Of a stretch of 64,000 bases of DNA, positions 1 to 64,000 are shown one piece after another (position 1 is the first letter of the stretch; each line of letters opens with the position of its first letter). The notes under the pieces were generated by a model that saw only the letters and a program-made list of their open reading frames with translations, searched no databases and was not told where the DNA came from. Both the position numbers and the translations under genes were made by a program. The DNA is from a virus. Location: IMG/VR virus record IMGVR_UViG_3300020190_000054, positions 1 through 64,000 of that record. The stretch is one strand, 5' to 3'.

Positions 1-318
1 CCAAGTTGTATCACTTGTCCCGTTGGGGGTACTAAATATCGCTTGGAATCCGCCCAACTTAGAACGTTTAACCCAAGCACTCAACGTCCACGTTTTTCTG
101 TTCCCTGAACTTCCAGGAGTCCGGCTTAAATCCGCACTATCTGCTGAATTAAAGCGAAGGCTGCGAAAAACGTTATATCCTTCTGGGGGTGGGCCAGGCC
201 ATACGTCATCTTTGTTCAGTTTGAATTGCTGAGCACTATCCCATTCTCCGGTACGAGAAGTTGCACTCCATGCAGAAGGAGTTGCTCCACGGAAACCACC
301 TAAAGGACGAGTGCCCAT
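1..318 (-). CDS. LamG-like fibre/appendage protein, 5' part only
   Basis: The reading frame starts at ATG 318 and runs off the left edge, giving about 106 N-terminal residues. It is a clear paralogue of the N-terminus of the product of 852-3344: both share a GG(F/Y)xG(A/T)TP start, then SLRFNSADSA, LSRTP and GNRKTWTxSxW(V/L)KRS, the opening strands of a concanavalin/LamG-like jelly roll. Such domains in phages usually sit in fibres or receptor- and glycan-binding appendages. It is the last visible gene of the minus-strand fibre cluster. The C-terminal architecture is unknown because the gene is cut. Confidence 0.8.
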   Translation of the reverse strand, partial: MGTRPLGGFRGATPSAWSATSRTGEWDSAQQFKLNKDDVWPGPPPEGYNVFRSLRFNSADSADLSRTPGSSGNRKTWTLSAWVKRSKLGGFQAIFSTPNGTSDTTW

Positions 319-355
319 TACTTATACTGCAACAGTTTTTTTAATTATAAATTAC

Positions 356-814
356 TTAGGCTGGCTTCTCGGGCCAGGTGTTGTAATCACTTCCGGTCAC
401 GTAGATTTGCAAGCCGTAAGTATCTTCGGTTTCTTGAAGTTTGGTGCATTTTTCTGCAACAGCTTCACGCACCGCTTGGCGCCATGCCTTGATTGCAGGG
501 TCTACAGAGGCGTTCTCATCGAGTGACTGAATTACCACCCAATCTGTATCAGCAAGCTTACTGTTGGCGGTGTTGTGCGTTGCTTGCGTCCATTCTTTTA
601 CAAGCTGCGAACGCTTTTTGGGAATGCAGTAATTGCCTCCATCTACACCCCAATAGAAACGTGTATCACAAACCGGCGGGTCAGGGCTTACTGTGATGCC
701 CAGATGACGCAATTGATCGTGGGTAGCTTCCAGGAGCCATTTACCAGGGTATGTGATTTCGTTAATGGTGAATGACTCGGTTGGGTCAAGTACCTGCCCG
801 TTTTTTACAAACAT
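356..814 (-). CDS. Tail-fibre assembly / chaperone-like protein
   Basis: 152 aa. The central/C-terminal stretch has W-x-Q-A near residue 75, then TDWVVIQSLDENASVDPA and AWRQAVREAV. This is the W...TDW...YRQ-type pattern seen in phage tail-fibre assembly and tail assembly chaperone proteins. It lies between two LamG-type fibre genes, the usual place for such chaperones. The start ATG at 814 has a good AAGG Shine-Dalgarno sequence. The family assignment rests on pattern only; a small fibre subunit is the alternative. Confidence 0.55.
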   Translation of the reverse strand: MFVKNGQVLDPTESFTINEITYPGKWLLEATHDQLRHLGITVSPDPPVCDTRFYWGVDGGNYCIPKKRSQLVKEWTQATHNTANSKLADTDWVVIQSLDENASVDPAIKAWRQAVREAVAEKCTKLQETEDTYGLQIYVTGSDYNTWPEKPA

Positions 815-851
815 GTTTCTACCTTTTTTTCTATTTTAAATCGTGGGTTAT

Positions 852-3344
852 TTACCTTGCACGTGCGTATTTAAACGGGTTTTCAGCGAAGGCTGCGTAG
901 ATGTAAGTGTTACTACTGGCGTTATAGTCGCCATAGTTAATTCGGAGTTTGAATCCGTTAGAGAGAATATCAAAAGGATCGTTTGTGCTTTCGGCGATGG
1001 TTAAGTTGGCCCAAAGTCTTTTTTCGGTTGGGTTATAGGGATCTCTGGATGTATCGCGGATTATCCAGCTCCATCCTCCAGCATTAGAGGAGTTTTTAAT
1101 TAATAGCCACCTTGGTCTAAATCCTGTATAAATAAACACGCCATCCGTGCTGCCGTTACCGATGTAACTACCAAATGCAGAGTACCCAGCCACTGGGGCG
1201 AAGCAGTAGGCGATCATTGAGTCCCCAGATGCGTTCGGCGTGAATACTGAAGCTGTTGGTGCGGCTACAACAGCATCTGCTTTTACATCTGTTGTATTCA
1301 AGCGCAAATAATCATATGAACCGTCTATAACCGTTGTGCCCACAAGCCAGTCAGAAGTTGTATCACGTTTCTTTTCAATAATCAGTTTTGGTGCAACGCC
1401 AAGACCATGACCAACTGTGCCTGAAGGATTAGAATCGTAACTAACAATTGAGAATCCTGCACTTGCGTTTGCCCGAACAGTAGAAGCAATAGTTCCGTCG
1501 CTATTTGTGGAATTAGCTGACGCTGAATTCCAGGCCCAAGCAACGTAAGTGCTTGTGTTTAGATTGACATAATTACCACTATCTGTATTATCACCAAGGC
1601 TAAATCCGTCTGCATTAAACGAAGTTAATTGTTTGGTATATGTAACTTCTGCTGCTGTATTGTTTGTTGACAGTATTTTTGTGTTTCCTCTTACGGCATC
1701 CATTACTGCGTTAAAGTAACCAGATGTGCTGCTCCGGTTTTGGATCCACACTAAATCAGGTGAAAAATTTAATCCGGTAATATCTCTTGCACTTGCATTA
1801 CCTGTATATAGTGCTATATCAAATTGAGTATTGCCTTTAACAATAGTAGGTTCTGGAAGGTTGGTGTCAACTAAAGCTTTAAACCCACTAGGCGCTGTGT
1901 ATGCGAAGGGACGTTGACCAAAGTTGCAAGTAATTGTTACGCCTGTTGAATAATGATATGTGGCTGGAACCATTGGGTTTGTTAGACCAGTCGCACTAGG
2001 ATTTGATCCTGTTGCCGGATTTCCAGACGCAAACCAAGTCCCATTTTTTCCAAACCAAATTCTGTTGTTATCAGCGTCAAATGCAACCATTAAAACGTCG
2101 CCAGAAGAAAGCGCGGTTCCGTAGGAACTAGAAGAGGCGTTTTGGCGCAATGTTGCGGCATCCATCCAACGCACTGTATCTGCTAATTCCCCTGGGACAG
2201 ACGTGCTGGCAACACGCATAACACCAATGCCACCGTTATTGCCGCCTACATTGCCGCCTCCGGTAAAAGTGTATTCCGCATACCATTTACCAGACGAAAG
2301 AGCAAAAGTAGAAGTCCAGCCACTATCACTGTTTGTAACAGTTTTATTTGAAACAAGGTTTCCGTCAGTAGATGCAAGTGTTCCAGTTCCATAAGACTGA
2401 AGTGGATTTAATGTGCAGTAATTCCCCCTTACTTCTCCACCAACACCAGTATCAGTGCCATAAGAGGTAGGTGTATCTACCAGGGAATCATTACCGGCAC
2501 CTGCTGTGACACTGAAATTATTAGGAGTCCAATCGTTACTACCAACACGGTCTTTACCAAGCGTGGTGGAAGTAGTTCCAGAGTTATCAGAGAAATCTAA
2601 ATAGAAACCATTGGTACCATAAGTACCTATGTAATTAATAGGAGTCCACAAGCCAGTGGTTTGATCCGTTGCTCCAAACGAAGAAGGTGTTAATGCCTGG
2701 CCGTCAACAAAGTGTGTTTCTGCAAGGTAGCCATTTAAATGATAAAAAGCTGACGGAGAGTATCGTCCAATTGTATGCGCAGCTGCTTGATTTACACCTA
2801 AATCTGCATTTTGAGATGGATTTGTTCTTGTGCTAAATGCTGTAACTTGAGAGCCATTAACGTATAACCTTACTCTATTATCTGCAGTTGCTTGTGTTGT
2901 GTCTACTGTTAGTACTAAATGATACCAGGCATTAGTATCTTTAAATACTTGTGATGTGACTAACCAAGTTGACGTGTATCCAACAATAGTTAGTGTTTCT
3001 GTGGGTGAAAAGTATACAGAAAATGCCCCAGCATCGGTGCTAGCAGAATAAACGTCAAAAAGCATTTGTGATCCCACGCCAAGCTCAGATCTTTTTAACC
3101 ATCCACTCCATGTCCAAGTTTTCCTATTGCCCGCACCACTTGGCGTCCTGCTTAAATACGCACTATCTGCTGAGTTAAATCTCAGACTTCTTGAGATTGT
3201 TACAGGTTCCGCTGGAGGAGTGGGCCACAGGTTATCTTTTTCTAAAGCAAACTGACTCCGCATGTTCCACATGCCGGAACGTACGGAGGAACTCCATGTA
3301 GTAGGAGTTGTGCCGAGATAACCACCTTCCCGCTTCTTACCCAT
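852..3344 (-). CDS. LamG + SPRY + DUF7483-like fibre protein
   Basis: 830 aa virion appendage protein with three visible blocks. Residues about 50-250 form a LamG/concanavalin-like domain (SLRFNSADSAYLSRTP, HTIGRYSPSAFYHLNGYLAE, FVDGQALTPSSFG). Residues about 330-480 form a SPRY/B30.2-like domain (SGKWYAEYTF, GIGVM, DVLMVAFDADNNRIWFGKNG, NFGQRPFAY). Residues about 500-830 contain repeats of the type YTGN-GLNFSPDLVWIQNRS and GLGVAPKLIIEKKR, resembling the DUF7483 repeats of phage fibre-like proteins. All are beta-rich binding modules, consistent with host-surface recognition. No catalytic residues are seen. The N-terminus is shared with the partial gene at 1-318. Confidence 0.8.
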   Translation of the reverse strand: MGKKREGGYLGTTPTTWSSSVRSGMWNMRSQFALEKDNLWPTPPAEPVTISRSLRFNSADSAYLSRTPSGAGNRKTWTWSGWLKRSELGVGSQMLFDVYSASTDAGAFSVYFSPTETLTIVGYTSTWLVTSQVFKDTNAWYHLVLTVDTTQATADNRVRLYVNGSQVTAFSTRTNPSQNADLGVNQAAAHTIGRYSPSAFYHLNGYLAETHFVDGQALTPSSFGATDQTTGLWTPINYIGTYGTNGFYLDFSDNSGTTSTTLGKDRVGSNDWTPNNFSVTAGAGNDSLVDTPTSYGTDTGVGGEVRGNYCTLNPLQSYGTGTLASTDGNLVSNKTVTNSDSGWTSTFALSSGKWYAEYTFTGGGNVGGNNGGIGVMRVASTSVPGELADTVRWMDAATLRQNASSSSYGTALSSGDVLMVAFDADNNRIWFGKNGTWFASGNPATGSNPSATGLTNPMVPATYHYSTGVTITCNFGQRPFAYTAPSGFKALVDTNLPEPTIVKGNTQFDIALYTGNASARDITGLNFSPDLVWIQNRSSTSGYFNAVMDAVRGNTKILSTNNTAAEVTYTKQLTSFNADGFSLGDNTDSGNYVNLNTSTYVAWAWNSASANSTNSDGTIASTVRANASAGFSIVSYDSNPSGTVGHGLGVAPKLIIEKKRDTTSDWLVGTTVIDGSYDYLRLNTTDVKADAVVAAPTASVFTPNASGDSMIAYCFAPVAGYSAFGSYIGNGSTDGVFIYTGFRPRWLLIKNSSNAGGWSWIIRDTSRDPYNPTEKRLWANLTIAESTNDPFDILSNGFKLRINYGDYNASSNTYIYAAFAENPFKYARAR

Positions 3345-3378
3345 CGGAGACTCTTTCTATATTTATTTAGTCTATCAA

Positions 3379-3768
3379 TTAAGGCTGAATATCAAGCGCT
3401 GAAACGGTAAAAACAACACCAGAAGCAACCGAGGAACGTGCCCTTAATTTACTGCCGTAAGGAACGTTGGCTTTATTGACGATAAATTCCAGGGAGGAGT
3501 TGGCGGGTACCACAATGGTTTTACCCATTAAGAAACTCCCGGACTCAGTATCAACTGTACCCGTGGCAGTGCTAGTAGAGCCGGTCAGCGTGGTGTAAAG
3601 GCTTACGTTTACATCACCGGTGCTGGTGTTAGAAGCAAGCGCCGACAGCACAATGGAAACACCACTGGAGTTCGTTAAGGCACCGTCTTGGCCACTGGTG
3701 GGGTTATAAACATCAGCGATACCAGTGGTTGTTAACTGGGTACCTTTGAACTTAAAATACTCGGCCAT
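3379..3768 (-). CDS. Small virion-associated protein, unknown
   Basis: 129 aa, Ser/Thr/Val-rich, with predicted beta-strand alternation and no transmembrane segment. It starts MAEYFKFKGTQLTTTG and contains several short STSTATGT stretches. It sits between the fibre genes in the same orientation, so a small fibre or decoration subunit is plausible. No family was recognised. An A/G-rich leader precedes ATG 3768. Confidence 0.6.
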   Translation of the reverse strand: MAEYFKFKGTQLTTTGIADVYNPTSGQDGALTNSSGVSIVLSALASNTSTGDVNVSLYTTLTGSTSTATGTVDTESGSFLMGKTIVVPANSSLEFIVNKANVPYGSKLRARSSVASGVVFTVSALDIQP

Positions 3769-3806
3769 TGCTAAGACTCTTTTCTACTGATTATAAGATC
3801 AAGAAA

Positions 3807-4406
3807 TTAACCAGCAAGGGCAATTACAAGCCCTAGGCTAACTCCTCCAGCGGTTGCTGCAGTTGTTTGCGTGGTGCCATCAGGGAACTTAAAGCCACCT
3901 GAGGTTGACTGAACAATACCTGACGTAACCACACCAGAGGCAAAGTTACCGCTGTTAAACAGGCTTAAGTTACCCCTGGTTGTAGCACCAGAGATTTGAG
4001 TAGTGAATACACCGGAAACAAAGTTGGCAGTCGTACCAGTTGTCGTTGTTCCCGTAAGAGTTGTGAAGTTCCCACCAAGGGCAGAAATATTAGTGAAGTT
4101 ACCAGTATTACCAGTGACGGTGGCACCGGAAATTTGAGTGGTAAATACTCCGGAAACAAAATTGGCAGTCGTACCGGTAACAGTAGTACCAGTAAGCGTT
4201 GTAAAGCTGCCTCCAATGCCTGCAACATTGGTGAAGTTACCAGTATTACCAGTTACTGTTGCGCCACTTACTTGGGAGGTAAATACGCCTGATGCTCCGG
4301 AAATCTGAGTAAAGCCATTTTGAACGGCTTGTGTAAAATCAAAAGTAGTATCACCGCTACCCGGATCGTAAATAAGGGTATTAACTTTTAAAGTGCCGTA
4401 TGCCAT
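3807..4406 (-). CDS. Short repeat-containing fibre protein
   Basis: 199 aa. The middle is built from imperfect repeats of the form SGVFTTQISGATVTGNTGNF and GGxFTTLTGTTVTGTTANF, the same units that make up the 877-aa protein encoded immediately upstream in transcription (4427-7060). Regular Thr/Gly/Val periodicity suggests a beta-helical or trimeric fibre shaft. The C-terminus (FPDGTTQTTAATAGGVSLG) resembles the end of phage fibre shafts that carry a head or chaperone region. It probably arose by partial duplication of the neighbour. Confidence 0.7.
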   Translation of the reverse strand: MAYGTLKVNTLIYDPGSGDTTFDFTQAVQNGFTQISGASGVFTSQVSGATVTGNTGNFTNVAGIGGSFTTLTGTTVTGTTANFVSGVFTTQISGATVTGNTGNFTNISALGGNFTTLTGTTTTGTTANFVSGVFTTQISGATTRGNLSLFNSGNFASGVVTSGIVQSTSGGFKFPDGTTQTTAATAGGVSLGLVIALAG

Positions 4407-4426
4407 TGCGGTCTTTTCTTTTTATT

Positions 4427-7060
4427 TTAATTCAAGATTCTCCAGACACTTCCGGAGGGTATTGTAACCGTAAAGCCGGATGCCACAGATGCTGTTTCAA
4501 TAGAAGCAGCGTTGTAACCACTGGTAATAGTATAGTTCTGGTCAATGATTAATTTACTTTCTAATACTGGTTTATCAATAACAATTCCACTACTGGTGCT
4601 GATAGCCCAAACTGTGCTTCCATTGCCAAGAGTTGTCAGTACGTAGCCTGAAAGCCCAACACTGTTTGGGAAAGAAAATTGACCAAAAGGTCGAACATCC
4701 CCTGCACCAGAAACAAACGTTGTTCCACCAGCAATAAAAGTAGAGCCAGAAACACGGCTGAACTGACCAGATGTAACAGTTAAGGTGTCACCAGTAATTA
4801 AGGCGCCGGAAAGTTGGGAGGTAAATACTCCGCTGATCCCAGTAATTTGAGTGAATTGGCCATTAATTCCGGTGATCGTAGTCCCCTGGATCGTATTACC
4901 GGTAATAGTTGTGCCTGAGATTTGGCTTGTGAATACACCACTAATTCCAGTAATAGTTGTGTATTGACCGGTGTCTCCGGTAATTACGGCACCAGATAAT
5001 TGACTCGTGAAAACACCAGAGCTGAAGTTGGCGTTTGTACCGGTAACGGTTGCGCCTGTGACGGTGGTGAATCCAGCGGTATTACCCGTTAATGTTCCAA
5101 ATTGACCTGCATTTCCGGTAATTGTGGTACCAGAAATTTGTCCGGTGAAGACTCCACTAATGCCTGTGATTTGCGTAAATTGACCATTGATTCCAGTGAA
5201 TGTGGTTCCCTGGATCGTATTGCCGGTAATCGTTGCACCGGAAATCTGGTTTGTGAATACACCGCTGGCAAAGTTAGCGTTGGTACCAGTGACAGTTGCA
5301 CCGGTGACTGTTGTGAATCCAGCAGTATTACCAGTAAGAGTATTAAATTGCCCTGCATCGCCTGTGATTACAGCTCCGGAAATATTAGTGGTTCCAACTA
5401 AGTAAGTTCCAGTAATATTTGTGGCTTGGATGTTTGTACCGGTAATTGTGGTACCACTTAAAGTTCCAGTGACATTGACACCAGAACTAAAAAATCCAGA
5501 TCCTTGAACAACTAAATCACCGGTAACAGTTAGTGTTCCGGAAACCGTTTGTGAATACGCAGTTAAATTTTGAAATGTACCGGAGGTGAAATGAGCAATA
5601 TTACCGGTAACCGTTGCACCAGAAATTTGAGTGGTGAAAACACCCGAAGAAAAGTTTGCAGTAGTACCAGTGATTGTGGCGCCGGTCAGCGTAGTGAAAC
5701 CACCGCCTATTCCGGTAATACTTGTGAATTGACCGTTGGTACCGGTAATTGTTGTTCCGGTAATAGTCGTAAAGCCCGCTGTATTACCAGTCAGTGTGGT
5801 GAATTGGCCAAGATTACCGGTGACCGTGGCACCAGACAAAGTATTTGTAAAGGTTCCGCTACTGAAGTTAGCGTTAGTGCCGGTGACTGTGGCCCCTGTA
5901 AGCGTTGTAAACCCACCGCCAATACCAGTGATGGACGTAAACTGACCCGTTGTACCAGTAATGGTTACACCAGAAATACTGCCAGAGTTTACTGTTAAGC
6001 CTGAGGCAATTGTTGCTGTTTGACCAACGGTGAGTGTTCCGCTAGTAAGAATATTGCCAGTGACGGTAATGTTTTGTTTGACAACACCGGTTTCAAACGT
6101 TGCCGTAATAGCATTTAATGTTGTGAAATTTCCAGTATTTCCAGTGATTGTGGCGCCGGAGATCTGTGAGTTAAAAACTCCGCTATTACCTGTAAGAGTT
6201 GTAAAATTAGCAGTGTTTCCGGTAATCGAAGCACCGGAAATTTGACTTGTGAAAACACCTGATCCGCCAGTGATTGTGGTGAATTGTGCGTTAGTGCCAG
6301 TAACTGTTACGCCACTGACTGTTCCACTGATATTGACACCAGAACTAAAGAAGCCAGAGCCCAGTACACGCAGATTTCCGGTAACCGCAAGGTCTCCGCT
6401 AATGTTCTGAGAAGCAACGTTTAACGTTTGGAACGTACCACTGGTGGCATTGATGTTATTGCCAGTGATTGTTGCGCCAGAAATCTGAGTGGTGAATACG
6501 CCACTGCTTGCATTGACCGTCGTACCTGTAATGGTTACGCCGCTGACGGTATTAGCAGTAACAATGTTTGAAAAATTACCGGTCAGTGTATTGACCGTCG
6601 TACCGGTAATTGTTGTACCAGAGAGCTGTGATGTGAATACACCACTGCTAGCGTTAACAACATTTCCGGTAACGGTAGTGAATTGACCGGAGGTACCAGC
6701 AACAAGATTTCCTTGGATCGTATTACCGGTAATTGTGTTGCCGGTCAGCGTTCCCGTAATACTCGCGCCGTTTTGTACGACTAAGCTGGCGAGGGTTGTG
6801 GTCCCAGTGACCGTAATGCTATTTAGTGTTGTGCTTCCAGAGACAGTAATGTTGTTGGCAAAAATTACCGCACCGCTAACGGTACCGCCTGTAAGAGGTA
6901 AATAATAAAGATCTAAATATGCACGAACGCCGGAAACAGTTAGTTTTTTATTTTTAATTGTGGGGTCGACTTCTGCGACCTGTACAACGGTAAATAGGTC
7001 ACCGTCCGCCAGATTGATCCCGGCGATTTCCTGTAGATCAGAGATCCTACGGTTTGCCAC
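4427..7060 (-). CDS. Long repeat-rich tail fibre protein
   Basis: 877 aa. The N-terminal about 60 residues (ADGDLFTVVQVAEVDPTIKN, then VSGVRAYLDLYY) look like the virion-attachment segment common in cyanophage fibres. Almost all the rest is degenerate repeats of about 15-20 residues containing SGVFTSQISGATITGN and TGNFTTLTG, giving an expected repetitive beta-structured shaft. The C-terminus changes to non-repeat sequence (YVLTTLGNGSTVWAIST, VTIPSGSVWRILN), a likely tip. The matching DNA repeats create long spurious frames on the other strand. Confidence 0.8.
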   Translation of the reverse strand: MANRRISDLQEIAGINLADGDLFTVVQVAEVDPTIKNKKLTVSGVRAYLDLYYLPLTGGTVSGAVIFANNITVSGSTTLNSITVTGTTTLASLVVQNGASITGTLTGNTITGNTIQGNLVAGTSGQFTTVTGNVVNASSGVFTSQLSGTTITGTTVNTLTGNFSNIVTANTVSGVTITGTTVNASSGVFTTQISGATITGNNINATSGTFQTLNVASQNISGDLAVTGNLRVLGSGFFSSGVNISGTVSGVTVTGTNAQFTTITGGSGVFTSQISGASITGNTANFTTLTGNSGVFNSQISGATITGNTGNFTTLNAITATFETGVVKQNITVTGNILTSGTLTVGQTATIASGLTVNSGSISGVTITGTTGQFTSITGIGGGFTTLTGATVTGTNANFSSGTFTNTLSGATVTGNLGQFTTLTGNTAGFTTITGTTITGTNGQFTSITGIGGGFTTLTGATITGTTANFSSGVFTTQISGATVTGNIAHFTSGTFQNLTAYSQTVSGTLTVTGDLVVQGSGFFSSGVNVTGTLSGTTITGTNIQATNITGTYLVGTTNISGAVITGDAGQFNTLTGNTAGFTTVTGATVTGTNANFASGVFTNQISGATITGNTIQGTTFTGINGQFTQITGISGVFTGQISGTTITGNAGQFGTLTGNTAGFTTVTGATVTGTNANFSSGVFTSQLSGAVITGDTGQYTTITGISGVFTSQISGTTITGNTIQGTTITGINGQFTQITGISGVFTSQLSGALITGDTLTVTSGQFSRVSGSTFIAGGTTFVSGAGDVRPFGQFSFPNSVGLSGYVLTTLGNGSTVWAISTSSGIVIDKPVLESKLIIDQNYTITSGYNAASIETASVASGFTVTIPSGSVWRILN

Positions 7061-7110
7061 CTATTAAATCACATAGTCTCGTTATATGAATTATACTTTC
7101 ACCAACTCCG

Positions 7111-7437
7111 TTATTTGAGCTTGATTTCAATGCGCGGAAGCGTGTTCATCAAAAAGGTTCCGGCCATTTGAACACCAAAGACAACCCCACAGGAAACGAC
7201 CAGTACAAGCAAAAGCTCTGCCACCGTCAAATTTCGACGCACATAAACGACTTGTTGCTGCGGCGGAACAAATGAAGGCACCGGAGGTTGCGATGCAAAA
7301 GCTTGTTGAATAGCTAACTCACGCGCTTTGGCCTTCATTTCTTCCAGCTGTTCAGGCGTGATGTTTCCAGGGATACTCACCGATCCTTGAACAGAAGCAA
7401 AAGGAGGAAGCTGGCTGTTGGGGATTTGTTCAGACAT
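7111..7437 (-). CDS. C-terminally anchored membrane protein, unknown
   Basis: 108 aa from ATG 7437 (an in-frame GTG at 7461 is the alternative). The N-terminal two thirds is Pro/Gln-rich with a short helix (TPEQLEEMKAKARELAIQQ). A single hydrophobic segment at about residues 72-95 (LLLVLVVSCGVVFGVQMAGT) lies near the C-terminus, giving a tail-anchor-like topology. It is the first gene downstream of a divergent junction with the plus-strand gene at 7493. A lysis-accessory or envelope role is conceivable, but no family was recognised. Confidence 0.6.
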   Translation of the reverse strand: MSEQIPNSQLPPFASVQGSVSIPGNITPEQLEEMKAKARELAIQQAFASQPPVPSFVPPQQQVVYVRRNLTVAELLLVLVVSCGVVFGVQMAGTFLMNTLPRIEIKLK

Positions 7438-7492
7438 TGGAAAGGCAAAATCTTTTCCCACACACTAGCATTTAAACAAATCTTGTGGTGTT

Positions 7493-7921
7493 ATGACCTA
7501 CGGCATCAGGAAAGGACTTGAAGACATTGCGTTTGAGCTGAAAGGAATCAGGGCTGCTCTCAGCGCAATGTGGAGAGTTCGCTACGAATATGACGAAACG
7601 GACGTATTGCATCCAGAGGTTTACGCAGATGAGTTTATCTCAACAGAAGAGTGCGCTCGTAGGCTTGGCGTCTCAGATCAAACGATTCGCAACTGGATTT
7701 CCATTGGGAGAAAAGATAAGAAAAACGGCTGGAAAGAAGGTTTGCATTACGTCAACATCTCCCCAGATGGCCACAAGAAAGCAGTCATTCGAATTCCCTG
7801 GAACGAACTGGTGCGTTCAGTAGTTAAGAACCGTAAAACTACCTTCCAAGATTTTACGGAAGGCTCTCGGCCTATTTACCAGAAAGCTGCAGCGAAGAAA
7901 GATGTTGATAACAAGATTTGA
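7493..7921 (+). CDS. Helix-turn-helix DNA-binding protein
   Basis: 142 aa. Residues about 50-75 (STEECARRLGVSDQTIRNWI) form a MerR/excisionase-type winged helix-turn-helix, followed by a basic stretch (GRKDKKNGWKEGLHY). This is probably a transcription regulator or recombination directionality-like factor for the plus-strand island 7493-10150, of which it is the first gene. The start ATG lies 55 nt from the divergent minus-strand gene, so the shared gap is likely to hold promoters. The stop overlaps the next start by 20 nt. Confidence 0.65.
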   Translation: MTYGIRKGLEDIAFELKGIRAALSAMWRVRYEYDETDVLHPEVYADEFISTEECARRLGVSDQTIRNWISIGRKDKKNGWKEGLHYVNISPDGHKKAVIRIPWNELVRSVVKNRKTTFQDFTEGSRPIYQKAAAKKDVDNKI

Positions 7922-8414
7922 CAATTTTTCAATAGATGCGGTCACTGTTGAGAACTGTTCTCAATTACTGCCCAACTCTTTGTATCTGCAGTTGGTGGAT
8001 TTTCTTCCGCCCAGCGGCTCATTTGACGATGGCTGCCTCCAAAGATATTTGGAAAACCTTAAAAAGTACGAAGAAGAAGACGCCAATTCCGGAATGACTT
8101 TGGCAAATAGATTGCGGCTGGCATTCAAAGATATGCAACCTGACACAATCTGTGGTAAGTTTCCCCAAGCAGAACTGCCGCTTAAAAGACGGTTGCGCTG
8201 TGTAGCAGAGTATCTCATCCGTTCTGGTGAGTTTGATAAGCTGCGCGATGACAATGGCAAGCTAATGAAAAAACGTGGAGTTTTAGGAAAGCTTGTCGTT
8301 ATTTACAAACCGCTCCCGAAACTTTTAGAATCGCTTCAAAAGCAAGAGTTGATTAAAAATGAATCGAAGGGAAAAGCTGCTTCTTCAACTGTTGGGCAAG
8401 GATCTAGAGGATGA
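7902..8414 (+). CDS. Unknown protein of the dCTP deaminase island
   Basis: 170 aa, soluble and helix-rich, without recognised motifs. It contains PPSGSFDDGCLQRYLENLKK and a basic C-terminal half (KRRLRCVAEYLIRSGEFDKL). It overlaps both neighbours (20 nt upstream, 56 nt downstream), indicating translational coupling within the island. No function is assigned. Confidence 0.55.
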   Translation: MLITRFDNFSIDAVTVENCSQLLPNSLYLQLVDFLPPSGSFDDGCLQRYLENLKKYEEEDANSGMTLANRLRLAFKDMQPDTICGKFPQAELPLKRRLRCVAEYLIRSGEFDKLRDDNGKLMKKRGVLGKLVVIYKPLPKLLESLQKQELIKNESKGKAASSTVGQGSRG

Positions 8415-8748
8415 AACTAAAGCAAAAATGCTGGAAACCACAGTTGCTCTTATCTTGGGCGACATGGGTAGCATGTATACAAAATTCTGGGAAGCCGAAG
8501 GACCGGGAATCTTGTGCTTCCAGCCAGCAAATAAAGAAAGGCAGGTTTTTTTCCTGACACTTAAAGAGTTGCACTCGGCACAAGAACAGTGCGAACGAGA
8601 GAATGATGGAGATATGGCAGAAACTTTTCGACGCATTCTTCAGGCTGCCCAAAAAATTAACCCACAAGAAAAAGCTGGTTACATCATTAATGATGAAGAG
8701 GGCATTCGCTATTTGGAAATAGACTATAACGTCGTTGCAGGTGACTGA
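8359..8748 (+). CDS. Unknown soluble protein
   Basis: 129 aa, acidic and mostly helical (MNRREKLLLQLLGKDLEDET at the start; LKELHSAQEQCERENDGDM in the middle). Its stop codon overlaps the ATG of the Dam-like gene, so the two are probably translated together. No family was recognised. Confidence 0.55.
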   Translation: MNRREKLLLQLLGKDLEDETKAKMLETTVALILGDMGSMYTKFWEAEGPGILCFQPANKERQVFFLTLKELHSAQEQCERENDGDMAETFRRILQAAQKINPQEKAGYIINDEEGIRYLEIDYNVVAGD

Positions 8749-9332
8749 TGGGCGGTAAATTTCGTCAAAAAGTTGAAGATCTTGAGCTTATTACAAGCTT
8801 CGATTTAATTGGGGCTGCTCATGAACTACTGGGCAATATTGACTTAGATCCAGCCAGTTCAAAAGTTGCCAACTCCTATGTGCAAGCTGACAATTTTTTT
8901 ACGCCTCAAGACGACGGGTTGAATAGCCAGCTTTGGTTTGGCAAAGTTTATTTGTTTCCTCCAAGTGGATCTTACTTTTGGGAAGAAAAGAATCAAAGAT
9001 GGAAAATGACACGAGCAAGTTCAGTGTCTTTGATCTCGGGGCATGCCTTGTGGTTTAGAAAACTTTACAAAGCCTGGATGAATGGAGAAGTTGAGCAAGG
9101 TCTTTATTTTAGTAACTGTCCAGACATGGTCAGATACGATCAAACAATCTTTGATTTCCCCATGTGTTTTCTCAGGACTGCTCCTGTTTTGATAAAAAAC
9201 ACCAGTGAAGGTATTGGGAGACATCGAACGTCTACCAGTTTTCTAGTTTATTTGCAACCGAAAGATCGCTCAGGTGAGGCAACTCAGAAATTCATTGACA
9301 TTTATTCAGATAGGGGACGAGTACTCGCTTGA
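8748..9332 (+). CDS. Phage Dam-like (PF05869-type) protein with altered catalytic motif
   Basis: 194 aa. It follows the pattern of phage N6-adenine methyltransferases of the Dam family: NIDLDPASSKVAN (acidic loop at residues about 30-42), FFTPQDDGL, then W-x-G-x-V. The catalytic (D/N)PPY motif expected next is replaced by FPPSGSYFW. The C-terminal part (SLISGHALWFRKLYKAWMN, DFPMCFLR, STSFLVYL) also follows the family. With the catalytic tetrapeptide changed, methyltransferase activity is doubtful; a regulatory or DNA-binding role is possible. It is coupled to the gene upstream and followed by dCTP deaminase. Confidence 0.6.
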   Translation: MGGKFRQKVEDLELITSFDLIGAAHELLGNIDLDPASSKVANSYVQADNFFTPQDDGLNSQLWFGKVYLFPPSGSYFWEEKNQRWKMTRASSVSLISGHALWFRKLYKAWMNGEVEQGLYFSNCPDMVRYDQTIFDFPMCFLRTAPVLIKNTSEGIGRHRTSTSFLVYLQPKDRSGEATQKFIDIYSDRGRVLA

Positions 9333-9365
9333 GTTCGGTATACTGAAAAACGAATTGAAGGTCTT

Positions 9366-9953
9366 ATGAGCGTTCTTGCAGATTGGGAAATTAAATACCT
9401 GGCCGAAAAAGAGGGGATGATTAGTCCGTTCCAGGATCATCTCGTCAGCGAAGAAAACGGACAACGCATTTTGAGCTATGGGCTTAGCTCTTATGGCTAC
9501 GACATTCGCCTGTCAACAAAGCAGTGTTTAATTTTCGGTCGTACCCAGTCTGGCGATTGCGATCCTAAAGAATTTAATAAAGATATTCTTCATCCAGCCG
9601 AGTTACTGGAAGATGAAAAAGGTCAGTATTTCTTGTTGCCTCCTTTTGGTTACTGCCTAGGGGTTGCAGAAGAACATCTCAAACTTCCCAGGGACATAAC
9701 TGTCGTCGCAGTTGGTAAATCAACCTATGCACGTTCTGGAATTTTGGTAAACATTACTCCAGCAGAAGCAGGATGGAAGGGTCATCTTACTTTGGAAATC
9801 AGTAATTGCACTGGACTTTTTAATCGCATCTATGCCAACGAAGGTATTACGCAACTGCTATTCCATCGTGGTAGTTCGTGTGAAACCAGTTACCAAGATC
9901 GAAAAGGCAAGTACCAAAACCAAACTCACAAAGTTGTGCTCGCCAAGGTATGA
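9366..9953 (+). CDS. dcd: dCTP deaminase
   Basis: 195 aa, the usual length. It deaminates dCTP to dUTP, feeding dTMP synthesis. Signature residues are visible: SYGYDIRLS (about 42-50), VGKSTYARSG (116-125), NITPAEAGWKGHLTLEISN (129-147) with the likely catalytic Glu134, and a C-terminal FHR. The TPxExxWxGxxTLEISN form is the cyanobacterial/Gram-negative type. ATG 9366 has a GAAGGT Shine-Dalgarno; a TATACT box about 24 nt upstream of the ATG may give it its own promoter. It works logically with ThyX at 51770-52402. Confidence 0.9.
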   Translation: MSVLADWEIKYLAEKEGMISPFQDHLVSEENGQRILSYGLSSYGYDIRLSTKQCLIFGRTQSGDCDPKEFNKDILHPAELLEDEKGQYFLLPPFGYCLGVAEEHLKLPRDITVVAVGKSTYARSGILVNITPAEAGWKGHLTLEISNCTGLFNRIYANEGITQLLFHRGSSCETSYQDRKGKYQNQTHKVVLAKV

Positions 9954-10150
9954 ACCCAACTACATGCTTAGATATTCTTGAGATTCTTTACGACGACGTT
10001 ATCTGTTTAGAAGACGATACCCTGGCAACAAAACTTGCTAGGTTTCGATCTGAAGAAGTGCAATGGGTTTTAAATATGATTAAACCCAGGCTTGAAGAAT
10101 TAAGAGATAGTTTAGAACTAGAAGAAATGAATCAACTTACGTTCGATTAA
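9950..10150 (+). CDS. Small acidic protein, unknown
   Basis: 66 aa, acidic and helical, starting at an ATG that overlaps the dcd stop codon (ATGA). It ends 4 nt into the convergent gene 10147-10536. It contains ICLEDDTLATKLARFRSEEV and a leucine-rich C-terminal helix. No function was recognised; coupling to dcd suggests joint expression. Confidence 0.55.
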   Translation: MNPTTCLDILEILYDDVICLEDDTLATKLARFRSEEVQWVLNMIKPRLEELRDSLELEEMNQLTFD

Positions 10151-10536
10151 TAATTGTAGGGACGGCCAAAGCTTGGTTGGGGTTTATTGGCATAGTTAGT
10201 GCTGCCCGCAGTGCCAATTGTATCTCCCATACTTGGCAACGTTGTTCCGTCGATCACGGCTTCGCTGCGCGGTGTTTTGCCACGAATCATCGGCTCGTCA
10301 ATCCCAGCCTTTTGACGAAACTTGCCCGCACTTTTTGCGGCACGGAAATATTTAGCAACCCGATCTTGCTGGCGGGCATTTTCAGTATCTGCCCTGGAAG
10401 CAGTAAGTTTTTCTTCTGTATCTAAACGGCGTAAATCCGTGTCATACGCTTGTTCCGGATTGAGGTCCGAAAGTTCTGCTCCAGACGTTCCAGAGTCTTT
10501 CTGGGGATCGTAAGTAGGATCGAAGAAGTTAAGCAT
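10147..10536 (-). CDS. Probable virion-associated protein, unknown
   Basis: 129 aa, hydrophilic. The N-terminus MLNFFDPTYDPQKDSGTSG and a charged helical middle (LRRLDTEEKLTASRADTENA) precede a Gly/Pro/Asn-rich tail. Its style matches the other minus-strand structural genes. A TAAAATA box lies just upstream of ATG 10536. No family was recognised. Confidence 0.55.
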   Translation of the reverse strand: MLNFFDPTYDPQKDSGTSGAELSDLNPEQAYDTDLRRLDTEEKLTASRADTENARQQDRVAKYFRAAKSAGKFRQKAGIDEPMIRGKTPRSEAVIDGTTLPSMGDTIGTAGSTNYANKPQPSFGRPYNY

Positions 10537-10572
10537 GATAGTATTTTAAAAGAGGTAATTCCGGCTTATAAG

Positions 10573-10920
10573 ATGATGCACGGAGACGCAACAGGTTTCT
10601 TAGATAGCTTCGTAAAAGACGAAGTGTTGTGTCGTTGTTTGTCTGAAGAAGATTTTGGACAACCTCTCGCTACGGCAAAAAGTGATGTACCATTACAGGA
10701 CATGTACAACCGTGGTTTAGTCGCATGTCAGGACGGAAGGGAGAGGACAAATTTGTCGATCGAGGGGGGACGGCCCGGAATGACGGGTTACATTCCGTCG
10801 ATGGAGCAGGGACTTCAGATGGGAGCAGCACCCAAGCCCAAAGCATTGGTGATGGAGCTGGAAGAGCCGACCGAGGAGATGCGCGAGATGTCACGAAAGC
10901 GCCGTGGTTTAACCCGGTAG
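10573..10920 (+). CDS. Unknown protein overlapping the DUF3310 gene
   Basis: 115 aa if begun at ATG 10573 (the frame is open further upstream, but that part lies antisense to 10147-10536). It has HGDATGFLDSFVKDEV, LSEEDFGQPL, then a Glu-rich C-terminal segment (LEEPTEEMREMSRKRRG). Its last 196 nt overlap the frame of the DUF3310 gene, which lies in the -1 frame relative to it. It could be a separate protein or the first half of a frameshift fusion. Confidence 0.5.
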   Translation: MMHGDATGFLDSFVKDEVLCRCLSEEDFGQPLATAKSDVPLQDMYNRGLVACQDGRERTNLSIEGGRPGMTGYIPSMEQGLQMGAAPKPKALVMELEEPTEEMREMSRKRRGLTR

Positions 10921-11255
10921 ATTCTTACAGTACGTCTGTAAATACTGTTCTTCCAGGATTGTTGTCTAATGATTGCGTGGATGGTGTGTGCCCAGTTCCC
11001 TGGGCCGTAGTTCCAACGCGACCGGAAATTAAAGAAGATGTAGTCAATCATCCCAGTCACTACACCGATGGTGGGATCGAATGTATTGAAGCAATTGAAG
11101 CTCAATTAACTCTTGAAGAGTATCGCGGTTACCTCAAGGGCAACATTGCAAAATATGTATGGCGTGAGCGTCACAAAGGAGGAAGTGAGTCCCTCAAGAA
11201 AGCCCAGTGGTACTTAACACGTCTTGTTGAGCTAGGCGACGTTCAGAAGGGCTGA
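10725..11255 (+). CDS. DUF3310 (SaV-like) domain protein
   Basis: 176 aa from ATG 10725. The C-terminal about 70 residues are a convincing DUF3310 domain: VNHPSHYTDGGIECIEAIEA, GYLKGNIAKYVWRERHKGG, SLKKAQWYLTRL. These small proteins are common in phage nucleotide or replication regions; their reaction is not established. The N-terminal 65 residues, encoded within the previous gene, are low-complexity and may not be translated. TTG or GTG codons near 10962-10990 are alternative starts. The end overlaps the convergent NblA-like gene by 13 nt. Confidence 0.75.
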   Translation: MSGRKGEDKFVDRGGTARNDGLHSVDGAGTSDGSSTQAQSIGDGAGRADRGDARDVTKAPWFNPVDSYSTSVNTVLPGLLSNDCVDGVCPVPWAVVPTRPEIKEDVVNHPSHYTDGGIECIEAIEAQLTLEEYRGYLKGNIAKYVWRERHKGGSESLKKAQWYLTRLVELGDVQKG

Positions 11256-11545
11256 AGCTCGTCTTCATCATCGTCATCGTCATAGACCATACAGGCCTGG
11301 GCTAGTTCAGCTAGTTCCAGGTCCGTTGGAATATCAAAATCAAGTTCAATGTGTTCTCCGGCCATTATTTCTTTTACCGCTTGCCACTCCATTAACCGCT
11401 GGTAGTAAAGGTTCAGGAGTGCGCTATGGAGTTGATCCCATGTCATTTCTTGCGCAGCAAGCTCAGCCTTACGCATGGAAAATTGAAGCTCTAATGGAAG
11501 TTCAAATTCGCGTGGTTCGACTGACCTCTCCATTGCGTTCTTCAT
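11243..11545 (-). CDS. nblA: NblA-like phycobilisome degradation adaptor with acidic tail
   Basis: 100 aa. Residues 14-68 follow the NblA/Ycf18 pattern: FELPLELQFSMRKAELAAQ (the LxxEQQFxxR region), then MTWDQLHSALLNLYYQRLM (the MSxEQxxxxLxxLYxQMM region), and a helical end. Cellular NblA (about 60 aa) links phycobilisomes to Clp protease; nblA genes are known in freshwater cyanophages such as Ma-LMM01 and in uncultured marine cyanophages. Here an extra about 35 residues end in DDDDDEDELQPF, which is unusual. It sits beside the endolysin gene, on the late strand. An unrelated two-helix protein is the alternative. Confidence 0.7.
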   Translation of the reverse strand: MKNAMERSVEPREFELPLELQFSMRKAELAAQEMTWDQLHSALLNLYYQRLMEWQAVKEIMAGEHIELDFDIPTDLELAELAQACMVYDDDDDEDELQPF

Positions 11546-11569
11546 GATTCTTTTGAAAGTATTCTAAGA

Positions 11570-12232
11570 CTAGCTTGCAAATATAGCGTCAAGGTCTTCT
11601 TCGGTGAATGGGTGCCAGGGGTTTTGCTTAATGTTGAATTCATTTGCAAATTCCGCCAGGAGATAGGGGTTGGTTACTTCTTCTAGTTTGCGGATTGCAC
11701 GGACCTGGTGAGGTGCGGCACTGTAGTTTCGGAATGCAGTAAGAAGAATTTCAGTAGACGCCCAGGGACTGGCATTTACTTCTCGCAAGAACAAATCAAC
11801 TTCTTCTCTCCGTCGTTCCAGCAAGCCACCAATGACTTTGTGTTCTTGGTCAAAGATCCAATGACTGATCTCATCTGTGGCAGCACCCCAGTCTTCTTGG
11901 TCGATGAAGTCGACGATGGCGCTGTAAAGAAAGGGTTCCCATCCAACAGAATGAACAAAAGAAATCAAAGCCTGTCGCATGGAGTCGTCCATATGGACAT
12001 TTAACTCTTTCAACTGTTTATCAATTAGTTTGATTTCGTGAAACAGATATTCCAGGGCTTTTTCTTTGGTGCAGCAATGGCCTTGGCGCACAGCAGAACC
12101 ATCGGGATAAAATTGAGTTCCATAACCAAATGTGTATGGGTCTTTGCCGGTTTGTTGATCCGGGTACGCTTTTTCGTTAAAACCTTCGTATTTACGAATA
12201 ATTTTTATGGCGTCGCCAAAGTAGCTACCCAT
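11570..12232 (-). CDS. Phage lysozyme (GH24-type endolysin)
   Basis: 220 aa. The N-terminal about 160 residues follow T4-type muramidases: IIRKYEGFNEKAYPD with catalytic Glu16, PYTFGYGT (about 32-39), ALISFVHSVGWEPF and ERRREEVDLFL. It hydrolyses peptidoglycan during lysis. No signal peptide or SAR segment is visible, so export by a holin is expected. The C-terminal about 60 residues (RNYSAAPHQVRAIRKLEEV) are an extra segment of unknown role. NblA lies just downstream in transcription. Confidence 0.88.
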   Translation of the reverse strand: MGSYFGDAIKIIRKYEGFNEKAYPDQQTGKDPYTFGYGTQFYPDGSAVRQGHCCTKEKALEYLFHEIKLIDKQLKELNVHMDDSMRQALISFVHSVGWEPFLYSAIVDFIDQEDWGAATDEISHWIFDQEHKVIGGLLERRREEVDLFLREVNASPWASTEILLTAFRNYSAAPHQVRAIRKLEEVTNPYLLAEFANEFNIKQNPWHPFTEEDLDAIFAS

Positions 12233-12278
12233 GGATTTAGATCAATTAAATCCATGATACACAAATAATAATTAAGTG

Positions 12279-12404
12279 TTAGCCCTTTCCCTGGCCACGG
12301 GATTTTTTACGTCCGTGATTTGGCTTGGAATGTTGACCGTCACCTTGTTTGGTGCGCTTTGGCTTCGATTCTTTTTTTAAAGAAGTAGTTTTTGCTTTTC
12401 CCAT
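12279..12404 (-). CDS. 41-aa highly basic protein
   Basis: A short frame from ATG 12404 to TAA 12279. The product begins MGKAKTTSLKKESKPKRTKQ and ends NHGRKKSRGQGKG; it is about one third Lys/Arg with no hydrophobic core. It follows the gene 12410-12715 closely, and both encode very basic small proteins. Binding to nucleic acid or packaging with virion DNA is plausible but unproven. Confidence 0.6.
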   Translation of the reverse strand: MGKAKTTSLKKESKPKRTKQGDGQHSKPNHGRKKSRGQGKG

Positions 12405-12409
12405 TTAAG

Positions 12410-12715
12410 TCACCATTTAACTTTATCTGCCCAGTAAGCAGCCGACATCCTGCCTTTTGCAATGTTTTTTGCATGACGTGCTTTAAAGCTGGCACGTTTT
12501 TGTTTCATGCGTTCAGATTCACCAGCTTTGGGTTTACCAGCGGTCTCTGCTCCTTGCTCACCAAACCTAATGATTTTTTCCTTCCCTCCTTCACACGCTT
12601 TGACAATGTGACTTTTCTTAGGATGCCCTGAAGTTTTTTGAGGTTTATTGCATGCCATTTCACTCTTCTTATACCGATGAGCGGCACTAGCTGCTTTTTT
12701 CGCCTTCTCAGACAT
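12410..12715 (-). CDS. Small basic phage protein, DUF5872-like
   Basis: 101 aa. The central and C-terminal blocks (VKACEGGKEKIIRFGEQG, RMKQKRASFKARHAKNI, MSAAYWADKVKW) match the pattern C-x2-G-x3-IRFG ... SF(K/R)ARH ... YWxxKxW of a widespread small phage/virus family of unknown function (DUF5872-type). It is rich in Lys. The ATG overlaps the end of the 915-aa structural gene by 8 nt. Confidence 0.65.
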   Translation of the reverse strand: MSEKAKKAASAAHRYKKSEMACNKPQKTSGHPKKSHIVKACEGGKEKIIRFGEQGAETAGKPKAGESERMKQKRASFKARHAKNIAKGRMSAAYWADKVKW

Positions 12716-15455
12716 TTAAACCTTTAAACAACGAAGTAAATTCACCCAGGATTTGAGATCCGGTTTTGGATTTGTAATCCGAATCATCATCTTCTAATCC
12801 TAACTTAAAGTAATTATCCACAGTACCTGCTTTTTCTTCTTTATCAAAAGTATCTTTATCTTCCCCAAAGAAACTTTCAATCGTACCGAGGGATGCAAAG
12901 GGATCACTTAAATCAAGCCCAGAAGTTTTCAGTGCGGTATCTCTTCCAGACTTAGTAAGCAATACCTGTTCGCCACGATCTAAGTCTGGGAAAAAGTTTG
13001 TGTAAAACTCATCTTCAGTTCCTTGATACCCAGAAGATTGAAATACTCTATAAAGTTCGGTCTGGGGTTTGGCCATTTCATCTTTATAATCTTCTGGCCT
13101 TTCAATGTAAGTAACACCAAGCACTTCTTGAGTAGGGCGTTGGCGTTTCTCATTTAAGTATTTAATTTCTTCTCGAATTTGTTGAGCAGAACCAGTGCGC
13201 AACGTTTCGATTACATACTGCTTTAACTCTTCAATATCTCCTTTAAATTCAGATAAACCATAACGTTCTAAAATCTCTTGCCAAGTATTTTTATCAGTAG
13301 GATCCAAGCCACGCAGCATCTCATCCGCAAATTCTTCTGGGGTTAAAAACTGCCCAAAAACCGACCCTTGCTTTAACGCTTCCTCTTTTAATGCCGGTAG
13401 TATTTGACTGTAAATATAATCGCTGACTTTGCTTGCATTAAGAATGTCATCAGCTGGGTCATAACCACGTCCTTGTCCTTTTACCTGGAAGTGAACACGA
13501 GCAAATTGATCTTTATCGTTAACATCAATGCCAAAACGATAAGCTTGCTGAGCCCAGTACGGATCACCGTTCTTTGCTGCTTCCCAATCAGCTTCCACGG
13601 TTGACTTTTGAGTAGCGTAATCAGCTTCTCTTGCTTTGTTTCCAGTGGGATTAAAGTAAAAATCAGCATCAAAATATCGACCAGGCGTGGACTTTAGCTG
13701 GTCAATATATTGTTTTGACCTAATATCTGCCACTAATTTGGCAGCATTCATAATGTCTTGCGTCTGAAAAGGATTTTGTTCTTCTTGTCGAATATCAAGA
13801 TACTCAACAAATTCATCCATGGAACGAGATGTGTCAAAACGAGGAATCAAATACTTATCAATAAACTCTCTTGCAAATTCGGCTTCTACTTTGATTTGTT
13901 GTTGTGCTTCTCCATCGGACAAGCCAAGCTCAATAGCTTCGTCATACTTAGTTTTTAACTCATTATCAAACCATTGTTGCCAGTTGTAAGAAACATTGTT
14001 ACGTACACCGCTAATTCCCTGGAGCTGTTTAAGCAAGGATTCTTCTGCTTTTCCTGCCGAAGTAAAGGAAAGCAGACCACCAACTCCTGAATCCCCCAGG
14101 ATTGAATTAGATAGTTCTTTATTGATGTCGTAGATTTCAGAAAAACCACCAAAGCCCTGGAAGATTGCCAACTCTTGTTCTCTTGCTTTGGCTTTCTTCA
14201 TTTCGCTAATGGTATCTTTTAAAACATTCTGTGCCAGGGCACCAAACTTTTTGACATCAACTTGGGCTTTTTCTCCTACTGCTTCGTTGATGGCGTCTTC
14301 TAATTCTGTAATTCCATAACCAGCATTAGCGTTGTAATTTAAACGAATTTGTTGATCCTCTGGACGATCAGACAAACGGAATAACGCTGCAAAATCATCA
14401 GCTTTTGTTACATCTAAATAATTCTTTTTCGCCAGAGAATCCCAGTACGGATCATCGCGCTTAGCTTTTTCCCACTCAGCGGCAACTTCCGGAATGTTTA
14501 ACAAACGTTGCGTTTGTGTATCTGTGTCAATACCTAACTGCAGGGTACGTGCCGCTTGAAGGTCTGCATCCGTGGGGGTTTCTTCAATGTATTTGTTAGC
14601 TGCTGTCGTTATTTCAGCAGCGTTACCGCGCCTTCCTGCTGCTTTACCTGTGTTTGTGTAATGTTGTAGGTAATATCCATTTTCGCCATACCTCTGGGTA
14701 ATATCAATATCGTCATTGGCGACTGCAGCTTGCCAGGATTGGGAAACTTCGGGATTTTGGTTTTTGTAGTACGAAGGATCAAACTCACCATATGGCGGTT
14801 TAGCCCCAAGAGATGCATCCCATACTTGTAATTTTTCAGTCGAGTAAAAAGACTTGTAATAGTCTTCCAGGGTTTTCTTTAGTCTTGAGTCAATGTTCTG
14901 TATGTTACGAATTGTTTCCCGACGGTTAACATAATCACCGCCCTGCGTGTTGTTTGCCGTTCCAACCGTTGTATCATATGCAGAGTTTTTTGCTGCATTT
15001 GCCTGGTTGGTACTGGTATTTGTAGCATTTAACTGCGAATTAGATTGATTGGTCGCTGCATTGATCTTATTTGCATTGCGATTTTGCTCGTTTAATTGAA
15101 TATTGGTGTTGTTATATCGACTTCTTGTTTCGTAATCTGTGTAAGATTCTTGTTCCCAGTAACCTTGCTGAATTGGAACACTTTCAGTCCTTGTTACAGG
15201 AACCGCTGTCATTTGGGAACGACCCTGTGAATCGTATGTAGTTCTATATTCGTAAGTCGTGTATGTCCGCGTTTCCCAAACTGTTCGATATTTATAAACA
15301 GACCTGTATTTTGTTACCGGAACTCGATAGTAGTCAATCTCCGGGTAATCTGTTTTTAAATTCGTAGGAAAGTTAGTCGGATAATCAGTTTTATAATCTG
15401 TTTTTTCGTAACTTAAGTTCCATTTACGAGCAGCTGGATCATACGAAAGTCCCAT
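12708..15455 (-). CDS. Large virion protein, possibly ejected internal protein
   Basis: 915 aa. The first 110 residues are Tyr/Thr/Arg-rich (VTKYRSVYKYRTVWETRTYT), followed by an Asn-rich coiled region (about 125-170) and a long mainly helical body. FDPSYYKNQNPEVSQSW and HYTNTGKAAGRRGN resemble the 'FDPxYY...NPDV...HY...G...GR' repeats seen in large phage structural proteins. Two internal segments, AEWEKAKRDDPYWDSLAKK and ADWEAAKNGDPYWAQQAYR, are related and imply an internal duplication. No enzyme motif was found. The size and late position suit an internal/ejection or tail protein. Confidence 0.65.
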   Translation of the reverse strand: MGLSYDPAARKWNLSYEKTDYKTDYPTNFPTNLKTDYPEIDYYRVPVTKYRSVYKYRTVWETRTYTTYEYRTTYDSQGRSQMTAVPVTRTESVPIQQGYWEQESYTDYETRSRYNNTNIQLNEQNRNANKINAATNQSNSQLNATNTSTNQANAAKNSAYDTTVGTANNTQGGDYVNRRETIRNIQNIDSRLKKTLEDYYKSFYSTEKLQVWDASLGAKPPYGEFDPSYYKNQNPEVSQSWQAAVANDDIDITQRYGENGYYLQHYTNTGKAAGRRGNAAEITTAANKYIEETPTDADLQAARTLQLGIDTDTQTQRLLNIPEVAAEWEKAKRDDPYWDSLAKKNYLDVTKADDFAALFRLSDRPEDQQIRLNYNANAGYGITELEDAINEAVGEKAQVDVKKFGALAQNVLKDTISEMKKAKAREQELAIFQGFGGFSEIYDINKELSNSILGDSGVGGLLSFTSAGKAEESLLKQLQGISGVRNNVSYNWQQWFDNELKTKYDEAIELGLSDGEAQQQIKVEAEFAREFIDKYLIPRFDTSRSMDEFVEYLDIRQEEQNPFQTQDIMNAAKLVADIRSKQYIDQLKSTPGRYFDADFYFNPTGNKAREADYATQKSTVEADWEAAKNGDPYWAQQAYRFGIDVNDKDQFARVHFQVKGQGRGYDPADDILNASKVSDYIYSQILPALKEEALKQGSVFGQFLTPEEFADEMLRGLDPTDKNTWQEILERYGLSEFKGDIEELKQYVIETLRTGSAQQIREEIKYLNEKRQRPTQEVLGVTYIERPEDYKDEMAKPQTELYRVFQSSGYQGTEDEFYTNFFPDLDRGEQVLLTKSGRDTALKTSGLDLSDPFASLGTIESFFGEDKDTFDKEEKAGTVDNYFKLGLEDDDSDYKSKTGSQILGEFTSLFKGLNV

Positions 15456-15456
15456 G

Positions 15457-15819
15457 TCACACCGCCAAGGTCAAGCTGCTGTCGTAATGTAAAAAAATGT
15501 CGATTACATCTTGCGACATCCAAGCTTTAATTCTATCCAGCCTAGCTTCGCTAAAGAATTCTTGATTTTGATACCACTGTTCCATGGGTGTACTGGACTT
15601 GGACGCATTGCAACGTCGACAGCATGGAATTAAATTATATCGATTGCTGGAACCAGAACGAAAACGGGGTATGATGTGATCCAAGCTTGTTGCATCTGCA
15701 TCACAATATCCACACTTATGTTCCCAGTCTTTGTAAATCTCCTCTCTAAAACGTTTTTTAGCAAGTTTGGGGGTTATCTCAACGAGTAAAGCAAGTGGTT
15801 CATGCTCGCTCGCAAACAT
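15457..15819 (-). CDS. HNH endonuclease
   Basis: 120 aa. A compact zinc-binding HNH fold is visible: C36-x2-C39, then TSLDHIIPRFRSGSSNRYN with the His-Asn-His core, then C-C-x2-C (66-70) followed by NASK. It cleaves DNA nonspecifically or at target sites; it could aid packaging or be a free-standing homing-type nuclease. It ends 2 nt before the 915-aa gene and is the first gene of that transcription segment. Confidence 0.82.
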   Translation of the reverse strand: MFASEHEPLALLVEITPKLAKKRFREEIYKDWEHKCGYCDADATSLDHIIPRFRSGSSNRYNLIPCCRRCNASKSSTPMEQWYQNQEFFSEARLDRIKAWMSQDVIDIFLHYDSSLTLAV

Positions 15820-15955
15820 ACTTTTCAGTAGTCGTTACCTTATTCTAAGTTTGATCATCCGTATAGAACTGTTACAAAACCATTAAAGCTTTCTTAAAAA
15901 CCATGTCGTTTTTTTCATAATCGGTAAGGTGTTTTTGTACGCGTTTCTTTGCGCC

Positions 15956-16180
15956 ATGACCAAAGTCCGAGGTTGGGTTCCTGTCAGCAGAGCTGTTGAG
16001 CTGCTCGGTATTGACCGCAAGACTCTCTTTAAGCTCCGCGACAACGGCACCTTGAAACTGGGGCCGCACTTCGCAGCTTTTCCTGAGACCCGTTCCCGTG
16101 ATAGCTATCGGTGGAATACCGAAAACATCAGGAAGCATCTGCGGAAACAAGCTCCGGAATTGCTGACTGTTTCAAATTAA
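15956..16180 (+). CDS. Excisionase-like winged HTH protein
   Basis: 74 aa from ATG 15956; a GTG at 15929 with a TAAGG nearby is an alternative start. The sequence WVPVSRAVELLGIDRKTLFK, then LRDNGTLKLGPHFA and RWNTENIRKHL, is the MerR/Xis-type winged helix used by excisionases and small phage regulators. It lies on the plus strand and its 3' end overlaps the recombinase-like fragment on the other strand by 53 nt, a convergent int/xis-like arrangement. Confidence 0.6.
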   Translation: MTKVRGWVPVSRAVELLGIDRKTLFKLRDNGTLKLGPHFAAFPETRSRDSYRWNTENIRKHLRKQAPELLTVSN

Positions 16181-16562
16181 TTTGCTTATAGAATTTTTTG
16201 CGAAATTGATAACTAAGAACCAGATCAGTAATGTTGTACGACACCTGACCTGACGCAATAGTTTTATAGATCAAAAAGCAAAGTTCTTCCCAACAGCTTT
16301 CCACATTGGAAGGCTGTTTTTCTTTAAGTTGAAATAAAAGAACCCATTGTGGATGCAATGGGCGAAGAGGTCTTTTTTTATTTTTAATTGATATTGTGTT
16401 ATCAACATTCCAACGGAAACCTTTTAGTTCTTCTGGCTTAACACCAAAGGTTGCCATCATGCCATAAAACCAACTTATCTTTCGACCGTTGCGGAATGAA
16501 AGACTATGGAAAAAATCATCCACTATCCGCTGGTCAAGCGGCGGAGGCTGAAAAGGAATCAT
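16128..16562 (-). CDS. Tyrosine recombinase-like fragment
   Basis: 144 aa from ATG 16562. SWFYGMMATFGVKPEELKGF followed by STIK-like strands (NTISIKNKKRPLRPLHPQWV) matches the first part of the catalytic domain of cyanobacterial/cyanophage integrases (YGMLATYGLRxHE ... KTGxRxVxPLxPEW). The first catalytic Arg position appears to be Lys (GVKPEE), and the distal HxxR and Tyr motifs are absent. It is therefore a truncated, probably catalytically inactive integrase remnant, or a small protein re-using the fold. An inverted repeat and promoter-like sequence lie upstream. Confidence 0.45.
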   Translation of the reverse strand: MIPFQPPPLDQRIVDDFFHSLSFRNGRKISWFYGMMATFGVKPEELKGFRWNVDNTISIKNKKRPLRPLHPQWVLLFQLKEKQPSNVESCWEELCFLIYKTIASGQVSYNITDLVLSYQFRKKFYKQINLKQSAIPELVSADAS

Positions 16563-16639
16563 GGCGTGTACTGCGGCGGTAGAACCCAACCGTATGCATG
16601 GTACCTAACAGAGCGTCAGCTCTAAAGCAATTCTTAATG

Positions 16640-16653
16640 AGTCCCGTGGGACT
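16640..16653. promoter_or_regulatory. 14-bp perfect inverted repeat, operator candidate
   Basis: AGTCCCGTGGGACT, a perfect dyad in the 100-bp gap between the recombinase fragment and gene 16690-16917. It lies just downstream of the -10-like box of the minus-strand promoter candidate, a typical repressor-operator position. Confidence 0.4.
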
Positions 16654-16654
16654 T

Positions 16655-16683
16655 AGTATAAGTATACATTATGCATTAAGCAA
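16655..16683 (-). promoter_or_regulatory. Sigma70-like promoter candidate
   Basis: On the minus strand TTGCTT, 17 nt, TATACT; a second overlapping TATACT lies 6 nt upstream. It points toward the recombinase-like fragment with a leader of about 90 nt. Confidence 0.35.
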
Positions 16684-16689
16684 TATTAC

Positions 16690-16917
16690 TTAGTCAGGTC
16701 CTATGCCACTTGCATATGCAGCCCAGGCTAAACCAATTGCACTCATGGTAGACGTTTCACCAGATACGTAAGGAAGGTGTACAACATCACCCACATGATA
16801 AACAGTGGGAACACCGCTGTAAGATACTTTACTATTGCCATAAATACGGCCATCTAATTGGTCAGAAGAATAAATAAAATTAGTGTCAACAACGTCACCA
16901 AAAATTGGTCCGCTCAT
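16690..16917 (-). CDS. Small virion-associated protein, unknown
   Basis: 75 aa. MSGPIFGDVVDTNFIYSSDQ at the start, then VYHVGDVVHLPYVSGETSTM. Its ATG overlaps the stop of the 517-aa gene (4 nt), so the two are translationally coupled. It is likely a small structural partner. No family was recognised. Confidence 0.55.
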   Translation of the reverse strand: MSGPIFGDVVDTNFIYSSDQLDGRIYGNSKVSYSGVPTVYHVGDVVHLPYVSGETSTMSAIGLAWAAYASGIGPD

Positions 16918-18467
16918 AATCCTGGTCTTTGATTAAGTGCCGGAGTATAGAAATCTCCATTTTTATCAATCATTTTAAAACCTGCCATGCGCACAAATGT
17001 CGATGGTACGTTAAATAATTTTTGCATCATCGGCATCATCATTGGTGCTTGGCAATTGTAAGGAGGCACATCCATTCTTGCCAGCGACATTCTTTGTAAA
17101 TCAGCTGCCCTTGCTTCTGTTTGGTCTTTTTCTGTATCTTCTACCAGCTTTTGTTCCCATGCTGTCATGCTCTCAATGCCAACAGGAAAATCAGAAGGCT
17201 CGGGAGGAAACACACCTTCTTCATACTTCATGGCATAAATATGTTTGCAATAGCGAATTTCATCAAGCAACGGAGTCCATGTATCTGTAATCGCAGTAAT
17301 TACATTTCCTGTAGCAGCATAATCATTGTAAGTAGGCATGCCTTCCGACCTTGATCCAGGTAATGAAGGATTGCTGGTGCTTCTTAAATACATTGAACCA
17401 AAATCTCGAAAAACGCCTGGATTATCTCTATTTGCACCAGGGACTGTAGATGAGCTTGGCGTAACAGTTGGAGGAACATTAAATTGAGGTGCCGGAGAAA
17501 TAATTTTCATTTCCCTATTTTCTTGCGCAGAAGTCATCGCAGAGTTATCCACTACTCCACGCTTAGTCATGATTTCATATCGACCGGGCTTTAATACTGC
17601 AATATTCGTACGGGGAAATGCACGTTTATTCGTATCGCTTAACGTTTTCATATATTGATAATCACGCCGAGTAAAGTCTTGACAAGAACAACAGTACCTT
17701 GTTCCGGTCATCAAAAACCTACCAACATTCGGTGGTCTGCTTGCAGGAGTAATTAGTTGCCGATCAGGTGTTGCTTCAACCGAACCTTCTTTGCGTAATT
17801 TAAGAATGCCTGTAAATGGATCCGTATCAACTAAAACAGCTTGTACATAACCATATCTTTTTTGTGTTGTAGGATCAATCGTGTCCCTGGTTATAGGAAC
17901 ACCATTTGCAGTAATAATACGATCTTCTAAAATTTCGCCATTAATTGCTTTTAGTCCACCAGGTACTCCTGGGATCGCAACATAAAGGGGAGGTGGAAGC
18001 GGATTTGTAGTGCTCCAGGATCCTGCTAATTGTATATACCAATATGTATCATCTTCTGTGATTGAAGCAATAGAAGTCTTAACTCCTGTGCTGTCTTCAA
18101 CGTTATCAAAACGCAAGCTGCCAGCAACTCGGATACCAGCCCAATGCATTCCAAATTCTTTGTTCTTAGTGGGAAAGCCTTTAAAAATACCTGGAATTAA
18201 AGGCGGATTCCCTGTATTGGACGGCGTTCCAGAAGGTACTGGAATTGTGTATTGAAATGGATATTCGTAAGAATTGTCATAAAAACAAGCCGTGGCAATT
18301 TCATAGCCACGCCTCCAGCGAGTCCAAGCAGATTCTCTATTTACAGCATATAAAGAATCTGGAACAGAACCTTTGGAGAATTCTGTTGTAATTGGTTTTA
18401 CCGGTCTAGGGTCAAACGTTTTTACTTTTCCAAAGGTTCCGAAAGAGCTTCCACTCTTTTTTGCCAT
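16914..18467 (-). CDS. Virion structural protein, unknown
   Basis: 517 aa, beta-rich, with a Cys pair (RYCCSCQDF) and a Pro-rich linker at about residues 325-345. No hydrolase motif is seen. It starts at ATG 18467 four nt after the stop of 18471-19250 and overlaps the following gene. Position between the capsid/tail genes and lysis genes makes a tail or baseplate-like component likely. The C-terminus contains a Met/Pro run (PMMMPMMQK). Confidence 0.6.
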   Translation of the reverse strand: MAKKSGSSFGTFGKVKTFDPRPVKPITTEFSKGSVPDSLYAVNRESAWTRWRRGYEIATACFYDNSYEYPFQYTIPVPSGTPSNTGNPPLIPGIFKGFPTKNKEFGMHWAGIRVAGSLRFDNVEDSTGVKTSIASITEDDTYWYIQLAGSWSTTNPLPPPLYVAIPGVPGGLKAINGEILEDRIITANGVPITRDTIDPTTQKRYGYVQAVLVDTDPFTGILKLRKEGSVEATPDRQLITPASRPPNVGRFLMTGTRYCCSCQDFTRRDYQYMKTLSDTNKRAFPRTNIAVLKPGRYEIMTKRGVVDNSAMTSAQENREMKIISPAPQFNVPPTVTPSSSTVPGANRDNPGVFRDFGSMYLRSTSNPSLPGSRSEGMPTYNDYAATGNVITAITDTWTPLLDEIRYCKHIYAMKYEEGVFPPEPSDFPVGIESMTAWEQKLVEDTEKDQTEARAADLQRMSLARMDVPPYNCQAPMMMPMMQKLFNVPSTFVRMAGFKMIDKNGDFYTPALNQRPGL

Positions 18468-18470
18468 GAC

Positions 18471-19250
18471 TTAGAAGAATCCGCCTTGAGCACTAATGTG
18501 AGCACCTGGAGTATAACCAGAGATATTGGGACCGTCAGGGAAAACGCCAACGTAAATACGGTCGCCGCGTTCTAAATAAACACCTTTATTCCGAAGAGGA
18601 GAACCGTTACCAAGTCCAGTAGTGTTACCAGCGGAAACCACAGGAACGGCAAGTTCAGGCATTACATCAGTACAGTCAACACGCTGTGTATTGGCTGGGA
18701 CTTGTTTAATAAATAAAACTTTGTAATCACCTGACGCGGGAATCGGGGTCGTTGTACCACGGGTGTGGTAGAACACAAAAGTTACTTCTGGTTGATAACC
18801 ATAGTTAACACCGTTGTAATTAAACCCGGAAGAAGTACCACCTGAATAAAGAAGATTGGTATTAACACCTGTAAGTGTTGTAGCTCCGGTATAAGTGTAA
18901 TAACCAAAACCATTTGAGGCGGCACTAGTTAAGACGCCAGTTTCAAAAACAAGAACAACTTGCCCACTTACCAACGAGACAACAGCGCCTGAGGTAGCAG
19001 CACTTACAACGTAATCAGCATCGCGGTAATAATCGTTTCTAACAATTTCAATTGAGTCAACAACACCGCCATTATTGTTGTCTTCGCTAAGGGCAGCATC
19101 CATGTCCACCAAAATAGATGGAGCTTGGCCGCCTTGAACAAACACAGTATTTGAAGAAGCGCTGCCAACGGTTTGAGTCGTGACACGCACCGAATCAAAC
19201 AGCGGCCTATCAATAAAAAGGGGTTGCTTGTTCGTGCTAGTACTTGACAT
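18471..19250 (-). CDS. Virion structural protein, unknown
   Basis: 259 aa, Val/Ser/Thr/Gly-rich with many beta-strand-like segments (VTTQTVGSASSNTVFVQGG, GDYKVLFIKQV). It is followed 3 nt later by the 517-aa structural gene. An 80-nt gap upstream holds a TAAAATA box. No known family was recognised; a tail or decoration protein is likely. Confidence 0.6.
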   Translation of the reverse strand: MSSTSTNKQPLFIDRPLFDSVRVTTQTVGSASSNTVFVQGGQAPSILVDMDAALSEDNNNGGVVDSIEIVRNDYYRDADYVVSAATSGAVVSLVSGQVVLVFETGVLTSAASNGFGYYTYTGATTLTGVNTNLLYSGGTSSGFNYNGVNYGYQPEVTFVFYHTRGTTTPIPASGDYKVLFIKQVPANTQRVDCTDVMPELAVPVVSAGNTTGLGNGSPLRNKGVYLERGDRIYVGVFPDGPNISGYTPGAHISAQGGFF

Positions 19251-19330
19251 TCACTTTCTCCTGCTTAGCTTTTGCGCAGCACCGCTTAGGGTTATAGCTT
19301 TTATTTTAGTAGACAATACTTCTATTTGCT

Positions 19331-19591
19331 TCAGGTCATGAAATCTTGAAAGCTGCCAAAAGGAGTCTCTGGCAAAGGCATGGAAAGCCTGGCCATGATC
19401 TCTGGATCATTTTGCATTGCTAAAAATCTTTGAAAATATTGACCTTCGTCAGTACCTGGTTGAAATTTAAATTTCTTTTTTGCCATGTATGCTGTTTTTA
19501 ATTGAGGATACGCACCGTAATCCTCTAAACCAGCAGAATAAACTTCCCCTGGAAGATAAGAAGAATCTACATAATCAGAAAATTTGGCCAT
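19331..19591 (-). CDS. Small structural-region protein, unknown
   Basis: 86 aa, MAKFSDYVDSSYLPGEVYSA at the start, Tyr/Phe-rich, with a lysine cluster in the middle. Its ATG overlaps the stop of the lysozyme-like gene 19591-20349. No family was recognised. Confidence 0.55.
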   Translation of the reverse strand: MAKFSDYVDSSYLPGEVYSAGLEDYGAYPQLKTAYMAKKKFKFQPGTDEGQYFQRFLAMQNDPEIMARLSMPLPETPFGSFQDFMT

Positions 19592-20349
19592 TACGCTTCT
19601 TCTCCCACGAAAAATTTTAAGAAATCTTGAGGTGTTGGTAAGTTCATCCCTGTGTCCAAAGATAATAAATTACCAACTGCTGGTGCACTCATCAACGAAC
19701 TCCGTTGTTGACGAAGAAAAGGAATCGCGCCCATAACTTTTTGGAGTAAGCCGGAACCTAATAAATCACCACGTTGAACTTGTTGCGCGGTAACTGATGG
19801 TTGTGCCTCCACAGCGGCAAGAGAATCAGATCCCTGGGGCGCACGTGCTTTTCCTTGTTCAAAAAACTTTTGAATCTGAGAAGAAGATTTAACGGGTTGT
19901 CCGTAATAGCTTTTACCAGACATAGTGGGGAAAGAAGCCCACTCAGGAGAAAGAGCTGCCTGAATCTGCGGAGTTAATGTGCCCGCCTTACTAATTGCCG
20001 CTAATCCGCCCAAGGGCATAAGACGTTCCCGTACTTTTGCAAGCATGGCAATGTCTTGAGATTGAGGACCAAAATCCTTTAGCCCCAAACGTTTTTGAAC
20101 AGCTGCATAAGTTCCGGGCATAAATTGATACGCACCAGCAGCCGCACTGGAATAACCGCCAGGAGAACTGATTACACGATCTGGATGGCGCGAAAAGTCC
20201 TTAAAACGACCGCCGCCAAACATGACATTGTAACCAGGGCCACCACCAAGGATTGTTCCTTCTGCACCAGCGATAGCTTGTTTTAAGCCAGAGAATGCGC
20301 CGGGATTTTGCCTGGCCCACTGCTCTAATAACTGACGCTCCTTGGACAT
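19591..20349 (-). CDS. Virion-associated lysozyme/transglycosylase-like protein (GH104-like)
   Basis: 252 aa. Residues about 24-110 match the phage lambda R/GH104 pattern: AIAGAEGT with likely catalytic Glu30, GYNVMFGGGRFKDFSRHPD, then YSSAAAGAYQFMPGTY and LGLKDFGPQSQDIAML. It cleaves glycan strands. The C-terminal about 100 residues are unrelated, so it is probably a virion component that opens the wall during entry rather than the main endolysin (11570-12232). It is coupled to the small gene downstream. Confidence 0.8.
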   Translation of the reverse strand: MSKERQLLEQWARQNPGAFSGLKQAIAGAEGTILGGGPGYNVMFGGGRFKDFSRHPDRVISSPGGYSSAAAGAYQFMPGTYAAVQKRLGLKDFGPQSQDIAMLAKVRERLMPLGGLAAISKAGTLTPQIQAALSPEWASFPTMSGKSYYGQPVKSSSQIQKFFEQGKARAPQGSDSLAAVEAQPSVTAQQVQRGDLLGSGLLQKVMGAIPFLRQQRSSLMSAPAVGNLLSLDTGMNLPTPQDFLKFFVGEEA

Positions 20350-20582
20350 TGGTGCTTCCGGTTCAATCTCCTACCCAATTTGATTCTGCCTTAAGACCGG
20401 GGATGAATACTGCTTGGAGTGCCAAAACAAGACTCAGTTTGGCAGTAAGTCGACGGACAAAATTACGGCAGAGAATCATTTGGTTAATGCAACAACACTG
20501 GCCTCCGTAGATCAAAGATCTGTTATCCAGCTGGTGGACTTACGCACAAAGTACTGCCAAGTAAATTTAGTTTACCAGGAAG
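20350..20582. other. 233-nt gap, no gene seen
   Basis: No convincing gene, RNA or terminator. Short open frames on the plus strand here have no codon or family support. It may hold a promoter for the lysozyme gene; none stands out. Confidence 0.4.
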
Positions 20583-21689
20583 TTATTTTAAACCCCGTTC
20601 AAACATGCCTTTCGTGCGAGCAGCTTCTTGCATGTTCATAAAACCACTTAAAAACTTAAGAGGATTGGCATAGGCTTCCATGGAGTTGGGTTGGAAGTCA
20701 CTAAATTTTTCAGAAATACCAACTTGACTCGGAGCTTGAAAATTAATTCCGGTCAAAGGAGTTTCGAGCTGATAAGGATTAACACCTTGAGCACTTAATG
20801 CTTGAAGTCCGGTATTAAATTTGTCTGTAAACTCCATATTGCCAGCAGCTTTTTGCAATCCCGCAAAAGGAGTTTGTGCAGTGAATGCACTTACCGCTTC
20901 TTCGTAACCAATCTGACCAGGTTTTAATTTCTGTGCAAGTTGAGGATTGGTTGTCGCCCAGATTTGCAAACCAATCTTTTCTTTTTCTTCTGGACTACCA
21001 GCGGCATTATACGCTTTGGTTAAGTCTGCGACTTGGTATTTTTTAGCCAGAGGATCTTGAGCTGCCATTTGAGCAACCCTTTGCTTTTCGGCTTCGTATG
21101 TACGGTCAGAAGGAGCGGCAGTCATGTTATTTAAAATAGAAGGTGGAGGAAGGTCTGGGGCAGGAGGGGGTGTTGAATCAACAGGCAAAGTCCAACGTTT
21201 TTGTTGCAATCCTGGAACGTCACGACCGGTAACATCTCCCCTGGAAGAAGCACCGGTAGCAGCTGCTGCAGATGTATTTGGAATAAAAGGTGCTGCTAAA
21301 AAACCAAGTGGTGATGCGAACTCCAATACTCCACCAAGACCTTTTTTCTCTTGTTCGCGAGCAAAGTTCATTAAAGGACGTTCAATTGGATCAGGTACAA
21401 TTGAACTTACAAAACGATCAAGAGCGTTTCCTGGAGCTGCCGGAGACTGTTGATTAAGTGCTTGCCTGACTGCCTCGGTCGACCCAACAGCCGTTAATGC
21501 TCCGGCTGCTTGCATGGGCCTGGTTCTAGCAATAATATTCAATCTTGCCGGAAGACTTCCTGCAACAACTGCTTTTCTTACTTGAGGGCCAGCGGCGCGG
21601 GAAGCTCGAATTAAATCACGAGTTATGAAATCATCGACCACTCCGACTGCACGGCGCCCTTGATTAAACAAAAAAGAAAGTGGGTTCAT
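20583..21689 (-). CDS. Ala/Pro-rich virion protein, unknown
   Basis: 368 aa. The first third is Ala/Arg-rich with weakly hydrophobic stretches; the middle is Pro-rich (DSTPPPAPDLPPPS); the remainder is helical. The start resembles those of other late proteins here that may be carried in the particle (MNPLSFLFNQGRRAVGVVDD). Its ATG overlaps the preceding stop (21689). No family was recognised. Confidence 0.55.
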   Translation of the reverse strand: MNPLSFLFNQGRRAVGVVDDFITRDLIRASRAAGPQVRKAVVAGSLPARLNIIARTRPMQAAGALTAVGSTEAVRQALNQQSPAAPGNALDRFVSSIVPDPIERPLMNFAREQEKKGLGGVLEFASPLGFLAAPFIPNTSAAAATGASSRGDVTGRDVPGLQQKRWTLPVDSTPPPAPDLPPPSILNNMTAAPSDRTYEAEKQRVAQMAAQDPLAKKYQVADLTKAYNAAGSPEEKEKIGLQIWATTNPQLAQKLKPGQIGYEEAVSAFTAQTPFAGLQKAAGNMEFTDKFNTGLQALSAQGVNPYQLETPLTGINFQAPSQVGISEKFSDFQPNSMEAYANPLKFLSGFMNMQEAARTKGMFERGLK

Positions 21690-22150
21690 TACCGCCAGCT
21701 CACTTGAAGATAAAGACGAGAACCCACTGCAGTGTCAGCAGGACCAGGTAAAGATTGAATAAATTCCGCACCTGAGCGCTCATAACGATAACGAGCCTGG
21801 AAAGGATCTTTGTAGTTAGGAACGTAAAGAATATTGGCAAGACGATTTGTTTCGTAAAGATAAATTTCGTCCCATACTTTTAACGCTTCTTTGGCATTGC
21901 TGGAGCGGATCGTACGATCTACGTCACCTGCAATACTTTCAAGACGCGTAGAAGGAGAAGTCGCAACTTCTGTTTTCTTTTCAGCAGTATCACAACGACC
22001 GATTTGAATAGTAATCTTGTCGTAAAAGTATGAATCCGGAATGGTATTCATACTTTCTTCAAGACGAGCATAGTCACCTGCGGGCACTGAAACAGTGAAA
22101 TACCCCAGGTGATACCTGACTCTACTTTTGTCAAAGTCAGATAACTGCAC
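21689..22150 (-). CDS. Probable connector/neck protein
   Basis: 153 aa from GTG 22150, preceded by GAGAG. The product (SRVRYHLGYFTVSVPAGDYA, RLESIAGDVDRTIRSSNAKE) is mixed alpha/beta with regular charged helices, similar in style and size to head-tail connector proteins. It lies after the capsid segment. Function is inferred from position and size only. Confidence 0.5.
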   Translation of the reverse strand: MQLSDFDKSRVRYHLGYFTVSVPAGDYARLEESMNTIPDSYFYDKITIQIGRCDTAEKKTEVATSPSTRLESIAGDVDRTIRSSNAKEALKVWDEIYLYETNRLANILYVPNYKDPFQARYRYERSGAEFIQSLPGPADTAVGSRLYLQVSWR

Positions 22151-22190
22151 TTTGTTCTCTCGGTATGTTTTTAATTATAAAACTAAGTAA

Positions 22191-22904
22191 TCAGGCAAAT
22201 TGATTCATAACACTTGGATCTAAAACCATGCCTTCATACGGATTGCTTGCCATTAATTGATCAAAAACAGAAAGCCGACGTTGAGTAGCTTGTTGCAAGG
22301 CCCGTGACAATAAAGAATCTCTCAAAGAACGTTCTGCATCTTGTTTGAATAAATCTTTGAGTAATGTAGCAATGGCACCTTCATTGTCACGTTCGCCAGT
22401 ACCTTCTGGTGCAGGTAGTGCAGGAGCTGCTGGAACTTCCATGGAACCAACTGCTTGTTCTTTTGGTAATTGAGAAAGATGTAACGTATCAAGACGGTAC
22501 CGACCACTTGGATCTAACAAGCTGCTCATGTTGCCTGCTGCCCCAGCATTGGCCATGGGTGTGACTTTACCACCTCCCTTAAACGCAAGTTGGGTGCCAG
22601 CAGGAAGTCCATAATCTTCGCCCTCATGCATTCTTTGGCCTCCAAGGACTGGATGCTCGCGCATGCCATGGGGGCTAGTCATTGGAGCATTTTTATTTAA
22701 TACGAACTGACCACCGGACTGTCCGTATAACTGCTGCCAATTTTTTTGACCTGGTAATTGAAAATAAATATTTTGCCCAAGATCACTCCTTGCCCATGAC
22801 AAAGGAATTCTTTTTTTCTGCTGAGTGTCATAAACACGAAAATCAACATGGGCGCCAGTAGATCTGCCAGTACTACCAACTACACCAATGGGAATCCAGG
22901 CCAT
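22191..22904 (-). CDS. M23-like metallopeptidase with permuted motif order
   Basis: 237 aa. Three M23/LytM hallmarks are present but in rotated order: GVVGSTGRSTGAHVDF (7-22), normally the last motif, is at the N-terminus; GMREHPVLGGQRMHEGEDYG (80-99) with His93 and Asp97 follows; DTLHLSQLPK (139-148) with His142 comes next. The normal order is HxxxD ... HLS ... GxTGxSTGPHLHF. The HxH position reads HVD. It would cut peptide cross-links and is probably virion-associated. The C-terminal about 70 residues are helical. Confidence 0.65.
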   Translation of the reverse strand: MAWIPIGVVGSTGRSTGAHVDFRVYDTQQKKRIPLSWARSDLGQNIYFQLPGQKNWQQLYGQSGGQFVLNKNAPMTSPHGMREHPVLGGQRMHEGEDYGLPAGTQLAFKGGGKVTPMANAGAAGNMSSLLDPSGRYRLDTLHLSQLPKEQAVGSMEVPAAPALPAPEGTGERDNEGAIATLLKDLFKQDAERSLRDSLLSRALQQATQRRLSVFDQLMASNPYEGMVLDPSVMNQFA

Positions 22905-22929
22905 GTCTTTTTCTTTTTATTTTAAAACT

Positions 22930-22954
22930 AAAAAACCCCCGGTTTCCCAGGGGC
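22930..22954 (-). terminator. Rho-independent terminator after the capsid segment
   Basis: On the minus strand the stem CCCCTGG/CCGGGGG closes a GAAA tetraloop and is followed by six U. It lies 18 nt after the stop of 22973-23398 and separates the head segment from the downstream tail segment. Confidence 0.85.
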
Positions 22955-22972
22955 TTTAGCAGAGAGATGAAA

Positions 22973-23398
22973 TCAGACTCGAATTAGATTGTCTGCAAGA
23001 ATTGCATCCCAATCAACTCGTTTAATCTGTTTTAACTGCTCAAGATTATTAAAACGTTCACCCGATAAGGACATCTGAAGGTCTTTAATGTCTCGAGCAG
23101 TTTTGAGGCCAATACCTTTGATATGATCAGCAATCATTTGAGCAGTGGCACTGTTGATATTCAAACGAGTATCAGGAGGAAAAGAACGAGGTTCTTCTTT
23201 CGAAGCCTTGTCCTTTACCTGTAGCGCCTTTACTTTTTTGGTTGCTTCTTCATCAGGAACAAGCTCGGTTTTGTAGGCGGTGTAGACACGCTCGTCCTGG
23301 TCTTGAACCATGAACCATTCGCCGTCATCCCACTCGCCTACAATTTTTACCCGAGCACCTGTCTTTTTGTGTTGATAAAGAAGCGCTTGATTGGACAT
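22973..23398 (-). CDS. Helix-hairpin-helix protein
   Basis: 141 aa. The N-terminal half is SH3-like (GARVKIVGEWDDGEWFMVQD). The C-terminal half is a ComEA-type HhH unit: RLNINSATAQMIADHIKGIG, LKTARDIKDLQ, FNNLEQLKQIKRVDW. HhH motifs bind DNA nonspecifically. Position two genes after the capsid gene suggests a head-completion or DNA-contacting role. It is the last gene before the terminator. Confidence 0.65.
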   Translation of the reverse strand: MSNQALLYQHKKTGARVKIVGEWDDGEWFMVQDQDERVYTAYKTELVPDEEATKKVKALQVKDKASKEEPRSFPPDTRLNINSATAQMIADHIKGIGLKTARDIKDLQMSLSGERFNNLEQLKQIKRVDWDAILADNLIRV

Positions 23399-23433
23399 AG
23401 GACCAGGTTTTATCTGGTCCTAGTTTAACTCAA

Positions 23434-24240
23434 TCAGCTGACAGTGCGACCAAGAAGGTAACCGTCGATGTCTTCGTAACCAGGAGCCACATCAGGCTGG
23501 ATGTAGCACACTTCCGTAACCAGGTAACCGGTACGGCCAGCAGCTGAATCAGCGTTAGAGATGTACACACCACCGGAGACGGAGGTAGCAGTAGTCGACT
23601 CGCGAGCAAACACCTTGAAGGTGGTGGCGGAATCAACTTTCTTATAGATGCCGGAAGCATCCACACCAGCAGCGCCGGTAGCAGTCAGGAACGGGGTCGA
23701 ACCATAAGCAGCCGAACCACCAGCGAAGTAAATCTTGGTGGCAGCATCACCAGAGGTGGTGGAAGTCAGGTTGGCCTGAGCAATGGGTTCGCCAGCGCCG
23801 GTTTCGGCAACAGGGCCACTGGAATCACGGCAGAAGGTGATGACGTTACCGGTGGAAGCATACACACCCGAAGCGGCACGGCCATCGCCCCAGCCCGAAG
23901 CAACGCTCAGGGTGGCACGATAAACGAACGCAGGGAGGGCAGAGCTACCAGAGATCACCATGCCGGTGATGTCGGGGCGGGTGTCGTCCTGGCGGTAAGG
24001 CGAAGGAACGATCACGTTCATGGTTTGACCCTTGGCGGCAGCATCGCCAGAAGCCCAGGTCACAGGAACGTAACCACGCTGCTGAAAATAGCGATAACCA
24101 GGGACAGCAAGGACGGAAGTAGGGCCGCCCTTGGAACCATCATTGCTACCGCTGTCGTCGGTATCAATGTTTTTATACCAGCCATTCAGGGGTTCAGCCC
24201 AGTTGCCGGGATAAATTTTCTTAGCAGACAAATAAGTCAT
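23434..24240 (-). CDS. Probable capsid-associated (decoration/head fibre) protein
   Basis: 268 aa, Gly/Ser/Thr/Ala-rich beta protein without transmembrane segments (RQDDTRPDITGMVISGSSAL, FAGGSAAYGSTPFLTATGA). It directly follows the major capsid gene with a good AAGGAA Shine-Dalgarno, a typical position for decoration proteins. Like the capsid gene it uses G/C-ending codons more than most genes here, consistent with high expression. No family was recognised. Confidence 0.6.
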   Translation of the reverse strand: MTYLSAKKIYPGNWAEPLNGWYKNIDTDDSGSNDGSKGGPTSVLAVPGYRYFQQRGYVPVTWASGDAAAKGQTMNVIVPSPYRQDDTRPDITGMVISGSSALPAFVYRATLSVASGWGDGRAASGVYASTGNVITFCRDSSGPVAETGAGEPIAQANLTSTTSGDAATKIYFAGGSAAYGSTPFLTATGAAGVDASGIYKKVDSATTFKVFARESTTATSVSGGVYISNADSAAGRTGYLVTEVCYIQPDVAPGYEDIDGYLLGRTVS

Positions 24241-24272
24241 TTATTTTTCCTTTGTTGTGTTTATGTTATTTA

Positions 24273-25434
24273 TCAGACGCTACCGTCATCAGACACAAAG
24301 CTGTAGGCGGTGGTCACGAAGTCCTTGTTCAGGATCTCGAAGCCAGCGTACAGTTGCCAGATGAGGATGATGAAACGGCTGAAGTCGTCGTTGTTGTTGA
24401 TCAGCACCTGAGCGTTCGGACCGCCGATACCAACGCCAATGGCTTGAGGACCGAAGAAGAAACCTTGGGCAACTTCTTGGTTGGCATAAGGGGCAGCGCC
24501 GGTGAAAGAAGCCGAAACGTTCTTGGTCGGGAAGTTGGTCGACTCGAAGAACTTAACGCCTTCAAACTGAACACCAGTCGGCATGACGGGTTCACCAGCC
24601 AGGAAATAAGCCTGACCAGCTTGGGGACCCATGTAGAAGCTGGCGTTGTTAGGCATCATGGGGTTGCCCATGTACATGCCTTGGCCAGGATTGCCAGCGT
24701 AACGAGCAATTTCACGGAAGTCGGGATCACGACGCAGGTGCATCATGAAGGTGGGATCGCAGATGCAACGATACAGACCATCAGCGAAGGTAGGAACGTT
24801 ACGCTTGCGCAGATCCTTGACAACAGTCAGAAGGTCGGTACGCACCGAGAACTGCTGCACATCAGCGGTGTACTCAGCGGAGCTGTAAGTAACTTGGCTG
24901 GAAGAGTTCTTGGCTTTGTTACCAGGGAAGTAGTAACCACCTTGGGTGCTGGAAGCTTGACCATTGGCATCAGCTTTGGCCAGTTCGTCAATGAAGACGC
25001 GGTCACGCCAACGGCGATAGTCATCAAGCAGCGTCAGGCTACCGATCGACTGGTGGAACATATTCAGGTTGCCGGTGTCCAGCAGCAGACGCTGGGCGGT
25101 AACCAGGGTTTCACGAGCAATCTTGAAGGTGCTGGGCTGGGTCGGATCGCCCGGATCAGCAGGGCCGGTGTACTCTTTCAGCACAACAAGCACCTTCTCT
25201 TTGGTGATGTTGCGGCTGTTAGCGGTACCGATGGTTTGGTCAGCCACGCGCTCACGGCTGTCCTTGGTACCAGGAGTACCCCAGAACTTATAGCGGTCGA
25301 GCTGAACGGTTTGACCAGGCTGACGAGTGAAGTCGTGAACAACCACGGGCTCCACAGCCATCTCGGCAATATATGCAGGGTGCGGACGATAGAGTTCCGC
25401 GCCTAAAATCTTTGGAAAATCGTTCTCCTGGTCC
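24273..25434 (-). CDS. Major capsid protein, 3' exon
   Basis: The frame from the Met at 25361 gives 362 aa, but the same frame is open and protein-like up to 25442 (QENDFPKILGAELYRPHPAY precedes IAEMAVEP), so the start is elsewhere and the gene is split. The body (VLVVLKEYTGPADPGDPTQP, RRWRDRVFIDELAKAD, DPTFMMHLRRDPDF, EVAQGFFFGPQAIGVGIGG) fits HK97-fold, N4 gp56-type major capsid proteins. Location after portal and scaffold-like genes supports this. Immediately upstream lies a group I intron core; the exact 3' splice site (about 25434/25435) is inferred. Highly biased codons support strong expression. Confidence 0.8.
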
Positions 25435-26252
25435 CTAATTTCTTAGAGGGGTGGACTATCTCTTCATCCCTGTGGGATGCCGGACGCTAAATCTGGTATT
25501 ACGTAACAAGATCGTGTTACCCCCAGTAGTCTCTGCACCTTCCAATCACGGGCTTGATTGGCTTGGCTCAGGATTACCCTCGTCTTTACGTTAGGGCTTC
25601 CCTGAATTCATCCGGTTTGCACTCATCAATTACTCGATGAGGTGACAACGTTGAGCGTTCAGTTGAGGTATGATTTGGAAACCTGTTCATAAACAACATG
25701 GATCCAAAATTAGTTCCTGGATTTGGTAACCTTTACTTAACAGAAAGAGGAGAAGCTTTTGAAAAACAACTTGATGAAAACAACCAAGAATATTTTCAAA
25801 AAATTGCAATTAGCTCAACCAGTACTTATGACCGTATTTCTGTTCTTGTAAATGGAAGAAGAAAGAGGTTTCATCTTCACGTCTTGATGGCTATTGCTTT
25901 TTTAGGGTTAGATCTTCGTTCACATGGAACAAATAATTTTTCCCTTCAAGTAGATCACAAGGACAACAACAAAAGAAATAACTGCGTCGATAACCTTGAA
26001 ATCGTAACCAAACAAGAAAATCTTACAAGAGCTTGGGAAACCGGTTGTTACAAGAACAATGGTTTTGCTAGTAAAGGCAGACCGAAAAAAACTTTAAGAA
26101 AATTTTCTTCGGAAGACGTGAAGCAAATTAAAACTTTAAAAGAAGCAGGACTTTCTTATCGAAAGATTGCGGAAAAGTTTAACTGCAATCACGGTGCTAT
26201 TTACCAAATCCTAAAAGGAAATACCTACCAGGATCTGAACTAGCTATCAATA
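25435..26252 (-). other. Group I intron interrupting the capsid gene
   Basis: Minus-strand conserved core elements are seen: a hairpin CTCATC/GATGAG (P2-like), AATTCAGGGAAGCCCTAA, AATCCTGAGCCAAGCC (25560-25575), GGTGCAGAGACTA (25527-25539) and AAGAGATAGTCC (25453-25464, the P7 partner). These are the P4/Q-R/P7 consensus of group I introns, as in phage introns. The 3' end is near 25435 and is followed by capsid-coding sequence. The 5' end is less certain: GTCACCTC (25639-25646) could be the internal guide and pairs with AGGTG at 26255-26259, giving a U-G closing pair at 26253. An antisense HNH gene fills the 5' part. Confidence 0.75.
25698..26243 (+). CDS. HNH homing endonuclease, antisense to the capsid gene
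   Basis: 181 aa. The N-terminal NUMOD4-like region (GFGNLYLTERGEAFEKQ) is followed by RFHLHVLMAIAFLG, the HNH_3 core LQVDHKDNNKRNNCVDNLEI (DH at 86-87) and a C-terminal HTH (FSSEDVKQIKTLKEAGLSYR, KIAEKFNCNHGAIYQIL) like intron-encoded nuclease repeats. It is A/T-richer than the neighbouring capsid DNA. The gene runs opposite to the intron that seems to house it; its own promoter may be TATGAT near 25669. Confidence 0.85.
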   Translation: MDPKLVPGFGNLYLTERGEAFEKQLDENNQEYFQKIAISSTSTYDRISVLVNGRRKRFHLHVLMAIAFLGLDLRSHGTNNFSLQVDHKDNNKRNNCVDNLEIVTKQENLTRAWETGCYKNNGFASKGRPKKTLRKFSSEDVKQIKTLKEAGLSYRKIAEKFNCNHGAIYQILKGNTYQDLN

Positions 26253-26272
26253 AACACCTTGGTTTATCCTCC
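26253..26272 (-). promoter_or_regulatory. Candidate start region of the capsid gene (RBS and 5' mini-exon)
   Basis: On the minus strand GGAGGA (26267-26272), 9 nt, then GTG at 26257. That frame reads only five codons to a stop, so if used it must be joined by splicing to the 3' exon. A splice after 26253 and before 25434 would give M-L-D-QENDFPKILG. This is inference; the alternative is a start between the HNH gene and the intron core. Confidence 0.35.
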
Positions 26273-26352
26273 AGTGTTAATTTTGTTATCGGGTGAGAAG
26301 ACTTGGCTTTTGCCTCATCTACTACAAATTGTAGCAGTCAGTAATTTATTTA

Positions 26353-26892
26353 TTACGTGTACTGCATGGTAGGTGCTTTATAACGAGCACCCATCGAATT
26401 ACTGGAGCCATAAGACTCCGGATCAACTACAGCTTGCTGGAATCCAGGGAGACCCATGGCACCAGGAATAGCGCCAAGGGCTACACCGCCAAGACCGGCA
26501 GCAGCAGCAGAAGCAGGAACTAAACCAAGAGCCACGTTCCTACCTAGCACACGCGTAGTTGCCGCAGTTGCTTCAGGAATAGAACCTGCGCCACCTGCTA
26601 CATCAGCTAGCTCCAACAGAGCTTTCTGACGTAAACCGCCTTCACGCATCTTTGTTGCTTGTTCAAAAAGGAAGTCCTGTTGTTCTTGGCCCAAATTTTG
26701 GATACCTTTTACCATTTGAGGAGCGTACTTCCCGGCTAGAGCACGTGCCCCAAGTAAACCAGCTGCACCACCAAGACCACCGGCCGCAGCAGCAAGTGCC
26801 GCAGAACCGGGATCCTCTCCTTGAGAAAGGGCGTACCCACCCGTGGCTAAGCCAGCAGCAATAGGTACGCCATAAGCTAAGCGCTTACGCAT
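26353..26892 (-). CDS. Ala/Gly-rich hydrophobic virion protein
   Basis: 179 aa. Three Gly/Ala-rich hydrophobic stretches (about 8-25, 30-52, 118-145; e.g. AAGLGGVALGAIPGAMGLPG) surround a helical middle (EQQDFLFEQATKMREGG). It resembles other Gly/Ala-rich virion proteins in the 35-42 kb block. Lying between scaffold and capsid genes, it may be an internal head protein. No family was recognised. Confidence 0.55.
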   Translation of the reverse strand: MRKRLAYGVPIAAGLATGGYALSQGEDPGSAALAAAAGGLGGAAGLLGARALAGKYAPQMVKGIQNLGQEQQDFLFEQATKMREGGLRQKALLELADVAGGAGSIPEATAATTRVLGRNVALGLVPASAAAAGLGGVALGAIPGAMGLPGFQQAVVDPESYGSSNSMGARYKAPTMQYT

Positions 26893-26896
26893 CGCC

Positions 26897-27862
26897 TTAC
26901 TCCATCACAAACAGTTTGTTTGCCAGCGTTTGAGGCTGAGCTTGGTTCATGAGCCGCCAGGCGTTCTGGGGATCACGAGCCATTTGCTCGCTGAAATTAG
27001 CCCAGAAGTTTTCAGGTTGCTGAGGAGCATCAGCAGCCGGAGGGGCAGGGAACTGATTCATGGCAGTAGGTTGCACAGCTTCGGTGCGATAACCAGGACG
27101 CTCAAGTTCCACTTCGTTTTCGTACACGGGGTACGGACCTTCAGGACCAAAGAACTTCAGGGTGTAATCACTGAGAACGTCAGGATTAGTCAGGATTTCG
27201 TTGTACGCCAGGTTCTCTTGATGCTCATTAACAGCAAACTGGGCGTAACCCTGAATGGTATCAGCGGCGCGGTTTCCCCACGCGACGGCGCTGTCCAGCA
27301 TTGCCTCCAGATTCAGGGCGTAGTTGTTCAGAAGGGCGGGTGCCTCGATTCCGAACGCGTCCATTACTTGGCGGCTGTCCTGGCTCATTCCCAACTGGTC
27401 CGCGAGCGCCACCAAGGAGGGAGCTGACGAGGTTTGGGAAGAGTTGGGCGATAAGGCCGGGTTGGCTTGCCAGGTCTGCGGAGCCGATTGTTGCGTAACT
27501 TGGGCGCTGGCTTGTTGGCCGTAGTTCGCCGGGGAATACTGAGTCGTCGGCTGCGAGGGTTGACCCTGGAACGGGGATTGGACTGGTGCGCTCAGCAGAT
27601 TCACCACCTTGTTGAACGCCGATTCCCACGGATTCGAGATAGTTTCCGAGGTCGTCGGGGATTGGGGGGCGTACTGAGTAGGGGCTGATTGGTAATTGGG
27701 GGCCGCCTGCGGCACCGCTTGGGGGTAACTGGTACCCACCTGATACGGCACCGGAGCCGGGGAGGCTGCCTGTTGCGGAGCTGCCACCACGTAGCTGCTC
27801 GGAGCGACGGCTGCGGGTGCTGGGCTCGTCTGTGGGATCGATTGGACGGTAGCGTCCTGCAT
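26897..27862 (-). CDS. Scaffold-like protein overlapping the portal gene
   Basis: 321 aa. The first about 130 residues are Pro/Gln/Ser/Ala-rich and disordered (SPAPAAVAPSSYVVAAPQQ); the rest is helical (QVMDAFGIEAPALLNNYALN) and acidic. Size, composition and place between portal and capsid fit a scaffolding protein. ATG 27862 has a strong AAAGGAGA Shine-Dalgarno, so translation from inside the portal gene is credible. Its first 602 nt are read in the +1 frame relative to the portal, and this region is unusually GC-rich. Confidence 0.7.
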   Translation of the reverse strand: MQDATVQSIPQTSPAPAAVAPSSYVVAAPQQAASPAPVPYQVGTSYPQAVPQAAPNYQSAPTQYAPQSPTTSETISNPWESAFNKVVNLLSAPVQSPFQGQPSQPTTQYSPANYGQQASAQVTQQSAPQTWQANPALSPNSSQTSSAPSLVALADQLGMSQDSRQVMDAFGIEAPALLNNYALNLEAMLDSAVAWGNRAADTIQGYAQFAVNEHQENLAYNEILTNPDVLSDYTLKFFGPEGPYPVYENEVELERPGYRTEAVQPTAMNQFPAPPAADAPQQPENFWANFSEQMARDPQNAWRLMNQAQPQTLANKLFVME

Positions 27863-29609
27863 AACTCATCTCCTTTTGTAAGGCCTCTAATGTTCGATAC
27901 AGATATGGGGTTAAATCCAGTCTTGGATCCGCAGCCATCGGAAGATCCGGTGATTGCGGGTGAGGAGTCTGCATCATGCCCCCCACTAAACGAGCGAAAG
28001 AAGAATATGCATTCTGCAATTCGCCCACCATCCTGAACGGGAACCCAGATAACATCTCGGCCCGCTCCTCATCCGTCTTGGACGGGAAGAGGTATTTCAG
28101 TGCCTCAATGCTATCAACACCTAATTCCTGAAGGTTGCGCACCACAATGGAGTTGTTCAGGATGTCCTGTGTTGAATCCTCGTATACGGGACCCAACCAA
28201 CGCCATTGAACAGTAATGTCACCATCGGGAATTAGCCCCAGCACCCCTGGAGGAATCTGCTGGGTTTTAACGCATGCCATCATTAATTGCTTTACTTGAT
28301 CTTCAAAAGCAGTCAACGCATCTGCATAAAGCGCCAACTCGTTTTCATCAGCATTTTCGTCCGGCTCAACAGGTTTTTCAAGACCTGCTGCAGCTGCCAA
28401 TGTGGTGCGGAAAATCTGCTCTTCTTGATAAATAATTAATTCAAGACAGCGACAAATGCCATACGTATACACAGCATTTGCTTTTTTCTTTGATGTTGCC
28501 GAAACACGTCCAAATAAGGACTTGTACTCTGTTGCCGTTACACCAGCGGAAATAGACAGTTCATCAACACCGCCCAATGCCGTACGAATTTCTTCGCGGT
28601 ATTGACGAGCAAATGAATTTTGATCACCAGTAATAGCATCTGGAACAATGTAACCAACTCGATCGTTTGGTTCCAGGTTTGCAATGACTCGTGGAACACG
28701 GATTTGACCGTCAATGCCACGAGCTAAAGGATCAGATTTAAACCGAGACTGGCTTAAGCTGCCCATCCCAGTAAAGCCTGAATTAGCTGCAATGGAAGGG
28801 CGTTGAACAACGGTGTCACCACCAGCTTCCATCAGGTCAGTCTTAGGCCTGGAAGAAAGAAGAGTAGGATTACCAAAGAACTGAACGTTCTTACGCATGG
28901 TGCGAACCATTTCGTCATGCGTAACAATGTGATTGGCGAGTGCATCAAACTCACCAAATCCTTCAGTTGAAAAGCCTTTGGGGTTATTAAAGATTTCAAC
29001 ACAAGGGATAAACCCTAATGTGTTACGAAATGTTTTTGTTTTACCAGGGGTTGCATAGCTGGGTTGATCGAATGAAATTTCACCTTCCGCATGCGTTTCT
29101 TCAATCGTTTTTCTTTTGATCGAAAGTTTGATATAACGTCGCGCACCTTGATTAATCGTGGCTGGACCTGTCAATTTGGTTGCCGCAATATCTTGATCAA
29201 ACCCAATACCACGACGAACTTTATAGCTGTAGATAATTACGACTTCGTCCAGTTCTCCATCGATGTTGTAATACGTCCGATACTCATGTTTGCGGAAGTA
29301 ATACATTCTGTAATTACTGTCCGTGGGACGGATATAAAAAAGTCCTTGTCCGTCACAAAGAAAATAATCCCAGACTGAATCTAAGCGTGTATCAATTTGA
29401 TTGTACTTAAGAACGCGAGTGACAAAGTCCTTGCGTTGATTCCCAAAATTATCTTGCGCTGGAAAAAACTCAACCCCTTGGCGAATGCCAAAAAGTTTCA
29501 TTTGTGCTAAATGAGACGCAATGACCCCAGTATCGACCATTGCGCTACCGTCTCGTTCCAGGTAGGCGTCAATGATTTCTTTTAAGCGAGATTTTGCGTC
29601 AGCAGCCAT
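27261..29609 (-). CDS. Portal protein with long overlapping C-terminal tail
   Basis: 782 aa. The body has portal-like features: YLERDGSAMVDTGVIASHLA, a long alpha/beta core, VKQLMMACVKTQQIPPGVLG and DGDITVQWRWLGPVYEDSTQ (the late 'W-x-GP' helix region). It docks at the capsid vertex and binds the terminase. The canonical part ends near residue 590 (EALQKEMSYAGRYRPIDP). The last about 200 residues are Gly/Ser/Pro/Arg-rich and are encoded over the scaffold-like gene. Whether the tail is needed is unknown. It sits two small genes after terminase, as in many phages. Confidence 0.8.
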   Translation of the reverse strand: MAADAKSRLKEIIDAYLERDGSAMVDTGVIASHLAQMKLFGIRQGVEFFPAQDNFGNQRKDFVTRVLKYNQIDTRLDSVWDYFLCDGQGLFYIRPTDSNYRMYYFRKHEYRTYYNIDGELDEVVIIYSYKVRRGIGFDQDIAATKLTGPATINQGARRYIKLSIKRKTIEETHAEGEISFDQPSYATPGKTKTFRNTLGFIPCVEIFNNPKGFSTEGFGEFDALANHIVTHDEMVRTMRKNVQFFGNPTLLSSRPKTDLMEAGGDTVVQRPSIAANSGFTGMGSLSQSRFKSDPLARGIDGQIRVPRVIANLEPNDRVGYIVPDAITGDQNSFARQYREEIRTALGGVDELSISAGVTATEYKSLFGRVSATSKKKANAVYTYGICRCLELIIYQEEQIFRTTLAAAAGLEKPVEPDENADENELALYADALTAFEDQVKQLMMACVKTQQIPPGVLGLIPDGDITVQWRWLGPVYEDSTQDILNNSIVVRNLQELGVDSIEALKYLFPSKTDEERAEMLSGFPFRMVGELQNAYSSFARLVGGMMQTPHPQSPDLPMAADPRLDLTPYLYRTLEALQKEMSYAGRYRPIDPTDEPSTRSRRSEQLRGGSSATGSLPGSGAVSGGYQLPPSGAAGGPQLPISPYSVRPPIPDDLGNYLESVGIGVQQGGESAERTSPIPVPGSTLAADDSVFPGELRPTSQRPSYATIGSADLASQPGLIAQLFPNLVSSLLGGARGPVGNEPGQPPSNGRVRNRGTRPSEQLRPESGGNAGQRRRVGKPRR

Positions 29610-29645
29610 TAACTATTACGGGTCCAGGGTCACTCTAGGTTTATT

Positions 29646-29828
29646 TTACTCTTCTTCTACTTCATAACCAGCAGGGTCATTGACTTTTGTCAAGATGACT
29701 CCATTGCTTTTTATATCCCAATTCAGTACATCGCCTTCTTGCCAGCCCAGCTCTTCCATCAGTTCATCGGGAAACGTAAGAAAAAGCTCTCCGTTGTCGT
29801 CTTCTTCTACTTCAAGGATGTAGCTCAT
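29646..29828 (-). CDS. AbrB-like small protein
   Basis: 60 aa. The pattern GELFLTFPDELMEELGWQEG followed by DVLNWDIKSNGVILTKV is the swapped-hairpin AbrB/MazE fold found in small cyanobacterial and phage proteins. It is acidic at the C-terminus (GYEVEEE). It could be a transcription regulator or an antitoxin-like protein; no toxin partner is seen. It overlaps the stop/start of 29825-30118 by 4 nt. Confidence 0.6.
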   Translation of the reverse strand: MSYILEVEEDDNGELFLTFPDELMEELGWQEGDVLNWDIKSNGVILTKVNDPAGYEVEEE

Positions 29829-30118
29829 TTGGTCAAAAGCTTTTCCATAAGCTTATCAAGTTTAATGTTGATTTGTTTAAAGTGGTCTTGCATTTCTTGA
29901 ATTTCTCTTAAAAAGTCAACTTTTAACACATATTCCAGAGGGAGGCGGTTCACTTGGTGTTCCACTGAATTAACACGGTTTTCCTGGAGGTCAATAATTC
30001 TATTTAAATCCCGAATTTTTTCGTAAAATCTATTCAAAATTTTATTTGCTGTCCATACGCCGCCCGTGACCGACGAAGCAATGACGGTAGCAAGCAGCGC
30101 TAAATACTCTGGACCCAT
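29825..30118 (-). CDS. Membrane-anchored coiled-coil protein, holin/spanin candidate
   Basis: 97 aa. A single N-terminal hydrophobic segment (YLALLATVIASSVTGGVWTA) is followed by a charged coiled coil (LNRIIDLQENRVNSVEHQVN, FKQINIKLDKLMEKL). Such one-TM plus coiled-coil proteins occur as holin-like or spanin-like lysis factors, but also as tail or membrane factors. It lies between terminase and the AbrB-like gene. No lipobox is seen. Confidence 0.5.
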   Translation of the reverse strand: MGPEYLALLATVIASSVTGGVWTANKILNRFYEKIRDLNRIIDLQENRVNSVEHQVNRLPLEYVLKVDFLREIQEMQDHFKQINIKLDKLMEKLLTK

Positions 30119-30149
30119 GTCTGTAAAACTTTTTTTTCAATTCTAAGAT

Positions 30150-31676
30150 CTAGAAATCAAGTTGAAGTTGTCCTTTTCTAGCAAGACCGGTCACCAACCA
30201 AACAAGCGCATCTACACAGTCGTCGTGACTGCTTACGCCAAAGTTTGTAAGCTCTTCAAACATATTGGTGAAGTTGCGGTAACGATTAAAAACAATCTTG
30301 CGGTCTTCAAACATACCAATAATCCCACGGAATCGAGCTAATTTATCCGCTCGGAATCCCTTAACGGGATGCCAAATTAAATTGTACAAACCCTCATTAC
30401 TTAAGCAAATACGTTTAAAGTCTGCTTCCAGAGATGCCTGATACTGTACAGCTTCACTCCAAATATCGCACGTCGAATAAGTCGGAAAATAGTTACCGTT
30501 TTCGTCCTTACCTACCACAGACCAATCATTAAGCAATTCTTTAAGGGCATCCAATTTTTCAAGATTACCCATGACACGAATACGGCGGTAATCAATAATA
30601 TGAATGCGATCTCCAATACGACCGCCAAGAACCATTACGGTGTAATCATTCTTTTCTCTGACTCCAGCAGATAAGTCAACCCCAATACCAAGTGCATCAA
30701 ATTCTGTAGAAATTTCGGCTTTAACGATTAATTCTGGTGCAAGAGACAATTCATTTTGTCGAATAATTTGATTCATGTACTGGAACGAAAAAGCAATAGG
30801 TGCTTGTCGTTTCTTTTCTTTTAGATACTCCAGAGACCACATCTCTGGCCAATACGACAATTCATCTCCTGTTTTGGGATCAGTCAGAATTGCAGAAAGA
30901 ACAATTTGCGACCAATTGTTTTGATCGTTAAATGTTGTGGCATGAATGTCATCATGCCGGAAACGTGTACCAAGACAGACTGCGCGACCACCTTCGAACA
31001 TCGTTGGTGCAATCACAGCATTCCAGTTATCCTGCATCATCTTTCTGATGTCAGGATTTGAAATGTCAGCAGCTGATTTGATAGGGTCATCAATGATTAC
31101 CAAGTGAGAACGCTTGGATGTCACTGAACCTTTAAGGCCTGCCGCACAAAGAGTAAATTGTTCATCACCTGTTACGTCAATGCCAGCAAATTTATGATCG
31201 ATTGACCAATATTCATTGCTGGTGACGTTTTTTAAAAGACGTACAGAGGGAAAAACTTCTTGATACCGTTTGCTTTCAATAATTCGTTTAATAGTTGCTG
31301 ATTTAGAACGCGCAATATCAACCGTGTAAGACAAGTAAAGAATCTGTAACGGAAGCTTAGCTTGAGTGTGAATACCAATAGCCCATGCAGTAAATAAACC
31401 AAGGACTGTTGATTTAGCCGAACCCCTGGGGCCAAGAAGATCTACGTTTGGACCAGCAATTTTAATAAGGCACGAACTATCTTGATCTGTTACAAAGTGA
31501 TGATGCCATTCTTTGTGATGCCGAGCAGGGGGTTTGTCTGCGACGTACTCACAAAAATAACCAAAGTCTTCGCGAGCCTTCTTAAGATCAGTTTCGTTTT
31601 TAGGAACTTTGATCTGGTGATTACGCGCAGCCGCTTTTGCGTTGCGCCGATACGCGAGATGAACGTAAGAAGGCAC
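30150..31676 (-). CDS. terL: Terminase large subunit
   Basis: 508 aa from GTG 31676. The ATPase domain shows Walker A GPRGSAKST (82-90), a coupling region and Walker B LVIIDD (192-197) followed by P. The nuclease domain begins IGVDLSAG (Asp334) and ends with SSHDDCVDALVWL, carrying metal-binding Asp residues. It cuts and pumps DNA into the prohead through the portal. No small subunit is recognised; 33614-34231 is a weak candidate. Confidence 0.93.
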   Translation of the reverse strand: MPSYVHLAYRRNAKAAARNHQIKVPKNETDLKKAREDFGYFCEYVADKPPARHHKEWHHHFVTDQDSSCLIKIAGPNVDLLGPRGSAKSTVLGLFTAWAIGIHTQAKLPLQILYLSYTVDIARSKSATIKRIIESKRYQEVFPSVRLLKNVTSNEYWSIDHKFAGIDVTGDEQFTLCAAGLKGSVTSKRSHLVIIDDPIKSAADISNPDIRKMMQDNWNAVIAPTMFEGGRAVCLGTRFRHDDIHATTFNDQNNWSQIVLSAILTDPKTGDELSYWPEMWSLEYLKEKKRQAPIAFSFQYMNQIIRQNELSLAPELIVKAEISTEFDALGIGVDLSAGVREKNDYTVMVLGGRIGDRIHIIDYRRIRVMGNLEKLDALKELLNDWSVVGKDENGNYFPTYSTCDIWSEAVQYQASLEADFKRICLSNEGLYNLIWHPVKGFRADKLARFRGIIGMFEDRKIVFNRYRNFTNMFEELTNFGVSSHDDCVDALVWLVTGLARKGQLQLDF

Positions 31677-31703
31677 AGAACTAAATCAGAGTATTGCTAA
31701 ATA

Positions 31704-33074
31704 CTAACCGAATACGGCTTGCTGTCTGAACGGATCTTCTGATTGAGCTTGGCGACGATACTCTTTAGACGCCGCACTGGCTGCCTTTGCTTTCTGTGGA
31801 TCGTACTCAGATTGAAATGCACCCTGTGCTTTTTGTTCTTCTGAAGTTTTTGCTGCAGTAGCAATTGCAGTTTCGAACTGTTGATCTTCTGGAGCGGTGG
31901 ACAAACCAGGACCCGTTTGAGGAGATCTATCAAATGGATTTTGAATCATATAGCCTTCACCTGGTTTAAATTTTGATCCAGGTGTAATAAGGGGCATGAT
32001 ATTACTTGGATGGTACGAACCAGGAGGCCTATCCATGCCCCTTGGGCCAAGGTTTGAAGAAGGTGCCTGAGCAATCAGCTCACCTCTTGGGCCTTTGGAA
32101 GAAGACCAATCAACTGCTTCACCTTTTGCTTGATCTAACAACTTGTTTTCAAATTCTTCAATTTTTTCTTCTGATTGCATATTCGCTTGTTCTTTTTCCC
32201 ACAAGATAGAATACGCATTTTGCACTTTCTCGGAAGCACGTCTTTGACGATAATCTTCTCGTCCAACATTTTCTAAACCGTATTGTTGAACTTCGTAATC
32301 TTCAGGAGTTGCTGCACGATCAAAGTAAGAATAATTTCCTTCTACCAGGGGTATTTCAAACCCCATTTCAACTAACTGTTGTCTGTAAGCTGCACGAGAT
32401 GGAGCATCTGCCGTACTTTTATATTTAGCATTTTCTAAAGGAGTTTTGTAAAGCTGTTCAAATAAAGCAGTTCGTTGTTGTGAAGCAGCATTATATCGAT
32501 CCATATAAGTGGACATATCTCCACCCGTAGGATATGGCGCCAACCTGTCTGCGGCTTCTGCATAACGTTTATACAATTTACTGCCTAAGCTATATCCTAA
32601 ATTTTCTCGCGAAAAGTAACCTCCGTATTCTCCATACGCAGGAGAATAATAAACATTTGGAGTGATGTAATTAGTTGCCGGAACTTCTGCGTAATAACCT
32701 TCTGCTGTTTTTTGTAATGCTGGCGATGGTTTTTGATTTGCTTTAACTTGCTCCAGGGCTTGTTTATAAACCCTTTCGGCTCTTTGTTCTGGAGTCTCTT
32801 TAGGCGCTTTAGGTTTTGGAGGTGGTTCAACAACCGATCTTTGAACTAAGTCGGGAGAAACAGAAGCCAGAGTTCCGCTGCTGCGTTGCAAATCATATGT
32901 TTGCGTAGCAAGAGCTTTTTGAGGATCTCCTCCAGCGCTTGCTAAAGGTACATAAGCACCCCTGGGCAAAAAAGGATTCGCACCTGGTTTTGCATTGGGA
33001 TTATTCCTATACCACTCGGCAGGTCTTATGCCATACGTTTTGTGAATCCAGTTATATAAATTTTCGTTAACCAT
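31704..33074 (-). CDS. Virion-associated protein, unknown
   Basis: 456 aa, hydrophilic. It starts MVNENLYNWIHKTYGIRPAE, has a Pro/Lys-rich linker at about 85-100, a Tyr-rich middle (YFSRENLGYSLGSKLYKRY) and a helical, Gln-rich C-terminus. Composition resembles the 295-aa and 214-aa proteins of the same block, which may be packaged with DNA. No motif was recognised. Confidence 0.55.
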   Translation of the reverse strand: MVNENLYNWIHKTYGIRPAEWYRNNPNAKPGANPFLPRGAYVPLASAGGDPQKALATQTYDLQRSSGTLASVSPDLVQRSVVEPPPKPKAPKETPEQRAERVYKQALEQVKANQKPSPALQKTAEGYYAEVPATNYITPNVYYSPAYGEYGGYFSRENLGYSLGSKLYKRYAEAADRLAPYPTGGDMSTYMDRYNAASQQRTALFEQLYKTPLENAKYKSTADAPSRAAYRQQLVEMGFEIPLVEGNYSYFDRAATPEDYEVQQYGLENVGREDYRQRRASEKVQNAYSILWEKEQANMQSEEKIEEFENKLLDQAKGEAVDWSSSKGPRGELIAQAPSSNLGPRGMDRPPGSYHPSNIMPLITPGSKFKPGEGYMIQNPFDRSPQTGPGLSTAPEDQQFETAIATAAKTSEEQKAQGAFQSEYDPQKAKAASAASKEYRRQAQSEDPFRQQAVFG

Positions 33075-33083
33075 TGTTCTGTT

Positions 33084-33239
33084 TTACTTCTTTTTGTTTT
33101 TTTGCTCTTGATATTTACGAGCTTTATCTAATGCAGCTTTGCGTTTTTCTTTATCGGACATTTCAGTCCCATCTTCTTTTTTAGCTTCTTTCTTCTTGAA
33201 ATGCTCAAGAAGTTGAGGCGGCATCTTACCCTTAGCCAT
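33084..33239 (-). CDS. 51-aa Lys-rich protein
   Basis: A short frame from ATG 33239 (overlapping the stop of the gene upstream) to TAA 33084. MAKGKMPPQLLEHFKKKEAK begins a strongly basic helical protein ending KYQEQKNKKK. It is coupled by the TGATG-type overlap to 33239-33577. This is probably a small virion or DNA-binding protein. Confidence 0.55.
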   Translation of the reverse strand: MAKGKMPPQLLEHFKKKEAKKEDGTEMSDKEKRKAALDKARKYQEQKNKKK

Positions 33240-33577
33240 CAGCGCTGAACCATTTGACGAATGCGATCAACCATCGCCTGGTAATCCGGCGTACCTTGCT
33301 CGGGCATGCGACGTGCACGACCAGGACCAAACACAATGCCTGGACTTAATTGAACGGGGCCTGGATTTTGGAATCCAGCGCGAGTGGCAGGAGAAGGAAA
33401 AGGAGCAACAGGCGCTTCACCTTTAGCTGCTTGTGCGAACACTGCTTCAGCTCCTTCAGGACTTTCTTGCTGCTGCACTTCTTGTGCGCGTTGGCCAATA
33501 GCAGCACGACGCTGACGAATACCTTCAGCTGCTAAAGCTCGCTCATTAGGCCCCATGCCACGAGTTTCTGCACCCAT
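33239..33577 (-). CDS. Small virion-region protein, unknown
   Basis: 112 aa, Ala/Arg/Gln/Pro-rich. N-terminal helix (ERALAAEGIRQRRAAIGQRA), then a Pro/Gly-rich segment (SPGIVFGPGRARRMPEQG). No family was recognised. The start is ATG 33577. Confidence 0.5.
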   Translation of the reverse strand: MGAETRGMGPNERALAAEGIRQRRAAIGQRAQEVQQQESPEGAEAVFAQAAKGEAPVAPFPSPATRAGFQNPGPVQLSPGIVFGPGRARRMPEQGTPDYQAMVDRIRQMVQR

Positions 33578-33613
33578 TTCTATTAAGAATTCTTTATAAG
33601 TATCTTAGCTTAA

Positions 33614-34231
33614 TTATTCTTCAAGTTGCATTCGAGCCCATACGCTCATCGATGCTTCCTGCAAGGGACCCTCAATCGGATCATCTTTAAAAATAAACAT
33701 TAACTCACGAATAGCTCTATCTGCTCCAGCCATCAGCAAGCCTTTTCGATCCTTGGAAGAAGTAAACGACTCTACTTGAGCAATAGTCCCCCGGAGTTCT
33801 TTTTCCATTGCCGCAATACGTGCTACACCCGCATCACGTTTAACACCAAAATTTTCAATGTCTTCACGGAGTTTGCGAATATCTTCCTGCATCTCACCAA
33901 TCTCCATAAGGAGTGTTTTACGGTGATCAGGCTTTTTGTAATGCTGTTTAATCCAAGATTCACACGAAACAATGCTCCCCTGGTAACCAAGGAAGCGAGC
34001 ATATAGATAGCTTTCAATTACCGAATAATTATCGGATGCAAAAGCACAGAAAGCTTCTTGGGTTGAACTATCGAGATTATCGACCCACTGGTCAAATAGC
34101 TCAATATCGATAAGCTCGTTGGGCCTGCGCGTAATCTCGTGCTTCGTCTTGTTGGCGGAACTCTTGCTGTTGCTCAGCGGAAGTTCGCTGTTCGGTTGCA
34201 CCTTTACCGATGGTTTCACGCTCTTGCTCAC
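33614..34231 (-). CDS. Helical protein upstream of terminase; small-terminase candidate
   Basis: 205 aa from GTG 34231 (preceded by GGAG). After a Ser/Lys-rich start it is helical: LFDQWVDNLDSSTQEAFCAF, YLYARFLGYQGSIVSCESWI and a coiled coil (MQEDIRKLREDIENFGVKR). A DNA-binding-plus-coiled-coil layout is compatible with a small terminase subunit, but no HTH is certain. The start overlaps 34101-34349 by 131 nt in another frame. Confidence 0.5.
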   Translation of the reverse strand: MSKSVKPSVKVQPNSELPLSNSKSSANKTKHEITRRPNELIDIELFDQWVDNLDSSTQEAFCAFASDNYSVIESYLYARFLGYQGSIVSCESWIKQHYKKPDHRKTLLMEIGEMQEDIRKLREDIENFGVKRDAGVARIAAMEKELRGTIAQVESFTSSKDRKGLLMAGADRAIRELMFIFKDDPIEGPLQEASMSVWARMQLEE

Positions 34232-34349
34232 CAGCAGTCTCCATTTTCTTTTTGGAAAATTCGTAAGCCACGCCAGCCGCTTGACGATATTTGTCTAGGT
34301 CAAACCAATCGTCAACGTCTACTTGTCCAACAGGAACGGAACTGGTCAT
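34101..34349 (-). CDS. Small protein, paralogue of 34375-34551
   Basis: 82 aa. The N-terminus MTSSVPVGQVDVDDWFDLDK matches that of the neighbouring 58-aa protein (MTSTPVGQSTAEDYFDINK), then becomes a Gln/Glu-rich helix (EQQQEFRQQDEARDYAQAQR). The pair probably arose by tandem duplication. Role unknown. Confidence 0.55.
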   Translation of the reverse strand: MTSSVPVGQVDVDDWFDLDKYRQAAGVAYEFSKKKMETAGEQERETIGKGATEQRTSAEQQQEFRQQDEARDYAQAQRAYRY

Positions 34350-34374
34350 GGCTTATAAATCTTACAAGAAAAAA

Positions 34375-34551
34375 TCAGAAGTTGCTCATCATTTGAGCAA
34401 GGCCAGTAGCAAAGATGTCACGACGACTTTCCAGGGACTTTTGCCGTTGTTGACGACCCTTGGAGGCTTCAAGACGCTCAAGCAGCTGCTCAAACTTATT
34501 GATATCAAAGTAATCTTCTGCCGTGGATTGGCCGACCGGGGTGGAAGTCAT
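34375..34551 (-). CDS. 58-aa small protein, tandem paralogue
   Basis: ATG 34551 to TGA 34375. MTSTPVGQSTAEDYFDINKF is followed by a basic helix (EQLLERLEASKGRQQRQKSL) and ends LAQMMSNF. The N-terminal P-V-G-Q ... (W/Y)FDxxK motif is shared with 34101-34349. An ATAAATA sequence upstream is a possible late promoter element. Confidence 0.6.
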   Translation of the reverse strand: MTSTPVGQSTAEDYFDINKFEQLLERLEASKGRQQRQKSLESRRDIFATGLAQMMSNF

Positions 34552-34593
34552 TGGTGTTTAACTCACTGAAATAATTATATCAAGCAATATTTA

Positions 34594-35481
34594 TCAGAAA
34601 CTAAAGGAGCCGACCAGTGTCTGATAAATATTGCCTTGAGATTGTACTTTGGCGAGTTCTTTGGACCCTTCATTTTTTAACTTTTGGGTTTCTTTGTCAA
34701 TCTCGCCTTGTAAGTTTGTCAAGCCAGCACTATACAAATACTGCCGGGTGTCGCGAACATTTTGTAATTGCTGTTCAATTTCTGCTGGAGTACCAGTGAA
34801 TTGATCACCAAACTCAGGAGTTGCAATTTTAGTCCGTCCAGCAATATCTCCTGAATACGCAGGAAGAAGTGTCTTATCAAATTTAAAAGTGCGCTTACCA
34901 GTACGATCACCAGCTTCGTCGGTAGTTTGCTTACCGAACATAGTGTCGTAATAGTTATCTAAATAACTTTGATTAAATTTCTTTTGATATTCAGCACTCT
35001 TGGTAAGAGAACTCTTGAGATCTTCAACGTTGGAATAATATCCCTGGTTAAAGCGCTCCAGGGCTTTTGTTTGTTCTTCTTCTGTAGCTTGACGACCAAG
35101 AAGTTCTTCATACGCAGCAGACACACCAGTCTTTCTACGTTGAGGAAGAAGCTCTTGCGTATAAATATTCGTTAAACGAGAAATGTCCTCTTCTGGAGGA
35201 GTAATGTCATATCGTGACGCATAATCACGAAGTTGAGAAGTAACATCACCGTACCCTACAAGACCTTGACGCAGTTGTGATTCAAGACCACGAACAAGAC
35301 CTGAGTAACCAGCGGCACCAGAAGCTTTCCGCGCTTCTTCTTTTGCCTTTGCCTCTGCACGTTCCTGTGCCGCACGTGATTCAGCAGCAGCTTCTTTCTG
35401 TTGTTGATATTGAAGAAACTTCTCAAAACTATCATCCTTAGGGATGGGAGTTGGAGTGTAATTAACAGAAGTACCGCCCAT
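34594..35481 (-). CDS. Virion protein with DUF4214-like segment
   Basis: 295 aa. An N-terminal Ala/Glu/Lys coiled helix (about 20-55) is followed by YEELLGRQATEEEQTKALER and LKSSLTKSAEYQKKFNQSYL, the 'LGRxPxxxE ... SxEYxxK' pattern of DUF4214-type repeats. The C-terminus is helical. The block position suggests a tail-tip or ejected component. Confidence 0.55.
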   Translation of the reverse strand: MGGTSVNYTPTPIPKDDSFEKFLQYQQQKEAAAESRAAQERAEAKAKEEARKASGAAGYSGLVRGLESQLRQGLVGYGDVTSQLRDYASRYDITPPEEDISRLTNIYTQELLPQRRKTGVSAAYEELLGRQATEEEQTKALERFNQGYYSNVEDLKSSLTKSAEYQKKFNQSYLDNYYDTMFGKQTTDEAGDRTGKRTFKFDKTLLPAYSGDIAGRTKIATPEFGDQFTGTPAEIEQQLQNVRDTRQYLYSAGLTNLQGEIDKETQKLKNEGSKELAKVQSQGNIYQTLVGSFSF

Positions 35482-35483
35482 GG

Positions 35484-36071
35484 TTAAATATTAGTGAAAC
35501 GACGACTAAAAGCAGTAGGACCAAACATTCCCTCCATTTTGGCGGCTTCTTGAAAACCTGTACGTTTCATATTAAGCAAATTTTCAAACAACGCAGCCTC
35601 TTTGGATTCAGGAGAGATACGGGCAAGTCTTTCACGACGAGACCGTTCGGACATCAAAGCAGTTTCTTGTGGGGCAAGTTCACTAAAAGCAGTTTGAAGC
35701 GCACGGCGTTGACGAGCTTCTTCTATATCAGATCCAGTGGTGGCTTGGAAAAGAGGCCCCCACATTCCCATGCCCATCTGGGCTTTGGCAGTATCTCGAC
35801 CAATCTGAACGTCGGAAAGGCGTTTTGCATCAGCAGCTGCAAACTGAGCTTGTGCTGCGCTTGCGGCACTTTGCGCTCCCATGATTCCGCCAAAAAGACT
35901 GGAACCAATTCCGAATACACCTAGGCCAAGAGTTAATGGATCCATGCCGCTTTTTAACAGATTCCCACTATTGAAACTATTTGATTCTCCACCGCCAAAA
36001 CTAAAGCGAACGTCTTTTAACCGAGGATCGGCTTGTAGTTGTCCTTCTCCAGTTCCGTAGTATGCGGCCAT
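35484..36071 (-). CDS. Internal virion protein candidate
   Basis: 195 aa. A Gly-rich hydrophobic stretch (GLGVFGIGSSLFGGIMGAQS, about 48-67) precedes an Ala-rich helix (AASAAQAQFAAADAKRL) and a charged helical C-terminus. This layout resembles small podovirus internal/ejection proteins. No sequence family was recognised with certainty. Confidence 0.55.
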   Translation of the reverse strand: MAAYYGTGEGQLQADPRLKDVRFSFGGGESNSFNSGNLLKSGMDPLTLGLGVFGIGSSLFGGIMGAQSAASAAQAQFAAADAKRLSDVQIGRDTAKAQMGMGMWGPLFQATTGSDIEEARQRRALQTAFSELAPQETALMSERSRRERLARISPESKEAALFENLLNMKRTGFQEAAKMEGMFGPTAFSRRFTNI

Positions 36072-36080
36072 GAATTCATT

Positions 36081-36542
36081 TTAACCTGTATAGCTTCCGT
36101 AATATTTAGTCGGTTGAAAATTATATCCAGGTGTTTGGATATTCATGCCATATTGCTGTGGCTGTGCGTAAATATTGGCTACGTTTCCAGCAGCTGCAAG
36201 TTGAAGAGCAGCTTGCGCACCAAATGCGTTTGCAATTGATTGAGGAATGGTTTTAAACAAGGCACCATATTTAGCGCCTTCACGCATACTTTCTAAACCA
36301 ATTTTTTGTGCCCGTTCTGCCCGACGACCTTCAAACTCTTCAAAACGTTGCAGTTCTTCTTGAGTAGGTAATGCTGTTTGGCTACGACCAATATTTGAAA
36401 ACACATCACCCAAGGCTTGTGTTTCAATTAGATTTTTTAAAGTTCCTGCACGTTCTTTCTCAGGAAGCAAGCCAAGCATTTGCTGAACCTGCGGAGGCAG
36501 CCCAGGGATTTTTTGTTGGAAAGAACCGGCAAGTTCTGGCAT
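36081..36542 (-). CDS. Virion-region protein, unknown
   Basis: 153 aa. Helical (LQRFEEFEGRRAERAQKIGL) with an Ala-rich part and a Tyr/Gln/Asn-rich end (YAQPQQYGMNIQTPGYNF). No motif was found. It is followed closely by the 195-aa gene. Confidence 0.5.
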   Translation of the reverse strand: MPELAGSFQQKIPGLPPQVQQMLGLLPEKERAGTLKNLIETQALGDVFSNIGRSQTALPTQEELQRFEEFEGRRAERAQKIGLESMREGAKYGALFKTIPQSIANAFGAQAALQLAAAGNVANIYAQPQQYGMNIQTPGYNFQPTKYYGSYTG

Positions 36543-36555
36543 TTTATTTCTCCAA

Positions 36556-37494
36556 TCAGAAGCTAATGCTGGGGGCTTGCATTACGGCGCCAGCGTAGGG
36601 ACTTTGGCTAATGGCTGTACGGAATGTTGCACCACGCTCTTGCTGACCTTCGCGAGCCAACGCACCCATGGTGGCTTGACGCCCAAGAGTCTGATAAGCA
36701 GACGTTTGAGAAGCAAGTAAAGCCTGCTGATTAACAAGTTGACTACGCTGCAAACGCTCAATAAGAGGAAGTTGAGCTTTCTGCATTTGAAGCTCTTGTT
36801 GCATTTGGAATTGCAACATCTCTTTATCAAGAGCAAGCCCCGCTTGACCCATGCGAGTTGCTTGCTGAACAGCGTAATCTAAATCACGACGCCGAGTCTG
36901 TTCTTCTGCAGCAGCAGGAGTAACAGGAATTTCACCAAACGGAGTAGGAATTGAGATTGCCGGACCCGTAGGACGCTCGCCAGCAGTCGTTGCCTGTGGA
37001 GTGGGTTGTCCTTGAGGAGTAACACCACGCACCTGTTGAACGCCAGCGGCAGCAGCTTGTTGGACACCACCACCAACGAGAGCAGGCACCGCAAACCGAA
37101 GACCCATCCCCAGTGCTTTAGCTGGACCAGGGCCTGCAATTAAACCTTGAGTTGCTGCCGTCACAAGCGGGTTAGCAACTGCACCAGCGGTAAGACCAAT
37201 CGGAGCAGAAATTGCAGCACTTAACGGATCACCGCCCATGGCAGTACCAAGTGCACCAAAAAGAGCACCTGATTTGCCGCCACCAGCACCGCGATACTGT
37301 CCGGCTTGATTAACAAACATGCCGCCAGGTTGCGTAGGAAGTTCCAGCAGCTCCTGCACTGCAGCTTGCTGAGCTTGCTGACCCCTGGCACCCATTAATT
37401 CACCAAGGCGGCGTTGGTAGTAACGAGAACGTGCCCCCAGCATTGTCGTGGGGTCATCCAGGGGATTCAACCTGGGGCTGGGACCTTCAGCCAT
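36556..37494 (-). CDS. Gly/Ala/Gln-rich virion protein, ejection candidate
   Basis: 312 aa. The hydrophobic Gly/Ala segments at about 73-140 (GALFGALGTAMGGDPLSAAI, MGLRFAVPALVGGGVQQAAA) could insert in a membrane. The C-terminal part is a Gln-rich helix (MLQFQMQQELQMQKAQLPLI). Internal proteins that form the DNA-ejection channel often combine such features. No homologue was identified. Confidence 0.55.
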   Translation of the reverse strand: MAEGPSPRLNPLDDPTTMLGARSRYYQRRLGELMGARGQQAQQAAVQELLELPTQPGGMFVNQAGQYRGAGGGKSGALFGALGTAMGGDPLSAAISAPIGLTAGAVANPLVTAATQGLIAGPGPAKALGMGLRFAVPALVGGGVQQAAAAGVQQVRGVTPQGQPTPQATTAGERPTGPAISIPTPFGEIPVTPAAAEEQTRRRDLDYAVQQATRMGQAGLALDKEMLQFQMQQELQMQKAQLPLIERLQRSQLVNQQALLASQTSAYQTLGRQATMGALAREGQQERGATFRTAISQSPYAGAVMQAPSISF

Positions 37495-37514
37495 ATCTGA
37501 GTATATCTATATGT

Positions 37515-38462
37515 TTAAATTTTACCAGTGGTTGTACTTTGATATTGATTAGTTGTTGGAAGTTTTGGACGATTTGCTGCAGCAATTGCTTCATTAGTTA
37601 CATTGCCACCTGCAATTCCTGCCAAAGAACCAGCTAAACCACCAACCATTGCACGTACTGCTTTTTGACGTGGCGTTCCAGGGGCACGAGCAGCAAGATT
37701 TGCAGCAACAGTGCCACCAGCAAAACCACCAACCATTGGAACATTGACAGGGAAACCAAGCATGCGCAACTCAGGTTTGCCCTCCAAGTTTTCCATTGTT
37801 CCTTTAACAATGCCAAGGCCCAACAAACCTTTTTCTTGGTAAAGAAAATTCATGTAGTTACCATAACGCTCAGGAGTAAGCGACGGAATTTCTTGTTTTG
37901 CCGTAGCGTACTTAAGTGGATCGCCAGTGCGACCAAGAAAAAACCGTTCAAATAACTCTTGAGCTGGTTGGCCAGTTTGGCGCCGATCTTCTGCACCCTT
38001 AGGTGAGTAAGTCTGTGCGTACCCTTTAGGACGAAATTGTTCTTCAGGATTCGTAATATCATAAGTACCTGCAGCCGCAATAGCTGGTGCAGCAACCCCA
38101 AGTGCTACAGCAGCCCTAGCAGTAGGAGAAGAAAGAACATTTTTATTTACACCAACTTCTACTCCACGTTGGGCAATTGCAAGTGGGTGATTCCAACGCC
38201 ACCAATACGTACGAGTACCATCGTTGGCAACATCAATCAAAGCCCTGGATGTATATGCGCCAAGAAATTGGGCCGGTGTTTGCCGAGCACTAATGCCTTG
38301 CGCTTTAAGTTCTTTTTTAAATCCTGGACCTAAAACACTTTGCCCATAACCAACTCCTTGTTCTTTTGCTTTTGCAAGCATACGAACTTGAATATCATCA
38401 GCAGTTCTAAAACCCTGAAGATAATTTTGAGCAAGCTGTTGAGCTTGTTGAAAAATATTCAT
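37515..38462 (-). CDS. Virion protein with Gly/Ala membrane-like segments
   Basis: 315 aa. N-terminal helix (MNIFQQAQQLAQNYLQGF), a hydrophobic Ala stretch (ARAAVALGVAAPAIAAAGTY at about 110-130) and a second Gly/Ala region near 245-295 (MVGGLAGSLAGIAGGNVTNE). It overlaps the next gene's stop by 4 nt. This is probably a DNA-ejection or internal protein by analogy. Confidence 0.5.
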   Translation of the reverse strand: MNIFQQAQQLAQNYLQGFRTADDIQVRMLAKAKEQGVGYGQSVLGPGFKKELKAQGISARQTPAQFLGAYTSRALIDVANDGTRTYWWRWNHPLAIAQRGVEVGVNKNVLSSPTARAAVALGVAAPAIAAAGTYDITNPEEQFRPKGYAQTYSPKGAEDRRQTGQPAQELFERFFLGRTGDPLKYATAKQEIPSLTPERYGNYMNFLYQEKGLLGLGIVKGTMENLEGKPELRMLGFPVNVPMVGGFAGGTVAANLAARAPGTPRQKAVRAMVGGLAGSLAGIAGGNVTNEAIAAANRPKLPTTNQYQSTTTGKI

Positions 38463-39016
38463 GACTGTCTCATTGCTTGCAGCACTTCAGGTGGAAGTGT
38501 TACCCCAGGATAATGAAGCGTTTGTTCCACGCCTTGCATTTGAAATTGCGTACCAGGAGCCAGCGCTTGTTTCTGAAGGTTATTGATTTGCTGACGTTGA
38601 ACTGCTTGTTGATAAATTTGTTGCTCTTGTGAAATATTCGTAGGTTCTACAATTTGAGCATTTTGATACAACGCACCTTGAGTTGCTAAATCTACCAAAG
38701 GCATTGAGGCAAGAGATGCACCCAGGTTAATTGCTTGTTCTGGCCCAGAAGGTTGATACGCAAGTTCCTTGGTAATTGTTTTACCAGCTGGTGTTTTAAT
38801 TGTTGCAGTACCAGCAGGAGTGCCTGGAAATGTTTTACGCGCTAATCCAACAAGTGGATAGTTAAGCAAAAAATCTCCAGCCGCATATGCTGCACCAGCA
38901 ACAGGACCGCCCGTTAATGTGCCAACGGCAAAGTTAAGAGCTGCGCCGGGCAGCGCTGCTTTAGCTGCCTGACGTGACGTTTGACTTGCTAATAATTGAC
39001 CCAGTCCCGCGAGCAT
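38459..39016 (-). CDS. Virion protein with Gly/Ala hydrophobic region
   Basis: 185 aa. Residues about 18-60 are Gly/Ala-rich and hydrophobic (AALPGAALNFAVGTLTGGPV), followed by LNYPLVGLARKTFPGTPAG and a Gln-rich helix. It is the same style as 37515-38462, with which it overlaps (ATGA). A TAAAATA box lies 18 nt upstream of the ATG. Function unknown. Confidence 0.5.
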   Translation of the reverse strand: MLAGLGQLLASQTSRQAAKAALPGAALNFAVGTLTGGPVAGAAYAAGDFLLNYPLVGLARKTFPGTPAGTATIKTPAGKTITKELAYQPSGPEQAINLGASLASMPLVDLATQGALYQNAQIVEPTNISQEQQIYQQAVQRQQINNLQKQALAPGTQFQMQGVEQTLHYPGVTLPPEVLQAMRQS

Positions 39017-39046
39017 ATCTTGTTTTATTTTTTATTTTACGGCAAG

Positions 39047-39691
39047 TCAGTCAATCGTTTTACCAGGGGGAACATTTGATTCTTTACTTTCATCAGCAAC
39101 AGTAATTTCTCCTTCTCTTTCATCTTGCTCGCGTTGAACTAAATCTTTACGCTCTAAGAGTTGAGACACAGAAAGATTGTTTTCACTTTCGTTTTCAGCA
39201 CGTTGTTCCGCAATAGACATTAAGTATCCATTCGGATCAGGGTTCTTTAACCGAGGCATTGGATTTTTAGCTATTTTGCCAGGGTTAATGGTGGGGCTAA
39301 TGCGATAAGCTTCCACCCAGGCAGGATTAAAGTCTGGTTGGCTTTGTGGGCGCTGGGAAGTCCTTGCTCTTCCTTCTTCAAAGTCATAATCTTCAGGACG
39401 ATTAAACCGACCTAGTCCCTCAAATAACTGATAACTTTCATTTACAGCTTTGTTGTTATCAAAAAAGGGAGAATTAGGAATAAAGTTGAGATCTGGATTT
39501 AACTGACGTTTACGCGTCATCATCCGCTTGACGAGATCTACTTCGTCAAAACGAGATGGATTCCAAGGATATTGACCTGTAGTTGGCTTTGAACGAAAAA
39601 TATCATCAAAGTCAAGCTTGCGAGAAACTTGACCTTTACTGTTAAATGGGTTGGTTATATATCGACCAAGATCTAGGCGTTGGTCTCTCAT
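39047..39691 (-). CDS. Hydrophilic virion-region protein, unknown
   Basis: 214 aa, charged and probably disordered, with repeated short Asn/Arg/Pro segments (RKLDFDDIFRSKPTTGQYPW) and an acidic C-terminus. No motif was recognised. Its ATG overlaps the stop of 39691-39906. Confidence 0.5.
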   Translation of the reverse strand: MRDQRLDLGRYITNPFNSKGQVSRKLDFDDIFRSKPTTGQYPWNPSRFDEVDLVKRMMTRKRQLNPDLNFIPNSPFFDNNKAVNESYQLFEGLGRFNRPEDYDFEEGRARTSQRPQSQPDFNPAWVEAYRISPTINPGKIAKNPMPRLKNPDPNGYLMSIAEQRAENESENNLSVSQLLERKDLVQREQDEREGEITVADESKESNVPPGKTID

Positions 39692-39906
39692 TAGCCTTTA
39701 GACTTTTTCTTTTTCAATCCTACCAACGTTTTACGAAGCCGCGCTTGCTTCACGGTTTTTTCATCGTATTTGCTTGGGTTTGCAAGAACATTTTCCTGCA
39801 GTTGAGCAGTTGTAATACCTTTCTTTTTGGCTTTAGCAGTAAAGGCGCCTTCTTTTATTTCCGCACCTTGAATCCACTTTTTATCTTTCTTTTTTTCTTC
39901 AGCCAT
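39691..39906 (-). CDS. Small Lys-rich protein
   Basis: 71 aa, about one third Lys. MAEEKKKDKKWIQGAEIKEG begins it, then TTAQLQENVLANPSKYDEKT and a basic C-terminus (GLKKKKSKG). A small head- or DNA-associated protein is plausible. No family was recognised. Confidence 0.55.
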   Translation of the reverse strand: MAEEKKKDKKWIQGAEIKEGAFTAKAKKKGITTAQLQENVLANPSKYDEKTVKQARLRKTLVGLKKKKSKG

Positions 39907-39908
39907 GA

Positions 39909-41828
39909 TTAAATGTTCCGTCCAAGTTGACGACGCAAGAAATCTTGCGGATCACGTCCTTCGATTCTAGCTCTACGCAATACTTCACTTACTGCAATAC
40001 TTTCTTTAGCAACTTGACGACGATCAAGTTCTCTTTGAATTGCAGCAGCACCTGACTTGGTAGATTGCCCCAAGGCTCTAGTTAAACCTTCTGTTGTTAC
40101 ACCCGAGTATGGTGTTGCTTCTTGTTTTGCAATCCACTTGGGAACGTCGGTTGGTTTACGTGTTGCAGCAGCCGAATATTGTCCCGTTACTTTGCTCATA
40201 GCACCAGGTACATAGCCAGCCTCTTGTCCATAAATACCCATACCAGCAGAACCACCAGGGATTTCAGGCAGTGGTGCTCGATTTAAAATACTGTATTTAA
40301 TTTCTTGTTTTGATTGTTGCGTTGTCGGCAAGTCCGGTGGCATTGCACCAGTGACTCTTAAAGCGCCTGGAATATCTTGTCCCGTTTCCATGGGAACACC
40401 TGGGACTAAGGGGTCGCCAGTACCAAAGAGTTGACGTTCTTCAACTTTAGGTAAAACTTCTTGCAAACTAGGCGATGCACCACGAATAGCGGTACCAACA
40501 GCCGTCGACTCAATCTGTGCTTCAGGCCCAATGTTTACAAGGGTCGTTTCAGAAGGTCGCCCGGTTAAACCAGGGATGCGTTCTGATTCCGGCACTTCTT
40601 GAATACTGGCTGCTTCCACTGCTTTACGCACTGTGGTTGGAAGAGAGATGTTCTGACGAAACTCTTCAGTGCCAGGCTGTAATCCCGCTTTAGATGCCCA
40701 ACCTTCTGCCAATGCACGTTCAAAGCGAGTAGTACCAGGGCGCAAACCGCGCTCAACTAACTCTTGACGCCGTTGCATCATTTCAGTTTTGGCAATATCC
40801 GCTAATTCTTGCGATGACAGTGAACGTGCTTGCTCAATTTGATCAACCGGAAGACCATCTGGAAGTTGAGACGCAACTTGATTAATAGGACCATCGTCCA
40901 CATAACCAATCATCTGTGATGGCTCTGCTTCTGCCATCATGCGTTGCCGTTCTGCTTCAACAAAATCTTCTAAGAAACTAATCTCACCAAGATCATTGTC
41001 TTCATTTTGTTGAAGACTGTGCATAACCCGACCAGTTTGTTGATCTTCTGCAGATTCAACAGCATTAAATTTTTGATCAGCAATTAATGGTTGTTGAATT
41101 TTTTGTGAATCAGTCAATGTTTCTGCTGGTGCTAATGACCCAGTAGATTCAAGATATGCACGAGGATTAAACCCTTCAGCGCCAGAAGAACGAATTTCAG
41201 TTAAAACATCATCAACTTGACGTTCAATACCTTGAACTTGTGCAGCTTGCCGCCGCATTTCTTGTTGAGTAGCGCGACCGGTTTCCAAACGCTTTGCTTG
41301 TTCATACTCTGGTGCGTACTTTTGAATAATGTCGTACGCAACATCGGAACCCAAAAGGTTTTGCGGTACAACTGAAACGTTGACTGGAGTTACGGCTTGA
41401 GTTTTAGGGGTATAAGGTAAATCCCAAGGACTTGGTGCAGCTTGTTGAGAAACAGATGGTTGAACAACAGGTTCTTTAGAGGGAGGAGGAGTTGTTTCTT
41501 GTACAACACGACGAACTGGTGACACTTCAGCCCCCATTTCCGCCAAGTCAACCTGACGAACACCAGCAGTTGCGGACTTTGCGGGACCACGGAGTAAACG
41601 ACGACCGGCAATGGTGGCTCCTACGCCTCCAGCAAGAGCTAAACCTACGCCAATGCCGACTGATAGTGGATCAAACCCCTTTGATTCTTGCGATTCAGGT
41701 GCTTTGAGCTGATTACGACGGAATTCCAGTACTTCTGGCGCCATCTGAGCCCTTTCTTCTGGCGATTCGGGGACAGGAACCCCGGTTGCGCGACTATATG
41801 CGTAAAAATCAGCCGGAGAAATGGCCAT
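39909..41828 (-). CDS. Large virion protein, possibly ejected
   Basis: 639 aa and the first gene of the late minus-strand block. A Gly/Ala hydrophobic segment at about 55-76 (DPLSVGIGVGLALAGGVGAT) is followed by a mostly disordered Gln/Glu/Pro-rich body with acidic helices. LVERGLRPGTTRFERALAEG and WASKAGLQPGTEEFRQN are related internal repeats. The lack of enzyme motifs and its position suggest an internal or DNA-ejection protein. The divergent gap 41829-41931 holds promoter-like sequence. Confidence 0.55.
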   Translation of the reverse strand: MAISPADFYAYSRATGVPVPESPEERAQMAPEVLEFRRNQLKAPESQESKGFDPLSVGIGVGLALAGGVGATIAGRRLLRGPAKSATAGVRQVDLAEMGAEVSPVRRVVQETTPPPSKEPVVQPSVSQQAAPSPWDLPYTPKTQAVTPVNVSVVPQNLLGSDVAYDIIQKYAPEYEQAKRLETGRATQQEMRRQAAQVQGIERQVDDVLTEIRSSGAEGFNPRAYLESTGSLAPAETLTDSQKIQQPLIADQKFNAVESAEDQQTGRVMHSLQQNEDNDLGEISFLEDFVEAERQRMMAEAEPSQMIGYVDDGPINQVASQLPDGLPVDQIEQARSLSSQELADIAKTEMMQRRQELVERGLRPGTTRFERALAEGWASKAGLQPGTEEFRQNISLPTTVRKAVEAASIQEVPESERIPGLTGRPSETTLVNIGPEAQIESTAVGTAIRGASPSLQEVLPKVEERQLFGTGDPLVPGVPMETGQDIPGALRVTGAMPPDLPTTQQSKQEIKYSILNRAPLPEIPGGSAGMGIYGQEAGYVPGAMSKVTGQYSAAATRKPTDVPKWIAKQEATPYSGVTTEGLTRALGQSTKSGAAAIQRELDRRQVAKESIAVSEVLRRARIEGRDPQDFLRRQLGRNI

Positions 41829-41871
41829 TTGCAGTTATTACGGGTACTTTTGACCTGTTGTCATTCTATTG

Positions 41872-41903
41872 TTGACAAATCTTAAGTGTGCCGCCGTTAT
41901 AGT
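41872..41903 (+). promoter_or_regulatory. Promoter candidate for 41932-42144
   Basis: TTGACA (41872-41877) and TATAGT (41898-41903), spacer 20 nt, which is longer than ideal. It lies about 30 nt before ATG 41932 in the divergent gap. Confidence 0.35.
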
Positions 41904-41931
41904 AAGAGAAATGTGGTTGTAAGTTCCAGGG

Positions 41932-42144
41932 ATGGACGCTGGTACTAGGCAAAAACGGGTTGAAGCCCTTGAAAAAATCAAAGACCGTGCCGTAAACATG
42001 GCAAAAGAAGGAAGAGATTCCTTTGAGGTACGAGATTTTGTTACTAAAGCCAAAAAAGAATTGGCATATGAGCTTCCAGATGAGGAAGCTTTTACAAAAG
42101 CTATGAATGCAACGTTGGCTTATAAACGCAAAAGCAACAAATAA
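41932..42144 (+). CDS. Small basic helical protein, unknown
   Basis: 70 aa, MDAGTRQKRVEALEKIKDRA then FVTKAKKELAYELPDEEAFT. Highly charged. It is the first rightward gene and is closed by its own terminator at 42170-42195, so it is a single-gene unit bordering the non-coding control region. Position suggests a regulatory or origin-associated role, but this is only inference. Confidence 0.55.
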   Translation: MDAGTRQKRVEALEKIKDRAVNMAKEGRDSFEVRDFVTKAKKELAYELPDEEAFTKAMNATLAYKRKSNK

Positions 42145-42169
42145 GTAAAAAACAACATAAATTTTAATC

Positions 42170-42195
42170 GCGGAGTTTAACCACTCCGCTTTTTT
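42170..42195 (+). terminator. Rho-independent terminator
   Basis: Stem GCGGAGT/ACTCCGC with loop TTAACC followed by six T. It ends the 41932-42144 unit. Confidence 0.85.
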
Positions 42196-42298
42196 GGCTG
42201 GTTTTTTGGGCTAATTAGGGAAAATAATTACAAAAATTGTTTTTATTTTAAAGACTGGCCCGTATATCTACCAGGTTGGGGTGATAGTTACTTTACTC

Positions 42299-42353
42299 TT
42301 CTCCACCCGCCCGTCCGAATGTGAATGTGGAGAGAAAAAAAAGAAAGGGCGGG
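42299..42353. other. Possible H-type pseudoknot in the control region
   Basis: TCTCCAC (42300-42306) can pair with GTGGAGA (42327-42333), and the adjacent CCCGCCC (42306-42312) with GGGCGGG (42347-42353). The pairings interleave and share one base, as in an H-type pseudoknot; alternatively they are competing hairpins. A purine tract lies between the second halves. Confidence 0.4.
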
Positions 42354-42372
42354 GGTATGTGAAATGTAGGAG

Positions 42373-42495
42373 CCTGACTACGTTTAGTGAAGGTTACCTG
42401 ACTACGTTGTGAGGATTCTGAAGGAAGCCTGACTACGTTGGATGGTTACTGTAGGTTACCTGACTACGTTTAGAGGAAGGATACCTGACTACGTT
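42373..42495 (+). repeat. Five direct repeats of CCTGACTACGTT
   Basis: Exact 12-bp copies at 42373-42384, 42397-42408, 42428-42439, 42459-42470 and 42484-42495. Start-to-start spacing is 24, 31, 31 and 25 nt. Flanks are partly shared (TTACC or AGCC before; TTTAG after). A partial copy AACTACGTTT is at 42581-42590 and an inverted GTCAGG at 42534-42539. Spacing is uneven and short, so this is not CRISPR; it resembles iterons or a protein-binding array. Confidence 0.9.
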
Positions 42496-42596
42496 TAGAG
42501 GAATGAGAGATTCTATCGCGAAGGACGAAGGAAGTCAGGCGAGTTTACATTAATCTTTCCAATTCACAAGGTTAAGTATTAACTACGTTTCACACC

Positions 42597-42616
42597 GAGC
42601 GGGCTACGACCCGCTC
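42597..42616. other. Strong hairpin in the control region
   Basis: GAGCGGG/CCCGCTC, 7 bp with a 6-nt loop (CTACGA), lying downstream of the repeat array. No U-tract follows, so it is not a standard terminator on the plus strand. Confidence 0.5.
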
Positions 42617-42690
42617 TTATCTGTCTACGTTATGCGTCACTGCGCATATACACATAGCGATTGGTTACATATCTGATCAATTGCTTCGTT

Positions 42691-42708
42691 TGATACGAAT
42701 TCGTATCA
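42691..42708. promoter_or_regulatory. 18-bp perfect palindrome, operator or binding-site candidate
   Basis: TGATACGAATTCGTATCA, perfectly self-complementary, in the non-coding region between the repeat array and the first early gene. Its length fits a dimeric regulator or initiator site. Confidence 0.5.
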
Positions 42709-42794
42709 CCATTTCGCTCTAATACGGTACAAAATCAATGCTTAGCGCTCCGCTCCGCTGGAAGTGCGTTATAGAACGGTGTAGAAATTGGGGG

Positions 42795-42986
42795 TTGACA
42801 CGCCCTAATTTTCGTCTGTTCATTGATATTACTTGGCTTTCACTTCGCCAGAGGTGATGTAAGCCCAATGTGCACTAGGGCTTAGGCCCTCTCGCAGGGT
42901 TAGAAGCCCTGAACTTCCACAGGTTTAGGCCTGCCAACTAACTTCTGCCCTTTGCGGAGATAGGCACCGCACTATTGGAGTAGACC
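42795..42986 (+). other. Structured leader or small RNA candidate before the early genes
   Basis: TTGACA is at 42795-42800 (no good -10 at normal spacing). Downstream, CACTT/AGGTG (42841-42856) forms a small hairpin. GGGCTT (42878-42883) can pair either with AAGCCC upstream (42861-42866) or with AAGCCC downstream (42904-42909), the latter enclosing CCCT/AGGG. The two folds are exclusive. The leader ends at TGGAG before ATG 42987. No known riboswitch class is recognised. Confidence 0.4.
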
Positions 42987-43154
42987 ATGTCGGTTTACGT
43001 TGTTATCCTCTGTGATCTGTACCAGGATCACTTCAATATACGGAACATCTTGGGTTTATTTGCTAGCCGTGAAGCGGCTGACAAGTATGTTCAATCCCAA
43101 GAACTTGAGGAAGGTGAACGGTTTCTTGTTTATAAGGAATACGTTCGAAACTGA
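42987..43154 (+). CDS. 55-aa small early protein
   Basis: MSVYVVILCDLYQDHFNIRN, then LFASREAADKYVQSQELEEG and FLVYKEYVRN. TGGAG precedes the ATG by 8 nt. The pattern (short beta strand, helix, strand) resembles small phage host-takeover proteins. No family was recognised. It is the first gene of the rightward early block. Confidence 0.6.
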   Translation: MSVYVVILCDLYQDHFNIRNILGLFASREAADKYVQSQELEEGERFLVYKEYVRN

Positions 43155-43169
43155 TCCGTCAAAGCGGGA

Positions 43170-43244
43170 GGACAGGTGCAAACCCTGTCCCAGTTATTGC
43201 GTAGGTACACACGTACTACTGCGCATCCTGCCCGTAAGGGCAGG
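43170..43244 (+). other. Two intergenic hairpins
   Basis: GGACAGG/CCTGTCC (43170-43190) and CCTGCCC-GTAA-GGGCAGG (43227-43244). The second is a perfect 7-bp stem with a GNRA tetraloop. Neither is followed by a U-tract; they may protect or process mRNA ends between the first two early genes. Confidence 0.5.
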
Positions 43245-43268
43245 CACTCAACTCACTGCATTATCCTT

Positions 43269-43517
43269 ATGTTTATCTATCAACCCAACCAGTATTCCGA
43301 CGATCGTGTCGTATGGTATGGCGGTGAATCGACTCAGCTCCATTACGAGAAGGAATGTGTTGATGACAACGGCTGTCCTGAATGGAGAGGTGTTGCAGTA
43401 CGTCCTTTTGGTAATGGGCTTCCCAGTGGCATGTCAGAAATGCATGCTGAGCTAGTTGATTACTACTGCTATTGCAACACGATGAAGTATGAAAAGAAGT
43501 TAGCTATGGCTGACTGA
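43269..43517 (+). CDS. Small early protein, unknown
   Basis: 82 aa from ATG 43269. MFIYQPNQYSDDRVVWYGGE, then four spaced Cys (KECVDDNGCPEW and YYCYCNTMKY). The Cys pairs could bind zinc. The frame is open further upstream, but that part overlaps the two hairpins and is probably not translated. Confidence 0.55.
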   Translation: MFIYQPNQYSDDRVVWYGGESTQLHYEKECVDDNGCPEWRGVAVRPFGNGLPSGMSEMHAELVDYYCYCNTMKYEKKLAMAD

Positions 43518-43615
43518 TACTTGATTCCTGCACCTACCCATTACTTTTAACAAGAGGTGATGGGTTTCTGCAGGCTTCACACCTGCACAACTCAACTCAA
43601 CCCAACAGAAGTCCC

Positions 43616-43858
43616 ATGACTCCTAAAGCTGTTGAACGTCTTCTCACTCAAGAAGCTCGTCTTCTTGCACGTCGAGATACTCCTTTCATTGACCAAGAAA
43701 TTGAGAGTCAGCGTCAAGCTGCTCTTGATGTCTTTTATCAGTGGCAAGATGGCTTGGTACAGTTCCAGGACATTGTTCCTTTTTGCGTGGTGCTCGAACG
43801 TAAAGTTCGTCTGAACCATGATCTTATTAGATGGGAACTTAACCATCTGATGGATTGA
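43616..43858 (+). CDS. Small helical early protein, unknown
   Basis: 80 aa, MTPKAVERLLTQEARLLARR then QRQAALDVFYQWQDGLVQFQ. It has no Shine-Dalgarno; the leader carries CAACTCAACTCAACCC. A hairpin-like CCCATCC/GGATGGG-type sequence follows the gene. No family was recognised. Confidence 0.55.
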   Translation: MTPKAVERLLTQEARLLARRDTPFIDQEIESQRQAALDVFYQWQDGLVQFQDIVPFCVVLERKVRLNHDLIRWELNHLMD

Positions 43859-43950
43859 TTTCTGCATTTAACCCTTCCCATCCATTGTGATGGGTGGGTT
43901 TACTGCAGAGTTCAACTCTGCTTGTTTACTTACTTAATTCAACTCAACTT

Positions 43951-44349
43951 ATGGCTTACGCTGACCTCCAAACAATTTCACTTGTTGGTCGCATCGCTGA
44001 TCTCACCGTCATTAAGACGGAAGATGAGCGTAACTGCCTCATTGTCACCCTGTATCACCGCATCTCACCAGATGCACTAATCACTGTTAAGTTCCTTAAC
44101 TCCAACGGATTGCTCACTGCTTACACCAATGACAACTTGGTTGTAGGACAAGAACTTACCGTCGTTGGTAAAATTCAAGCCATTCGTTCTTTCTACATGA
44201 AAGACGATGAACTTACTCCGCTCAAGCAACCAGAGTTCCAACTGAAAGTCATCGACTATGCTTTTGGTTCCAAGCCTCAACCAAAGGCCGAACCCAAAGC
44301 TACCAAGAAGACCAAAGCTCAGCCTACGCTTGAGCCAGTGGAACTCTAA
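43951..44349 (+). CDS. OB-fold / SSB-like protein
   Basis: 132 aa from ATG 43951 (the frame is open upstream, but the AATTCAACTCAACTT leader marks this start). Residues 1-110 have the strand pattern of a single OB fold: ISLVGRIADLTVIKTEDERN, LIVTLYHRISPDALITVKF, VVGQELTVVGKIQAI. The C-terminus is a Lys/Pro/Ala tail (KPQPKAEPKATKKTKAQPTL) without the acidic SSB tip. Probable ssDNA- or RNA-binding early protein. Confidence 0.55.
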   Translation: MAYADLQTISLVGRIADLTVIKTEDERNCLIVTLYHRISPDALITVKFLNSNGLLTAYTNDNLVVGQELTVVGKIQAIRSFYMKDDELTPLKQPEFQLKVIDYAFGSKPQPKAEPKATKKTKAQPTLEPVEL

Positions 44350-44363
44350 TTGACGGTTACACT

Positions 44364-44381
44364 AAGGGACTTCGGTCCCTT
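44364..44381 (+). terminator. UUCG hairpin, weak terminator
   Basis: AAGGGAC-TTCG-GTCCCTT, a 7-bp stem with a UUCG tetraloop followed by TTCTGT. It lies 15 nt after the stop of 43951-44349. Confidence 0.55.
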
Positions 44382-44430
44382 TCTGTAGCCCTCGATGGCT
44401 ACACCACTTATTACACATTCACTTCACAAC

Positions 44431-44622
44431 ATGAAACAAGTTATTAAACTACGTCCCAACAGTTATGTCCACCTTGATTCCTATGGCGAAGCTAAGGATT
44501 CATTTATTGCCAACATGCTGATTACTCTTGTTGTTGTCGGTATTGCTGCAATGACAGGAGCCGCTGCTGTTGGCGTGGACATTACTAACATTCAACCTAT
44601 TACTATTCAACAATCCAAATGA
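44431..44622 (+). CDS. Small membrane protein
   Basis: 63 aa from ATG 44431, preceded by a CACTTCACAAC leader (an in-frame ATG at 44395 is less likely). It has one transmembrane helix (IANMLITLVVVGIAAMTGAA) after a short basic N-terminus. Its stop overlaps the next ATG. An early membrane protein of unknown role, possibly superinfection- or host-directed. Confidence 0.6.
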   Translation: MKQVIKLRPNSYVHLDSYGEAKDSFIANMLITLVVVGIAAMTGAAAVGVDITNIQPITIQQSK

Positions 44623-44969
44623 CTACTGCCCTTGCATCTCGTTTAGAAACTCTTGCTAATCGCATCAATCAACTCTTTGTTGCATTGTGTGAGAACTATG
44701 CCAAGAGCAATGCCGGTAGTAAGTATTACCATCCGGATCAACTTAGTTTTGAAATCGTTTCAGGAACTAAGTACCACAAAATTGTCATGCACCACCAGGG
44801 CAGTCGATCTGTCCATGCGTTTGTCCACAAACAATCTGGTGCTGTCTACAAACCTGCTAGCTGGAAATCACCAGCTAAACACGTGCGTTACAACTTGCTT
44901 GATGACGCATCGTTCGAGGATTGCCTCAAGCGTGCTGACTGGGCAGGTGGGTATTTATACCTACCGTAA
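44619..44969 (+). CDS. Unknown early protein, common phage type
   Basis: 116 aa. YYHPDQLSFEIVSGTKYHKI, VHAFVHKQSGAVYKPASWKS and a closing VRYNLLDD ... GGYLYLP. This layout (conserved HAFVxKxxGxVYKPASWKxPAKxVRYNLLD) is one I associate with small cyanophage/phage proteins of unknown function. ATG overlaps the preceding stop. Confidence 0.65.
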   Translation: MTTALASRLETLANRINQLFVALCENYAKSNAGSKYYHPDQLSFEIVSGTKYHKIVMHHQGSRSVHAFVHKQSGAVYKPASWKSPAKHVRYNLLDDASFEDCLKRADWAGGYLYLP

Positions 44970-45028
44970 GCCCCAGCTTTGCACACTAGCAAATCCTCGC
45001 TATCCTATCAACGTTCCCAACTCATACC

Positions 45029-45463
45029 ATGGAACTTCTATCCCAGCTTGACGTTCAGAACCCTGATCACGTCAGCGTTATTACCCGGTCTGGTCGTGTC
45101 ATTATCTCCGTTCGTAAGAATGGATCTGATGTGACTGTCGGTTTTCCCGTCAACACATCAATCTTTGACACTACCCCCAGACCCCCGCTGGCACAATCAG
45201 CGCCAGCACCTAAACCTATTAGAGACGAACTACGTCAGAAACGTATTGAATCAGCTGCCGCTCGTATGAGTAAAGCTGCTCGTTTTAATACCAAACTCAC
45301 ATTGCAATCAGCACGTCAAATTAAAGACATGCTGGTAGACAAAGAGATTATGGCTAAGTTCAGGTCTAGGCACCAAGCTCATTTGCAAATTGCACAAGCC
45401 TATGGTGTGAGCGTTCATGCCATTAGGGCAATTGACAAAGGTACGGCTTGGAAATCTGCCTGA
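45029..45463 (+). CDS. HTH-containing early protein
   Basis: 144 aa. N-terminal beta-like part (VSVITRSGRVIISVRKNG), a Pro-rich linker, a basic helix (ELRQKRIESAAARMSKAARF) and a C-terminal HTH (HLQIAQAYGVSVHAIRAIDK) like those at the ends of HNH or regulatory proteins. Probably DNA-binding. Leader CCCAACTCATACC, no Shine-Dalgarno. Confidence 0.5.
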   Translation: MELLSQLDVQNPDHVSVITRSGRVIISVRKNGSDVTVGFPVNTSIFDTTPRPPLAQSAPAPKPIRDELRQKRIESAAARMSKAARFNTKLTLQSARQIKDMLVDKEIMAKFRSRHQAHLQIAQAYGVSVHAIRAIDKGTAWKSA

Positions 45464-45550
45464 CTTATGCCACGTCTTGGGCAGGCGAAGCGTAATGTTT
45501 AATCAATGGACTCACTTGGATTTATCCCAGTGGGTCCTACACACCTTCGG

Positions 45551-45564
45551 TGACGTTAAACTGC
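45551..45564 (+). promoter_or_regulatory. TGAC-TTAAACTG element, copy 1
   Basis: TGACGTTAAACTGC, 45 nt before ATG 45596. It lacks the GTCC block at the usual distance. Confidence 0.5.
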
Positions 45565-45595
45565 CTATTCTTTTTGGCTACACAGCATTCAACTC

Positions 45596-45748
45596 ATGGA
45601 TCTTAATCAATTCGAAAATGACATTCCATCTGATGCACTTGATGCATTAGCTGATCTTGCTTATGAGCAACGTCAAGCAATGATGGAAGAACTCATTACT
45701 CAACCATCTACAACTCATGAAACCATCCTCTACTCCCCAACAACATGA
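45596..45748 (+). CDS. 50-aa acidic early protein
   Basis: ATG 45596 to TGA 45748. MDLNQFENDIPSDALDALAD then YEQRQAMMEELITQPSTT. It begins right after a CAACTC leader downstream of element copy 1. Codon use matches neighbours. No function was recognised. Confidence 0.5.
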   Translation: MDLNQFENDIPSDALDALADLAYEQRQAMMEELITQPSTTHETILYSPTT

Positions 45749-45817
45749 CATAGTTTTGGTATTGATATTCATTATCATTACCAGCGTTCAGCTCTTCATT
45801 CAATTCATTGCAGAACT

Positions 45818-46174
45818 ATGGCATTTCATCCAGTTACCCAAGAAATCGCAGAAGCTTTCGGCTATGAACCCATGTCCGAAGCTGAGCGTAATCAACAATT
45901 CCAGCTCACTCCAAACTACGACTCCATTCAAGACGGAGTCCCAAAAGCTGGAAGTATCTATCTCAACAAATGCGGAGTCTATCGCTATTACTGGATCCCA
46001 GAAGGTGACAACTACACCGACGAAGAGAAAGGTGACCTCCAAGGCTGGTACGATATCCCGCTCAACGAAGACATCGAAGACTGGTGTTTCGATTCCTGCG
46101 CTTTCACGCCAGCGGAAGATGAAGTCGAACCTGACCACCCAGACAGCTGGCTTAGGCTTCTCGGTTTGATTTAA
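45818..46174 (+). CDS. Acidic early protein, unknown
   Basis: 118 aa. MAFHPVTQEIAEAFGYEPMS, then GSIYLNKCGVYRYYWIPEGD and a strongly acidic end (FTPAEDEVEPDHPDSW). Trp/Tyr-rich and acidic, reminiscent of DNA-mimic or inhibitor proteins, but no family was recognised. The competing frame 45717-46169 covers the same DNA and is probably spurious. Confidence 0.55.
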   Translation: MAFHPVTQEIAEAFGYEPMSEAERNQQFQLTPNYDSIQDGVPKAGSIYLNKCGVYRYYWIPEGDNYTDEEKGDLQGWYDIPLNEDIEDWCFDSCAFTPAEDEVEPDHPDSWLRLLGLI

Positions 46175-46268
46175 GTATTGTTTGCCTACAAGAAACTGTC
46201 AATACTGCCCACAGCCTGGATCATTAAAGATCCGGTTGACTCTTCCAAATTCCAACGCACTTCCGACA

Positions 46269-46547
46269 ATGCAAAAGTATTTAAATGAGTATTTCGCAGT
46301 TTGCGAAGTCTTAGCTGATCTCAAAGCTATTATCCAACGTGAAAATGAACGCCATGAAATGGATCAACACCTTGTTCCATCCATGCGTGATCTAATTGAA
46401 AACGAAATTATTCCTTTGCTTGAAAATGAGATTGATGCAGATCCAACTCCTCAATATCTCTACGACGACACCGGTGGTGAACCTCCGATGACTGCAGCGG
46501 AAATACATCACGTTGCCTGGGTGCAACACCAGGCTTTGCACTCGTGA
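46269..46547 (+). CDS. Acidic helical early protein, unknown
   Basis: 92 aa from ATG 46269; the frame is open upstream to 46182, but the AACGCACTTCCGACA leader suggests this start. MQKYLNEYFAVCEVLADLKA then VPSMRDLIENEIIPLLENEI. No motif was found. Confidence 0.5.
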   Translation: MQKYLNEYFAVCEVLADLKAIIQRENERHEMDQHLVPSMRDLIENEIIPLLENEIDADPTPQYLYDDTGGEPPMTAAEIHHVAWVQHQALHS

Positions 46548-46799
46548 TTTTATCTACCGCAAAGTTAAGAAACCATTAAGAAGTAAGGGCTGGTTCGCAT
46601 TAGAACCTAAGTCTGGTGCGGCCAGACGCCCTTTGCTTCATCATTATTCCGGTTGGGCCTGAACCAAGCGGAATCCCCTTAAACAATCCACTGGCCAGTG
46701 GGTCCCTGCAGGAGACTCACTCATTGTAACCACAGTTACAGGTCCATGGCCAGGGGTTGACACATCTGGTAAACTTACAATTCATCACACCATCAACTT
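46548..46799 (+). promoter_or_regulatory. 252-nt gap with a diverged promoter-like element
   Basis: No gene is seen. At 46742-46777 there is GTCC, then TTGACACATCTGGTAAACT, 42 nt before ATG 46800. It resembles the TGAC...TAAACT elements of other early genes, with an insertion. TTGACA could also be a -35 box, but TACAAT follows after only 13 nt. Confidence 0.4.
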
Positions 46800-47018
46800 A
46801 TGTCACAGCTCAACGACGCACCCAAGCCCCGCATCCCTGATGCAATGGATTTCCAACGGCTGCAAGCAATGCAGATCGTTGCCAAGATGAAGGAATCAGC
46901 TGACAAATACGGTGTTGGATTCGTTGGTGGATTTGTATCTGCCAACGGTGAAAAATTCATGATGTCCAACATGTCAGATGAAGACACTTTAATGCTCTTG
47001 CCTGAAGATCTCCAATGA
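46800..47018 (+). CDS. Small early protein, unknown
   Basis: 72 aa, MSQLNDAPKPRIPDAMDFQR, then a helix and VGFVGGFVSANGEKFMMSNM. Leader CATCACACCATCAACTT. Its stop overlaps the next ATG (ATGA). No function was recognised. Confidence 0.55.
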   Translation: MSQLNDAPKPRIPDAMDFQRLQAMQIVAKMKESADKYGVGFVGGFVSANGEKFMMSNMSDEDTLMLLPEDLQ

Positions 47019-47179
47019 AAGAAGTTATTTACTACAAAATCATTTCAATTGATGGACGTGATCACACAATTAGTTGTTGTGATTATTCAGAGTCCATTAA
47101 TGAATTAATTAAAGACAACATTCTTGAAGACAATGATTCAGAAATTGTTGATCACATTTTTCAAGAGGAATGTACGTGA
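47015..47179 (+). CDS. 54-aa acidic early protein
   Basis: ATG 47015 to TGA 47179. MKEVIYYKIISIDGRDHTIS then DYSESINELIKDNILEDNDS. Translationally coupled to both neighbours by 4-nt overlaps. Role unknown. Confidence 0.55.
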   Translation: MKEVIYYKIISIDGRDHTISCCDYSESINELIKDNILEDNDSEIVDHIFQEECT

Positions 47180-47268
47180 CTAACAATCAGTCCGAACTAA
47201 TTGATGCACTTATTGGAGATTTTAACTTTGAACGTGTGTTAACTGAATCATGTACTTGGGATGACTGA
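47176..47268 (+). CDS. 30-aa acidic peptide
   Basis: GTG 47176 to TGA 47268, MTNNQSELIDALIGDFNFER at the start. It bridges the previous gene (4-nt overlap) and the next (8-nt overlap), which supports translation despite its size. It may mainly serve coupling. Confidence 0.35.
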   Translation: MTNNQSELIDALIGDFNFERVLTESCTWDD

Positions 47269-47470
47269 CAAATCACCAATTAATTTTGATAGGACAATCC
47301 ACGGCTTCAATATTACGGAACATGGCATTAAGTCTTATACAAAATCATTCAAGCTTGGACCGTTTCAGTTAACACTGAACGCCCGTAAGTCTGGTGTCCT
47401 TGGGTCGGTATCGATCCCTGGTACTGGCTTGTCCAAGCGAAACATCAACCTATTCAATTTCAACTCATGA
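47261..47470 (+). CDS. DUF4236-like small protein
   Basis: 69 aa. YTKSFKLGPFQLTLNARKSG followed by VLGSVSIPGTGLSKRN matches the DUF4236 core (F(R/K)KSxxLGPxRxNxSKxGxGxSxGxPGxGxS). The family's role is unknown. It overlaps the next gene by 4 nt. Confidence 0.6.
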   Translation: MTDKSPINFDRTIHGFNITEHGIKSYTKSFKLGPFQLTLNARKSGVLGSVSIPGTGLSKRNINLFNFNS

Positions 47471-47682
47471 ATCCAACTGAACTCACACAACTTATTTGCA
47501 TGATGGAAACACGGGGCGGTTCTTTTGTAGCCGCCATCGGTGCAGCCTTGCGTTATGCAGATCCTGTCAATCGGCAACGATTGCTTGATGCATTTCCAGA
47601 TCTTGTAGAAAAGTATGGCCCCAACGGCATGTTTGCTGTTGCTCGTGCCATGGCAGAAGACCTTATCTCAAACAAATCATGA
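47467..47682 (+). CDS. Small helical early protein
   Basis: 71 aa, MNPTELTQLICMMETRGGSF then ALRYADPVNRQRLLDAFPDL, typical of small helical phage accessory proteins. Start follows a TTTCAACTC leader and overlaps the preceding stop; its own stop overlaps the next ATG. No function was recognised. Confidence 0.6.
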   Translation: MNPTELTQLICMMETRGGSFVAAIGAALRYADPVNRQRLLDAFPDLVEKYGPNGMFAVARAMAEDLISNKS

Positions 47683-47936
47683 CCGTCCTTGCAATCGAAG
47701 ACACTTCTATTGATGGATCCCATGTCACAGTTACAGCTGTTGTGGATGAGATGCGTCTCATCTACCGTGCAACTCAGTTTGAACCTGAGGAATATGCTCC
47801 TGCATTATGCAGCGCAAGCTTTGAGCTGGATCCAGAGGAACAAATTCCTGTTGATGAAGATGGCTTCTGTAGTTATCTTGATCAACGAGATTTGCTCTGG
47901 CAACTGGTCGACACTTCCGACTGGGATCTAGATTGA
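47679..47936 (+). CDS. Acidic early protein, unknown
   Basis: 85 aa. VTVTAVVDEMRLIYRATQFE then ELDPEEQIPVDEDGFCSYLD. Mixed beta/acidic. Last gene of the coupled run 46800-47936. No family was recognised. Confidence 0.55.
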   Translation: MTVLAIEDTSIDGSHVTVTAVVDEMRLIYRATQFEPEEYAPALCSASFELDPEEQIPVDEDGFCSYLDQRDLLWQLVDTSDWDLD

Positions 47937-47942
47937 TTCACT

Positions 47943-47966
47943 GTCCTGAGCATGACATTAAACTGC
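47943..47966 (+). promoter_or_regulatory. GTCC-TGAC-TTAAACTG element, copy 2
   Basis: GTCC, 6 nt, then TGACATTAAACTGC; 45 nt from TGAC to ATG 47998. It shares its whole core with the element at 53337-53360. Confidence 0.6.
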
Positions 47967-47997
47967 TCAACACTACGAACTCAACTCTGAACTCACC

Positions 47998-49746
47998 ATG
48001 CAATTCCGACTCCCAGAACAACTGCAAACTGAGTTGCTTGCGTATGATCCCAAGCTTAAAGCTCTAGCTCGCAGTCAAAATCCTAAGAAACAAACCAAGA
48101 AAGCAACGCATCCACTTGGTAATCCAAATGATTTGATTCCAGATGATGTTGTTCGTGCATCGCTGCTTCAAGATGCAATCGATAATATCAACGGTAATCC
48201 TGCCGCAGGTAGGTTTCAAATCTTTACCAAAGTGGTAGATGTTGCTACACCCGAAGCACGTACCGTTACTGTTGCCATTCTTTACTACTATGAGCAATGC
48301 TGGTATGCAGCATGGCTTCCGCCCAAGGGTAAAGAAAATGAGTATCTCTACGGTTATGCATATGCATATAAAGATACTGCAACAGCATTGAAAATGGTAT
48401 CACGCTCACTAAATGAAGAAAGACATGAAAACCTAACAGTTGAAAAGCAATATGGACGCAGCAAATTTTTTGTGCGTCAAGCTGTTATTACAATTGAAGA
48501 TGTGCGTAAATCTAAATATGATCAATCGGTAAGACGTTGGAATATTCCAGGTGTTACTTCGTATTATCGAAAATCGCAAGATATGTACAGAGCAATTACT
48601 GGATTCGAAGACGCATTGCGTAACAAAATTCCTACCTGGTCTGATTCCAGGGGGATCTTTGATCGTGTTCGTTGCACTGGAATCGGTAACCTTCTGATTG
48701 AAGAAGCAACACCCAATGTAGTTGCTGATCTTGAATCGTGGTTGCCTTCATATGAATCGTTGATGCAGATCATTGATTCAGATCCAGGGGAGTATCCATA
48801 TCGTTTGGTAGAGTATCGTTCGTTTGCATCTATTAAGCACATTATTAATACACCGTATTTCCGTAGGTGGATTCAACAACAATGTGATTTATCCATTGCT
48901 ACATTCAATAATCCAGCCACAGAATATGCGGCAGATGTCAAGCGTCCGTGGTTGACAATCAAAGCATATCTCGGTGCTATCAATAGTATCTACGCAATCT
49001 GGCCTAATTGTCCCATTGATTACTATCAAAATAATATTGACGTATTGCTCGGTGTTACTTTCCGTTTGAATCAAAACGAAAAGACATTTGAATGGCTACG
49101 TCAACATATGCCAATTGCATCATTTATCGGCATCTTGTCTAAGTTTTACCAAGAACAATTGCAAGAGGCTAAAAAAGATAATCGTTTGCACCACCGCCGT
49201 AGCTTGTATTATAGCGAACGTTTGGGAAGAAACGTATTTAGCTTCTCTGATCTCAGTGATGCACTATCAATGCTGACTCAGGTTCTATCCCATGGAGATC
49301 TTGAACCACCTAAGCGTTGGCGCATCGCTGAGTTCCATGATTATGTACAAGGTGAAGCCTGGAAGATCAAGAATCCAAATGAAGGTCTGCCCCAAGACTT
49401 GTTCCCGCAACCAGTCAAGGTGCAACTTGATGGTGAAACTTGGTTATTCTTCCAGCCATATGACACACACCAGCTGTCAAGCTGGGGTCAAGCTGTTCGT
49501 AATTGCATTGGTTCTGCTACGCATTATGCGGAAGACTGCAAGAAGAAGAAACACTTTATTGTTCTGTGCATGATTGACGGTAAGCCTCAGTTCACCATTC
49601 AACTCACCGTTGATATGGGTATGATGTCCGTCAAGCAAATTGCTGGCATTGCCAACAAGAGTCTCACGCAAGAACAGAAAGATCAATACACTCAAGCATT
49701 TGGCTTGGCCTTGCAATCTCGTAACGCTCAGCTAGTATCTGCGTAG
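47998..49746 (+). CDS. PcfJ-like protein
   Basis: 582 aa. The C-terminal about 120 residues match PcfJ-type proteins: WGQAVRNCIGSATHYAEDCK (the LxNCVG...Y region), KKHFIVLCMIDGKPQFTIQL, then MSVKQIAGIANKSL. PcfJ-like proteins occur on plasmids and phages; their biochemistry is not established. The N-terminal 400 residues are large alpha/beta with Trp/Tyr-rich segments and no known motif. It is preceded by promoter-like element copy 2 and a CAACTC-rich leader without Shine-Dalgarno. It is the largest early gene apart from the polymerase. Confidence 0.65.
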   Translation: MQFRLPEQLQTELLAYDPKLKALARSQNPKKQTKKATHPLGNPNDLIPDDVVRASLLQDAIDNINGNPAAGRFQIFTKVVDVATPEARTVTVAILYYYEQCWYAAWLPPKGKENEYLYGYAYAYKDTATALKMVSRSLNEERHENLTVEKQYGRSKFFVRQAVITIEDVRKSKYDQSVRRWNIPGVTSYYRKSQDMYRAITGFEDALRNKIPTWSDSRGIFDRVRCTGIGNLLIEEATPNVVADLESWLPSYESLMQIIDSDPGEYPYRLVEYRSFASIKHIINTPYFRRWIQQQCDLSIATFNNPATEYAADVKRPWLTIKAYLGAINSIYAIWPNCPIDYYQNNIDVLLGVTFRLNQNEKTFEWLRQHMPIASFIGILSKFYQEQLQEAKKDNRLHHRRSLYYSERLGRNVFSFSDLSDALSMLTQVLSHGDLEPPKRWRIAEFHDYVQGEAWKIKNPNEGLPQDLFPQPVKVQLDGETWLFFQPYDTHQLSSWGQAVRNCIGSATHYAEDCKKKKHFIVLCMIDGKPQFTIQLTVDMGMMSVKQIAGIANKSLTQEQKDQYTQAFGLALQSRNAQLVSA

Positions 49747-49759
49747 TTTCCACGGCTTG

Positions 49760-49786
49760 CCGGTCTTAGTCTCGTACTAAGGCCGG
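49760..49786 (+). other. 10-bp intergenic hairpin
   Basis: CCGGTCTTAG/CTAAGGCCGG (one G-T pair) with a 7-nt loop, between the PcfJ-like gene and 49799-50014. No U-tract; it may be an mRNA-end structure or attenuated terminator. Confidence 0.55.
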
Positions 49787-49798
49787 TACCTCGTACTT

Positions 49799-50014
49799 AT
49801 GGAATACACTGACGATCAACTCCTTGCCATGGCACTTGGCAATATCGGTGATTTCATCCATGACAATTCACCACACTATGTGTTGATCGAAGAAGATTTT
49901 CGCAACGATGAGGACTACGACACTTGGGATTATGGCACTGAGCCATTGCCCCAAGATCACACTTGGCGTCATACATCTATTGATGTTTGTGTAAGTCCAA
50001 GTGCGCCTGAGTAG
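49799..50014 (+). CDS. Acidic early protein overlapping the tRNA
   Basis: 71 aa, MEYTDDQLLAMALGNIGDFI then EEDFRNDEDYDTWDYGTEPL. Very acidic. Its last codons and TAG stop lie inside the 5' acceptor/D region of tRNA-Leu (overlap 50005-50014). Translation and tRNA maturation would compete on one transcript. Confidence 0.5.
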   Translation: MEYTDDQLLAMALGNIGDFIHDNSPHYVLIEEDFRNDEDYDTWDYGTEPLPQDHTWRHTSIDVCVSPSAPE

Positions 50015-50080
50015 CCCAGCGGAAGAGGCAAACGACTTAAAATCGTTCCAGCGTGGGTTCGAATCCCACCTCAGGTACCA
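50005..50080 (+). tRNA. tRNA-Leu (anticodon UAA), class I-like with short variable arm
   Basis: A full cloverleaf can be drawn. Acceptor GCCTGAG/CTCAGGT (one G-U at the end), D-stem GCC/GGC with GG in the loop, anticodon stem AACGA/TCGTT with loop CTTAAAA (anticodon TAA at 50038-50040), variable region only CCAGC, T-arm GTGGG-TTCGAAT-CCCAC, discriminator A and encoded CCA. UAA reads UUA (Leu). Bacterial tRNA-Leu normally has a long variable arm, which is missing here; A73 and the D-loop GG are retained. Confidence 0.9.
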
Positions 50081-50107
50081 ACACACTTCATTTCATTTGG
50101 TTTTATC

Positions 50108-50338
50108 ATGCACATTCCTTTGTATAAAGACCCGTTTGAACCTGGTCGTAATTCTTTACTAACCAGAGAACAAAGAATTTATTTGTACAGACAACGCAAA
50201 TCTGGAACAACGTTAAAACAGTTATCAATAGAATTAAATATTACAAAAGAACGTATACGACAAATTTATTTTAAAACAAATAGAATTATTGATTCTATTA
50301 AAGTAATTAATAAAGAGAAGTATCAAACAATGGTTTAA
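50108..50338 (+). CDS. Sigma-70 region 4-like HTH protein
   Basis: 76 aa. LLTREQRIYLYRQRKSGTTL followed by KQLSIELNITKERIRQIYFK is the helix-turn-helix of sigma-factor region 4 (LxEIAxELGVTRERVRQI). No regions 1-3 are present. It may act as an anti-/co-sigma-like regulator, or as a small activator that recruits host RNA polymerase to phage promoters. It starts 28 nt after the tRNA. Confidence 0.65.
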   Translation: MHIPLYKDPFEPGRNSLLTREQRIYLYRQRKSGTTLKQLSIELNITKERIRQIYFKTNRIIDSIKVINKEKYQTMV

Positions 50339-50396
50339 TTTCTGGGCGTCCACATGGTGTAAGCCCCAGTTTAGTTCAATTCAATTCATTACAACA

Positions 50397-50759
50397 ATGG
50401 AATTCCTTTCTGCTTTTCGTCATTTCATCCCTGAGTTCCACGCTTACTCTGATGACGAGCAGCGTTACAACCTTGGAGCAACCTGGACAGCGGCTGACGG
50501 TCTTAAGGACTATCACAACTTCGAACTACGGTACGTACGTAACTCAGAGCGTCTTGCTCTCCAGGGTGATCCCCAGCCTGATGGCAGCTGGAAGTATGTG
50601 GAACCTTGCGGACGTATTCACACTATGTCCGCAGAACGAGCCAAAGCTTTCATGGAGCAGACTCATCATCATGCCACCATCATGTGCGGGATGCTTGATC
50701 GCCTGAAAGATGCTGGTCTCATGGAACCGGTCATTGACACGAACGCACAACCTGCCTAA
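50397..50759 (+). CDS. Early protein, unknown
   Basis: 120 aa, MEFLSAFRHFIPEFHAYSDD, then YHNFELRYVRNSERLALQGD and a His cluster (EQTHHHATIMCGML). The leader is TTCAATTCAATTCATTACAACA without Shine-Dalgarno. It is followed by a strong terminator. No family was recognised. Confidence 0.55.
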   Translation: MEFLSAFRHFIPEFHAYSDDEQRYNLGATWTAADGLKDYHNFELRYVRNSERLALQGDPQPDGSWKYVEPCGRIHTMSAERAKAFMEQTHHHATIMCGMLDRLKDAGLMEPVIDTNAQPA

Positions 50760-50774
50760 TGTGTAGACGCACTT

Positions 50775-50801
50775 CCCCCCGTCCCCATCGGGGGGATTTT
50801 T
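50775..50801 (+). terminator. Rho-independent terminator
   Basis: CCCCCCG/CGGGGGG with loop TCCCCAT followed by ATTTTT. It lies 15 nt after the stop of 50397-50759. Confidence 0.85.
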
Positions 50802-50810
50802 AATTGCATT

Positions 50811-51134
50811 ATGGAAACCAACTCAAACCCAAACAAAGGTATTGACCTTAACCTTGTCGATCAAGTTGTAGCTCACATCCCAGCTTGGACTTGGACTGTA
50901 GTCAAAAAACAACTGGTTGACGCACTGGTTAATGCAATGCCTACCACGGTGCTTGAGAAATTGACAGGAGATCCAACCGACGATGATCGTGCATTGGAAA
51001 TCCTGGATGATTATTACAAAACAAATGACATGAATCAAGAACTAATCATTGATGCGTTCAAAATCTTGGGTGAAGAGCACACTGTTTATTTGCTTGATGC
51101 TTTGCAGCTTGACAAGATCAAAGCGCCACAATGA
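50811..51134 (+). CDS. Helical acidic early protein
   Basis: 107 aa. VVKKQLVDALVNAMPTTVLE then ELIIDAFKILGEEHTVYLLD. Starts 10 nt after the terminator, so its promoter must overlap the terminator or transcription must read through. Its stop overlaps the next ATG. No family was recognised. Confidence 0.55.
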   Translation: METNSNPNKGIDLNLVDQVVAHIPAWTWTVVKKQLVDALVNAMPTTVLEKLTGDPTDDDRALEILDDYYKTNDMNQELIIDAFKILGEEHTVYLLDALQLDKIKAPQ

Positions 51135-51463
51135 AATGCCGCAATTGCAACAGTAAAAACACACGTGTCATTTGCACAGATCAATTTGATGTAGTAACTA
51201 AACGTTACTGCCGGTGTCTTGATTGCAACACTAGCTTTCGCACTGTCGAACGCTACGAAGTTGCTAAGCCTATACCGTTGAATCCAGCTCCCAACATTGG
51301 AGTAGACAACCCAAACTCAAGGCTTACCACCAGGGAAATCCTAATGATCAGACACTTACATCAAAAAGGATTAAGCAATGGTCAACTAGCAATTCGTTTT
51401 AATCAATGCCGTAGTACCATCAGTCGTGTTGTCAACTACAAAACTTACACAAACATTAAGTAA
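51131..51463 (+). CDS. NrdR-like zinc-ribbon plus HTH protein
   Basis: 110 aa. The N-terminus MKCRNCNSKNTRVICTDQFD, then RYCRCLDCNTSFRTVERYE reproduces the NrdR zinc ribbon (CxxC...TRVI...R...CxxCxxxFxTxERxE) with four Cys. The ATP-cone that follows in NrdR is absent; instead a C-terminal HTH is seen (LTTREILMIRHLHQKGLSNG, QLAIRFNQCRSTISRVV). It probably binds DNA as a small regulator, plausibly of nucleotide genes since ThyX follows. Confidence 0.65.
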   Translation: MKCRNCNSKNTRVICTDQFDVVTKRYCRCLDCNTSFRTVERYEVAKPIPLNPAPNIGVDNPNSRLTTREILMIRHLHQKGLSNGQLAIRFNQCRSTISRVVNYKTYTNIK

Positions 51464-51468
51464 TTTAC

Positions 51469-51768
51469 ATGACTACTAAAGAACAACCTAAATTCAACAT
51501 TGGTGATCGCGTAGCCGAGAAACCAAAGCCACGTGCAATTTTGACGAATAAACCTGAGGTCAGGGAAAAGATTAAACCTTTTACCACTCAAAGGTATGGC
51601 ACTGTACTTGATACGGTATATAAGCCGGTTTCCAATGGAAAGCGGGTTCCATACGTAAAGATTATGTGGGATTATTCCAGCTCTCCATCAGTTCATTCAC
51701 AGAATAGAATCTGTCTTCAACAAGATTTGGCTGAGGAAATGGACAACTACTTCACTGCAACTTCATGA
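51469..51768 (+). CDS. Small beta-rich early protein
   Basis: 99 aa. KFNIGDRVAEKPKPRAILTN, RYGTVLDTVYKPVSNGKRVP and YVKIMWDYSSSPSVHSQNRI suggest an SH3/KOW-like barrel. It lies between the zinc-ribbon gene and thyX, 1 nt before the latter. No function was recognised. Confidence 0.55.
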   Translation: MTTKEQPKFNIGDRVAEKPKPRAILTNKPEVREKIKPFTTQRYGTVLDTVYKPVSNGKRVPYVKIMWDYSSSPSVHSQNRICLQQDLAEEMDNYFTATS

Positions 51769-51769
51769 C

Positions 51770-52402
51770 ATGACTGTTGAACTCACTTGGGCAACACCAA
51801 ACGCCGAAGCACTCATCGTTGAAATGGCACGTGTCTCGGCACCAGAGAACCAAAGTAACTTGGATACAGCTCCAAGGTTATTGAAGTATCTTATTCGCAA
51901 TCACCATTGGTCTCCATTTGAAATGGGAAACATGTGCGTAAAGATACACACGGAACGTGACATCTCTGCACAAATACTTAGGCATCGATCATTTAGTTTT
52001 CAAGAATACAGTACGCGCTATGCAGAAGCGCAGGCTTACACTATGCCTCAATACCGTAGGCAAGACTTTGCTAATCGCCAAAATTCAATCGATGATTTAT
52101 CTCCAAGTATGCTTGATGAATTAACTCGATTAACGGACCAAGCGTTAACAAATGTTGATTCAATTTATAGACGCATGCTTAGTCTTGGTGTTGCGAAAGA
52201 AACAGCAAGGCGCATACTTCCACTTTGTACAAAAACAACTTTGTATATGAATGGAACTTTACGTAGCTGGATTCATTATCTTCAGCTGCGTACCCATGAA
52301 TCAACCCAACTTGAACACAGGCTTATTGCAAAACAAATCCAGGCTATTTTTATGGAACAATTCTCAGTAATAGCTGAGGCTGCCTTTGAAACTCACAACT
52401 GA
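51770..52402 (+). CDS. thyX: FAD-dependent thymidylate synthase
   Basis: 210 aa, normal length. It makes dTMP from dUMP using methylene-THF, FAD and NADPH. The signature RHRSFSFQEYSTRYAE (71-86) is the ThyX motif RHRxxSxxExSxR; WSPFEMGNMCVKIHTERDIS precedes it and TLRSWIHYLQLRTHESTQLE near the end carries conserved FAD/dUMP-binding residues. It acts downstream of dCTP deaminase (9366-9953) once dUTP is hydrolysed. Confidence 0.93.
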   Translation: MTVELTWATPNAEALIVEMARVSAPENQSNLDTAPRLLKYLIRNHHWSPFEMGNMCVKIHTERDISAQILRHRSFSFQEYSTRYAEAQAYTMPQYRRQDFANRQNSIDDLSPSMLDELTRLTDQALTNVDSIYRRMLSLGVAKETARRILPLCTKTTLYMNGTLRSWIHYLQLRTHESTQLEHRLIAKQIQAIFMEQFSVIAEAAFETHN

Positions 52403-52409
52403 TTACGAC

Positions 52410-52724
52410 ATGATGACTTCTGAACTTCGTCGACTTAACTACAAAAGGAGAGAGTCTCAGCTCCTGGAAGAACTCGAATGCTTTCATCCAGTGATTGAAA
52501 AAGTATCACGTGCCATAAGCGACTGGCAATCAGAGCGTGATTGGTATTTTCAAACGGATCGTGCCTTCAGGACGTTAGATGCTGTGGCAACTGAATTGAA
52601 TAAGGAAGGGCATCGTGAAGCAGCAAGTTACTTGTTGCGCATCATCGGTAGTCACATACCCAAACCTCGCTCTGCTGACAGCAAGCCTGAAGAACCTCAA
52701 CGTCTTAGCCAACTGTACTTCTGA
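52410..52724 (+). CDS. Helical early protein, unknown
   Basis: 104 aa from ATG 52410 (an overlapping TTG at 52386 is less likely). RRESQLLEELECFHPVIEKV then DRAFRTLDAVATELNKEGHR. Charged helices, no motif. Coupled to the next gene by a 1-nt overlap. Confidence 0.55.
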   Translation: MMTSELRRLNYKRRESQLLEELECFHPVIEKVSRAISDWQSERDWYFQTDRAFRTLDAVATELNKEGHREAASYLLRIIGSHIPKPRSADSKPEEPQRLSQLYF

Positions 52725-52984
52725 TGGACATCAAAGAAACCACTGTTATCAAAGAAGAATTCAGCATCGATGAAGACAAGTACATCGCAGAGATTACTCT
52801 TAATCTCAACGGTGAATCTTCTTGGATTGAATACAGAGAGTACGAAAAGGATGGTGTTGGTTCTGCCATGTCAAGTGAAGTGACCATCCCATCGATGCAC
52901 TTAATGGAAGAACTTGGTAAACGCCTATTGCGTTATGCAAACCTCTATCGATTCAACAAAGCAACAGACGAAGAACTTACTTAA
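52724..52984 (+). CDS. Small early protein, unknown
   Basis: 86 aa. FSIDEDKYIAEITLNLNGES, then VTIPSMHLMEELGKRLLRYA. A beta-sheet half and a helix. It ends 8 nt into the convergent DUF4278-like gene. No function was recognised. Confidence 0.55.
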   Translation: MDIKETTVIKEEFSIDEDKYIAEITLNLNGESSWIEYREYEKDGVGSAMSSEVTIPSMHLMEELGKRLLRYANLYRFNKATDEELT

Positions 52985-53132
52985 GTTGACCACCAGTTAC
53001 ATATGGCATGTAATGGTGACCACGATAAGTAAGACCAAGCCAAGGACGATGAGCTAAATTCCACCAGGCTCGTTGTTTCTTGGCTTCTTCTTCTTTGTAA
53101 TACTTGCAACCTCTGTAAGTAAGCTGTGTCAT
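52977..53132 (-). CDS. DUF4278-like protein
   Basis: 51 aa, ATG 53132 to TAA 52977. MTQLTYRGCKYYKEEEAKKQ and a second YRG unit (GLTYRGHHYMPYV) fit the cyanobacterial DUF4278 pattern (MxLxYRGxxY ... YRGxxY). The family's role is unknown; it is widespread in cyanobacteria, supporting a cyanobacterial host. This is one of very few minus-strand genes in the early region. Confidence 0.65.
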   Translation of the reverse strand: MTQLTYRGCKYYKEEEAKKQRAWWNLAHRPWLGLTYRGHHYMPYVTGGQLK

Positions 53133-53134
53133 GA

Positions 53135-53251
53135 CTAAAAACAAGCGGTGGGTTGTTTACCTAAAACCTTTTGATTGTTCGCAGTTTCTTTTGAAGTGCG
53201 GACAATCTTTTTCTTTTTGTCAATCAAATAAACAATGAAGCCTTTATGCAT
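53135..53251 (-). CDS. Small basic protein upstream of DUF4278
   Basis: 38 aa from ATG 53251: MHKGFIVYLIDKKKKIVRTS then KETANNQKVLGKQPTACF. It ends 2 nt before the DUF4278 start, a likely two-gene unit. An in-frame ATG at 53347 would add 32 residues but lies within the repeated promoter-like element, so I prefer the shorter form. Confidence 0.4.
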   Translation of the reverse strand: MHKGFIVYLIDKKKKIVRTSKETANNQKVLGKQPTACF

Positions 53252-53336
53252 GATTCTGTATCTATTGCTACGGAAAGTATATGACGATTCATGTATATGA
53301 TGTCGTTCATCCAGATACAAACTTATAAAATTTTTT

Positions 53337-53360
53337 GTCCTAAGCATGACATTAAACTGT
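53337..53360 (+). promoter_or_regulatory. GTCC-TGAC-TTAAACTG element, copy 3
   Basis: GTCC, 6 nt, TGACATTAAACTGT; upstream of the GP88-like gene (36 nt before an ATG at 53383, 78 nt before ATG 53425). Core nearly identical to copy 2. Confidence 0.6.
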
Positions 53361-53424
53361 TAGGTGCATATAAGTTTTACTTATGTGTGGCCGTACATTC
53401 TTCAACTCAACCCAAGTCAACACA

Positions 53425-54204
53425 ATGAAACTTCTCAAGTTCTCCACGGGTAATGCCAAGCTTGGTAAGCGTCTCATCTTTAATCTCCCAGCGGGCTATG
53501 CATGCCCTAACGCAGGCGTATGCAAGACCATGGCTGATAGAACTACAGGTGAAATCAGAGACCTGCCACAGCTCAATGGAACGCAAGCAGATGAATTCCG
53601 CTGCTTTGCTGCAATGGCAGAGACCAGGCCAAACGTACGTGATTCCAGGTGGCACAACTGGGACTTACTGCGTGAAGCCATGTATGAATCCAGTGATCAA
53701 CTTAAAGCACTGACTTCTATCATCGAACTATCGCTCATGGTTCAGCCAAAGCTGGACCTATGTCGCATTCACGAGTCAGGCGACTTCTGGACTGAGCAGT
53801 ACCTACGTGCATGGCTCAACGTTGCACGTAACAATACCGACATCAAGTTTTACGCCTACACCAAGTCTCTTGGTATGTGGCTCAGTTGTCAGTCCGAAAT
53901 CCCATCCAACGTCTATCTCACCGCATCACACGGTGGTACTCTCGATTACTTAATCTCCAAACATAAAGAAATCTTTAAGAGAGTAGCCTACGTTGTGTAC
54001 ACGGAAGAACAAGCAGAGGCACTGGGACTCGAGGTGGATCACGATGACTCACATTGTTTCGGCACTAAGCCATTCGCACTATTGGTACATGGCTCCCAGC
54101 GGGCAGGATCCGATGCCAGTAAAGCAATATCTCAACGTAAGTCCCAGGGGAAATTTGTTGGTTACAACAAAGCCAAACAACAACATTACTTAGTGCTTGC
54201 ATGA
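53425..54204 (+). CDS. GP88-like (gene 88) protein
   Basis: 259 aa from ATG 53425 (an ATG at 53383 adds 14 residues; the CAACTCAACCCAAGTCAACACA leader favours the later start). KLLKFSTGNAKLGKRLIFNL, PAGYACPNAGVCKTMA with two Cys, RCFAAMAE, WDLLREA, RIHESGDFWTEQYLRAWLNV and KFYAYTKSL follow the 'GP88' family first seen in mycobacteriophages and common in phages. The activity is unknown; the Cys/His pattern suggests a metal centre. Confidence 0.7.
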   Translation: MKLLKFSTGNAKLGKRLIFNLPAGYACPNAGVCKTMADRTTGEIRDLPQLNGTQADEFRCFAAMAETRPNVRDSRWHNWDLLREAMYESSDQLKALTSIIELSLMVQPKLDLCRIHESGDFWTEQYLRAWLNVARNNTDIKFYAYTKSLGMWLSCQSEIPSNVYLTASHGGTLDYLISKHKEIFKRVAYVVYTEEQAEALGLEVDHDDSHCFGTKPFALLVHGSQRAGSDASKAISQRKSQGKFVGYNKAKQQHYLVLA

Positions 54205-54242
54205 TTTAAAAAATCCATTACCATCTGTAAGTTCTTTTTGCT

Positions 54243-54274
54243 CCCCCTGACCCCCACCGGGGACCACCAGGGGG
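54243..54274 (+). terminator. Nested GC-rich hairpin, probable terminator
   Basis: CCCCCTG/CAGGGGG encloses CCCC-CACC-GGGG. The U-tract is weak (TACTCTCTTTATT). It follows the GP88-like gene. Confidence 0.6.
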
Positions 54275-54301
54275 TACTCTCTTTATTAAAGAAACTTACT
54301 T

Positions 54302-54535
54302 ATGTCTTACATTATTGCCACTTGGAAAGGTACCACTCCTTACGGAGTAAGGGCCGATAGAGACTCCAATTCATTTCAACTTATTCCGCTAGTATCAGAC
54401 GTAGCCCTGAGCCAGGTGTACTCCTCGCCATACCAATCAGGAGCACAGTCAATACTTAAGTGGATCAAAGAAAATGACACAGTTCTCTCCGGTGAAGAAT
54501 TCGAAGTTTGCGATGAAGGACGTTTCCGGAAGTGA
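54302..54535 (+). CDS. Small early protein before the polymerase
   Basis: 77 aa. MSYIIATWKGTTPYGVRADR then LKWIKENDTVLSGEEFEVCD. It overlaps the polymerase frame by 62 nt if the polymerase begins at 54474. No function was recognised. Confidence 0.5.
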   Translation: MSYIIATWKGTTPYGVRADRDSNSFQLIPLVSDVALSQVYSSPYQSGAQSILKWIKENDTVLSGEEFEVCDEGRFRK

Positions 54536-56339
54536 GCGGTGGTACGTTGTTGATATTGAAACAGATAACCTTTACGACAAAGTTACAAAAATATATTGTA
54601 TTGTTCTCCACGATGTCCAAGGAGAACAGACTTTTACTTATGGGCCTGATCGTATTGCTGACGGTCTTGAGCATATGGCTAACGCTCATGTGCTCATTGG
54701 TCACAACATCATCTTTTACGATCTGCCGGTTATAAGAAAACTTTATCCTTTTTATACATTTAAAGCAGCTCGACTTATCGACACACTCATTTGCACTCGA
54801 CTTATCTGGCCTAAGGAAGTTCTTTATGATCTCGACACAGAACAATATACGGAGGTTCCAAAGAATCTCTGTGGTTCAGCCTCGCTTAAAGCATGGGGCT
54901 ACCGATTGGCAGACAATAAAATTGAATTTAAAGACTTCACGAAATTCTCTAACGAAATGTTGGAGTACTGCGTCCAGGACGTTAATGTCACCACTCAACT
55001 CTTTAGGCTTGTTCAAAAGCAAAACTATAGAGAGTCGGCATTACGGCTTGAACATGATTTTGCCATCTCCATTAATGAACAAATTAGAACAGGTTTTCCT
55101 TTTGATGTTGATGCATGCCTTGATCTTGTGGATGTGCTTAGAACAAGACAAACGGAACTCGAAAGCAATTTAAAAGAAATCTTTCCGCCTATTAAACATG
55201 AAGAAGTATTTATTCCCAAAGTAAATAACGCTAAACGTGGTTATGTCAAAGGCGAACCATTCACTAAAGTCTTGTACCAAGAATTTAATCCTGGCTCTCG
55301 TGAACAAATTGTTGAAAGACTTAAAAACAAATACGGGTGGTCCCCTGCAAAAACTACGGATAAAGGCAATCCGGTGCTTAATGACGATGTACTGGAAGCA
55401 CTTCCATACCCCGAAGCAAAACCACTTGCGGAATACATGCTTGTCAAGAAACGTCTTGGGCAAATAGCTGATGGATCCAACGCATGGTTAAAGCTTGTCA
55501 ACAATGACACCGGTTGTATTCACGGTGATGTAATTACTAACGGCTGCATTACGGGTCGTTGTGCGCACCGTAATCCCAACATGGGTCAGGTACCTGCAAG
55601 TTATTCGCCATATGGAAAAGAATGCCGATCATTATTCCATACGCCCCAGGGATGGGCATTGATTGGTGTTGATGCCAAAGCGTTGGAACTCAGATGCCTT
55701 GCTGGTTATTTGGCACATTGGGATAGTGGTGAATACGCACGTATTGTTACTGATGAATCAATTGACATTCATGTTTATAACCAAGAGCGATTTGGTGTAG
55801 CTACCAGGGATATCAGTAAGCGTTTACTCTATGGGCTTCTATATGGGTGTGGTGCATTGAAGGCTGGCACTATTATTGATCCGAATGAAAAAGATGAAAT
55901 TGTTCTGCGTCGTATGGGAGGTAACGCAATTAATTCATTCATGAATAGTGTGCCTGCTTTGCGTCAGCTTAAACAAAAGATTGAATCAACTATTCAAGAA
56001 CGTAATTACTTGCGTGGGCTTGATGGCCGTGCACTTTTTTGTAGATCTGAATTCAAAGGATTAAATGTTTTATTGCAATCATCTGGTGCATTAATTATGA
56101 AACAAGTTGTTATTGAACTTCACAAAACTATGTATGAAGAAGGGTATGTCTACGGCATGGACTGGCAGCAAAATGCCATGATCCATGACGAACTTCAATT
56201 GTCTTGTCCGTCTCACATGATTGACACTTTGAAACAAGAAGCGCTTGATTCATTTCCAAAAGCTCAGCAATTCTTTGGATTTCAATGTCTTATTGAGGGT
56301 GATGCCCATGTAGGATCCTGCTGGGCTGAGACGCATTAG
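54474..56339 (+). CDS. DNA polymerase, family A (T7-type) with 3'-5' exonuclease
   Basis: 621 aa; ATG 54513 is an alternative start. The exonuclease domain shows VVDIETDNLY (Asp27, Glu29), HNIIFYDLP, IDTLICTRLIWP and YCVQDVNVT. Polymerase motif A is GVDAKALELRCLA (Asp400), motif B RDISKRLLYGLLYGCG, motif C MIHDELQL (Asp572). Alignment by eye to T7 gp5 is good, including the SLKAWGYRL segment. It is about 80 aa shorter than T7 gp5, and no insertion like the thioredoxin-binding loop is seen. Tyr453 occupies the E. coli Phe762 position. Confidence 0.93.
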   Translation: MTQFSPVKNSKFAMKDVSGSERWYVVDIETDNLYDKVTKIYCIVLHDVQGEQTFTYGPDRIADGLEHMANAHVLIGHNIIFYDLPVIRKLYPFYTFKAARLIDTLICTRLIWPKEVLYDLDTEQYTEVPKNLCGSASLKAWGYRLADNKIEFKDFTKFSNEMLEYCVQDVNVTTQLFRLVQKQNYRESALRLEHDFAISINEQIRTGFPFDVDACLDLVDVLRTRQTELESNLKEIFPPIKHEEVFIPKVNNAKRGYVKGEPFTKVLYQEFNPGSREQIVERLKNKYGWSPAKTTDKGNPVLNDDVLEALPYPEAKPLAEYMLVKKRLGQIADGSNAWLKLVNNDTGCIHGDVITNGCITGRCAHRNPNMGQVPASYSPYGKECRSLFHTPQGWALIGVDAKALELRCLAGYLAHWDSGEYARIVTDESIDIHVYNQERFGVATRDISKRLLYGLLYGCGALKAGTIIDPNEKDEIVLRRMGGNAINSFMNSVPALRQLKQKIESTIQERNYLRGLDGRALFCRSEFKGLNVLLQSSGALIMKQVVIELHKTMYEEGYVYGMDWQQNAMIHDELQLSCPSHMIDTLKQEALDSFPKAQQFFGFQCLIEGDAHVGSCWAETH

Positions 56340-56342
56340 CTA

Positions 56343-56477
56343 ATGACAAATCAACTAACTCCTGAACAAATCGATGCATTTCTAGATTTGCCATGTCAGT
56401 TAAAAAACCCGGATTGTTTGAACGTATTCAAATGTCAGCTGGCAAGATGCCATTATGGAACTGGGCAGACAATGTAA
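56343..56477 (+). CDS. 44-aa Cys-containing peptide, uncertain
   Basis: ATG 56343 to TAA 56477, 3 nt after the polymerase stop. MTNQLTPEQIDAFLDLPCQL then Cys at four spaced positions. Most of it overlaps the membrane protein gene 56393-56548 in another frame, so only one may be real, or both as coupled genes. Confidence 0.3.
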   Translation: MTNQLTPEQIDAFLDLPCQLKNPDCLNVFKCQLARCHYGTGQTM

Positions 56478-56548
56478 CTGTCGGACTGGCAGCGCTTGTC
56501 GTCTTGGTTGCCGTTGTGGCTGTGCTGCTAGTAACTTGTAAGGTTTAG
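56393..56548 (+). CDS. 51-aa single-pass membrane protein
   Basis: ATG 56393 to TAG 56548. A basic N-terminus (MSVKKPGLFERIQMSAGKMP) is followed by one C-terminal transmembrane helix (GLAALVVLVAVVAVLLVTC). The long hydrophobic run is unlikely by chance. Role unknown; small early membrane proteins often affect superinfection or host membranes. Confidence 0.55.
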   Translation: MSVKKPGLFERIQMSAGKMPLWNWADNVTVGLAALVVLVAVVAVLLVTCKV

Positions 56549-56575
56549 TTACTAGTTCATTTGTTTTGTTACTTC

Positions 56576-56599
56576 GTCCCAGGTATGACGTTAAACTGC
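56576..56599 (+). promoter_or_regulatory. GTCC-TGAC-TTAAACTG element, copy 4
   Basis: GTCC, 6 nt, TGACGTTAAACTGC; 36 nt from TGAC to ATG 56622 of the SSB-like gene. Confidence 0.6.
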
Positions 56600-56621
56600 C
56601 TTCTACTACTCTTTTGTATCT

Positions 56622-57434
56622 ATGAACTTTGTAAGCATTTGCGCACAAACAACTGAGGAGCCTCGCGAGGTTTACGTCAGTGCCACATCTACTGCAATTC
56701 GTTGCAATGTTTTGTTGCCTCCAGTAGGGAACAAAGCACCTACTCCAATTGAACTTAACGTTTATGGAAAAAACTCAGAGCGGTTTGCTCGTACAACGAA
56801 GCACTCCAAGGTCTTCATTCATGGCGCAAAATTACGCTTTGACCTTGACTCCAGAACGTATTCATTGCATGGAGGAGTTATCGCTACGGTTGATGAAACG
56901 TTCCCTATCTTTAACACAGTCATCCTCAGTGGCCGTTGCGTTAAAGACATCTATCGCGATGACGAACGCGCTTTCAAAACAACCACTGATGGATTGATGG
57001 TCTGCAATCAAACCTTATCAGTAAGTACTGGTAAGAACCAAGCAGATCTGTTTAACTTTTATGCAATTAATACAAGTCAAGACAAGTTAAACAATGCGGA
57101 ACTACTTGTTAATTTCACGCGTAAAGGTGTTGGCCTCACGATTAATGGCCGTTTGGTTACTGATGAATGGAATGATTCTCAAACCAAAGAACGCAAGCAT
57201 GCTACCAAGATCCAATTGGTAAGTATGACCCTGGCTCCCAAGGCTTCGCTGCCTAATAAAGATGGTGAAGGTCGGGAGATTAAACCGCAGACAACAGTTA
57301 ACGGTGCAGGGAAAGTTGCTTCGCTTTGGGGCGGAAAAACATTGGATGACAATCCTTGGGATCAGACGAGCGGGCTACCGGATTTGCCTGGTCAGTACGG
57401 TGCTGCACCTGATCTTGACAACGAACCTTTCTAA
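56622..57434 (+). CDS. Single-stranded DNA-binding protein, two OB folds
   Basis: 270 aa. Residues about 1-100 and 105-215 each look like an OB fold: VSATSTAIRCNVLLPPVGNK, VFIHGAKLRFDLDSRTYSLH in the first; VILSGRCVKDIYRDDERAFK, DLFNFYAIN, VNFTRKGVGLTINGRLVTDE in the second (the latter is the bacterial SSB pattern with KG...V.V.GRL...W). A disordered C-terminus ends in acidic DLDNEPF, like the protein-docking tip of SSB. Two genes after DNA polymerase. Confidence 0.75.
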   Translation: MNFVSICAQTTEEPREVYVSATSTAIRCNVLLPPVGNKAPTPIELNVYGKNSERFARTTKHSKVFIHGAKLRFDLDSRTYSLHGGVIATVDETFPIFNTVILSGRCVKDIYRDDERAFKTTTDGLMVCNQTLSVSTGKNQADLFNFYAINTSQDKLNNAELLVNFTRKGVGLTINGRLVTDEWNDSQTKERKHATKIQLVSMTLAPKASLPNKDGEGREIKPQTTVNGAGKVASLWGGKTLDDNPWDQTSGLPDLPGQYGAAPDLDNEPF

Positions 57435-57447
57435 TTAACTACTCACC

Positions 57448-57711
57448 ATGACTTCTGAATCACTAATTGAATTCCAACGGGGAATTGACTTTGAGGAATT
57501 AACGCTTCAAGATTGTATTGCTATTAATTTTTATTTGGATAACGTTGTAGAACTTTGTGTTAAAGGAGAAACAAATGCAGATCAAGTAAGAAATAACTTA
57601 GATCTATTAGCCAAATCTGCATATTCTATTGCAGATGTTTTTTGTCAAATGCGTAAAAGAATACGAGAATCAATTGAAGAAACAAATGAAGAAGAAAGCG
57701 AGGTTGCGTAA
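57448..57711 (+). CDS. Acidic helical early protein
   Basis: 87 aa. IDFEELTLQDCIAINFYLDN then RNNLDLLAKSAYSIADVFCQ and a Glu-rich end. Its stop overlaps the next ATG. No function was recognised. Confidence 0.55.
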   Translation: MTSESLIEFQRGIDFEELTLQDCIAINFYLDNVVELCVKGETNADQVRNNLDLLAKSAYSIADVFCQMRKRIRESIEETNEEESEVA

Positions 57712-57944
57712 TGGATAATTCAAAACTTGTGTTTAGTTACACTGATGAAGATTCAAAGATTACTTATGAATCGATGGGTGTAACAACAGATGAAGTAATG
57801 CATCACGTTGTTTGTTTTCTGTTGTCTATGGGTTACGCACGGGAGAGTATTCACTCAGCCATGCAAGAAATCGTAGAGGAACATGAAGACTATTTACGAA
57901 ATGAGCCTAACTATAAACTTGAATTGCCGCCAGACGTAGTCTGA
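57711..57944 (+). CDS. Small acidic early protein
   Basis: 77 aa. LVFSYTDEDSKITYESMGVT then HHVVCFLLSMGYARESIHSA. Coupled to the upstream gene by a 1-nt overlap. It ends 7 nt before promoter-like element copy 5. No family was recognised. Confidence 0.55.
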   Translation: MDNSKLVFSYTDEDSKITYESMGVTTDEVMHHVVCFLLSMGYARESIHSAMQEIVEEHEDYLRNEPNYKLELPPDVV

Positions 57945-57950
57945 AGGCAC

Positions 57951-57972
57951 GTCCTGGGATGACGTTAAAAGC
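57951..57972 (+). promoter_or_regulatory. GTCC-TGAC-TTAAA element, copy 5
   Basis: GTCC, 5 nt, TGACGTTAAAAGC; 38 nt from TGAC to ATG 57998. The 3' end diverges from ACTG. Confidence 0.5.
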
Positions 57973-57997
57973 ATCCATTCATCACAACGAAATCACC

Positions 57998-59068
57998 ATG
58001 AGTGAACCTACGATTGCTGAATTAGTTGATTCCACTACTAACTACTTGAAACCTACTAAGACTATGACTGTGAAGAAAACTTTTGCCCTTGCCACCCGTG
58101 GCCTGGATTCTTTCAAACTTTTCCAAGATAAGCAATTCGTCTCCGGCTACCAAAACCTCGTCACCATCCAACCCCTTAACAAATCGAAGACACGAGGTTG
58201 GTTCGTGCGGAAGTCAGATCTGGACACTTGTGGATGGAACGCCACTGAAAGTGACTTTGCTAAAGGTTCAGTCATTTGGGACTACAAGCAAACTTTCGGT
58301 ATGGCTCCCAATACTTCAGTGGAAGAAGGGCTCAATTTTGTTGAGCCTCGAATTCAAATCCTTCTGCGTTCCCCGCTTATGGTAGAAGAAGCTAAAGGAA
58401 TGAGGCAGACAATTGGTACCTTTGATAATCCAGAGGTTAAAGAACTTTGGGAAGCTGACAAGATTGCAGCTGATCTTGAAAAAAGTAAGGGTAAAATGCA
58501 TGATCGTAAGTACAGTGTACGTACAAAATACTTGGTGTACGTTCTGACCCAGGACAATAAGCGAGCCCATAAGATCCCAATGGTTCTTACCTTAAAAGGA
58601 TTGAATGGTACTGATATTTCCGAAAAGGTTCGGATGTATGAAAAAGAAATGTCCAAGTGTTTAAGCAAAGCTTTGGATTCAGAAATTCCTCTTGCATTCA
58701 ATGAAAAGTTCTACGCCACTACCGTATTTGCTCCGGTACTTGCCAATGAGATGCGTGGCGCCAACAACGTTGAGATCTGCGCAATTGAATCTTTTGACAT
58801 CCCTGATTACAGCTCACAAGATGAAGCGATTGCTTCCTTGAATCGCCTCAGCATTCCCGATGAAGATCGTGAATCTACCTGGAAATTCCAGGATATGTTT
58901 GCGGACTACATCAATCAACATGCACGGCAAGATGCTGAAAAGCTAGGTGGTGCTTATGGAATCAAAGAGGGCGTTGAGATTCTGCCTGTTACGCGCACCA
59001 TGGAAACTGAAGTCAAGGCTTTGCCTGGTCGTGATGCAGTAACAGGAGAAGACGACTCACTCCTTTGA
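57998..59068 (+). CDS. Conserved-looking early protein, DUF5895-like?
   Basis: 356 aa from ATG 57998; the frame continues upstream to an ATG inside the promoter-like element, which I reject as start. TKTMTVKKTFALATRGLDSF, GWFVRKSDLDTCGW and VEPRIQILLRSPLMVEE in the N-terminal half, KYLVYVLTQDNKRAHKIPMV in the middle, and an acidic C-terminus (AVTGEDDSLL). It resembles a cyanobacterial family of unknown function (possibly DUF5895); this is memory of the pattern only. Neighbouring SSB and polymerase suggest a DNA-metabolism role. Confidence 0.55.
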   Translation: MSEPTIAELVDSTTNYLKPTKTMTVKKTFALATRGLDSFKLFQDKQFVSGYQNLVTIQPLNKSKTRGWFVRKSDLDTCGWNATESDFAKGSVIWDYKQTFGMAPNTSVEEGLNFVEPRIQILLRSPLMVEEAKGMRQTIGTFDNPEVKELWEADKIAADLEKSKGKMHDRKYSVRTKYLVYVLTQDNKRAHKIPMVLTLKGLNGTDISEKVRMYEKEMSKCLSKALDSEIPLAFNEKFYATTVFAPVLANEMRGANNVEICAIESFDIPDYSSQDEAIASLNRLSIPDEDRESTWKFQDMFADYINQHARQDAEKLGGAYGIKEGVEILPVTRTMETEVKALPGRDAVTGEDDSLL

Positions 59069-59320
59069 TTTGATTGGGGGGTTAGCCAGATCGTCTTCAT
59101 TAATGGAAACGTTATTGAAGATAAACATGTCTTGGACTAATCCCCTTATTACTCCTTGTCTGTTAGTAGCGATCTGCGCAAGCATGGTCGCTATTTCTTT
59201 TAAAGTACTAACTGAATTACATTCATCAATCGTACGTTTGACTGTTTCATGCCAGAACTTATCGTTAAGCGAAGGTTCTATTTGAAACCTAGTCAACGGT
59301 ACATACTTAATTTCTTCCAT
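59057..59320 (-). CDS. Small minus-strand protein in the early region
   Basis: 87 aa. FQIEPSLNDKFWHETVKRTI then LKEIATMLAQIATNRQGVIR and GLVQDM. Helical, with the pattern (EPSLxDxFW ... LKExATxL ... VIRGLVxD) found in small picocyanophage proteins of unknown function. It overlaps the convergent stop of 57998-59068 by 12 nt. The A/T-rich upstream gap (59321-59400) may carry divergent promoters. Confidence 0.6.
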   Translation of the reverse strand: MEEIKYVPLTRFQIEPSLNDKFWHETVKRTIDECNSVSTLKEIATMLAQIATNRQGVIRGLVQDMFIFNNVSINEDDLANPPIKSKE

Positions 59321-59400
59321 TGTTTGTATTCAGTTGTACTTAATTTTACTTCCATAGTAAACAACAATTTTTTTCTTTTAAATGTATTAAGAATTACACC

Positions 59401-59604
59401 ATGAAATCAGAATACAAAGCTGCATTAAAAGCAGCGGCTCCTCTTGGCTTGGTTGGTGCAGGGGTTCTTGCTTTAATAGGCAATCCTGCTGCCTGGGCGG
59501 TGCTTGCTTACAGCACGTATCGACTTGGTAAAAACGCGTACCAAGAAGAACAACTTCGTGGTAGGCTGCGCCAGTCAGGAAAAGACTACGACCTTTTCAT
59601 CTGA
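59401..59604 (+). CDS. Small membrane-associated protein
   Basis: 67 aa. A basic start (MKSEYKAALKAAAPLG), a hydrophobic segment (LVGAGVLALIGNPAAWAVLA) and a basic, charged C-terminus (YQEEQLRGRLRQSGKDYDL). Probably one membrane-inserted helix. No family was recognised. Confidence 0.55.
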   Translation: MKSEYKAALKAAAPLGLVGAGVLALIGNPAAWAVLAYSTYRLGKNAYQEEQLRGRLRQSGKDYDLFI

Positions 59605-59629
59605 CTTTTATTACTATTTCAACTTAACC

Positions 59630-60583
59630 ATGACAACAACTTTAACTGAATTAAATGAAGCTCAAAAACTTATTTACACACGTTCAAGCATCGCTCGGGC
59701 ATTCCCTGAGTTCGATGATACGAATGTCGCCCGAATCTATCTACATCAAGATTCTTGCCGTGTGGCTTATCGCGACGGTGCTGAGGTTGATTATCCACGT
59801 CAACAAATAAAAAATTCTTATCAAGACTTTACTACCAGGCTTAAAAATTTCTTTTCGTATTTGGGACCTAACTATCGTGGGCCCAGCATCTGGCACCACA
59901 ATGCCTACATCATGTTTAAAGGATGGTCTTATGCACACTCGTTGGGGCATCGTTCGTTTAATGCGCAGCTTCAAGCTCAGTGGGCTGATAAGTTTATTCA
60001 TTTATCAGACCAAGCTAAACTTCGTGCACTATTGCAATCTGATCAAACTGATCTGGGATATTTGGTTGCCCCTGATGGTTTCCAAATTATTGAGCAGGCT
60101 CGCCTTGGCAGCTGCGCAGATGGCGAGGAAGACTCAGATTCGGCCTCGCAAAAAACTGCGTCATTACCATCGTGTACTTGCGGCTCATTTCAACGACAAC
60201 TAAACAATTTGTCTGAACTTCAACAAGAAATTCCTGGGTACCAGCCATCTTGTATCCACTTGACTTGGTTTAAAAAGTACAGGGAATTGCTTTGTCGTCG
60301 TACTGAAATCAGAAACGCATGCCCTGCGTATGCTCCTGATAAATGCGTGGCTTGGTGGTATGCGCCACCATCTGAGGCAACCGGTCATGGTCGATTCCTT
60401 TTGCTTCATACCAAGCATGGGGCGCAGGCTCCGATTACTCATTGGCGAACTTACAAACCAAACGACATCTTTACAGAAGATGATGCTTGGTCTTTGTTTG
60501 ACAACATGATGGAAGCAGGCTATGTTCCTTTCCCAGGAACTTCATTGCCTCAACTTAAAGCCGCAACCAACAAAGATGGATGA
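59630..60583 (+). CDS. SWIM zinc-finger-like protein
   Basis: 317 aa from ATG 59630 (TTTCAACTTAACC leader; the longer upstream frame overlaps the membrane protein). Residues about 175-215 carry CTCGSFQRQ ... CIHLTWFKKYREL, the SWIM arrangement CxC-xn-CxH that binds zinc and DNA or protein. The N-terminal part (RIYLHQDSCRVAYRDGAEVD) and the C-terminal part are unrecognised. An early regulatory or recombination-related role is possible. Confidence 0.6.
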   Translation: MTTTLTELNEAQKLIYTRSSIARAFPEFDDTNVARIYLHQDSCRVAYRDGAEVDYPRQQIKNSYQDFTTRLKNFFSYLGPNYRGPSIWHHNAYIMFKGWSYAHSLGHRSFNAQLQAQWADKFIHLSDQAKLRALLQSDQTDLGYLVAPDGFQIIEQARLGSCADGEEDSDSASQKTASLPSCTCGSFQRQLNNLSELQQEIPGYQPSCIHLTWFKKYRELLCRRTEIRNACPAYAPDKCVAWWYAPPSEATGHGRFLLLHTKHGAQAPITHWRTYKPNDIFTEDDAWSLFDNMMEAGYVPFPGTSLPQLKAATNKDG

Positions 60584-60878
60584 ACGCGTCCAACGTCTAT
60601 TAGAGTCAGGAATGGCCGAACCATTTCCCACAACCAACACCACCCTTAAACGCACTCACAAAACTATGGATCAAACAAGCGACGGTCGTTATCGTTACGA
60701 TGTCTATATCGATGAAGATGTACATTGGATTCTTGTTGAACTTGGCGCTCGTAGCAAGATGCACCAGGAGGATTATGTTGAGCAAATCTTGACTGAATAT
60801 GCTTGCCTTGCATTAGAAAGGCGATCCACTACAACGGAGGCTGACCATGACGAGCTGGGTGAACAAACTAAAGATTGA
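60576..60878 (+). CDS. Small early protein, unknown
   Basis: 100 aa from ATG 60576, which overlaps the preceding stop by 8 nt. RYDVYIDEDVHWILVELGAR then HQEDYVEQILTEYACLALER. Ribbon-helix-like layout is possible. It overlaps the next gene by 32 nt. Confidence 0.5.
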   Translation: MDERVQRLLESGMAEPFPTTNTTLKRTHKTMDQTSDGRYRYDVYIDEDVHWILVELGARSKMHQEDYVEQILTEYACLALERRSTTTEADHDELGEQTKD

Positions 60879-61044
60879 CGTTGTCGATGAAGAAGATGGG
60901 TCTTGTACTATTCACATCGAATGGGACGAAACAGATCCGGACTTAACCCTATGGACTAGCTGGGGCAAAGACGGGCAAAAATCTTTTGTTCTTGAAGCTT
61001 TACAAAATGCCATTGACAATGCGCTTTCCAATCATGACTCTTGA
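60847..61044 (+). CDS. Small acidic early protein
   Basis: 65 aa. KLKIDVVDEEDGSCTIHIEW then DETDPDLTLWTSWGKDGQ and a C-terminal helix (FVLEALQNAIDNAL). It overlaps both neighbours. No function was recognised. Confidence 0.5.
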   Translation: MTSWVNKLKIDVVDEEDGSCTIHIEWDETDPDLTLWTSWGKDGQKSFVLEALQNAIDNALSNHDS

Positions 61045-61438
61045 AACTTACGGACTTCAGTTTGATGCGTACAAAGAGCTCTTCTTGTCTGAAGCAGCTC
61101 ACTTACTTTATTTGTACTACGAGTTTGAAATGATGAGCAATGAGCAATCTCAACATCTGTATGGATGGTCAAAGCTATGTGAAAAAACAAGGTACGATTT
61201 ATTTTCCGATGCCATATATTCAACCAATGATAGAGCCCGTGCAAAACAAAAGAAAGAAAACCCAGAAACGGTCAAGGACGATTATGAGTTTATGTCTCTT
61301 GGCACAAAAGAAATAAAGGAGGAGATCCAGGCGATCAATGCCAAGATCGAAGCCTTGGTCGATTACGTTGGCAATCTAACTAACGTAATTAAAGCTGGGC
61401 TTACGGACTTGGCTGACACCCCCGAGGGTGGGGCTTGA
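61034..61438 (+). CDS. Helical early protein with coiled coil
   Basis: 134 aa from ATG 61034. AYKELFLSEAAHLLYLYYEF, a charged middle, then a coiled coil (EIKEEIQAINAKIEALVDYV). No motif was found. Its TGA lies within a TTGACA sequence that may belong to the next promoter. Confidence 0.5.
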   Translation: MTLETYGLQFDAYKELFLSEAAHLLYLYYEFEMMSNEQSQHLYGWSKLCEKTRYDLFSDAIYSTNDRARAKQKKENPETVKDDYEFMSLGTKEIKEEIQAINAKIEALVDYVGNLTNVIKAGLTDLADTPEGGA

Positions 61439-61461
61439 CACGCACTATAGACTAGACACGC

Positions 61462-61484
61462 GTCCTGGTCACGACGGTAAACTG
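61462..61484 (+). promoter_or_regulatory. GTCC-CGAC-GTAAACTG element, copy 6
   Basis: GTCC, 6 nt, CGACGGTAAACTG; about 38 nt before ATG 61509. Diverged at three positions from copies 2-4. Confidence 0.5.
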
Positions 61485-61508
61485 ACCGCAACTCAATCCA
61501 ACACCATT

Positions 61509-61622
61509 ATGTTCGAAGCCATTTTTTCTTCTGTTTTTCCCTTGCTTAAAGATCTTCTCTGGACAGCAGCCGCAGCGCTGCTGGCCTACACACTCAACAA
61601 ACTTCAACTTCAATTCAATTGA
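61509..61622 (+). CDS. 37-aa hydrophobic peptide
   Basis: ATG 61509 to TGA 61622. MFEAIFSSVFPLLKDLLWTA then AAALLAYTLNKLQLQFN. One membrane-spanning or amphipathic helix. It is preceded by element copy 6 and a CAACTCAATCCAAC leader, which supports expression. Role unknown. Confidence 0.5.
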   Translation: MFEAIFSSVFPLLKDLLWTAAAALLAYTLNKLQLQFN

Positions 61623-61633
61623 TTCATTGAACC

Positions 61634-62335
61634 ATGACTCAAATTACACACACTAAACTCAAAGAGTTAAATGTCATCCAGCTTTACGAGCACTATGGTG
61701 CCTTGGAAAGGTCTCTTCCTTTACTCACTCCTGAGTCTCAAGAGCTGGCAAAGGCTGAATTGGAGGCTTGTGTTTCCTTACGGTCTGAAAAAATTGATCG
61801 TATCTACTATGCAATGGCGTCCCATGAAGACGCGGTAGAGCGTATTAAAAAAGAAAAGGTTCTTATTTTCCAGGCGCAAAAACATCATGAGTCTCAAGTT
61901 GATAGCCTAAAGGGGCTACTTAATTACCTAAAGCGTTCTTTGCCTGCAGACACTACTAAAATCACAGGCAAGAACTACCAATTTACCTTGGTAAAGAAAA
62001 AAGACTTGACTGTTGAAGTCAAATCAAGCGTGGACGATTGGTCCTCAGAAGAACAACAAAGTTTTTGTATTCAAGAAGAAGTCACCACAACCAAGCAAAT
62101 TGTGGTACGTTCTATGTCAGGGGATGTTCTTGAAGAAAGAACTGAGCCCACCACAAAAACAACCGTACTTCCGAACCTTGATGCAATACGCCACGCCCAC
62201 CAAACAGGTAAAGCACTTCCAACTGGAGTCAAAGTCTTTCAAGAATATGGCATACGTTCAAAACGAATCTACAGCAAGTCTTCAGTGGAACTGGAAGCAT
62301 CCGAGTATCCAGGACAATTTCTTCCTGAAGATTGA
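61634..62335 (+). CDS. Gp157-like (siphophage) protein
   Basis: 233 aa. The core (LRSEKIDRIYYAMASHEDAV, ERIKKEKVLIFQAQKHHESQ, VDSLKGLLNYLKRSLPADTT, then YQFTLVKKKDLTVEV) matches the Gp157 family: a long coiled coil followed by a short beta segment. The family was linked to phage resistance/host interactions in Streptococcus phages, but its mechanism is not settled. The C-terminus is extended. Leader TTCAATTCAATTGATTCATTGAACC. Confidence 0.65.
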   Translation: MTQITHTKLKELNVIQLYEHYGALERSLPLLTPESQELAKAELEACVSLRSEKIDRIYYAMASHEDAVERIKKEKVLIFQAQKHHESQVDSLKGLLNYLKRSLPADTTKITGKNYQFTLVKKKDLTVEVKSSVDDWSSEEQQSFCIQEEVTTTKQIVVRSMSGDVLEERTEPTTKTTVLPNLDAIRHAHQTGKALPTGVKVFQEYGIRSKRIYSKSSVELEASEYPGQFLPED

Positions 62336-62588
62336 TGCACCAACATGTGCAGAAGACGCATCAATCAAAATGAGTTGTCATCAACATGCCGTCAAAGACT
62401 TTGAACTTCAAATTGAAATGAATGAGTTAGAGATGAGCATGCTTAAAGATGGAGACGATGTGCTTCCGTACAACGAGTCCAAGATGGAGGAATTAGAACA
62501 AAAAAAACTAAAGCTGCTTTTGGGTAAGAGGTTTCACCAAAACGCCATGAATGCCTATTGGTATTACTTGGAACGGTCTGGTAAATAA
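62247..62588 (+). CDS. Helical early protein, unknown
   Basis: 113 aa from ATG 62247, overlapping the Gp157-like gene by 89 nt. SLQWNWKHPSIQDNFFLKID, then acidic and Lys-rich helices (ELQIEMNELEMSMLKDGDDV) and HQNAMNAYWYYLERSGK. No family was recognised. Confidence 0.5.
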   Translation: MAYVQNESTASLQWNWKHPSIQDNFFLKIDAPTCAEDASIKMSCHQHAVKDFELQIEMNELEMSMLKDGDDVLPYNESKMEELEQKKLKLLLGKRFHQNAMNAYWYYLERSGK

Positions 62589-62624
62589 ACCAAACTACAA
62601 TAAAAGTAACTAAGCACAAGTCCC

Positions 62625-62882
62625 ATGACAGAAGATAACCTTACCCAATTAATGGCAGGTTTCACCTGTGATGGGACTCCTCTTTCTGCTTTGATTGGAT
62701 CCAAGCTGGAATGGGGTGTAACCGTCTTAACGGCAGCAATGTTGGCCAATGAAAACTTGGCTTCTCAAATGACAGCAGAAGAAATGGTTGATGGCGCAAT
62801 CAATTATTACAATGTAATTCAAGAACGGCTTGGGTTTTACCAGCAGCATCAAGCTCATTCTTTAGAGCGACTGCTGCAATAA
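62625..62882 (+). CDS. Small early protein, unknown
   Basis: 85 aa. MTEDNLTQLMAGFTCDGTPL then SKLEWGVTVLTAAMLANENL and a helical end. TACAATAAAAG upstream is a possible -10. The stop codon is part of the following terminator stem. Confidence 0.55.
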   Translation: MTEDNLTQLMAGFTCDGTPLSALIGSKLEWGVTVLTAAMLANENLASQMTAEEMVDGAINYYNVIQERLGFYQQHQAHSLERLLQ

Positions 62883-62914
62883 TAAAAACCTGGTACACTA
62901 ACAAGGTTTTTATT
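62881..62914. terminator. Symmetrical A/U-flanked hairpin, bidirectional terminator
   Basis: AATAAAAACCT/AGGTTTTTATT, an 11-bp perfect stem with a 12-nt loop. The U-run within the 3' arm would act on both strands. Confidence 0.65.
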
Positions 62915-62921
62915 TCCATCA

Positions 62922-63119
62922 ATGGAAGCACCACCTGTTGCAAAGCTCACACTTAATTTCCAAGTTGAATTGGAACTTGAATACGATTCGTTTAGAGGCC
63001 GCACTGCCGAGCAACTAGCCGAAGGTGTCCAAGACGAGCTAGACGATTTACTATTTGATGCAGCTCCTAATGTTGTGGCTGTATTTACAACCCTTACTTC
63101 AATTGATTCCAATGAGTGA
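62922..63119 (+). CDS. Small acidic early protein
   Basis: 65 aa. LTLNFQVELELEYDSFRGRT then AEGVQDELDDLLFDAAPNVV. A beta-strand and helix layout. Its end overlaps the next ATG (ATGAGTGA). No function was recognised. Confidence 0.55.
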   Translation: MEAPPVAKLTLNFQVELELEYDSFRGRTAEQLAEGVQDELDDLLFDAAPNVVAVFTTLTSIDSNE

Positions 63120-63393
63120 TCGCTTTGACTACCAGCAGATCTTGAATAGCTGGAGCGTGACCAAGGAGCAGCAAAAAGCTGACTTTATGGAACACATGTA
63201 CAACTGCTCTGGCAGGCAGTATCCCCACCATCCTATGCACGGTCTTTACACGGGTTTGTGGCAAGACTTCTGCATTAAAGAAGCTGGGCCAGTAATGAGG
63301 GATCGGTATTTTGAAATGCTTGAGGCTGTTCGTCTTTATGAAGAAAAGCAACTTCAACAAGTAAATCCGAATGAAGTGACAATCGCTGCTTGA
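63112..63393 (+). CDS. Small early protein, unknown
   Basis: 93 aa from ATG 63112. RFDYQQILNSWSVTKEQQKA, then HMYNCSGRQYPHHPMHGLYT and a helix. It overlaps the previous stop by 8 nt and is closed by a terminator. No family was recognised. Confidence 0.55.
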   Translation: MSDRFDYQQILNSWSVTKEQQKADFMEHMYNCSGRQYPHHPMHGLYTGLWQDFCIKEAGPVMRDRYFEMLEAVRLYEEKQLQQVNPNEVTIAA

Positions 63394-63419
63394 TTCTTCC
63401 GTAAAATCCACTATGCTTT

Positions 63420-63453
63420 GGGGGTAAGCCACAACGTGGCATGCCCCTTTTTT
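63420..63453 (+). terminator. Rho-independent terminator
   Basis: GGGG ... GCCAC-AAC-GTGGC ... CCCC followed by six T; one mismatched interior. It lies 27 nt after the stop of 63112-63393. Confidence 0.8.
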
Positions 63454-63457
63454 ATTT

Positions 63458-63877
63458 ATGTCAAATCAAAAAGAACCTCAAGACACTATCAAAGAATGGC
63501 AAGAGTGGTACCGAAATCATCGTGTTGTAGCAGAAATGGATGAGCCTTTAGTTTCCAAGGAATCCAGAGAAAACTTACACGATACCAGTAATGCAATAAG
63601 TGAAATGCCAAATTGGCGTGAATTCTTTAAAGAAATATTAAATGAAACTGAAGAAAAAGAACCAACGCCTCGTGTAAGTAACAGTGTTTATGTCAACAAA
63701 GCTATTGAACATTTTGCAGATACAATTGCAGAGTTTCAAAACGAAATGACCGGAGAAGAATTATATGTTTGTTTTGTAGAAGCTGCGCGAGAAAACTTAG
63801 CTTATGCAACGGCTGAGTACGATCGCGCCAAAGACCTTTTTGATCTTGCCAACAACAAAAAACATGTCAAGTACTAA
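63458..63877 (+). CDS. Acidic early protein, unknown
   Basis: 139 aa. KEWQEWYRNHRVVAEMDEPL, then NWREFFKEILNETEEKEPTP and a helical C-terminus (ENLAYATAEYDRAKDLFDLA). It starts 5 nt after a terminator, so its promoter must overlap the hairpin region or readthrough occurs. No motif was found. Confidence 0.55.
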   Translation: MSNQKEPQDTIKEWQEWYRNHRVVAEMDEPLVSKESRENLHDTSNAISEMPNWREFFKEILNETEEKEPTPRVSNSVYVNKAIEHFADTIAEFQNEMTGEELYVCFVEAARENLAYATAEYDRAKDLFDLANNKKHVKY

Positions 63878-63944
63878 GACGTATCCAACGTGGATCTGCG
63901 AAGAAATTACCAAGTGATAAACTAAAACTATCGCTGTAAAAGTA

Positions 63945-64000
63945 TGTATACCCCCGGTCCTCAACTGGTACAAGAGCTGCAAACCCCTCCCCTTCAAGCG
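63945..64000 (+). CDS. Gene start running off the right edge
   Basis: ATG 63945 opens a frame (MYTPGPQLVQELQTPPLQ...) that stays open to the window end. Only 18 residues are visible. It may be the next rightward gene; too short for a name. Confidence 0.35.

Follow-up and report, generated by a model that had tools for sequence, protein, structure and literature searches.

A probably mobile group I intron in the major capsid gene of an S-EIV1-related phage, with an antisense HNH gene in its P1 loop

The homing gene of a phage intron usually lies in the sense direction; a single message then serves both intron and nuclease, and with it comes a shared timing problem. The T4 gene segD is free-standing. 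It has been described as antisense (PMC2988022), and a cyanophage antisense RNA (CfrI) located between psbA and a homing endonuclease gene is retold in the available text of a review (PMC12197685). Introns with antisense homing genes have been described in the nuclear rDNA of myxomycetes (PMC9548176, PMC3679873, PMC3073962), and the accessible part of one of these sources lists P1 among the positions of homing endonuclease genes, without a tie to the antisense ones (PMC3679873). In the literature searched, including the accessible text of a review of bacterial and phage introns (PMC3984707), we found no phage intron with an antisense homing gene; the terms 'antisense', 'opposite strand' and 'orientation' did not occur in that text, according to which every phage intron seen up to then (2014) lay in a protein-coding gene. 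Among cyanophages, an HNH endonuclease, I-PfoP3I, has been reported from a group I intron in the DNA polymerase gene of Pf-WMP3 (PMC3428280).

In the present study, we analysed a stretch of 64,000 nucleotides (the window), which is part of a 64,632-base viral record. Our comparison indicated that its capsid locus very probably contains a mobile type A group I intron, self-splicing and homing, in the major capsid gene of an S-EIV1-related phage, with an antisense HNH gene in the P1 loop. Relatives were gathered by two IMG/VR capsid searches (the best 80 of at least 600 matches in each), one IMG/VR HNH search (the best 80 of 115 matches) and one core-sequence search, and the window and S-EIV1 were added. 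Among the matches listed, there were at least 319 capsid-start places, counted with the window, S-EIV1 and contigs that occurred more than once: intron and HNH gene were both present in 175, 14 had an intron lacking the HNH gene, in 25 the contig ended within the intron, and 105 were intronless. Fifteen loci without a recognisable capsid place lay outside this count. The pattern used did not find one intron end in 29 places, two of which (L161 and L163) still entered the set of 71 unique complete introns; these comprised, among the matches listed, 64 with the HNH gene and seven that had no HNH gene and kept the ribozyme. Unique (non-repeat) sets underlie the counts on the 71 introns and their 64 HNH genes, the tree rows, the flanks and the site comparison given below.

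The capsid frame matched phrog_1357, a major head protein family (E 2.6e-17), and a Pfam search of the frame gave no match. The only capsid match among 50,697 phage records was Synechococcus phage S-EIV1 (KJ410740), whose protein was 85.2% identical but whose gene had no intron, exon 1 being joined directly. In the window, a Shine-Dalgarno-like GGAGGA (26267..26272, minus strand), found as GGAG[GA]AT...RTG in intron-bearing and intronless relatives, preceded exon 1, GTG TTT ATT GAT (M-F-I-D; 26246..26257, minus strand, GTG at 26257). Exon 2 (24273..25424, minus strand) began with AAC GAT TTT CCA and continued to the capsid stop. The 105 intronless places, duplicates included, carried RTG TTY NTN GAY followed directly by an N or T codon and D-F-P-K, encoding M-F-[IL]-D-[NT]-D-F-P. 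An earlier reading of the DNA, made from the letters alone (hereafter the sequence-only reading), had proposed a first exon of only a few codons behind GGAGGA-N9-GTG, and the intronless relatives bore this out with four codons (12 nt). The N-terminus proposed with it, M-L-D-Q-E-N-D-F, did not hold, as the empty sites fix another junction; the spliced capsid would have 387 residues and begin M-F-I-D-N-D-F-P-K.

Because the 12 nt of exon 1 run into AGCTAG while AAC GAT TTT CCA resumes at 25424 after CCAGGAG, the intron was assigned to 26245-25425 on the minus strand. The uninterrupted site of the intronless relatives fixes the junction, with an exon U at the 5' splice site and an intron G at the 3' end. 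The length derived from the empty sites was 821 nt, which corrects the earlier figure of 818 nt. The capsid frame was open to 25442, as had been noted before, and the part from 25442 to 25425 turned out to be intron. These assignments would correct the N-terminus and gene model of the capsid for the S-EIV1 lineage of freshwater cyanophages, in which the first exon is easily overlooked. In the S-EIV1 record (L002, KJ410740.1 60784-62010), the capsid is not given as one CDS; it is covered by a 'hypothetical protein' on the opposite strand and a short one on the plus strand, and the GTG start is missed. An opposite-strand open frame similar to that 'hypothetical protein' was also observed at 24252-25406 of the window.

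The sequence-only reading had placed a group I intron in the capsid gene and had suggested a covariance search. This search found the intron: RF00028 (Intron_gpI) matched 25675-25432 on the minus strand over 253 of 253 model positions with 94.2 bits (gathering score 50, E 5.6e-23), and it was the one group I intron that Rfam detected in the whole window, on the same strand as the capsid. Helices P2-P9 were counted on the 71 unique introns. Among these matches, P3, P4, P6, P7 and P8 were paired in all cells, P7.1 in 278 of 282 and P7.2 in 419 of 426, and two-sided pair changes were observed in P2, P6, P7, P7.2 (in five of its six pairs), P8 and P9. One of the six drawn P2 pairs was formed in 17/71 introns and one of the six drawn P9 pairs in 9/71; these two mostly unpaired positions are probably not part of their helices. 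Since the P7.1 and P7.2 hairpins lie between the P7 strand and P3', the intron was classified as type A (subgroup IA).

A chance resemblance was dismissed because 71 unique complete copies of the intron occupied one and the same position, and the exact empty site was present in at least 105 of the 319 capsid places. We also weighed a reading without a working intron, by which the HNH gene landed between the capsid gene and the gene upstream, with the group I sequence as a relic and an internal start for the capsid. A start at 25361 would agree with the first ATG of the open frame, but the complete core and its two-sided changes speak against a relic, as do the exact joining of the 12-nt exon at the predicted junction in intronless relatives and the conservation, in intronless capsids, of the residues between 25424 and 25361. 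The intronless relatives likewise argue against a start elsewhere within 25442-25361, which the sequence-only reading had kept as an alternative, and we consider the relic reading highly improbable. Even less credence was given to an arrangement in which the HNH gene stands beside the intron, on the side of the 5' exon, with the actual 5' splice site downstream of the gene, near 25690. The Rfam match does begin at 25675, past the HNH gene; against this, the exon GTG TTT ATT GAT required by the intronless relatives sits beyond the HNH gene, and the introns without the HNH gene share the 5' junction and have a short P1 loop where the gene would be.

The splice-site pairing of the intron was then read from its internal guide, CGUUGUCA (25650-25643, minus strand), in which CGTT faces AACG of exon 2 (P10) and GTCA faces TGAT of exon 1 (P1, with U.G at the splice site). 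The guide paired with both exon ends, U.G included, through eight pairs in 71/71 unique complete introns among the matches listed, and the 8-mer CGTTGTCA occurred exactly once in each of these introns. P1 (UGAU/GUCA) and P10 (CGUU/AACG, 284/284 cells) were both invariant; their pairs never vary and are therefore evidence of fit, not of covariation. The guide proposed by the sequence-only reading at 25646-25639 overlapped the one found here, and its supposed pairing with the GTG region was replaced by UGAU/GUCA. Another candidate P1, pairing TTGA with TCAA of GCTCAACG, was rejected: it leaves the splice site without a U.G pair, and both exons are matched by GUCA and CGUU.

The insertion site was compared between alleles. 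The sequence TGATAACG was present in 78/78 unique intron-bearing capsid alleles versus 38/75 intronless ones among the matches listed (Fisher p 8e-15, with kinship ignored). Four intronless alleles (L062, L065, L068 and L040) carried TGAC at the insertion site (GAC for GAT), and therefore the U.G pair would be lost there. In three of the four, the 27-nt 5' flank was otherwise identical to the commonest intron-bearing flank. The TGAC alleles are possibly former carriers or homing-resistant alleles.

The HNH gene (25698..26243, plus strand) encodes 181 aa and runs antisense to both the capsid and the ribozyme. Its product matched PF13392 HNH_3 (32.3 bits, cut-off 24.8, E 7.9e-8) and phrog_59 (E 3e-27), and its helix-turn-helix-like C-terminus matched HTH_38 just below the curated cut-off (E 5.3e-6). 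The product also matched PDB 1u3e (E 2.1e-5; with a profile, E 4.3e-6 over residues 43-120), which we take to be I-HmuI; the entry itself says 'HNH homing endonuclease', and the HNH domain shared with it is close by sequence only. The AlphaFold model of the HNH protein had a mean pLDDT of 54.9 and was good only at about residues 141-160, and it was set aside. Weaker HNH matches were present in 154 phage records, all less than 60% identical. As exon 1 lies beyond the HNH gene, its placement in the P1 loop on the opposite strand, proposed by the sequence-only reading, agreed with our results.

Among the matches listed, the HNH frame was uninterrupted in 64/64 unique introns (start ATG in 62 and GTG in 2; stop TAG in 64). 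H61, H87, N94, N95, N99 and N108 were kept in all 64, with H87, N95 and N99 falling within the stretch aligned to PDB 1u3e, and residue 86 of the HNH motif was D in 61 and N in 3. The median dN/dS was 0.108 over 2016 pairs, showing that the gene is under purifying selection. The other five frames of the same DNA contained 6 to 17 stops on average. One opposite-strand frame also had a low ratio (0.18, every tenth pair), yet it held 13 stops on average, and its low ratio was taken to reflect third positions facing each other. In the loci of the best 80 of 115 HNH matches, capsid exon 1 or the intron core lay opposite to the HNH strand in 80/80, and no HNH relative lacking both was found among them.

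A sigma-70-type scan of 25300-26500 gave no sigma-70-like promoter for the HNH gene, and no clear ribosome-binding site was seen by eye ahead of its ATG. A candidate promoter, TTGAGC-17-TATGCT, seen by eye in some relatives, was absent from other relatives and from the window, and was discarded. The plus-strand segment ahead of the HNH start (25672-25697; TTTGGAAAC..GTTTATRAACAAC in most relatives) was conserved though apparently non-coding by eye. Part of the conserved leader ahead of the ATG corresponded to the outer P1 stem.

At its 3' end, the HNH gene shares DNA with the ribozyme. On the minus strand, the last HNH codons, CTAGTTCAGATCCTGGTAGGTAT, held three paired stretches: the P1 extension, helix X (a name coined in this analysis, for which a role is what we infer) and the outer P1 stem. 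The P1 extension is formed by GTTCAG (26235..26240) and CTGAAC (25662-25657) and was paired in 426/426 cells of the 71 introns, with one G-C to A-U change in L156. The outer P1 stem, which closes the HNH loop, is formed by AGGTAT (26221..26226, HNH codons 176-175) and ATACCT (25671-25666). It was paired in 376/384 cells of the 64 HNH introns, with A-T replaced by G-C at the fifth pair in 9/64 rows, and its first five pairs were formed in 313/320 cells compared with 66 to 148 in registers shifted by -2 to +3. Helix X lies in an internal loop of the P1 stem and is formed by TCCTGGT (26227..26233) and ACCAGGA (25432-25426), the latter directly before the last intron G; all six strands are given on the minus strand. 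Helix X was paired in 492/497 cells, with a compensated G-C to A-U change in L161, and was absent from L163. The changes in L156 (AAC to AAT) and L161 (TAC to TAT) were both synonymous in the HNH gene, and none of the other 176 seven-codon windows had a synonymous diversity as low as that of the last seven HNH codons (0.013 vs a mean of 0.24).

Among the matches listed, TCCTGGTA was kept in six of the seven introns without the HNH gene while the adjoining loop differed; the seventh, L163 (257 nt), had a longer P1 extension and no X. Helix X and P1 form a pseudoknot, and because this lies beyond the fold program, the folds showed the P1 extension or X, not both. In minimum-energy single-strand folds of four HNH-less introns, the P1 extension was preferred in L227 and L163 and helix X in L007 and L203, and P1 itself had a low probability (0 to 0.37). 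The sequence CTAG (26240..26243) contains on the plus strand the HNH stop TAG (26241-26243) and on the minus strand an in-frame stop TAG of the unspliced capsid message (26242-26240). Among the matches listed, an in-frame stop at the second intron codon was observed in 64/64 HNH introns (63 CTAG, 1 CTAA) and in 4/7 introns without the HNH gene; the other three had CTGG, and the stop lay at codon 7 instead. Ribosomes initiating at the capsid GTG would be halted by a stop at the second intron codon before they could enter the ribozyme.

The distribution of the intron was examined on a tree of capsid exon 2, made by a quick search. Of 166 unique sequences given, L088 and L163 were left out, as were the first 150 nt of exon 2, and 976 of 2025 alignment columns were kept. 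Introns without the HNH gene and intronless alleles were interspersed on the tree, and the HNH intron proved to be optional and patchy at one site, with empty alleles. Over the 164 rows, intron presence required at least 33 changes, of which well-supported branches force at least 22, compared with an average of 54.5 for shuffled labels; recombination within capsid genes would raise such counts and may affect the tree. A mobile intron would be expected to give such a patchy pattern. Upstream of the site, the differentiation of intron-bearing from intronless alleles was 0.16-0.24 between alignment columns -296 and -116 and did not exceed 0.04 farther from the site. A second alignment gave 0.15-0.28 at columns -182 to -2, and the overall range was 0.09-0.28 for about 200-300 columns. 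Downstream, the first 30 nt of exon 2 showed 0.08 and the last 15 columns 0.36, and most of the later bins of the alignment, which was gappy, fell between -0.27 and 0.07. The differentiation was one-sided and modest; co-conversion is therefore at best one-sided, which fits these data weakly.

These observations also bear on the possibility that the intron splices but its HNH protein no longer drives homing, having become a regulator, or that the element spreads by ordinary phage recombination. This reading would accord with the negative promoter scan, the persistence of seven of the 71 unique introns (among the matches listed) without the HNH gene, the near-zero differentiation downstream and the N at residue 86 in 3/64. 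We nevertheless consider it unlikely, given the intact HNH frame in 64/64 with a dN/dS of about 0.11, the patchy presence of the intron, and the six motif residues kept throughout, three of them in the PDB 1u3e-aligned stretch. The mobile intron with a homing HNH nuclease is preferred; its anatomy, junctions, pairing, distribution and the purifying selection on its HNH gene are read directly from the compared sequences.

Splicing, cleavage, homing and the manner of HNH transcription are proposed as follows. The ribozyme would excise itself from the minus-strand message, joining M-F-I-D to N-D-F-P-K. In a mixed infection, the HNH protein would cut or nick an intronless capsid allele near TGAT^AACG, after which recombination would copy the intron into that allele. 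The last HNH codons and the stop double as outer P1 stem, helix X and P1 extension, and both strands take a stop codon from the palindrome CTAG.

The HNH gene lies on the plus strand and therefore needs a separate, opposite transcript. Large open reading frames of the window were mostly on the minus strand at 0.4-42 kb, save for a plus-strand cluster at 7.5-11.3 kb, and mostly on the plus strand at 43-64 kb, which is presumed to be an early module. Because most frames at 43-64 kb run plus, the HNH gene is on the strand of this presumed early module, and the strand may set the timing of HNH expression. The sole tRNA found in the window, tRNA-Leu (TAA), was at 50005-50080 on the plus strand. A more speculative proposal, which we put forward tentatively and think rather doubtful, is that the antisense layout is the regulation itself. 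The HNH mRNA, transcribed from the presumed early-module strand, would cover the P1 strand of the ribozyme and, if read past its stop, the capsid start codon and Shine-Dalgarno sequence, so that HNH transcription and capsid splicing or translation would be mutually exclusive in time. The codon overlap with the P1 stem and X would lock both genes together, and loss of the HNH gene would therefore need a deletion sparing those last codons. Closely related phages hold empty alleles, introns without the HNH gene and introns with it, so that direct tests of homing, loss and antisense control are possible.

Ribozymes related to that of the window were also found elsewhere. Terminase genes contained them in Vibrio phages and in two IMG/VR contigs, the psbA gene contained them in the Synechococcus phage S-CBWM1 (MG450654), and in Klebsiella phage phiKp_21 one lay between tRNA genes. 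Rfam gave two group I introns in one terminase large subunit gene (L181, 3484-4198) and three in another (L197, 567-2058); three more such genes (L335, L336 and L338) are annotated as three to four terminase fragments. In phiKp_21 (L337, 1501-1681), the related core was located between annotated tRNA-Ser and tRNA-Asn genes. The S-CBWM1 ribozyme was 70.7% identical over 46% of the query. That phage has two annotated introns in psbA, and the annotated homing endonuclease of intron 1 is sense, whereas the HNH gene of the window is antisense.

The Pf-WMP3 intron is likewise a cyanophage group I intron (there IA2) with an HNH endonuclease and with P7.1 and P7.2 (PMC3428280). As described in the accessible text, it differs in host gene (DNA polymerase versus capsid) and in the place of its endonuclease gene, which lies in P6a with its ribosome-binding site in stem P6b, whereas the gene of the window is antisense and in P1. 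In the Didymium introns Dir.S956-2 (I-DirII) and Dsq.L2066 (I-DsqI), the homing gene is antisense to the ribozyme, as in the window, but these introns reside in eukaryotic nuclear rDNA and their endonuclease genes have spliceosomal introns and polyadenylation; Dsq.L2066 encodes a His-Cys enzyme inserted in P9.2, unlike the HNH gene in P1 (PMC9548176, PMC3679873, PMC3073962, as far as their available text goes). In the available parts of the literature searched, a reversed nuclease gene such as the one in this phage intron was otherwise found described only in the nuclear rDNA of eukaryotic microbes. Placed in a late structural gene, the intron would solve the one-message timing problem of sense homing genes differently, with one stretch of DNA serving the ribozyme on one strand and the protein on the other.

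Follow-up and report, generated by a model that had tools for sequence, protein, structure and literature searches.

The portal gene and the gene that follows it in the head module of an S-EIV1-like cyanophage share 602 nt, read in two frames of the same strand. We consider it very probable that the two genes form a genuine overlap, both long and old, present in the head modules of S-EIV1-like cyanophages and of their distant relatives. The stretch of DNA analyzed (hereafter the window) comprises 64,000 nt, positions 1 to 64,000 of the 64,632 bases of IMG/VR virus record IMGVR_UViG_3300020190_000054, and its head module resembles that of Synechococcus phage S-EIV1. On the minus strand, the gene order is terminase large subunit (30150–31676; phrog_38, E 1.9e-74; Pfam Terminase_6C, E 1.8e-10), portal (27261–29609, 782 aa), a 321-aa gene encoding a probable head scaffolding protein (26897–27862), a 179-aa gene and the major head protein (24273–25361; phrog_1357, E 2.1e-17). 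The 179-aa gene (26353–26892, minus strand) encodes a Gly/Ala-rich hydrophobic protein that gave no family match, and between it and the major head protein lies an HNH endonuclease gene on the opposite strand (25698–26243, plus strand; phrog_59, E 3e-27). A first-pass annotation, made from the sequence alone, had described two frames open on the same strand over about 600 nt, and the ORF coordinates bear this out: the portal ORF and the downstream ORF share 27261–27862 (minus strand) in a +1 frame arrangement, so that the same DNA encodes portal residues from about 583 to 782 and residues 1–200 of the downstream protein.

The identity of the upstream partner, previously called a portal from its sequence, is confirmed by its fold. 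Its single-coding core (27863–29609, minus strand; residues about 1–582) matches the virion structural protein family phrog_20475 with an E value of 3.4e-300, and the AF2 model, which has the portal fold to about residue 521, matches many solved portals both in Foldseek (E to 8.8e-12) and in VIA (Z about 20, residues 1–521). The gene has that of the terminase large subunit nearby and precedes that of the major head protein. The model changes character near the edge of the overlap, with pLDDT below 50 for nearly all of residues 581–782, and the mean pLDDT of the whole model is only 61.8 because of this apparently disordered tail. The tail of about 200 residues, rich in G, S, P and R and with a basic end, is thus predicted to be disordered; its mean charge is +3.8 and that of its last 30 residues +6.3.

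The overlap is open beyond chance. We held one protein fixed, permuted its synonymous codons and scored whether the other frame stayed open. With the portal protein of the window fixed, the +1 frame was open in 0.1% of the trials, or in 0.9% when the codon usage of the core was applied; for 13 other sequences, the corresponding proportion ranged from 0 to 37%. With the downstream protein of the window fixed, the portal frame was open in 2.9% and 0.0% of the trials. At random points of the portal core, the open +1 stretch had a median length of 41 nt and reached 416 nt at most.

The arrangement is also retained among relatives, and as these were retrieved by the portal core, without using the overlap, the sample is not biased toward it. 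Both frames are open in every one of the 117 distinct relatives whose sequence includes the whole portal end, with the same frame relation and over 344–641 nt (median 590), although the sampled sequences reach down to about 31–35% full-length portal identity. Indels within the overlap keep both frames. Stop codons in one of the two frames, which the first-pass annotation had named as the outcome that would speak against dual coding, were found in none of the 117 sequences. Among phage records, a significant portal match was found for S-EIV1 (KJ410740) alone; its head module agrees with that of the window in gene order and in the frame of the overlap, which measures 554 nt, with identities of 80% for the portal and 72% for the downstream protein. 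On plasmid pA of Kovacikia minuta, the portal identity is 36% and the overlap, again in the same frame, is 542 nt; this module consists of the portal, the overlapping gene and the major head protein, without any other gene between the last two. The plasmid is a 1.2-Mb cyanobacterial one, carrying the distant S-EIV1-like head module, which lacks the 179-aa gene, at positions 706507–724222 of its record, and the element may be a prophage. A profile search of genome contigs with the portal alignment returned one relative, an 11-kb S-EIV1-like contig in a bacterial MAG. The contig (RFNU01000069) was binned in a MAG from Lake Lanier, where it is probably a stray piece of phage DNA; no further relative emerged from a search of 398 genomes from the phylum of that MAG. 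Deeper lineages were compared for open frames and motifs, and the rates given below come from the S-EIV1-like clade. A C-terminal motif and an ILTxPDxLxxY motif of the downstream protein are homologous across the relatives, whereas the portal tail retains PxPG-type motifs and a C-terminus that is usually basic in distant relatives; in the Kovacikia portal, the last 30 residues are neutral. The alignments used for structure models were built without the Kovacikia locus.

Purifying selection acts on both proteins inside the overlap. For 39 non-overlapping, independent pairs of close relatives within the S-EIV1-like clade, we classed the nucleotide differences by their effect in each frame and computed the rate of each class as the differences divided by the possible mutations, with transitions weighted by their observed ratio. 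With the portal letter first, the per-site rates in the overlap were 0.0060 for NN, 0.0855 for NS, 0.0365 for SN and 0.254 for SS changes. The resulting omegas were 0.165 (95% interval 0.10–0.28) and 0.337 (0.21–0.66) for the portal tail, and 0.070 (0.045–0.108) and 0.144 (0.086–0.276) for the downstream protein. All four values, and their 95% intervals, are below 1, and the dual coding suggested earlier from two open frames is thus backed by rates well below neutral in both. The same code applied to the unused frames of single-coding DNA (the portal core and the rest of the downstream gene) gave values of 0.89–2.8, and the downstream gene outside the overlap (26897–27260, minus strand) has a dN/dS of 0.047.

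Computed in the ordinary way, the dN/dS of the portal tail is 0.85 and looks nearly neutral, which, together with the predicted disorder, would suit a scenario in which the overlap has a function for the downstream gene alone and translation of the portal simply runs on, free of selection, past the end of the fold. The ordinary value is misleading because the second frame distorts it: with the downstream effect held constant, portal-altering changes are 3–6 times rarer than those that leave the portal unaltered (NS/SS 0.34, NN/SN 0.165), and motifs of the tail persist in distant relatives as described above. We consider the run-on scenario highly improbable. The opposite possibility, that only the portal frame is functional and the downstream gene begins after the portal stop, agrees with the deposited annotation of KJ410740 where, unlike in our reading of the window, the downstream gene is shortened and the overlap does not appear. 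It is extremely improbable given downstream omegas of 0.07–0.14 inside the overlap and the fact that 117/117 relatives keep the frame open from an upstream start. In that GenBank record, the S-EIV1 gene is annotated as 59863–60264 only; the full gene is 59287–60264, a conserved upstream start having been missed.

The overlap also differs from its surroundings in base composition, as the initial inspection had noted. In 500-nt windows, GC content peaks at 0.60–0.61 over the overlap in comparison with about 0.43 in the portal core, and by codon position of the portal frame it is 0.715/0.63/0.545 in the overlap and 0.55/0.40/0.39 in the core. The third positions of the downstream gene are the first positions of the portal codons, and across the clade their GC content is 0.67 in the overlap but 0.50 where that gene is free of overlap. 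This coincidence of positions explains the GC-rich patch and fits the earlier idea of a DNA composition shaped by two codes. High GC content, and some near-invariant DNA around the internal Shine–Dalgarno sequence, could also be seen in a stretch conserved as DNA or RNA, for instance as a packaging site or an RNA structure, with the two open frames as a by-product. However, sites that are synonymous in both frames change as fast as is normal for synonymous sites, their 0.254 per site being close to the dS of 0.32 and 0.275 outside the overlap, and constraint at the DNA or RNA level is therefore not the explanation; as the indels also keep both frames, such an element is scarcely credible.

The downstream protein probably starts at a strong internal Shine–Dalgarno sequence. 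Its ATG start codon (27860–27862, minus strand) is preceded by AAAGGAGA at 27876–27869 (minus strand), within the portal codons for ...LQKEMSYAG, in agreement with the internal start at 27862 proposed at first reading. The duplex energy with the anti-Shine–Dalgarno sequence is −9.8 kcal/mol for the internal site of the window and −3.0 kcal/mol for the region that precedes the portal gene; across 133 loci, the internal site beats that of the portal in 93%, with means of −9.4 and −4.8 kcal/mol. An identical or similar motif precedes the downstream start in most relatives. Among distant relatives, L100 and L107 have a weak site before the downstream start. The L096 group and L100 lack an ATG at the usual site, and in L169 stops close the frame from the usual ATG; the start is further downstream in all of these, and in L090 it is slightly downstream of the usual site. 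The portal motif E-x-S-Y persists in the relatives with a shifted start, which indicates that the motif owes its conservation to the portal itself and that the start has moved.

The shared strand and the +1 frame would also be compatible with frameshifting out of the portal gene as the main source of the downstream protein, which would then be a portal–scaffold fusion and not a product of internal initiation; frameshifts in phage structural genes are known. Yet a strong and conserved Shine–Dalgarno sequence and ATG are found at the 5′ end of the frame, which is usually open for no more than a few codons before that ATG. Frameshifting as the main route is very unlikely, and we retain internal initiation as the probable one.

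The position and predicted architecture of the downstream protein make a head scaffolding protein its likeliest identity. Scaffold proteins diverge fast. Known scaffolds include acidic proteins in which a disordered N-terminal part is followed by a long helix and, at the C-terminal end, by a helix-turn-helix. The protein studied here is acidic, its charge being about −17 in all, and its gene is located between those of the portal and the major head protein. Its AF2 model (mean pLDDT 63, pTM 0.34) has a mixed helical and disordered layout: predicted disorder extends to about residue 146, save for one short helix, and is followed by a 52-residue helix at 174–225 and a C-terminal helix-turn-helix at 286–314. 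The protein had no match in Pfam, PHROGs or PDB sequences, or in a Foldseek search of its model against the PDB, and as no homologue was recognized, we infer the scaffold role from position and predicted architecture. On these grounds, the "scaffold-like" label of the first-pass annotation is probable. The lack of a family or fold match would equally suit a real overlap whose downstream protein is some other head protein or an ejected one. We judge this unlikely but deserving of some weight: the gene sits between the portal and the major head protein and adjoins both in Kovacikia, the predicted layout would be shared with known scaffolds, and no other scaffold candidate was recognized among the window proteins scanned.

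In our reading, a single transcript would serve both genes. Ribosomes would translate the portal from a weak site, with its fold followed by the predicted disordered tail of about 200 residues. Read one base later, the nucleotides of this tail encode the disordered N-terminal 150–200 residues of the downstream protein, which is most likely the head scaffold. This protein would be translated independently from the strong internal Shine–Dalgarno sequence and ATG, signals that overlie conserved portal codons (K/R-E-x-S/T-Y). Judging by the strength of the sites, many downstream copies could be made per few portal subunits, and the basic portal tail may contact the acidic downstream protein. In the models, the folded parts of both proteins are almost wholly outside the overlap, and we propose that dual coding is tolerated because both products are disordered there. 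That the arrangement goes beyond tolerated sharing and is a coupling device, in which the scaffold is made off the portal message, the basic tail binds the acidic arm read from the same DNA so that head assembly starts at the portal, and the two frames have coevolved as interacting partners, seems doubtful. The overlap could have arisen either by extension of the portal into the scaffold gene or by the scaffold start moving upstream, as had been suggested at the outset; both alternatives stand because the start codon has moved between lineages, and a codon-usage test for the older frame ended in a tie, with no consistent difference between the frames.

In phage lambda, the scaffold gene Nu3 has an internal start inside the protease gene C, in the same frame and with shared protein sequence. 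The pair described here is similar in that a probable scaffold gene starts within an upstream head gene, but it does so in a different frame and with the portal as its partner. Classic overprinted genes, such as those of phiX174, are mostly found in small RNA or ssDNA viruses, whereas the present pair consists of structural genes from a large tailed dsDNA phage. The products of overprinted genes are described as disordered and Pro/C-rich (PMC8227390), and the pair described here resembles them in this. According to a survey of virus overlaps, +1 is the commonest frame once 1- and 4-nt overlaps are excluded, with a median +1 overlap of 14 nt (IQR 8–26), and overlaps in large dsDNA phages are mostly a few nucleotides (PMC8903798); in contrast, the overlap reported here spans 344–641 nt and is conserved across a divergent clade. 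In the papers searched, judged on titles and abstracts, we found no report of it.

For large dsDNA phages, a long out-of-frame overlap of two conserved structural genes is an unusual feature. The one reported here persists throughout a cyanophage group that is both widespread and divergent, was missed in the annotation of the only isolate found, and involves a head protein absent from the family libraries searched. It also carries a warning, as a tail under selection can pass for a neutral one when judged by ordinary dN/dS (0.85 here), and it provides a tractable natural case of two proteins evolving from the same bases.
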